Positions 1 to 20,702 of a stretch of DNA of 20,702 nt are shown piece by piece (positions within the stretch are counted from its first letter, which is position 1; every line of letters starts with the position of its first letter). The position numbers and the translations under genes are program-made. The notes under the pieces are model-generated. The model was not told where the DNA came from. It worked only from the letters and a program-made list of their open reading frames with translations, and ran no database searches. The DNA comes from a virus. The stretch lies in IMG/VR virus record IMGVR_UViG_3300039191_000386, positions 1 to 20,702 of that record; one strand, written 5' to 3'.

Positions 1-520
1 CAATAATACCAGCCTTTTCATCTATATTTAAAAATACGAAATTATCACCGTATTTACATGTGTTTCTAGTCCACATAGGTAAACTAGTATGAATATCTAA
101 TCTATTTTTGAATAAATCTTCAAGAATACTTTTAACCCTTTTAGAGTCTGAATAAATATTAAGCAACTGACCCCTATCATTTGGAGTTGTCGCTTCTTCC
201 ATCATAATATCCAGAGCAGCAGATATTTCTGGATAAAATTCCATAGCCTCAAAGTCTGTATAACTACCAATACGTGTAGTTTCGTAATGAATTGCTTGTT
301 GATACATTTCATTATCGACCTTAGACCATAACCCGCTAAGGTATTTGTTCTGTTGCGCTTGTAATTTAGCCGTGTTATATTCATCTTTTGATTGTGTTTT
401 TAATAAGTCTTGGTTACCAATTGTGTAACGGTTTGTTTGCGACTTAGGTACGTTAACACCATCTTGTGCAAATATATTATTTAACCTCTGAAATACTGTT
501 AAATTCTTCTTTTTAGCCAT
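1..520 (-). CDS. T4 gp20-like portal vertex protein, N-terminal part (cut by window edge)
   Basis: The portal forms the dodecameric ring at the special head vertex through which DNA is packaged and to which the neck attaches. The reading frame starts at an ATG at 518-520 and runs open to the window edge, giving 173 residues. A Lys-rich start is followed by a stretch like the N-terminal region of gp20-type portals of large myoviruses: a Tyr/Gln/Ile helix, 'MEFYPEISAALDIMMEEATT', then an 'ILEDLF' segment and 'WTRNTCKYGDNFVFLNID', which matches the usual trp-x-arg-asn...tyr-gly-asp pattern of the family. The position just downstream of the large terminase and one small gene fits a packaging module. 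The family call is from memory of portal sequences, not from a search. No clear promoter precedes it, so it is probably co-transcribed with the terminase. Confidence 0.8.
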   Translation of the reverse strand, partial: MAKKKNLTVFQRLNNIFAQDGVNVPKSQTNRYTIGNQDLLKTQSKDEYNTAKLQAQQNKYLSGLWSKVDNEMYQQAIHYETTRIGSYTDFEAMEFYPEISAALDIMMEEATTPNDRGQLLNIYSDSKRVKSILEDLFKNRLDIHTSLPMWTRNTCKYGDNFVFLNIDEKAGII

Positions 521-568
521 TGTTTATACTTTTGTACTATTATAATCCTTAAATCAATAAATTAAAGG

Positions 569-811
569 TTATTTTACATAATCACATTCAACATATGCAA
601 TTCTCTTCTGAGTACCACCCTCAACTATGATTTCATATGAATATGTTGTTATCCAATCTTCACCTTGTGAATTAGGTTTAGCATTACAAAAGTATTTAGG
701 ATTTCCCGTACTCTTGTTAATTTTTTTATCTGTTGGTTGAGGGCTCCATTTATATAATTGGTTATTACCATATGGTTTCCTAACGTATGTTTTTCCTTTT
801 CTAAGTCCCAT
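569..811 (-). CDS. 80-aa hypothetical protein between terminase and portal
   Basis: I do not recognise this protein. It is 80 residues, basic at the N-terminus (GLRKGKTYVRKPYG) and rich in Lys, Asn, Thr and Tyr, with two Cys (near residues 42 and 76) and no membrane segment. Its ATG shares its A with the last base of the terminase stop codon (TAATG), so it is likely made by translational coupling to the terminase. The position between terminase and portal suggests a small packaging or head-neck role, but that is inference only. Confidence 0.7.
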   Translation of the reverse strand: MGLRKGKTYVRKPYGNNQLYKWSPQPTDKKINKSTGNPKYFCNAKPNSQGEDWITTYSYEIIVEGGTQKRIAYVECDYVK

Positions 812-2637
812 TATTTCATTCCACTAAATAGCCACATGTAATCCCCGTTGGGGTCTTGCATGTTTTTCTTGACAACATCTGGGAATCTAGGATTTGCTGC
901 TCCCTTTTTACCCCTATTATTTCGAGATACGAATTTGTTGCCATTATAATCTTTATCTTTTTTACTATCACCACTATTATCATTTAATACCCAAGCATCT
1001 AACATAGCTTTCGTTTTACTCTCAAGCTTTTGAAGTTTCTTAAATGAATGCTCCAATGAGAATAATGCCATAGCTAAAGCCATTAATAAATCATCGTGTT
1101 TACCTTCTTGGTGGTCTGGTCTACCATTTTTCTTATAGATAAATGTTCTCATCTCACCAGTAAGTCTTCTTGACCTAACTTTAATTTGGTCAGTTCTAAT
1201 CATATACTCAAGGTGTGCAATCATTGGTAAACGTACACCATTGGCGTTGAAACCTGGTACTAAATCACCACTCTTCGTATATGATTCTAAATCTTTATTC
1301 CTACTAATTAATTTCTTTCTATCATCATAGTGTAGATTCTTGAAATTATATTCTACTAACTTCAATACAGTTGTAACACCCATACCACCAGTTATATCTA
1401 CTACAGCATGTGCATCATATAAGTCACCATATTCCATTACAATCTCAGCTAATAAATCTGGCTGTACTTTACCCTTATACTCCATAACTTGTTCCATTGT
1501 GTCCATATCAATGATTACAATTGTAGAGGAATCGGCACCATCACCCCTCGCGACATCGACACCCATAATATATCTATGACCTTCAACTGGTTTTTCCCAA
1601 ATCCAATATTCATCATCTTCACCAGATATCCACTTAGGGTCTCTAACGTTGAATTTTTCTTGATGTTCTATATGTTCATCGGCAATAACGTTACCACCAG
1701 AACCTAAGAACGATACATCAAGCTCTTGTGCAATCATACGAGCATTGTTGTTCATACCTTTACACATTTCCTCATACCAATATGACCTAGGTTTCCACCC
1801 ATCTAATATCCTTTGCTCATAAGATTCTTTGGTAAACTCAACTTCTGGCTCCATGATTTCATCTTTCTCACCTTTCTCAGCACCTTCTTTGTCAATATCT
1901 TTATACCATCTCAAATCTTTATTATAACGAGGGTCTTCATACCATTTCATTTCGACAACATTAAAGTTGTTTTCACCTTGCTTAGCTTGCTCGTATGTTT
2001 CGTAATATAAAGGGTCTTGACCATTTGGTGTGGAAATTAATGTAGCCCTACCACCAGTACCAAGTGCTGTAAGTGCGGCACCAAATACCTCTACACCATT
2101 ATCGATAAAGGCAGCCTCATCCATCACTAAATATGTTGGTGTATAACCCCTTAAAGCATCTTTAGATGTTGCAACCGCTTTAACTCTTGATTTGTTAGGA
2201 AGCATTAATTCCTTTTTGGATTCAGTAAGAAATATAGTTTTACCTTCATTCTGTTTTGAACCATAATATTCAGAACCCCATACCCACCTTGGTAATTGTA
2301 ATAAGAAATCTTTTACCTTACTTAAGAATTCTTGGGCCATATCTTGCTTGTTTGCAAGAATTAGAATTTGTTCTGGATTATCTTTATCTGCAAATGCTAC
2401 TTGTATTGCAAGATATGCAGCTGTAGTAGTTGATACACCAGCCTGTCTTGGTTTAGTAATAATATTAAATCTATTATCCTTATAAGCCTTAATAATCTCC
2501 TTTTGTTTATAGAATAAATTAAATGGAACAAACCCCTCTTGCGTTTTATCGAATGTCTCCAAATAGGTTTCAATCGCATGAATTGGGTCCATTAAACAAT
2601 TCGTATATTCTTTTAATATTTCACCCCCAGTCAGCAT
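811..2637 (-). CDS. Terminase large subunit (gp17-like)
   Basis: This is the ATPase and nuclease that pumps DNA into the prohead and cuts the concatemer. It has 608 residues, close to T4 gp17 (610). The N-terminal ATPase has a deviant P-loop at about residues 62-71 (KPRQAGVSTT), in which Val stands where the classical Walker A lysine would be, as in many phage terminases. Walker B with the catalytic Glu is LVMDEA at 170-175. The C-terminal RNase H-type nuclease shows an MGVDVARGDGAD motif near 357-369, a VVDITGGMG motif near 415 and HDDLLMALAMA near 510, which supply the acidic metal ligands. A TATTTAT promoter-like motif lies 12 bases upstream and a terminator for the preceding gene lies just before that, so this begins a new transcription unit leading to the 80-aa gene and the portal. 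Confidence 0.96.
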   Translation of the reverse strand: MLTGGEILKEYTNCLMDPIHAIETYLETFDKTQEGFVPFNLFYKQKEIIKAYKDNRFNIITKPRQAGVSTTTAAYLAIQVAFADKDNPEQILILANKQDMAQEFLSKVKDFLLQLPRWVWGSEYYGSKQNEGKTIFLTESKKELMLPNKSRVKAVATSKDALRGYTPTYLVMDEAAFIDNGVEVFGAALTALGTGGRATLISTPNGQDPLYYETYEQAKQGENNFNVVEMKWYEDPRYNKDLRWYKDIDKEGAEKGEKDEIMEPEVEFTKESYEQRILDGWKPRSYWYEEMCKGMNNNARMIAQELDVSFLGSGGNVIADEHIEHQEKFNVRDPKWISGEDDEYWIWEKPVEGHRYIMGVDVARGDGADSSTIVIIDMDTMEQVMEYKGKVQPDLLAEIVMEYGDLYDAHAVVDITGGMGVTTVLKLVEYNFKNLHYDDRKKLISRNKDLESYTKSGDLVPGFNANGVRLPMIAHLEYMIRTDQIKVRSRRLTGEMRTFIYKKNGRPDHQEGKHDDLLMALAMALFSLEHSFKKLQKLESKTKAMLDAWVLNDNSGDSKKDKDYNGNKFVSRNNRGKKGAANPRFPDVVKKNMQDPNGDYMWLFSGMK

Positions 2638-2649
2638 CTTTTTTTATTT

Positions 2650-2657
2650 ATAAATAT
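2650..2657 (-). promoter_or_regulatory. TATTTAT-type promoter-like motif before terminase
   Basis: On the coding strand this reads ATATTTAT, 12 bases before the terminase ATG and directly after the terminator of the upstream gene. It belongs to a set of twelve such motifs before starts in the window. In this copy the following bases also create TATAAATA, the T4 late promoter core. Confidence 0.55.
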
Positions 2658-2675
2658 GCTGAAACCACTTAAAAC

Positions 2676-2704
2676 TAAAAAAGCCCCCATTTGGGAGCTT
2701 TTTA
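2676..2704 (-). terminator. Intrinsic terminator after the 406-aa head-module gene
   Basis: On the minus strand AGCTCCC pairs with GGGGGCT (7 bp, one G-U pair) around a 4-base loop. The stem is flanked by A and T runs. It lies 24 bases past the stop of the 406-aa gene and just before the terminase promoter motif. Confidence 0.8.
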
Positions 2705-2722
2705 AATTAATGATATTCCTAT

Positions 2723-3943
2723 TTAAAATAGACCATTTAAATCGATATTATCTAGGTCATCCAAACCTAATGAATCATCCGAATCATTCATTTCTCTGAC
2801 TGATTCCTCGTAAGCATCTCTTTCCATGTCCTCGTCAATTTGTTTAACAATTTCACGTATTTTTTGTTTCCCTTCTTTACTACCTAACATGATTTCTCTC
2901 ATAGTGTGATTAAATTCTTTTGTTGGTAAACTAACAAGGTCTGTATAAATGTGGTGTTTCTTATCAAAATCCTCAGCATCAATACATGATGTGAACCTTT
3001 CCCAAATAGCTGGACCTAATCTCATATCCCAAGGCTCAGCATTCATAAAGTCAGCCTTACCAGTAACATATTCTGTTAATTTCTCATCTTCTGGTAATCC
3101 GTGCATAGATAGTATTTCCATCACACCTTTAACTAATTCATGTATAAGTACTGGGAATGTCATAGCTTGTGCGTGTATGACTGGCTTATCACCGTCAAAT
3201 TCAACATTTACTCTACCTCCAGCACTCTTAGCCATTGAATCGTCAGATGTTAAGTAATTATAATCAGCAGCAGCCATCATTTTAGAATACTTTCTTGGTA
3301 ATGTTGGATTCATGTTAGTTAATTTCCTATCAACTTCGTGGAACATGTGGTGACCCTTTTTAGATGCACCTTGAATCATTGCATTAACAAATCTTCTCTT
3401 ATATACTTCATCCTTTGCTGATACAAGACTCTCATGATTATCGAATTCCATATCCTCAATTACTTGTGGAGATGGGTTCGTTCTTATACCTTCAAGTGAA
3501 ATACTAGGTGTTAACTCAGCAATAATTTCAACATCATCCTCACCCATATCATATTCTTTACGAATCATTTCACAAGCAAGTTCCTCAAGTTCCTTTTTAT
3601 GAGATGATTCAATCTTCATAGCATCCTCCAATAGCGGCATCATATTTTTTAATGATTCCATAGGATTTGCCTCTTCTATATCAAATTGACGTTTGTAGTT
3701 ATCAACAACCTCTTTGAATCTTTTAGACATTATTTTTTCTTCGAAGTGTTGTTCTTCACTTTCTGGAAAAATAGGGTGTTTACCTAAAGAATGATTTCTA
3801 TCTCTAAGTTGTTTTTCTAGAGTAGGGTTCATCCTTTCTTTACAATTCTCATCGTATTTCATTCTACCCTCATTAATAGGAGCTTTATCTTTATTTAAAG
3901 CTCTTTCTAACGCTCTTTTTCTTATTTCTTCTAATCTTCCCAT
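2723..3943 (-). CDS. 406-aa hypothetical head-module protein with HELVKG motif
   Basis: I cannot name this family. The 406-residue protein is highly charged. It has a Lys/Arg/Glu-rich, probably helical, N-terminal third, a more hydrophobic core near residues 255-285 containing FPVLIHELVKGVMEILSMHG, and a very acidic tail ending DDLDNIDLNGLF. The HELVK core looks like a HExxH metal site but lacks the second His, so I do not call it a protease. It is the last gene of a minus-strand string and is followed by a clear terminator. The upstream 206-aa gene ends 2 bases before its start. From its place among prohead-core-like genes and the terminase it is probably a structural or head-assembly protein; that is inference. 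Confidence 0.8.
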   Translation of the reverse strand: MGRLEEIRKRALERALNKDKAPINEGRMKYDENCKERMNPTLEKQLRDRNHSLGKHPIFPESEEQHFEEKIMSKRFKEVVDNYKRQFDIEEANPMESLKNMMPLLEDAMKIESSHKKELEELACEMIRKEYDMGEDDVEIIAELTPSISLEGIRTNPSPQVIEDMEFDNHESLVSAKDEVYKRRFVNAMIQGASKKGHHMFHEVDRKLTNMNPTLPRKYSKMMAAADYNYLTSDDSMAKSAGGRVNVEFDGDKPVIHAQAMTFPVLIHELVKGVMEILSMHGLPEDEKLTEYVTGKADFMNAEPWDMRLGPAIWERFTSCIDAEDFDKKHHIYTDLVSLPTKEFNHTMREIMLGSKEGKQKIREIVKQIDEDMERDAYEESVREMNDSDDSLGLDDLDNIDLNGLF

Positions 3944-3945
3944 TT

Positions 3946-4566
3946 TTATATTTTTTTTCTAAGAACATTCTCAACCAAATCAGACTTCCTCATCTTAGGT
4001 CTTACATTCTCAGCTTGCACTTTCATGTGTTTTATGATTATTGGTAATTTAGCTCTAGGAACACCAATTCTTTCAGCAAACGCTGCAATAATTTCAGCTT
4101 GTTCAATAGGTGTATTAATTTTAGATAATACTTGTTTAAACTGACTTAAATCAATTCTATCCATAAACTTCTGAACATCATTTTTAAGTTTACTTACATC
4201 AACATTCTCTTCGTTACCTTCCTCTTCACTTTGAATTTCTGGATTAATACCATATTCGATTTCTCTAGATGCCCTTTCATAATCTTCATCATCATTCTCA
4301 GCATGGAAATTCTCTGGGTTTCTATCTTGTTTATTAGCCGTAGCATAATAAATCTTTTCACCCTGTTCTTTACCATATTTTTTAATGAACTTATCCATCA
4401 CATCTTGATTGGCTTCATCAACACCTTCTGGTTGTTCATCAACTATCTTAACAACATCATCATTACCAAGTTCTGGCGCGATGTCTTGGAAGTCTTCTGG
4501 TTTAATCATAACCTTAGCTTCATTAATCTGTCTTAACTTGTTCGCTATCCTGTTTTTTTGGTCCAT
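3946..4566 (-). CDS. 206-aa acidic hypothetical head-module protein
   Basis: The function is unknown. It is a charged, largely helical, acidic protein of 206 residues. Near residues 59-85 it carries FIKKYGKEQGEKIYYATANK followed by QDRNPENF. I recall this 'KKYG..G...YYATA.K..R.P' segment from structural or assembly proteins of other large myoviruses. A Glu/Asp-rich linker (about 90-122) separates it from a C-terminal helical domain rich in Ile, Ala and Lys. Its first 44 bases overlap the end of the 148-aa gene, and the next gene follows after 2 bases, so it is co-expressed with the head module. Confidence 0.8.
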   Translation of the reverse strand: MDQKNRIANKLRQINEAKVMIKPEDFQDIAPELGNDDVVKIVDEQPEGVDEANQDVMDKFIKKYGKEQGEKIYYATANKQDRNPENFHAENDDEDYERASREIEYGINPEIQSEEEGNEENVDVSKLKNDVQKFMDRIDLSQFKQVLSKINTPIEQAEIIAAFAERIGVPRAKLPIIIKHMKVQAENVRPKMRKSDLVENVLRKKI

Positions 4567-4969
4567 TGTTTTTAACTTTATACTCTAGTACGAGGTCCTT
4601 CTCGTACAAATTGTCCTCTACGGACTTTATCTCTTCTCCGAACTTAAATACTAATCTACGTTCTGGATACTCATCATATTCCATCAAATCCTCCCAAGCT
4701 AAAGCACAAACACCATCAATGGCATCCCATACTGCAAAGGTATCACTTTTTTGAATAACGTTAAGTTTGATTTTAGTGGTCAATACACCAACGCTCTTAA
4801 TTAATACCTTTCTTGGTGGACTTGGTTGTCCAGAAGCTGGGTATAAATCCCAATCTTCACCGTCAACATTATCAGTAGTATCAGAAAAGATAAACTCATA
4901 TATGTAATCATCTTTCCAATCAGTACCTAATAGGTTGACATAAATTAAATATAAACCCTTTTTATCCAT
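4523..4969 (-). CDS. 148-aa hypothetical protein of the head module
   Basis: I do not recognise a named family. The N-terminal half looks like a compact beta-rich domain (LYLIYVNLLGTDWKDDYIYEF, then SDTTDNVDGEDWDLYPASG), with many aromatic and acidic residues. I recall similar short proteins beside prohead genes of other Bacteroidota myophages. The tail (about 125-148) is Lys/Gln/Asp-rich and probably disordered. Its ATG overlaps the stop of the upstream 422-aa gene as TAATG, and its end overlaps the start of the 206-aa gene by 44 bases, so all three are translated from one mRNA. Confidence 0.8.
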   Translation of the reverse strand: MDKKGLYLIYVNLLGTDWKDDYIYEFIFSDTTDNVDGEDWDLYPASGQPSPPRKVLIKSVGVLTTKIKLNVIQKSDTFAVWDAIDGVCALAWEDLMEYDEYPERRLVFKFGEEIKSVEDNLYEKDLVLEYKVKNNGPKKQDSEQVKTD

Positions 4970-6237
4970 TATACACTTTCAATATAATCATCATGAATAT
5001 CTGATAATTCTAAGTTTGTTTCTGGATTCCCAAAGAATTCAACACCTACTCTATAAGTCTTTCCATCTGGTGAATCAACAGATTCATAAGCATAAACCCA
5101 AGGTTCGTCATATGCTTCTGGTTTCACCAATACTTCATCAGTCTTATTAAATACAATATCTTTGTTACCGTCTTCAAAACTAACTTTTAGTATTGCACGA
5201 GAGTCATCTAGATACTTAGTTTTAATTATTTTACCATTTGAAGCCTCACCTTCACCCATAATTAAACTTTCACCATCATCAGCTTTAGGATTAACCTTTG
5301 GCTTTGTTGTTGGTCTAAAAGGTTTTTGTCTTCTAGAAGGTTTAGTATCTGGCTTAGTGTCTGGTTTTGTAGGGGCTGGCTTAATCTCTGGTGCCTCAGT
5401 AACATCAGGCCCATCTAACATATACTCATCCCTATCGTATTTTCCATAATTTTTGTAATCCATATCGTGATGTTCTTTTAATTTCTTAAGAATATTATCT
5501 TTACGTACAAAGTTACTAAAATTTATGTTAGAATCCAAGGATTCACCTAATTGCTTACTTTCATTTTTAGGAACGCAGTTAGGAACTTCCTTTCCATCCT
5601 TCTTTTTGGTGCCGACCATTTCATATCCATCCCAACAAGGATTTGATTGCTCGGCAAGCTTAAAATTTTCTTCTTGAGGTTCTTCGTCAAAACCTAAATC
5701 TTCTTCACCATTAGTTGGGTTTGTATCAACATCTGCATCGATATCATCATCCGCATCACCAGTGTCAACATCAACGTCAACATCAATATCATCTTCACCC
5801 TTACCAGAGCTCTTAATTTTATTAATGATATCTTTTTGGTCCTCTTTATCCATCTCAGCAGTATGTGTTGCTGAAACGACTGAGTTAATTGCAAACTTCT
5901 CTAAATCGAAGTCTGGTTGACCTTGTTGTTCTGTATATTTTCTTAGGGATTGTCCAAGCTTTCCAGCTAACTGTTGGATAAAGTTCTCTGGGTCTTCATC
6001 TTCATCAGCTTCAACTCCAGCATCGAATGGTTCATCATCGAATGGCTTATCATTAGAATCACCTTCTACATCCGCATCAATGTCTGCATCAATGTCCGCA
6101 TCAACATCTTCGAAATCGTCAAGGGATTCTTCATCACCAGCTGGAGCTGGGCTTTCATCGCCCAGCTTTAGCTTGTATTTTGTTTCTTCTTCTATATTGT
6201 ATCCGTCTTCCTCGTCTGCAAATAGACCAGTAGACAT
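4969..6237 (-). CDS. 422-aa acidic prohead-core-like protein with Asp repeats
   Basis: This is probably a scaffold or prohead-core type protein, inferred from context and composition. The N-terminal 100 residues are extremely acidic, with a repeated Asp-Ala-Asp-Ile unit. A short helical region follows (about 80-135), then a second Asp/Val repeat near 150-172. Near residues 199-225 is a CWDGYEMVGTKKKDGKEVPN segment ending in CVPK. This is a two-Cys motif that I recall from scaffold or core proteins of T4-like marine phages. A Pro/Lys/Thr linker with a TKPD repeat (about 290-320) leads to a C-terminal beta-rich domain of about 100 residues. The preceding gene ends in an A10 run from which a -1 shift would read straight into this frame (see findings). 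Confidence 0.8.
   Translation of the reverse strand: MSTGLFADEEDGYNIEEETKYKLKLGDESPAPAGDEESLDDFEDVDADIDADIDADVEGDSNDKPFDDEPFDAGVEADEDEDPENFIQQLAGKLGQSLRKYTEQQGQPDFDLEKFAINSVVSATHTAEMDKEDQKDIINKIKSSGKGEDDIDVDVDVDTGDADDDIDADVDTNPTNGEEDLGFDEEPQEENFKLAEQSNPCWDGYEMVGTKKKDGKEVPNCVPKNESKQLGESLDSNINFSNFVRKDNILKKLKEHHDMDYKNYGKYDRDEYMLDGPDVTEAPEIKPAPTKPDTKPDTKPSRRQKPFRPTTKPKVNPKADDGESLIMGEGEASNGKIIKTKYLDDSRAILKVSFEDGNKDIVFNKTDEVLVKPEAYDEPWVYAYESVDSPDGKTYRVGVEFFGNPETNLELSDIHDDYIESV
5341..5373 (-). repeat. Short in-gene repeat coding for TKPD units
   Basis: Degenerate 12-base units encode TKPDTKPDTKPS in the linker of the 422-aa acidic protein. They look like a low-complexity flexible linker expanded by in-frame slippage or unequal recombination. 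Confidence 0.6.
5732..5798 (-). repeat. In-gene acidic Asp/Val/Ile codon repeat
   Basis: A run of near-repeating hexamers (atc/gac-type codons) encodes an alternating Asp-Ile/Asp-Val/Asp-Ala stretch in the 422-aa protein. It resembles the 12-base repeat at 6071-6106 in the same gene. Confidence 0.6.
6071..6106 (-). repeat. Three tandem 12-base units coding for Asp-Ala-Asp-Ile
   Basis: Three nearly identical 12-base units (plus-strand form tccgcatcaatg, with one to three changes between copies) encode DADIDADIDADV near the N-terminus of the acidic 422-aa protein. They preserve frame and acidity. Confidence 0.75.
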
Positions 6238-6257
6238 ACCGTCAGCTTTAGTCTCGC

Positions 6258-7091
6258 TTAGGCTTTTTTTTTTAAAGCTTCAATTAAAGCTTGTGCTTCA
6301 TTTTCAGATAATGAATCAACTAAATCACTTAATTTAGATTCGCTCTCTTCAATTGTAATAGCTCTAGAAATTTTAAGGTTTCTATTTGTAAGATATCCAT
6401 CTTCCTTAATCGTTTCTTTTTTAGTTGTTGGCTCAATACCTTCAACCATATTATCGATTAATCTTTCATTCTCAGAAAGTTCAACATCTTCTTTCATGAT
6501 TTCAGTATCATGACCTTGCTCACCAGCTTTGTGTTTACCAGTATCTTCTTTACTGTTATCACCTGGCATCTTTTTAGCATCCTCATCAAATTCACCATCT
6601 AAGTTATCACCAGATGTATCATTATCAGTTTTTGTACCCTTTCCGTCATTTTCTTCGACTTCTTCAACAACCTCTTCTTCAACGAATCCAAAACCACCAG
6701 CAGATATTGCGTTTTCAGTTAAATTGTCATTTTCAAATACATTAACCTTTTCACCACCATAAGTTTCATTAAGGCTTAAAAATTTAAGATTAAGTTTTTT
6801 GATTGCTTTTGCATATGTAGGGTGTGCTTCTTTCTTTTTGTTTTGTAGACCACCAATGTAATTGAAGTCTTCAACAACAAGATTAGATTTCTTACTAGAA
6901 CCTACTGTTTTAATGTAATACTCATGGTTTTCTCTTACAATACCATAAACTTTACCGTCTGGACCAATTTTAGTTAACTCAATAACAGAGTTAGTCGTAG
7001 ATTTGTTAACGGATTCACCCATTAAGTGCTTCATACGATTAATCTTCTCATTTCCTTTTAACCCAGTTGGCTTTACTATATTCTTTCTCAT
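6258..7091 (-). CDS. 277-aa structural-type protein, first gene of the head string
   Basis: The named function is unknown; it is probably a head-assembly or structural protein. A Lys-rich start is followed at about 35-115 by a compact domain with YGIVRENHEYYIKTV, FNYIGGLQNKKKEAHPTYAK and LNLKFLSLNE. I recall this combination from structural proteins of other large Bacteroidota myophages. An acidic low-complexity middle (about 140-205; Glu, Asp, Gly) and a helical end rich in Ser, Glu and Leu follow. The gene ends in TTA AAA AAA AAA GCC TAA, an A10 run 20 bases before the next gene. A TATTTAT motif lies 17 bases upstream of the ATG, so the five-gene string 7091-2723 probably starts here. Confidence 0.8.
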   Translation of the reverse strand: MRKNIVKPTGLKGNEKINRMKHLMGESVNKSTTNSVIELTKIGPDGKVYGIVRENHEYYIKTVGSSKKSNLVVEDFNYIGGLQNKKKEAHPTYAKAIKKLNLKFLSLNETYGGEKVNVFENDNLTENAISAGGFGFVEEEVVEEVEENDGKGTKTDNDTSGDNLDGEFDEDAKKMPGDNSKEDTGKHKAGEQGHDTEIMKEDVELSENERLIDNMVEGIEPTTKKETIKEDGYLTNRNLKISRAITIEESESKLSDLVDSLSENEAQALIEALKKKA

Positions 7092-7108
7092 ATCGATACG
7101 ATTTTATT

Positions 7109-7116
7109 ATAAATAT
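7109..7116 (-). promoter_or_regulatory. TATTTAT-type promoter-like motif before the head gene string
   Basis: The coding strand reads ATATTTAT followed by AATAAAA, 17 bases before the ATG at 7091. It would drive the gene string that ends at the terminator near 2690. Confidence 0.55.
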
Positions 7117-7128
7117 CAAATTATTTGA

Positions 7129-7380
7129 TTAAGTGCTAATCGAACCCAAATTTGGGTCTTGAGTTAAAGCACTTTTTAGGGTTCCGATAACATATATATC
7201 GGCAGCACCAGTAATACTACCAACTCTAATATCTATTGTAGAACCAGCAGCCATAGTAACTGATGTCCCATTAATAGTTACAGTGCCATTCGCACCAGCG
7301 TAAACTTGAGTATAACTATATTTATCTGTATCTGCTGATGTAGATAAGTGTATTACTGAATTGTCTTTTAATAATCCCAT
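7129..7380 (-). CDS. 83-aa Gly/Thr/Ser-rich hypothetical protein
   Basis: The function is unknown. The protein is short, neutral and rich in Thr, Ser, Gly, Ala and Ile, with a beta-strand pattern (SYTQVYAGANGTVTINGTSV, then TMAAGSTIDIRVGSITGAAD). This composition is typical of small phage virion decoration, fibre or spike-like beta proteins. It has its own TATTTAT motif 15 bases upstream and sits directly upstream of the head gene string, which fits a late virion protein, but no family can be named. Confidence 0.75.
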   Translation of the reverse strand: MGLLKDNSVIHLSTSADTDKYSYTQVYAGANGTVTINGTSVTMAAGSTIDIRVGSITGAADIYVIGTLKSALTQDPNLGSIST

Positions 7381-7395
7381 TTCTCTTATTTATTA

Positions 7396-7403
7396 ATAAA
7401 TAT
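7396..7403 (-). promoter_or_regulatory. TATTTAT-type promoter-like motif before the 83-aa gene
   Basis: The coding strand reads ATATTTAT, 15 bases before the ATG at 7380 and directly behind the terminator at 7413-7440. Confidence 0.55.
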
Positions 7404-7412
7404 GATGTGAAA

Positions 7413-7440
7413 TAAAAAAAAGCCCTATAAAGAGCTTTTT
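7413..7440 (-). terminator. Intrinsic terminator after the 46-aa ORF
   Basis: On the minus strand AAAAAGCTCT pairs across a 4-base loop with AGGGCTTTTT, ending in a T run. The top of the stem overlaps the stop codon of the 46-aa ORF (7439-7441). Confidence 0.8.
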
Positions 7441-7579
7441 ATTGACATTTAGTCGTACCATGTAATGATTGTAATAAATCGAATATTTTATTAGTTATCC
7501 TCATTTGTTTAATTCTCTTTGCTCGATTAACCACTTCTTTGTCTTTCATCATATTTTTTTTTCGTCTAAATAATTTCAT
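7439..7579 (-). CDS. 46-aa basic small protein
   Basis: A short ORF lies between thymidylate synthase and the 83-aa gene. It begins MKLFRRKKNMMKDKEVVNRA and ends HGTTKCQ. It is strongly basic and probably helical. In-frame ATGs at residues 10 and 11 offer a shorter 36-37 aa form. Support comes from the TATTTAT motif 17 bases upstream and from the terminator placed exactly at its stop codon, together a complete unit in a region otherwise empty of genes. The function is unknown; a nucleic-acid-binding role would fit the charge but is a guess. Confidence 0.5.
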   Translation of the reverse strand: MKLFRRKKNMMKDKEVVNRAKRIKQMRITNKIFDLLQSLHGTTKCQ

Positions 7580-7596
7580 ATCAATTGGTTTGACCA

Positions 7597-7604
7597 ATAA
7601 ATAT
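7597..7604 (-). promoter_or_regulatory. TATTTAT-type promoter-like motif before the 46-aa ORF
   Basis: The coding strand reads ATATTTAT followed by TGGTC, 17 bases before the ATG at 7579, just after the thymidylate synthase stop. Confidence 0.5.
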
Positions 7605-7608
7605 AATC

Positions 7609-8619
7609 TCAATTAGAAAGTTTTCCTTTAATTGGTGGATGTGATTTATAATTAACAATTTCAAAATCATCCAATGAATAAGAATCAATACTATCGGCCT
7701 TATTTAGAGACAATTTTGGTAAAGTCATAGGCTCCCTTGTTAACTGTAATTTAACTTGGTCGATATGATTCTTATATATGTGTACATCACCTAAAGAACC
7801 GATTAACTCATCTGGTATCATATTAACTTGTTGTGCAATCATATGAAGTAAGAACCCATAAGATGCAATATTAAATGGTAAACCTAAAAATGTGTCAACC
7901 GACCTTTGATTCCACATAAGTGATAATTTATACATAGGACAATCCATATGATTACTATTATGTTTACACCATTCTTCTTTTTCTTCCATAGTTAATTCAG
8001 TCGTATATAATTGGAAACCATAATGACATGGTGGTAGAGTCATACTATCCAACTCACCAACATTCCAAGCATTAACCATAATTCTACGCGAACTCGGATT
8101 ATTCTTTAGTGAATCAATAACATTATCTATTTGATTAATTCCTTTGGTGTAATCTCCGTATTTATCATATTTAAAACCATGACCACCCCAGTCAGTCCAT
8201 TGCTTACCATACACTGGACCAAGTTCTCCCCATTTATCAGCAAAAACTGTGTCGGTCTTTATTTTTTCAATGAATTCTGATTTACTTAGTATATCACATT
8301 CTGGGTGACACCAGTTACCATCCTCATCATCAAATGAAGATACATATTTTTTATATGCATCACCGACCCAAATATTATTACCTTGTTCAACTAGTGATTT
8401 AATATTGGTATCCCCATTTAAAAACCACAGTAATTCAGTAATAATACCTTTAGTGTACATTTTTTTAGTCGTCAACAATGGAAAACCATCTGCCATGTTG
8501 AAACGAATCATTCTACCAAAAACAGAAACGGTACCCGTGCCAGTTCTATCTGATTTTTGGATACCGTTATCTAATATATCTTTGAGTAGTTTTAAATAAA
8601 CTGCATCTGCTTTAGACAT
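7609..8619 (-). CDS. thyA: Thymidylate synthase (folate-dependent, ThyA type)
   Basis: It converts dUMP to dTMP using methylene-tetrahydrofolate and so supplies thymidine for phage DNA synthesis in the cytoplasm. At 336 residues it is longer than E. coli ThyA (264), mainly through an insertion near residues 91-130, as in Lactobacillus-type enzymes, and a second insertion near 210-228 (MEEKEEWCKHNSNHMDC). The key motifs are present: RTGTGT at 25-30, LGPVYGKQW at 133-141, RRIMVNAWN at 178-186, the catalytic Cys198 in LPPCHYG, and FNIASYG and DVHIYKNH further on. The start overlaps the end of the KTSC-domain gene by 8 bases, so both belong to the operon that begins at 9277. An AT-rich phage has a high demand for dTMP, which fits early expression. 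Confidence 0.97.
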   Translation of the reverse strand: MSKADAVYLKLLKDILDNGIQKSDRTGTGTVSVFGRMIRFNMADGFPLLTTKKMYTKGIITELLWFLNGDTNIKSLVEQGNNIWVGDAYKKYVSSFDDEDGNWCHPECDILSKSEFIEKIKTDTVFADKWGELGPVYGKQWTDWGGHGFKYDKYGDYTKGINQIDNVIDSLKNNPSSRRIMVNAWNVGELDSMTLPPCHYGFQLYTTELTMEEKEEWCKHNSNHMDCPMYKLSLMWNQRSVDTFLGLPFNIASYGFLLHMIAQQVNMIPDELIGSLGDVHIYKNHIDQVKLQLTREPMTLPKLSLNKADSIDSYSLDDFEIVNYKSHPPIKGKLSN

Positions 8620-9043
8620 TCTTCTCGTATTGATATTTTGAAATGAAGTGTTGAACTTTTGTTAACATTGACATATCCATTTTTTCATTTTTAGCATAGC
8701 CTTTGATTGTAGCATCCATAACCTTAATAATTGATTCCTCAATTCCTTTCAGTTCTTCTTCTTGATGTTTTTCAACTTCTTGAATAATCTTTGCTGGGTC
8801 AATATCTTCACCTTTAGTGAATTCATACTTCTTAATTGTTGAGTTTAAAATCTTACCTTGTGATTCTGCAATCTCAAACCTTGTATAATCTTTTGCTGGA
8901 ACTCCAGCATATGTGTAAACACTACCTCTATTAAAGGTTACCGTCAATTCACTTGTTTTTTTATTATACTTAGATGCTAATACATTTGAAGATTTGTAAA
9001 TAGCTTTAACTTCATCGCCTTTTTCTACTTTTTTTAAAATCAT
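8612..9043 (-). CDS. KTSC-domain protein
   Basis: Residues of about 15-72 match the short KTSC domain (named after the C-terminal domain of some lysyl-tRNA synthetases): SNVLASKYNKKTSELTVTF, then RGSVYTYAGVP, then IAESQGKILNSTIKKY. In that family the conserved points are the Ser near the start, the Phe-x-x-Gly-x-x-Tyr-x-Tyr-x-x-Val-Pro core and the Ala-x-Ser-x-Gly near the end, all present here. The C-terminal half (75-143) is a charged helical extension. The role is unknown; nucleic acid binding has been suggested for the domain. It lies second in the operon with the 69-aa gene and thymidylate synthase, overlapping the latter by 8 bases. Confidence 0.85.
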   Translation of the reverse strand: MILKKVEKGDEVKAIYKSSNVLASKYNKKTSELTVTFNRGSVYTYAGVPAKDYTRFEIAESQGKILNSTIKKYEFTKGEDIDPAKIIQEVEKHQEEELKGIEESIIKVMDATIKGYAKNEKMDMSMLTKVQHFISKYQYEKNV

Positions 9044-9067
9044 AGTTTTATATTTATTCTTTATTTA

Positions 9068-9277
9068 TTATACCTTATATGTTTTGTAACGAGAAATGTC
9101 TCTCATATTATAAAGGATTCCTTCACTTACTTGATTGTTTTGGACACTATCATTACTGTCTTCAACTATTACGAAAATTTCGCCTGTTATAAACATACCA
9201 CAATCTTCGTGGGTTTTTAATAACTCTCCATTGGTGTCAAACAACTCAATTTTAGAGTATTTCGGTGCGCTTTGCAT
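9068..9277 (-). CDS. 69-aa hypothetical protein, first gene of thyA operon
   Basis: I do not recognise it. It is an acidic 69-residue protein with a probable small beta fold (KIELFDTNGELLKTHEDCGM, FITGEIFVIVED) and no membrane segment. The gene is preceded by a perfect Bacteroidota-type promoter and a 32-base leader, and is followed after 24 bases by the KTSC gene, so it starts the operon that ends with thymidylate synthase. Confidence 0.7.
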   Translation of the reverse strand: MQSAPKYSKIELFDTNGELLKTHEDCGMFITGEIFVIVEDSNDSVQNNQVSEGILYNMRDISRYKTYKV

Positions 9278-9309
9278 TCTTTTTGTTTTTGTTTATTAGT
9301 TATTTACAA

Positions 9310-9339
9310 CAAATATACTGCATTTTTTATGAAAATCAA
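9310..9339 (-). promoter_or_regulatory. Bacteroidota-type promoter for the thyA operon
   Basis: On the minus strand TTG (9337-9339), then 19 bases, then TATATTTG (9310-9317), an exact fit to TTG-N19-TAnnTTTG. It lies back to back with the clpC promoter. Confidence 0.85.
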
Positions 9340-9341
9340 CT

Positions 9342-9370
9342 TTGTTTTTGAAATTTTTACGGTATATTTG
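9342..9370 (+). promoter_or_regulatory. Bacteroidota-type promoter for clpC
   Basis: TTG (9342-9344), 18 bases, then TATATTTG (9363-9370). The clpC ATG follows 18 bases later. The -33 boxes of this and the divergent promoter are only 2 bases apart, so the two polymerase sites abut. Confidence 0.8.
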
Positions 9371-9388
9371 CAGTAAACAGTTTGGTTT

Positions 9389-11977
9389 ATGAAGAAAGAT
9401 ATTATTCCAAAAGTGAAGGCGATTATGAAATTAGCCTTCAAGGAAGCAAAAGCATACGAAGATATAAAATTAAGGCCAGAACACATTGCAATATCAATTG
9501 TAATGGATGATGATAACAAAGCTGTTAGTACATTAGATGAATTAGGTGTTGATTTAAGTGAGTTGTATGATTTATTAAGTGATACATTAAAGGATGTCGA
9601 CGTATCAGCTAGGATGGGTAACCCTAGAACAAAAGTACCACCTAGTGATTTAACTGCAATGATATTCACTGATGTTGATAACCAATGTGATAATTTAGGT
9701 GATTCAGCTATTAATACATCACATTTATTATTAGCTATTTTAAATCATAACACACCAACAACCCAAATACTAGAAAAAATGGGTGTTGATTATAATAATT
9801 TTAAAACAAAATTAATTGAAGTAGATATGGATGATAACAGTGAGAATAGACAAGAGGAAGACTTGAATAAAATAAAAAAAATGAAAAAGAATCTAGACGA
9901 ATACAAAAATGCTTTAGACGATTTTGATGATTCTGCCACTAGTAGTGGTAGAGATGAATCATCTGGCAGAAAGAAAACTGAAAAATCTAAAACACCTGTT
10001 TTGGATAATTTCTGTACTGATATTAGTAAGGCTGCTGAAAAGCAAACTATTGACCCAGTTGTTGGTAGGGGTAATGAAATTCAAAGGGTTTCAACAATAC
10101 TATCCAGAAGGAAAAAGAATAACCCAGTATTGATTGGTGAGCCAGGTGTTGGTAAAACATCAATCGTCGAAGGATTAGCCCAACTGATTATAGAAAAAAA
10201 GGCACCAAGAGTGTTACTAGATAAAAAGATATACTCATTGGATTTAGCATCAATGGTTGCTGGTACTAAGTATCGTGGACAATTTGAGGAAAGAATGAAA
10301 GCAGTTCTAGAAGAATTAAAAAACAATCCTAATATTATCTTGTTTATCGATGAGTTACAGACAATTGTCGGTGCTGGTAATGCAAGTGGTTCACTAGATG
10401 CATCAAATATATTTAAACCAGCATTAGCTAGAGGTGAAATTCAAGTAATTGGTGCAACTACTTTGGATGAGTATCGTGAGAATATTGAAACTGACGGTGC
10501 ATTAACTAGAAGGTTCCAAGAGGTTATCGTTGATGAACCAACTTTATCAGAAACAAAAATAATCCTTGAGAATATTAAGGAGAAATATGAGGAATATCAT
10601 AAGGTTCAATATACTGATGATGCAATTGATGAGTGTGTTAAGATGGCTGATAGATATATCTCGGAAAGAGCTATGCCAGATAAAGCTATTGATATTCTTG
10701 ATGAGGCTGGTGCAATCACAAACGTTGATGTTGAAGTTCCATCAGAAATCCAGAAATTAGAAGAAAGGTGGGCAGAAATTAAGAAGGAGAAGTTATCCGT
10801 AGTTCAAAAACAACAATACGAGAAAGCTGCCAAACTTAGAGATGATGAAAGAAAAGTTCAAGAAAAACTAGATAAAGCTAAAGAAATTTGGATGAATAGT
10901 TTAGATAAAGAGAGAACTATTGTCGATGTTGATTTGGTATCTGAGGTTGTATCTAATATGACTGGTATTCCATTGAGTAAAGTTAGTGGTCAAGAGACTG
11001 TTAAGCTTGCTAAAATGGAAAATACATTGAAGGGTCAAGTAATTGGTCAAGATGAAGCGGTTGTTAAGGTATCTAAATCAATCAAAAGAAATAGACTTGG
11101 TATTAGAAGAAGAACAAAACCAATTGGTTCATTTATTTTCTTAGGACCTACAGGTGTTGGTAAAACACACCTTGCTAAATTATTAGCTGAATATGTTTTC
11201 GGTGATAAGGATGCACTTGTAAGGGTTGATATGTCTGAATATATGGAGAAATTCTCTGTATCAAGGTTAGTTGGGGCACCTCCAGGTTACGTTGGTTATG
11301 AAGAAGGTGGTAAATTAACTGAGGCAATCAGAAGAAAACCATACTCTGTAGTATTATTCGATGAGATTGAGAAAGCTCACGAAGATGTATTTAACTTAAT
11401 GCTACAACTATTGGATGAAGGTCAGTTGACAGATTCATTAGGGAGAAAAGTGGATTTCAAAAACACTTTAGTAATCCTAACATCCAATGTTGGTGTAACT
11501 GAATTAAATAGCTTCGGTAAGAGTGTTGGTTTCGAAACTGGTGATACAGTAGCTAAAGAAGAAGAAAGAGCTAGAACAATTATAGAGAAAGCACTTAAAA
11601 AGAAATTTAAGCCAGAGTTCCTTAATAGAATTGATGATACAATCATCTTTAACTCACTTAAAGAAGTTGATATTCAAGAAATTATTAAGCTTGAGTTAGA
11701 ATCAGTTAAGGAAAACCTTTTAGAATTGGGTTATACTCTTGAGTTAGATAAGAAAGCAATGGATTATATAGCTGAGCAAGGTTATGAGCCAGAATACGGT
11801 GCTAGACCGCTTAATAGAGCTATCCAGAGATATGTTGAGGACCCAATCTCGGAAGAGGTGATTAATGGAAACATTAAAGAGGGTGATACAATCAAAGTAT
11901 CTTATGATGCTAAGAATGACAAAATGGTTGTTAAAACTAAAAAAGTTAGAAAATCTTCTAATAAGTCTAAAGACTAA
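9389..11977 (+). CDS. clpC: ClpC-like AAA+ unfoldase
   Basis: A Hsp100 unfoldase that feeds proteins to the ClpP protease. It has 862 residues, the full length of ClpC. Order: Clp_N double repeat (about 1-145), a charged linker (about 146-195), AAA-1 with Walker A GEPGVGKTS at 250-258 and sensor region FIDELQTIVGAG, a UVR-like middle region (about 472-493, QYEKAAKLRDDERKVQEKL) that marks ClpC rather than ClpA, AAA-2 with Walker A GPTGVGKTH at 586-594 and Walker B FDEIEKAHEDV, then a C-terminal D2-small domain. The ClpP-docking loop is kept as VGF at 713-715. It has its own host-type promoter and terminator. Phage-borne ClpC probably works with host ClpP to redirect proteolysis, which is inference. 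Confidence 0.95.
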   Translation: MKKDIIPKVKAIMKLAFKEAKAYEDIKLRPEHIAISIVMDDDNKAVSTLDELGVDLSELYDLLSDTLKDVDVSARMGNPRTKVPPSDLTAMIFTDVDNQCDNLGDSAINTSHLLLAILNHNTPTTQILEKMGVDYNNFKTKLIEVDMDDNSENRQEEDLNKIKKMKKNLDEYKNALDDFDDSATSSGRDESSGRKKTEKSKTPVLDNFCTDISKAAEKQTIDPVVGRGNEIQRVSTILSRRKKNNPVLIGEPGVGKTSIVEGLAQLIIEKKAPRVLLDKKIYSLDLASMVAGTKYRGQFEERMKAVLEELKNNPNIILFIDELQTIVGAGNASGSLDASNIFKPALARGEIQVIGATTLDEYRENIETDGALTRRFQEVIVDEPTLSETKIILENIKEKYEEYHKVQYTDDAIDECVKMADRYISERAMPDKAIDILDEAGAITNVDVEVPSEIQKLEERWAEIKKEKLSVVQKQQYEKAAKLRDDERKVQEKLDKAKEIWMNSLDKERTIVDVDLVSEVVSNMTGIPLSKVSGQETVKLAKMENTLKGQVIGQDEAVVKVSKSIKRNRLGIRRRTKPIGSFIFLGPTGVGKTHLAKLLAEYVFGDKDALVRVDMSEYMEKFSVSRLVGAPPGYVGYEEGGKLTEAIRRKPYSVVLFDEIEKAHEDVFNLMLQLLDEGQLTDSLGRKVDFKNTLVILTSNVGVTELNSFGKSVGFETGDTVAKEEERARTIIEKALKKKFKPEFLNRIDDTIIFNSLKEVDIQEIIKLELESVKENLLELGYTLELDKKAMDYIAEQGYEPEYGARPLNRAIQRYVEDPISEEVINGNIKEGDTIKVSYDAKNDKMVVKTKKVRKSSNKSKD

Positions 11978-11996
11978 AATTAGGTGAATAAAATAT

Positions 11997-12031
11997 AAAG
12001 CGGGAACCTTAATTGGATTTCCGCTTTTTTT
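11997..12031 (+). terminator. Intrinsic terminator of clpC
   Basis: AAAGCGGGAA pairs with TTTCCGCTTT (10 bp with one G-U pair), followed by a T run. It lies 20 bases past the clpC stop and 5 bases before the TATTTAT motif of the next gene. Confidence 0.85.
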
Positions 12032-12035
12032 ATGG

Positions 12036-12042
12036 TATTTAT
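12036..12042 (+). promoter_or_regulatory. TATTTAT-type promoter-like motif before the DUF5661 gene
   Basis: GGTATTTATAG lies 20 bases before the ATG at 12063, directly behind the clpC terminator. This shows that the motif works with either strand orientation. Confidence 0.5.
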
Positions 12043-12062
12043 AGAAGTAAACGTTTATTGTT

Positions 12063-12689
12063 ATGGCTAGTAAAGATAAAAAGAAAGATGATATTAAAGG
12101 TGGTCTTGCGGATAATATGAGTGTAACTGATATTGCCGATAAGCATGATGTACCAGTTAAAGATATTACGAAAGAACTTAATATTGGTATTAAGGTTGAG
12201 ATGGAACACGTTGATGATGAAAAATTATCAAAGGAAATTGCTTTAGACCATTTATTCGAAATCCCAGATTATTATTCTAGATTGGAAGATATGGAATCAG
12301 AAGCTAAAAAAGAACTTAAACTTGAACAAAAGGGTTTAATTAAAAAGTTACTTAGAGAAGCAATTAATTTATCTGTTAGTGATGAAACCAAAGATTCTAA
12401 AACATTTGATATATACTATAATGGTAGAAAAGCTGGTCACATAACTTGTGGACCAGCTTCTGCAAATGTATTCGATGAACATACTCACGAAATCCTAGAT
12501 TTAGAGCTTAAAGAAGATTATGAAAGTTTGCATGTTGCTAATCAAGCAGTAAATGCATTGTGGGAAGCTCACCCAGATGTTAATATGTATGTAGTCTCAT
12601 TACCAGAACAGAGTAAACCGTTTTGGGAAAAGTTAAATTTCCATAGATTGAATGATAACTATCACATGTTAACGAGAGGCCACGGCTAA
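12063..12689 (+). CDS. DUF5661 protein with C-terminal GNAT-like domain
   Basis: The 208-residue protein has three parts. Residues about 12-42 form a helix-turn-helix-like stretch (LADNMSVTDIADKHDVPVKD). Residues about 43-80 match DUF5661: GIKVEMEHVDDEKLSKEIAL, then DHLFEIPDYYSRLEDME. Residues about 115-208 resemble a small GNAT acetyltransferase fold (FDIYYNGRKAGHI, a helix LHVANQAVNALWE, and FWEKLNFHRL near the end, like the GNAT 'Y/F-x-K-x-G/N-F' strand), though no clear acetyl-CoA P-loop (QxxGxG) is visible, so catalysis is doubtful. DUF5661 is common in phages and often sits beside acetyltransferase-like domains; its role is not known. The last 21 bases overlap the transglycosylase gene on the other strand. 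Confidence 0.8.
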   Translation: MASKDKKKDDIKGGLADNMSVTDIADKHDVPVKDITKELNIGIKVEMEHVDDEKLSKEIALDHLFEIPDYYSRLEDMESEAKKELKLEQKGLIKKLLREAINLSVSDETKDSKTFDIYYNGRKAGHITCGPASANVFDEHTHEILDLELKEDYESLHVANQAVNALWEAHPDVNMYVVSLPEQSKPFWEKLNFHRLNDNYHMLTRGHG

Positions 12690-13433
12690 TTTAGACCTAA
12701 TACCACATAAATATTCGTGCCTATTACAATCACCACCATTCGTAACGTATCTTCTCATACCACTAGTTCCAGCGTTATAAGCTACTAGTTGTTTATGTAA
12801 GTCACCTTTACGATTTAGATTATTTCTAGTTATATAACCCCACATAATAATATTATTATTAACATTGGTTAACCATTCTTTAGCTTTTAAATTTTTTTCT
12901 TTCCTAGATAGTGTGTCATTATATGCAAATGAAAATTTACTTGCACCTAATTTATTGAATAATACCCTATCGGCACTGTCAACATATCTTCTCATATACC
13001 CACTACAAGTATTTGGCATAATCTGACACAACCCAACTGCCCCAACAGGACTTAATACTAAATCACCATTAGCTCTGTATTGTTTGGCTCCAGACTCCAG
13101 TAATATTTGCCCTGTATACATTTCACGCATGTATTTAGTTTCATCTAATTTGAATGAATTCATAACACCAGCAAAGGTTCTTACTATAGATGAATCAACA
13201 TTTGGGTTAAATACTTTAAACCTTGGATAAATATATTCGAAATTATTATCGACAACCTTTTCTATTGAATCAGCAATCTCGTTCATTCTAATTGCGATTG
13301 AATCTTCTTTTGTTATAACATTTATTACAACTTCATTATTTACTGGTCTCTCTATTTTTGTAGAGTATGATAAAATAATAGTAACACTAGTAAGAAATAA
13401 TAATGCTATAGTTAGTCTGTTATTTGAATTCAT
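12669..13433 (-). CDS. Membrane-anchored lytic transglycosylase (SLT family)
   Basis: It cleaves peptidoglycan, either for lysis or for local wall opening. The 254-residue protein starts with a hydrophobic helix (about 7-23, LTIALLFLTSVTIILSY) after a short polar start, which fits a signal anchor or signal peptide; no lipobox Cys is seen. The catalytic domain shows the family motifs in order: Glu113 in LLESG, GAVGLCQIMP at 131-140 and VAYNAG at 217-222. A Cys-rich tail (CNRHEYLC) ends the domain. A host-type promoter precedes it, partly inside the end of the acetyltransferase gene. Its end overlaps the DUF5661 gene by 21 bases, tail to tail. It could be a lysis endolysin or a virion-associated wall hydrolase; the anchor favours the former or a periplasmic role. 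Confidence 0.9.
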   Translation of the reverse strand: MNSNNRLTIALLFLTSVTIILSYSTKIERPVNNEVVINVITKEDSIAIRMNEIADSIEKVVDNNFEYIYPRFKVFNPNVDSSIVRTFAGVMNSFKLDETKYMREMYTGQILLESGAKQYRANGDLVLSPVGAVGLCQIMPNTCSGYMRRYVDSADRVLFNKLGASKFSFAYNDTLSRKEKNLKAKEWLTNVNNNIIMWGYITRNNLNRKGDLHKQLVAYNAGTSGMRRYVTNGGDCNRHEYLCGIRSKLAVASR

Positions 13434-13453
13434 ATCTTAAATTTTTGAAGTCA

Positions 13454-13484
13454 CAAAGATACGGATAATAAATTAATTATCCAA
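13454..13484 (-). promoter_or_regulatory. Bacteroidota-type promoter for the transglycosylase
   Basis: On the minus strand TTG (13482-13484), 20 bases, then TATCTTTG (13454-13461), giving a 20-base leader. The -33 part overlaps the last codons of the acetyltransferase ORF. The first 15 bases, TTGGATAATTAATTT, are identical to those of the promoter at 19806-19836. Confidence 0.75.
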
Positions 13485-13901
13485 ATCTTCATTACCCATG
13501 TACTCATGAGAGAAACAAATCCTCTTATTATCTGCGTAATGGTTATTATATAAATTTTTATGTGTTACATCCTTACGTAATTTCCTATTTTTAGATGTTG
13601 GTCGCCACAGTGGTGATGTTTCCCGATAATAACCCATTCTTGGATGAGCTGTTCTTGAGAAATATCTTAAACCTTGGTCAAGATGAATTTCGGCCATAGC
13701 ATCGGAGAATCTAACACCAATACCCATACCTTGGAAATCTGGTAATACAACCGTTCTATGTCCACGCCATGCATTCTTTAGATTACCGTTAGGCATTGCC
13801 ATACTTGCACCGAATGCAACCATTTGACCATCCCAAAACCCAACATAACATCTTGTGGCATTGTGTAAATCGTCTCTTAAATAGTGATGGTCTTTAAACA
13901 T
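13473..13901 (-). CDS. GNAT acetyltransferase half of an ABC-ATPase/GNAT fusion (-1 frame)
   Basis: The frame has a GNAT acetyl-CoA site, RTVVLPDFQGMGIGVRFSDA (QxxGxG-type motif A), and HHYLRDD...ATRCYVGFWDG upstream, which I recall from the acetyltransferase part of COG2401 'ABC-type ATPase fused to acetyltransferase' proteins. The ATG at 13899-13901 would give only 142 residues and cut the domain's usual start. In the same frame, upstream of the ATG, the reading continues as IRPDINLEIYPANRDIWS up to the T9 run inside the ATPase ORF. So the natural product is likely a -1 frameshift extension of the ATPase, 364 residues in all. Internal initiation at 13901 is possible but no ribosome site is visible. 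The biological role is unknown; the substrate could be RNA or protein. Confidence 0.85.
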   Translation of the reverse strand: MFKDHHYLRDDLHNATRCYVGFWDGQMVAFGASMAMPNGNLKNAWRGHRTVVLPDFQGMGIGVRFSDAMAEIHLDQGLRYFSRTAHPRMGYYRETSPLWRPTSKNRKLRKDVTHKNLYNNHYADNKRICFSHEYMGNEDLDN

Positions 13902-14566
13902 TGACCAGATATCGCGATTTGCTGGATATATTTCGAGATTGATATCTGGTCGGATAAAAAAAAACCGTTATAGACTTCTCCATTGTTAGTGTTAATGACC
14001 CAATCTGGTTCTAACCAGTCAATAACATCTTCGTGACAAGTAGCGATAACGACTCGTTTGATTCCGTTGTTCTTTATATATTTAGATAAGGCAACAGATG
14101 CAGCCTTAGCTACATTCCTATCAACAACTGATGTAAATTCATCAATTACCGCTCCGTCCCTTATCTTTCTTGCTAAATCAGCTCTGAATTTTTCCCCATT
14201 AGATAAAACATGATGTGGCTTATACCAACTAGGTATCGTATTAAGCCCTACAGCACCTAATTTATTAATTGCCTCATCTGGAGCATCAAAATGTGATACT
14301 ATTGCTTTATTTGGGTCCCATATTGGATATATCTCTTCCCCAAACTCATTAAGTAAAGTTGATTTACCAGAGCCACTAGCTCCGTATATAACACCGATAT
14401 GAAAATCTTCTGGTAGGTTCTTAGGTAAATCCCAAGGATAAAATTCTGATACACCATTAAATGTACAATCGAAAGCTTTTTCACTAGCTTCAATATAATC
14501 ATCCTTCTTTACAGATGAGGTTAATGGTATTTCTTTTTTGGATAGTTTCTCTATGATTTTTTCCAT
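13877..14566 (-). CDS. ABC-type ATPase, N-terminal half of an ABC-ATPase/GNAT fusion
   Basis: A soluble ABC ATPase without membrane segments. Walker A is GASGSGKST (62-70), the signature is LSNGE (121-125), Walker B is AVIDEF (139-144), a D-loop SVVD follows, and the H-loop is His178 in ATCHED. In the zero frame it ends after 229 residues; the last 25 residues (SDQISISKYIQQIAIS...) do not look like domain sequence. The T9 run just before that tail carries the heptamer U UUU UUA in the correct phase for a -1 shift into the GNAT frame. COG2401 proteins carry the same two domains in one chain, so I read this as one gene with two products. A TATATTTG box lies 4 bases before the ATG, so the mRNA is probably leaderless. 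Confidence 0.88.
   Translation of the reverse strand: MEKIIEKLSKKEIPLTSSVKKDDYIEASEKAFDCTFNGVSEFYPWDLPKNLPEDFHIGVIYGASGSGKSTLLNEFGEEIYPIWDPNKAIVSHFDAPDEAINKLGAVGLNTIPSWYKPHHVLSNGEKFRADLARKIRDGAVIDEFTSVVDRNVAKAASVALSKYIKNNGIKRVVIATCHEDVIDWLEPDWVINTNNGEVYNGFFLSDQISISKYIQQIAISGQCLKTITI
13903..13964 (-). promoter_or_regulatory. Candidate -1 frameshift signal: U UUU UUA slippery site and 11-bp stem-loop
   Basis: On the minus strand a run of nine T (13956-13964) ends in A (13955). In the zero frame the codons are GGT TTT TTT TTA, so the last seven bases form U UUU UUA, the classic -1 slippery heptamer. Three bases later GACCAGATATC (13941-13951) pairs perfectly with GATATCTGGTC (13903-13913) around a 27-base loop. 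A -1 shift gives a next codon ATC and joins the ATPase and GNAT frames. Transcriptional slippage on T9 to T10 would give the same result. The spacer of 3 bases is shorter than usual (5-9), unless the lowest pairs open. Confidence 0.65.
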
Positions 14567-14570
14567 ACAA

Positions 14571-14578
14571 CAAATATA
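14571..14578 (-). promoter_or_regulatory. TAnnTTTG promoter box for the ABC-ATPase
   Basis: The minus strand reads TATATTTG ending 4 bases before the ATG. No good TTG lies 18-20 bases upstream, so the -33 part is weak. The surrounding sequence (ACAACAAATATACT.CATTTTTTA on the plus strand) is nearly identical to that around the thyA operon promoter at 9308. Confidence 0.6.
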
Positions 14579-14629
14579 CTACATTTTTTAATAAAAAGGA
14601 ATGGAAAAACCAAATATATAGATACAACA

Positions 14630-14660
14630 ATAGCCAGACAGTATAAAACTATCCAGCTAT
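14630..14660 (-). terminator. Imperfect hairpin after the coiled-coil gene
   Basis: ATAGC pairs with GCTAT and the inner part adds further pairs (10 of 13 positions), around a 5-base loop. The following T-rich stretch is weak (TTGTTGT). It is in the right place for a terminator, 22 bases past the stop at 14682. Confidence 0.4.
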
Positions 14661-14681
14661 ATTAGTATTTTTGTAATCTAA

Positions 14682-14891
14682 TTACTTACTTTCTGTAAGC
14701 TTCGTAAGCTTTGACTCAAGCTTTTGAATTCTTTCTTCAAGAACACTAGTAGATTTGTTTTTTTGTTTCTGCTCAGAAATCCACTGCTTTTTCTTTTCAG
14801 CAACAGCTTCTGTAACGATGTTATCAATTAAATCTACTAATTGAGTTTCAGTCAATTCTACTTTTTTTACTTTTTTCTTTGTTTTAGACAT
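14682..14891 (-). CDS. 69-aa coiled-coil protein with LTETQL motif
   Basis: The function is unknown. It has a Lys-rich start, then KVELTETQLVDLIDNIVTEA (residues about 10-29), then a Lys/Gln-rich stretch and a C-terminal heptad region (about 50-67, LEERIQKLESKLTKL) that predicts a short coiled coil. The first motif is shared with the start of the 113-aa protein at 18480-18821 (KVIISETQLELLTNHIVE). It has a TATTTAT motif 35 bases upstream. Confidence 0.7.
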   Translation of the reverse strand: MSKTKKKVKKVELTETQLVDLIDNIVTEAVAEKKKQWISEQKQKNKSTSVLEERIQKLESKLTKLTESK

Positions 14892-14926
14892 GGGTTAACC
14901 TATTTGAAAATATTGTTAGTCTAATA

Positions 14927-14934
14927 ATAAATAT
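14927..14934 (-). promoter_or_regulatory. TATTTAT-type promoter-like motif before the coiled-coil gene
   Basis: The coding strand reads ATATTTAT followed by TATTAG, 35 bases before the ATG at 14891, the longest leader in the set. Confidence 0.45.
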
Positions 14935-15000
14935 GTCTAAAAAATGAAAAGTGTTAAATGATTAATAATTTTAAGTAATTAGTAGTATTACAATAATTAG

Positions 15001-15153
15001 TTAATTGAGTTCTTCAACGTTATAAATTTTGACTAACTCATTAGGTTTAAGTCTTTTGACTTCTGCAAACATTATTTTAGCCTCATCAATATTAGAAGCT
15101 TTAATAGTGTTTATTGATTCACCATCCTTAGTTTTTAGTGTAAATTCTCCCAT
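15001..15153 (-). CDS. 50-aa hypothetical protein with a leaderless-type start
   Basis: A small ORF starts MGEFTLKTKDGESINTIKAS and ends VKIYNVEELN. It looks like a small alpha/beta fold (strand, strand, helix DEAKIMFAEVKRL, strand). A Bacteroidota-type promoter with TTG, a 20-base spacer and TATATTTG ends 4 bases before the ATG, which strongly supports the start. I see no terminator behind it. The function is unknown. Confidence 0.7.
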   Translation of the reverse strand: MGEFTLKTKDGESINTIKASNIDEAKIMFAEVKRLKPNELVKIYNVEELN

Positions 15154-15157
15154 GTTA

Positions 15158-15188
15158 CAAATATACTAATAACATGAGAGAAATACAA
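15158..15188 (-). promoter_or_regulatory. Bacteroidota-type promoter for the 50-aa gene
   Basis: On the minus strand TTG (15186-15188), 20 bases, then TATATTTG (15158-15165), 4 bases before the ATG at 15153. Confidence 0.8.
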
Positions 15189-15195
15189 CTAAATT

Positions 15196-15777
15196 TTAAC
15201 ACAATTTATCAGCACCAGTTGATGCAGCATATGCATCTGGCTTAATCCTACTTTCCCATCCCATACCAGTGATGTATCCAAGAGCTTCACTCACAGATGC
15301 ATTTGATGGATGTCTTGGGTCAGAGTTGATATCTGCGTGAATCTCCAAAGGAATTCCATACAAATCAAGAAGTGGCCAAATTTCATAACCTATGTTAATG
15401 GACGTACTTACCTCCTTAAGCATTCTTTGATTAAGAATCTCAATCTCTCTATGCTTCTTTTTGTTAGTTGAGGCTTTCATTTCCTCCCAGAAAGTTGAAC
15501 CTATTACCATAGCACCTCTACCAACGTAAAGTGGCTTTACTTCTTCATTACCAAGTTCATCAGTAATTACTTCATTACCTAAAAATTCACTAGTTTCGAT
15601 TACAATAGCTGTTGCAAAGTTGTAACCCTTACCAGCCTTTTGTGAGTCAGTACCCACACATACTTTAAGTTCAAAACCCTTTTCGATTTCTTCATCAAGA
15701 ACTCTTTCAAGGTAATCGACCAATGGTTCGTTGATTGGTCCGTTGTTTGGGCTAATACCCGTTCTTTTCCACTTCAT
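15196..15777 (-). CDS. YkuK-like RNase H fold protein (DUF458)
   Basis: The 193-residue protein resembles the YkuK/DUF458 family, an RNase H-like fold of uncertain activity. Signs are VCVGTDSQ near residues 40-47 (first acidic residue of the fold), FATAIVI, the long helix with TSINIGYEIWPLL, the HADINSDPRHPSN segment near 148-160 with further acidic and His residues, and the ending ALGYITGMGWESRIKPDAYA followed by ADKLC, typical of the family's C-terminus. Length is close to B. subtilis YkuK (about 170). It stands alone behind a TATTTAT motif and the terminator of the LRR gene. A role in nucleic acid processing is possible but not shown. Confidence 0.85.
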   Translation of the reverse strand: MKWKRTGISPNNGPINEPLVDYLERVLDEEIEKGFELKVCVGTDSQKAGKGYNFATAIVIETSEFLGNEVITDELGNEEVKPLYVGRGAMVIGSTFWEEMKASTNKKKHREIEILNQRMLKEVSTSINIGYEIWPLLDLYGIPLEIHADINSDPRHPSNASVSEALGYITGMGWESRIKPDAYAASTGADKLC

Positions 15778-15800
15778 CTTTTTTGTTTTTATGAATTGTT

Positions 15801-15807
15801 ATAAATA
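15801..15807 (-). promoter_or_regulatory. TATTTAT-type promoter-like motif before the RNase H fold gene
   Basis: The coding strand reads TTATTTATAAC, 23 bases before the ATG at 15777. It overlaps the T-rich tail of the preceding terminator. Confidence 0.5.
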
Positions 15808-15837
15808 ATAAAACCCCTCCACTTATCTGTGGAGAGG
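15804..15837 (-). terminator. Intrinsic terminator after the LRR gene
   Basis: On the minus strand CCTCTCCAC pairs with GTGGAGGGG (9 bp, one G-U) around a 6-base loop, followed by TTTTATTATT. It lies 31 bases past the stop at 15869. Confidence 0.85.
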
Positions 15838-15868
15838 TTCACTAATTTTAATTATATTTAATTGCTAT

Positions 15869-17320
15869 CTAATTGTCTTTATCAGTTAGTTCCACTTTTG
15901 GTAAAAGTTTCTGCAATTTTTTAAAGTTTTCCTCTCCTATATCCTTCTTTCTGACTGAAATTCTATGAAGCATCCCACCATTTGTTCTATCTAGTTGGGT
16001 AATCTCATCAGGAATATCAGTAATCTCATTATCCAGAAGGTTAATAAACTCTAATTTCTTACACTGCCCTATCTCTTTAGGTAGTGACGTTATTGAATTC
16101 TCTGGTATAGAAAGTATGCTTAGCTTCTTTAACGAACCTATTGAGCTTGTTAGCTCTGTCATACCTATATTTCCTAACATCAAATACTCCACGTTTTCAA
16201 ATTTCTTTAAGCTTGGTATTTTAGGGATTTCTCTACCCTCAAATCTTATAGCTGGTGTGTTAACATCCAACATATCAAATAGAATATCACTAAAACCAAA
16301 TTCAATCAAATAATCGATATACATATTTTTCTTTACTGAGCCAGTATAAGCTTTTGCCATAGGTTTAAGTTCCTCATAGAAAAAGTTAGCCAGTGCATCA
16401 CTCTTAGATATAACGTCAGCATATATTGCTCGGTTTCTACCGTTACTTCTATCTCTTATTTGTTTACTCTCAAAGTGAATCTGATACATAACCTCATTTG
16501 GTAATGAAGCTTCATCATATTCACCTTCTAAGAATTTATTGTCTATAATTATATATATCTTAGAATTATCAGAAATCGGTGTTTTATAATTTGTATAATT
16601 AGAAAACATTCCATTTCCTCGCTTAGCTGTACACCAACCAGCAAATTTATCGAACAATACATTAGCATCCCTAGTTAAAGGTATAAATAATGTATATTTT
16701 CTATCCTTAACTGGCATATGTGCTTGCCCAGAATCTACAAATCTTTTCATCGCTCTCTCCAATTCAGATGGTTCCTTTTCAATGAATGGGTCAACCGCAT
16801 CAAACAATTGTGATAAACTATCATATTGGTTAATGTTAGTCGGGTCCTTAAGATTCTTAATAGCATAGTTAGTTTTAGATAACTCCATGAATAAATTCTT
16901 TCTTTTGTTACCATCAAACAACTCAAGGTATTCATTAGCTAAAGGTAAATCCTCAGCACCAAACCTTATTGCATCATCAATCCTATTAGTCTTTAATAAT
17001 TTTGAAAATACATTAAGCATCCATTGTAAGTATATCTTATTAGGTGTTGGGTCTGCATCAATCATATCCGCGAATATTGATTCGTGAATCATAGTTTTAG
17101 TTGTTACAAAACCTTTTTCCTTATTTTTAACTACACTATAGGTAATCGCAATATTCCTTCTATCCGATACACCACTCATTTCATCATATTCTTCCGAATC
17201 GATTCTACTTACGGTATATCCTTTAGTTTCAAGATTCTCACAGATGTCATCAATTTCATCATCCATGTAAACTTTAAACTGGTTTGCTAAGAATTCTATA
17301 CGTTTATCAATATTAGCCAT
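15869..17320 (-). CDS. 483-aa protein with GWCTA domain and C-terminal leucine-rich repeats
   Basis: The function is unknown. The N-terminal about 345 residues have a pattern I recall from many phage proteins: a helical region with YLQWML, NQYDSLSQLFDAV, then a beta-rich part with YTLFIPLTRDANVLFDKFAG leading to WCTAKRGNGMFSNYTN and SKIYIIID. The Trp-Cys-Thr core is the recurrent point. The last 120 residues hold about three leucine-rich repeats (LEYLMLGNI-like units: NVEYLMLGNIGMTEL, KLSILSIPENSITSLP, KLEFINLLDNEITDIP), which usually mediate protein binding. It is transcribed alone from a host-type promoter. Possible roles are host-protein binding or takeover; this is inference. Confidence 0.8.
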   Translation of the reverse strand: MANIDKRIEFLANQFKVYMDDEIDDICENLETKGYTVSRIDSEEYDEMSGVSDRRNIAITYSVVKNKEKGFVTTKTMIHESIFADMIDADPTPNKIYLQWMLNVFSKLLKTNRIDDAIRFGAEDLPLANEYLELFDGNKRKNLFMELSKTNYAIKNLKDPTNINQYDSLSQLFDAVDPFIEKEPSELERAMKRFVDSGQAHMPVKDRKYTLFIPLTRDANVLFDKFAGWCTAKRGNGMFSNYTNYKTPISDNSKIYIIIDNKFLEGEYDEASLPNEVMYQIHFESKQIRDRSNGRNRAIYADVISKSDALANFFYEELKPMAKAYTGSVKKNMYIDYLIEFGFSDILFDMLDVNTPAIRFEGREIPKIPSLKKFENVEYLMLGNIGMTELTSSIGSLKKLSILSIPENSITSLPKEIGQCKKLEFINLLDNEITDIPDEITQLDRTNGGMLHRISVRKKDIGEENFKKLQKLLPKVELTDKDN

Positions 17321-17335
17321 ATACTTACTTTTTTA

Positions 17336-17366
17336 CAAATATACTACAAATAATTGGAAAATTCAA
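17336..17366 (-). promoter_or_regulatory. Bacteroidota-type promoter for the LRR gene
   Basis: On the minus strand TTG (17364-17366), 20 bases, then TATATTTG (17336-17343), giving a 15-base leader. Confidence 0.8.
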
Positions 17367-17375
17367 TATAAAAAC

Positions 17376-17402
17376 AAAAAAAAGCACCATTCGGTGCTTT
17401 TT
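17376..17402 (-). terminator. Intrinsic terminator after the 114-aa gene
   Basis: AAAAGCACC pairs with GGTGCTTTT (9 bp perfect) around a 4-base loop, with an eight-T tail on the minus strand. It sits 9 bases after the stop at 17411 and 10 bases before the next promoter. Confidence 0.9.
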
Positions 17403-17410
17403 ATGTTGTT

Positions 17411-17755
17411 TTAGCAAAATCTATTTACTATATCTTCGTTATGGTAATTTTTCAATGTTCGGATATGTGGCCACATGTAAGCCCTTGTTTCCGAATCTTT
17501 ATTTATGATGTCGGTTAATACTTCATTTGGGTCTTCACCACCCGTTAATCTGTATTTTACTTCTTCAAAGTAATTAATCTTGTCCATCAGTATTAACTCT
17601 TTTATGATTGTATCATAGGTGAGCCACCTTTCATATGTTTCTTCGTCACTGTTTACTAATGATTGGTTAATGAAATTATTATACTTTTTGTCTAGGAAAT
17701 TGTATGAACCAGACCTCGCCTTAATGGTTGTTCTAGAAGTGTCCATAATCTTCAA
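17411..17755 (-). CDS. 114-aa hypothetical protein, paralog of the 118-aa protein at 17866
   Basis: The function is unknown. The middle, ERWLTYDTIIKELILMDKIN, then EVKYRLTGGEDPNEVLTDII, aligns with the neighbouring protein at 17866-18222 (WLTYNNVIVELK, then ELQYRLTDIENPNKVCIEVI), so the two come from a duplication. Both look all-helical. The N-terminus is basic and Thr/Arg-rich; an ATG at residue 4 is an alternative start. A TATTTAT motif lies 22 bases upstream and a strong terminator follows. Confidence 0.75.
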   Translation of the reverse strand: MKIMDTSRTTIKARSGSYNFLDKKYNNFINQSLVNSDEETYERWLTYDTIIKELILMDKINYFEEVKYRLTGGEDPNEVLTDIINKDSETRAYMWPHIRTLKNYHNEDIVNRFC

Positions 17756-17777
17756 AATTTGACTTTGTTATTTAATA

Positions 17778-17785
17778 ATAAATAT
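17778..17785 (-). promoter_or_regulatory. TATTTAT-type promoter-like motif before the 114-aa gene
   Basis: The coding strand reads ATATTTAT followed by TATTAAA, 22 bases before the ATG at 17755. Confidence 0.5.
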
Positions 17786-17865
17786 CATCGGATAGCCCAA
17801 TCTCAACACTTTTTACCTTAAATTAATACTAATCTTGGATAGGATTTCATAACCCCACATTATTA

Positions 17866-18222
17866 TTAAAGTTTATTAAAATTTCGTATTGTATCATATA
17901 AACGCTCCAATTCTGGAGAGCGTTGTTTAACGTCTTTAATAACTTCTATACATACTTTGTTTGGATTCTCAATGTCAGTTAACCTATATTGTAACTCCTT
18001 TACTCTAAGCATATCCTTTAGATTGTGTTTTAATTCAACAATAACATTGTTGTAGGTTAACCAAGCTAACTTTAACTCTCTTTGTTCACTATTGAGCCTC
18101 TTAGTTAACTTTTCTTCATAGATTTTTTCAATAATAGTTTCTTCATACCTCTGCTCTAAGTATGATTCAAAGCCGCCATAGGCTTCCCTTAACTCCATCC
18201 TTATTTTATCCTTTAAATTCAT
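17866..18222 (-). CDS. 118-aa hypothetical helical protein, paralog of the 114-aa protein
   Basis: The function is unknown. It is highly charged and helical, with WLTYNNVIVELK near residue 54 and ELQYRLTDIENPNKV near 76-90, shared with the adjacent 114-aa protein. Its first base directly follows the stop of the 86-aa gene (start at 18222, stop codon ending at 18223), so it is the third gene of the short operon 18821-17866. Confidence 0.75.
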   Translation of the reverse strand: MNLKDKIRMELREAYGGFESYLEQRYEETIIEKIYEEKLTKRLNSEQRELKLAWLTYNNVIVELKHNLKDMLRVKELQYRLTDIENPNKVCIEVIKDVKQRSPELERLYDTIRNFNKL

Positions 18223-18483
18223 TTAAGTTTTAATGTGGATACTCTGCAAAGATTCGAAAATTAAATTAGAATCTTCATTCATCTCATCACCAATCTTTTT
18301 AGATAAAATTTGAAATAAATCAATAACACCCTCATATATTTTATGTTGATGCATTTCTTCACGTTCATCCTTTCCCTCTTTTAGCTTTAGTGTATAATAA
18401 TTAATCATACTTCGAACTATTAATTCATGCTCTTTAGGATAGACCTTCTTTGTGTACTCTAATATTTCTTCATCATCCATCAT
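18223..18483 (-). CDS. 86-aa hypothetical protein
   Basis: The function is unknown. It is an acidic, probably all-helical protein (DDEEILEYTKKVYPKEHELI, then RSMINYYTLKLKEG, then YEGVIDLFQILSKKIGDEMN). Its ATG overlaps the stop of the 113-aa gene (ATGA) and it is followed directly by the 118-aa gene, so all three form one operon. Confidence 0.7.
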   Translation of the reverse strand: MMDDEEILEYTKKVYPKEHELIVRSMINYYTLKLKEGKDEREEMHQHKIYEGVIDLFQILSKKIGDEMNEDSNLIFESLQSIHIKT

Positions 18484-18821
18484 TTCATTGGTATGTTTTT
18501 AGACAGTAGGTAATTATCAGATATATCACCGTTATACCAATCCTTGATTACTTGCTTTATAAAATCATCACTTAATTTGTACTTATACTTCATGTACTTA
18601 AATAATGATTTTGGAGTCATCATCTCTTTATCAACCTTGTTAAGTATCATGTCTTTTTCAAAGTATTCACCACCCTTTTTGAATGTACCTTTAGTTGGCT
18701 CATAGTTAGTATCTAAATCGTATTTAATACGTTTAATAATACTATCCCTAGCGTTAGTCTCAACAATGTGGTTTGTTAGCAATTCTAACTGTGTTTCTGA
18801 TATGATTACCTTTCTTGTCAT
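18480..18821 (-). CDS. 113-aa hypothetical protein with ISETQL start motif
   Basis: The function is unknown. It begins MTRKVIISETQLELLTNHIV, a motif shared with the coiled-coil protein at 14682-14891. The rest is basic with aromatic residues (KSLFKYMKYKYKLSDDFIKQ, VIKDWYNGDISDNYLL). A TATTTAT motif ends 4 bases before the ATG, so the mRNA may be leaderless. It is the first gene of a three-gene operon. Confidence 0.75.
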   Translation of the reverse strand: MTRKVIISETQLELLTNHIVETNARDSIIKRIKYDLDTNYEPTKGTFKKGGEYFEKDMILNKVDKEMMTPKSLFKYMKYKYKLSDDFIKQVIKDWYNGDISDNYLLSKNIPMK

Positions 18822-18825
18822 ATTA

Positions 18826-18833
18826 ATAAATAT
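18826..18833 (-). promoter_or_regulatory. TATTTAT-type promoter-like motif before the 113-aa gene
   Basis: The coding strand reads ATATTTAT, then TAAT and ATG, only 4 bases before the start. It directly follows the thioredoxin terminator. Confidence 0.55.
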
Positions 18834-18844
18834 CTGACAAATAC

Positions 18845-18874
18845 AAAAAATGGGATAGTTGCCTATCCCATTTG
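18845..18874 (-). terminator. Intrinsic terminator of thioredoxin
   Basis: AAATGGGATAG pairs with CTATCCCATTT (11 bp perfect) around a 4-base loop, followed on the minus strand by a T run. It begins 2 bases after the stop at 18876. Confidence 0.9.
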
Positions 18875-18875
18875 T

Positions 18876-19184
18876 TTATTTAAGTGAATCAATTTTTGAC
18901 TGATAAGCCCCTTTCGATTGGGCCCCTAGTAATCTATCAACTACTTTACCGTCTTTAAAGAATAATACCGCTGGTATATTCCTAATACCAAATTCGGCTG
19001 CCGCCCTTGGATTCTCATCAACATTTACTTTCCCTACTGGAACTTCTGGATTTTCCTCCGCTAATTGGTCAATAACTGGTCCAACCATTCTACAAGGTCC
19101 ACACCATCCAGCCCAAAAATCGAGCACTGTTATTTCTGATTCTAATACTTCTTCTAAATTGTCATCTGTAACTTCTAAAGCCAT
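18876..19184 (-). CDS. trxA: Thioredoxin
   Basis: A cytoplasmic disulfide reductase. The 102-residue protein has the standard fold and active site WCGPC in DFWAGWCGPCRM, the cis-Pro segment RNIPAVLFFKDGK, and VNVDENP. Phage thioredoxins can supply reducing power for ribonucleotide reductase or act as a polymerase processivity factor; which applies here is not shown. I chose the ATG at 19182-19184. An in-frame ATG 30 bases upstream lies inside the TATTTAT promoter motif and would add an odd Lys-rich stretch, so it is unlikely. A perfect terminator follows. Confidence 0.95.
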   Translation of the reverse strand: MALEVTDDNLEEVLESEITVLDFWAGWCGPCRMVGPVIDQLAEENPEVPVGKVNVDENPRAAAEFGIRNIPAVLFFKDGKVVDRLLGAQSKGAYQSKIDSLK

Positions 19185-19212
19185 AACTTTACATTTAATT
19201 TTTTTTATATAC

Positions 19213-19220
19213 ATAAATAT
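19213..19220 (-). promoter_or_regulatory. TATTTAT-type promoter-like motif before thioredoxin
   Basis: The coding strand reads ATATTTAT followed by GTATA, 28 bases before the thioredoxin ATG. It forms an almost symmetrical dyad with the opposite-facing motif at 19224-19230. Confidence 0.55.
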
Positions 19221-19223
19221 ACG

Positions 19224-19230
19224 TATTTAT
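19224..19230 (+). promoter_or_regulatory. TATTTAT-type promoter-like motif, divergent from thioredoxin
   Basis: The plus strand reads GTATTTATTAAAC, 13 bases before the ATG at 19244. Together with the minus-strand copy it makes ATAAATATACGTATTTAT, so two promoter cores share 18 bases. Confidence 0.55.
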
Positions 19231-19243
19231 TAAACAAAAAGCA

Positions 19244-19555
19244 ATGGATAAGAAGACTTTTATATTAAAGAATTTCTTTATTAAACTCATTCCATCCACT
19301 CACCCAGCCGTATATCAATACATTAAGGGTGGTCATAAAAGCAAAAATAGTGCTGTGATGAGAGTTACCGAAGAAATCTATGAATGGTGTAACCCATATT
19401 GGATGGGTGAAGATTCGTTTACCCTAGAATATATAAGGGGTATATCTAGACTATACCTTGCTTTTATGGATAACGAATTTAATGAAGGTAGGATTACTCC
19501 GCAAGAAATTTACCAAAACAACTACGAGCCATTTGTGCGGGAGAGTGATATGTAG
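19244..19555 (+). CDS. 103-aa hypothetical protein
   Basis: The function is unknown. It has a basic hydrophobic start (MDKKTFILKNFFIKLI), then VTEEIYEWCNPYWMGEDSFT and YIRGISRLYLAFMDNEFNEG, with many aromatic residues and no membrane segment. It starts 13 bases behind a TATTTAT motif. Its last 62 bases overlap the end of the minus-strand gene at 19494-19802. Confidence 0.7.
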   Translation: MDKKTFILKNFFIKLIPSTHPAVYQYIKGGHKSKNSAVMRVTEEIYEWCNPYWMGEDSFTLEYIRGISRLYLAFMDNEFNEGRITPQEIYQNNYEPFVRESDM

Positions 19556-19802
19556 ACCAACGACCATTTAAAAAATAATCAATAACATATGTTGTAGATT
19601 CTTCATCACTAAAACCATAAATATAATTAATCTCATTTATAATCGGCTCCATAAATTTCAATACAGTAACAACATTATTAGATTTTAAATTGGTCCTAAT
19701 ATATTTACTAAATGATGTATAAGATTGAAAATCAGATTTATTGAAGACACTTATTGAAGAGTCGGCTATTGTTAATTTAATATACTTATCCAAATTAGAC
19801 AT
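19494..19802 (-). CDS. 102-aa hypothetical protein
   Basis: The function is unknown. It begins MSNLDKYIKLTIADSSISVF, contains a helical middle (FSKYIRTNLKSNNVVTVLKF) and ends with FLNGRWSTYHSPAQMARSCF. I placed the start at 19800-19802, 3 bases behind a TATCTTTG promoter box; an in-frame ATG 66 bases upstream lies before the promoter and is unlikely to be used. The end overlaps the plus-strand gene 19244-19555 by 62 bases. Confidence 0.65.
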   Translation of the reverse strand: MSNLDKYIKLTIADSSISVFNKSDFQSYTSFSKYIRTNLKSNNVVTVLKFMEPIINEINYIYGFSDEESTTYVIDYFLNGRWSTYHSPAQMARSCFGKFLAE

Positions 19803-19805
19803 ATG

Positions 19806-19836
19806 CAAAGATATTAAATAAAAATTAATTATCCAA
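19806..19836 (-). promoter_or_regulatory. Bacteroidota-type promoter for the 102-aa gene
   Basis: On the minus strand TTG (19834-19836), 20 bases, then TATCTTTG (19806-19813), 3 bases before the ATG at 19802. The first 15 bases are identical to the transglycosylase promoter at 13454-13484. Confidence 0.75.
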
Positions 19837-19874
19837 CACTTGACTAAATTATTTAAAATAAGTAACATTATAAT

Positions 19875-20354
19875 ATGGAAAATAAATTAGACCCCACGCT
19901 TAGAAGAATTATCACAAATCTTTTAGATAAACAATTTGAAATTGTTGATAATCATGTTAGAGATTTGTTCGATAACAGTTATATTTCACCACTAGAAATT
20001 GAAAATGAACTTGTAATGATGTTTGATATAGATGAAGATGGTGTTTATATCGTTCTATTTGATTGGTTATACCAGAATGGTGTGGAACGTATTAAAGATA
20101 ATTGGTCTGTAACTCTTTATGAAGATTTATATGAAAATGATTTATTCATTAACAATTATGGAAATCAAACTTATTTTACTGGAACAACGAGTACAGAATA
20201 TATTGGATATGTTGATGGTTATATTAATGTTGGTTTGAATTCCACTTCTATAACTAGTGGTGGTACTATGACAATTTCTGCTGATTTTGCTGTGGAAGAT
20301 AGTACTAGTTGTATCATAACTGACCTAAATGGTATAACACATTACCTAGATTGA
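19875..20354 (+). CDS. 159-aa hypothetical protein
   Basis: The function is unknown. It has an acidic helical N-terminal half (MENKLDPTLRRIITNLLDKQ, then LEIENELVMMFDIDEDG) and a beta-rich C-terminal half rich in Thr, Ser, Gly and Tyr (about 100-159, GTTSTEYIGYVDGYINVGLN, SGGTMTISADFAVEDST). The second half looks like a small virion-type or Ig-like beta domain. No TATTTAT or TAnnTTTG site is clear upstream; TATAAT lies directly before the ATG. Confidence 0.7.
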   Translation: MENKLDPTLRRIITNLLDKQFEIVDNHVRDLFDNSYISPLEIENELVMMFDIDEDGVYIVLFDWLYQNGVERIKDNWSVTLYEDLYENDLFINNYGNQTYFTGTTSTEYIGYVDGYINVGLNSTSITSGGTMTISADFAVEDSTSCIITDLNGITHYLD

Positions 20355-20381
20355 TAACTTTATTTTGTTTAATTCTGTCGT

Positions 20382-20389
20382 ATATTTAT
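20382..20389 (+). promoter_or_regulatory. TATTTAT-type promoter-like motif before the 89-aa gene
   Basis: ATATTTAT followed by AGACG, 5 bases before the ATG at 20395. Confidence 0.55.
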
Positions 20390-20394
20390 AGACG

Positions 20395-20664
20395 ATGGAA
20401 GAGGTTGATGAAATAACACAAGATATTATACTTAGATTTCTTAGAGATAACTATCCAGTTACTAAACTAAGAGATAAAAGACGTTTTAAACGTGGAATTA
20501 GGTTACATGAATATCACCCAGATGAAAAAGGTCACGGGTTTTTAAAACCTAGAGTAGAACTTAATAAAACATTCAATGCTTTATCAGAAACACTAAGTGA
20601 CGTATTCGGAATATCCCAGTACGAAATCAACGTTGCAATACTAAGGTATTTAGATTTACTCTAA
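20395..20664 (+). CDS. 89-aa hypothetical protein
   Basis: The function is unknown. It is a basic, probably helical protein (MEEVDEITQDIILRFLRDNY, RDKRRFKRGIRLHEYHPDEK, LSDVFGISQYEINVAILRYL). The ATG lies 5 bases behind a TATTTAT motif, so the mRNA may be leaderless. Its stop overlaps a possible minus-strand gene end at 20661. Confidence 0.65.
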   Translation: MEEVDEITQDIILRFLRDNYPVTKLRDKRRFKRGIRLHEYHPDEKGHGFLKPRVELNKTFNALSETLSDVFGISQYEINVAILRYLDLL

Positions 20665-20702
20665 CGTCTACGCCTTCCAACTCGATATCCCCAAATGAAT
20701 AC
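20661..20702 (-). CDS. Possible C-terminal end of a minus-strand gene (cut by window edge)
   Basis: On the minus strand the edge reads open as VFIWGYRVGRRRR and then a TAG stop. Only 13 residues are visible. An Arg-rich end and the tail-to-tail contact with the plus-strand gene would fit a real gene, but the stretch is too short to be sure. Confidence 0.3.
   Translation of the reverse strand, partial: VFIWGYRVGRRRR

Follow-up and report, generated by a model that had tools for sequence, protein, structure and literature searches.

The window analysed here, the whole 20,702-nucleotide stretch of viral DNA in IMG/VR record IMGVR_UViG_3300039191_000386, carries on its minus strand two overlapping reading frames, an ABC ATPase and a GNAT domain, and translation of both ORFs confirms the −1 relation between them that was described in the initial annotation. 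The ATPase frame contains a Walker A motif (GASGSGKS), a signature (LSNGE), a Walker B motif (AVIDEFTS) and a His loop (CH), the GNAT frame matches PF00583, and a phrog_11143 profile match, with ABC and GNAT acyl-CoA motifs, spans both halves of the gene. In the GNAT frame a TAA is followed directly by CGG TTT TTT TTT ATC CGA CCA; the zero frame at the junction reads GGT TTT TTT TTA TCC, from which a −1 shift leads into ATC CGA CCA, and in translation such a shift within the T9 run joins both frames into a 364-aa fusion. As had also been proposed, the GNAT frame extends 5′ of its ATG to the T9 run, and no ATG, GTG or TTG is found in it 5′ of position 13901. The features of the locus are the following.

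13877–14566, minus strand: ABC ATPase ORF, zero frame, 229 aa, the presumed default product
13473–13967, minus strand: GNAT frame, −1 relative to the ATPase, opening just 5′ of the T run and continuing to its stop
13956–13964, minus strand: putative T9 slip tract, T9 in 42 of 45 distinct run-bearing junctions
13958–13964, minus strand: heptamer U_UUU_UUU, in phase, common to all run-bearing sisters
13955–13961, minus strand: second in-phase heptamer, U_UUU_UUA, in the window and two sisters only
13941–13951, minus strand: 5′ arm of the stem, GACCAGATATC, 11 bp, 6 nt past U_UUU_UUU
13903–13913, minus strand: 3′ arm of the stem, GATATCTGGTC, pairing perfectly with the 5′ arm across a 27-nt loop
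13899–13901, minus strand: internal ATG of the GNAT frame, dispensable, as it is ATC in sister L012
13877–13957, minus strand: zero-frame tail past the slip site, its TAA end overlapping the GNAT-frame HHYL motif

A search of viral contigs returned relatives with the same split at 67–81% identity, and of about 180 loci among the matches listed, 147 had a frame relation of 0 between the two halves and 32 one of −1, the single +1 locus being decayed. Extra junctions were collected with a pattern scan biased to runs of at least eight T, and among the 45 distinct run-bearing junctions the run is T9 in 42, T8 in one (L008) and T10 in two. All 41 of the T8/T9 junctions scoreable in both halves stand in the −1 relation and both T10 sisters are in frame, while a protein-based search free of the run bias yielded a clade of 19 T8/T9 members, two T10 members and one run-less sister (L096) that is also −1. 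Many of the loci were taken from assembled metagenomes, and the set includes some near copies and close relatives. Within the overlap, the BLOSUM62 score of replaced residues averages +0.13 in the −1 frame, compared with −0.69 in the zero frame; judged by these replacements, conservative in the former and not in the latter, the overlap up to the run evolves as GNAT protein. The sister junctions and the conservation of the overlap thus point to a frame relation under selection, as programmed −1 frameshifting demands.

The split could in principle reflect an assembly or sequencing error in the homopolymer, or a recent pseudogene, given that the sequence comes from a metagenome fragment and that the tract is a homopolymer; yet dozens of independent, divergent contigs are all −1, with both halves intact and conserved. 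Because the independent sisters are always −1, assembly error, which the initial annotation had named as its main alternative, is refuted in substance, and we regard this explanation as extremely improbable. The GNAT half might also be translated separately from the ATG at 13901 by coupling or reinitiation, an arrangement compatible with the position of that codon about 20 nt 5′ of the zero-frame stop. However, the corresponding codon is GTG in L086 and ATC in L012, the −1 frame is conserved as protein 5′ of the ATG up to the run, and in the model of a fused relative the predicted first GNAT strand (E211–216) lies 5′ of the ATG position. Separate translation is accordingly very unlikely, and we reject an internal start at 13901 on the evidence of L012, which lacks that ATG.

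At the run, U_UUU_UUU provides an in-phase heptamer of the X_XXY_YYZ form used in programmed −1 frameshifting and ends 6 nt 5′ of the stem. The slip had originally been assigned to U_UUU_UUA, which ends 3 nt 5′ of the stem; that heptamer is found only in the window and two sisters, the codon at this position being mostly UUG in the sisters and UCA in L008, and the common site is instead U_UUU_UUU. Since A/T runs of at least nine are not rare in the AT-rich window, which has three, the presence of T9 alone would be weak proof, and it is the conservation of T9 that constitutes the evidence. The run in the window also attains the nine or more A or T residues expected for transcriptional slippage, a length of which L008 and L096 fall short.

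Downstream of the run, the perfect 11-bp stem with its 27-base loop is borne out by folding: its minimum free energy is −15.9 kcal/mol, with z −4.06 and 0 of 200 shuffles equally stable. A search of Rfam gave no convincing match. The stem in the window lies within the approximately 5–9 nt downstream at which a stimulatory structure is expected for −1 frameshifting, and most sisters have no stem. An uninterrupted in-register helix of at least 10 bp occurs in 2 of 44 junctions (the window and L008), close to the 2.2% obtained when arms are swapped between sisters. Measured against dinucleotide shuffles, strong stems are present in three of the 44 junctions, namely the T8 sister L008 (z −5.2), the T9 window (z −4.2) and the run-less L096 (z −3.8), where the stem is long but interrupted; the spacer is 6 nt in all three, and the median z over all junctions is −0.07. 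Only three in-register pairs are kept in nearly all sisters, CCA/TGG, which encode a near-invariant Pro and an invariant Trp. With no more than CCA/TGG retained and arm-swapped helices about as frequent, the stem is ruled out as a conserved element of the signal. Alignment of relatives, which the initial annotation had suggested as a check, shows the run and the −1 phase to be kept (T9 in 42 of 45) and the stem not to be. It appears rather to be a lineage-specific stimulator, probably most important where the run is weak, as the three cases suggest.

The in-frame relatives, from phages and bacteria alike, carry a signal of a different kind. An in-phase xGG RGG NNN CTT is present in 89 of 125 distinct in-frame interdomain linkers among the matches listed. 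A null in which synonymous codons were drawn per ORF, run 500 times and ignoring codon-pair bias, gave 1.1 on average and never more than 5; elsewhere in the same ORFs the motif occurs nowhere in 48,406 codons. In a held-out set, fetched later and not used in defining the motif, it is found in 53 of 67 linkers among the matches listed (null 0.6). The linker amino acids vary (RG, RR, WR, WG, GR) and it is the Shine-Dalgarno (SD)-like bases and CTT that are conserved. The linker of L039 reads AGG GGG TAT CTT CGG, and the E. coli prfB site is AGG GGG UAU CUU UGA (PMC8710568). The codon that follows CTT in the relatives is CGG, TGG, CAN, AGG or others, in place of the UGA stop that occupies the A site in RF2. 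Many of the held-out exceptions at CTT keep the SD-like bases with a changed slip codon (GTT, CCC, CAA and others), and the Bacteroidota members have lost the SD-like part and kept CTT, mostly followed by CGG.

The frame that such a signal would open is itself maintained. After a +1 slip on CTT, none of 88 linkers among the matches listed meets an early stop, that is, one before HHYL (null mean 23), and in 72 of the 88 the +1 frame stops exactly at HHYL (null mean 27, maximum 38). Members without the strict motif show 0 early stops in 36 (null 15), all seven of the Bacteroidota members tested stop at HHYL, and in the held-out set, where early stops are likewise absent, 67 of 67 do so (null 34, maximum 44); in the −1 control frame, early stops occur at or above the null rate. 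With no stop in the +1 frame before HHYL, slippage would yield an ATPase-only form. Its end point is also that of the zero-frame tail in the window, and with the shared HHYL end the short product would end alike whether made by default, as in the window, or by slippage. The RF2-type motif itself (SD-like bases, 3 nt, in-phase CUU) is absent from the window and the T9 clade. The linker of L306 (Vibrio phage vB_VmeM-32) reads TAT CTT AGG CGA with no SD-like sequence; its CUU AGG C is the heptamer known from yeast Ty1.

Further signals occur elsewhere in the family. In Lactococcus P335, Streptococcus and related contigs, here called Firmicute-type, the halves stand in the −1 relation at U_UUU (C_CCC once), followed after a spacer of mostly about 6 nt by a stem whose z lies under −2 in 16 of 17 cases and with covariation in the form of three pairs changed on both sides; an Oenococcus member has no stem. 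In a separate clade the tract is an in-frame A10, immediately followed in the −1 frame by TAG, and the corresponding tracts of its sisters are A9, A11 and A12; one Bacteroidota genome has an in-phase AAA AAA AAG with a −1 GNAT. When a tree is built on the ATPase part, members with T9 or T10 make up one starred group, and a second unites the A10 with the Firmicute-type members, both nested among the rows with the RF2-like signal; as the tree is a quick one, the number of signal changes is only indicative. Judged from linkers and frames, slippage between ATPase and GNAT would be a trait of the family whose signal has changed repeatedly. The single sequence behind the initial annotation could not reveal that slippage at this linker would extend across the family with differing signals.

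For the window, we propose with high confidence one gene with one start, from which two proteins would be made by slippage at T9, a derived version of the family trait. Most decoding would stay in the zero frame and give the 229-aa ABC ATPase with its short tail, and a fraction would slip −1 at T9 into the GNAT frame and give the 364-aa ATPase-GNAT. The frames and their conservation uphold this part of the initial annotation, the two products being predicted from them. We favour ribosomal −1 slippage at U_UUU_UUU, which the stem 6 nt downstream would aid, because the stems of the window, L008 and L096 are strong and suitably spaced and because ribosomal signals are present elsewhere in the family. 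A serious rival, absent from the initial annotation, is transcriptional slippage, in which RNA polymerase would add one U at T9 in some mRNAs, translation of U10 would give the fusion and the stem would be irrelevant. That the run is held at nine and not at the heptamer's seven, that the T10 sisters are in frame, that most T9 sisters lack a stem and that the −1 frame of the A10 clade meets a TAG immediately past the tract, with A9, A11 and A12 among the sisters, all speak for the polymerase, and slippage on runs of nine A/T and in T. thermophilus dnaX has been described (PMC5009743). Yet the run-less L096 and the T8 sister L008 are both −1 with strong stems at ribosome-type spacing, a downstream hairpin that is not yet transcribed cannot affect the polymerase, and the Firmicute-type relatives have no long run. 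On the sequence evidence we take ribosomal slippage to be the likelier and transcriptional slippage to be possible, if somewhat doubtful, as the main route, and both may act.

A heritable switch is a further candidate, in which the tract would mutate between T9 (off, ATPase only) and T10 (on, fusion). Such phase variation would draw on the ease with which homopolymers mutate, on the existence of T10 sisters and on the range from A9 to A12 in the A-run clade; it is at odds with a run of exactly T9 in 42 of 45 distinct run-bearing junctions, with L008 and L096, whose tracts are altered by substitution with the off frame kept, and with the maintained +1 frame of the in-frame relatives, which it does not predict. 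We consider it very unlikely. Returning to slippage, the linker signal would keep both forms in production across the family, and in most relatives the default would be reversed, the fusion being read in frame and RF2-like +1 slippage giving the short form. In the T10 plain fusions, the short form may be dispensable or made by reverse slip.

The family occurs in phages and seven bacterial phyla, with matches including Tenacibaculum phage pT24 and Aeromonas QAX98348.1, and is sparse in the genomes sampled (Pseudomonadota 2 of 399, Bacteroidota 3 of 396). Aligned with 36 fused relatives, the T10 sister L024 yields a confident two-domain model (pLDDT 90.3), in which an ABC nucleotide-binding domain is joined to a GNAT fold, and the slip site would fall in the linker of the L024 model, at about residues 201–210. 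A sequence search of solved structures found no specific relative, a fold search returned generic ABC and GNAT chains, with solved structures matching the halves separately, and PADLOC gave weak P-loop matches only. The window phage is T4-like, with Flavobacterium phage immuto as its nearest named terminase relative (31% identity), and one sister contig spans 353 kb, two grounds on which a Bacteroidota jumbo phage is the probable identification.

The upstream neighbours of the window gene are a 69-aa ORF without a match and an RNaseH_like protein, neither of them ParB-like. ParB neighbours, common and not universal, are seen in MismyG, Pmp13, Jace, Axumite and LE3, and in many phages a ParB-like gene lies just 5′ of the ABC-GNAT gene with an overlap of 4 to 22 nt (L308 842–1390, L310 1–606, L312 854–1393, L020 845–1408, L017 875–1396). 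A PurN-like formyltransferase gene lies directly 3′ of it in a PAO1 phage, a Porphyromonas phage and a Bacteroidota contig (L305 3514–4131, L309 2538–3011 and L323 from about 2629, the last read by eye from the translation), a possible clue to the modification chemistry. Pseudomonas phage nickie encodes a related ABC ATPase without a GNAT match (L315 1884–2522), with two ParB-like genes 5′ and small ORFs 3′. Elsewhere in the window lie a complete ClpA/ClpB-type AAA+ ATPase of 862 aa (9389–11977, plus strand; Pfam AAA_2, ClpB_D2-small, Clp_N), a DUF5661 joined to a weak GNAT match, possibly a second acetyltransferase (12063–12689, plus strand), a 483-aa protein with C-terminal leucine-rich repeats (15869–17320, minus strand), and a T10 tract (6264–6273), which is A10 when read along the coding strand, at the extreme end of the ORF at 6258–7091.

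The accessible text of PMC7824862 describes a GNAT-ABC ATPase system of jumbo phages that belongs to the same protein family as the window gene and, citing earlier work, is predicted to add an acyl group to a DNA base. By analogy with the γ and τ products of dnaX, slippage could serve to balance ATPase subunits that carry the enzyme domain against those that do not, and since the family is predicted in that text to acylate phage DNA bases, this ratio would tune a DNA-modifying complex. What the analysis shows directly is sequence conservation, frames, signals and predicted folds; which products arise and in what ratio, how slippage occurs at T9 and what it serves are inferred from these.

Three known systems invite comparison. 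As in the prfB +1 frameshift motif (PMC12421855, PMC8710568), relatives have an SD-like AGGGGG or GGAGG, a 3-nt spacer and CUU in the same phase, L039 being identical to E. coli prfB up to CUU; unlike prfB, they have a sense codon and not UGA in the A site, and their zero frame encodes the long product with the shift leading to the short one, while the window lacks the motif. Like dnaX of E. coli and T. thermophilus, the gene would give two products with a common ATPase part, A-run slippage would be shared, in the A10 clade with a stop encountered at once in the new frame, and reversed arrangements are known there (PMC5009743); however, the ATPases are unrelated, the C-terminal part of ABC-GNAT is an acyltransferase-type enzyme, and the type of signal varies within the family. 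The −1 sites of insertion sequences and phages resemble the window in its U_UUU_UUU, 6-nt spacer and stem, and the Firmicute-type clade in its U_UUU, spacer of about 6 nt and covarying stem, but ABC-GNAT is neither a transposase nor a tail chaperone, and the window stem is absent in most sisters.

The accessible literature on the jumbo-phage system reports no recoding, and the main text of the GeneTack and PRFect papers does not name the ABC-GNAT gene. Literature searches that covered few subscription papers found no published report of ABC-GNAT slippage, which is weak evidence of novelty, no paper on COG2401 and no report of an RF2-type +1 signal in an enzyme gene. To our knowledge, that signal is known in bacteria chiefly from prfB. 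In this family it would have escaped notice, since the fusion is read intact in the zero frame and no disrupted ORF betrays it.

We think it fairly probable that the family is a dual-product one: the ATPase-GNAT would require as its partner an ATPase-only subunit whose alternative-frame tail is maintained, and the two-product output would have been preserved while its signals were exchanged several times. On this reading, which we hold with the same degree of confidence, the exchanged signals would comprise an RF2-like +1 site outside prfB, U_UUU with a stem, T9/T10 and A9–A12. Bacteroidota ribosomes make little use of SD sequences, and the family would offer a natural experiment on the replacement of one recoding signal by another, for example in that phylum. 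One of the two forms of this predicted DNA-modification enzyme is probably missing from existing annotations, and any biochemical reconstitution would need that form too, if the two forms are real.
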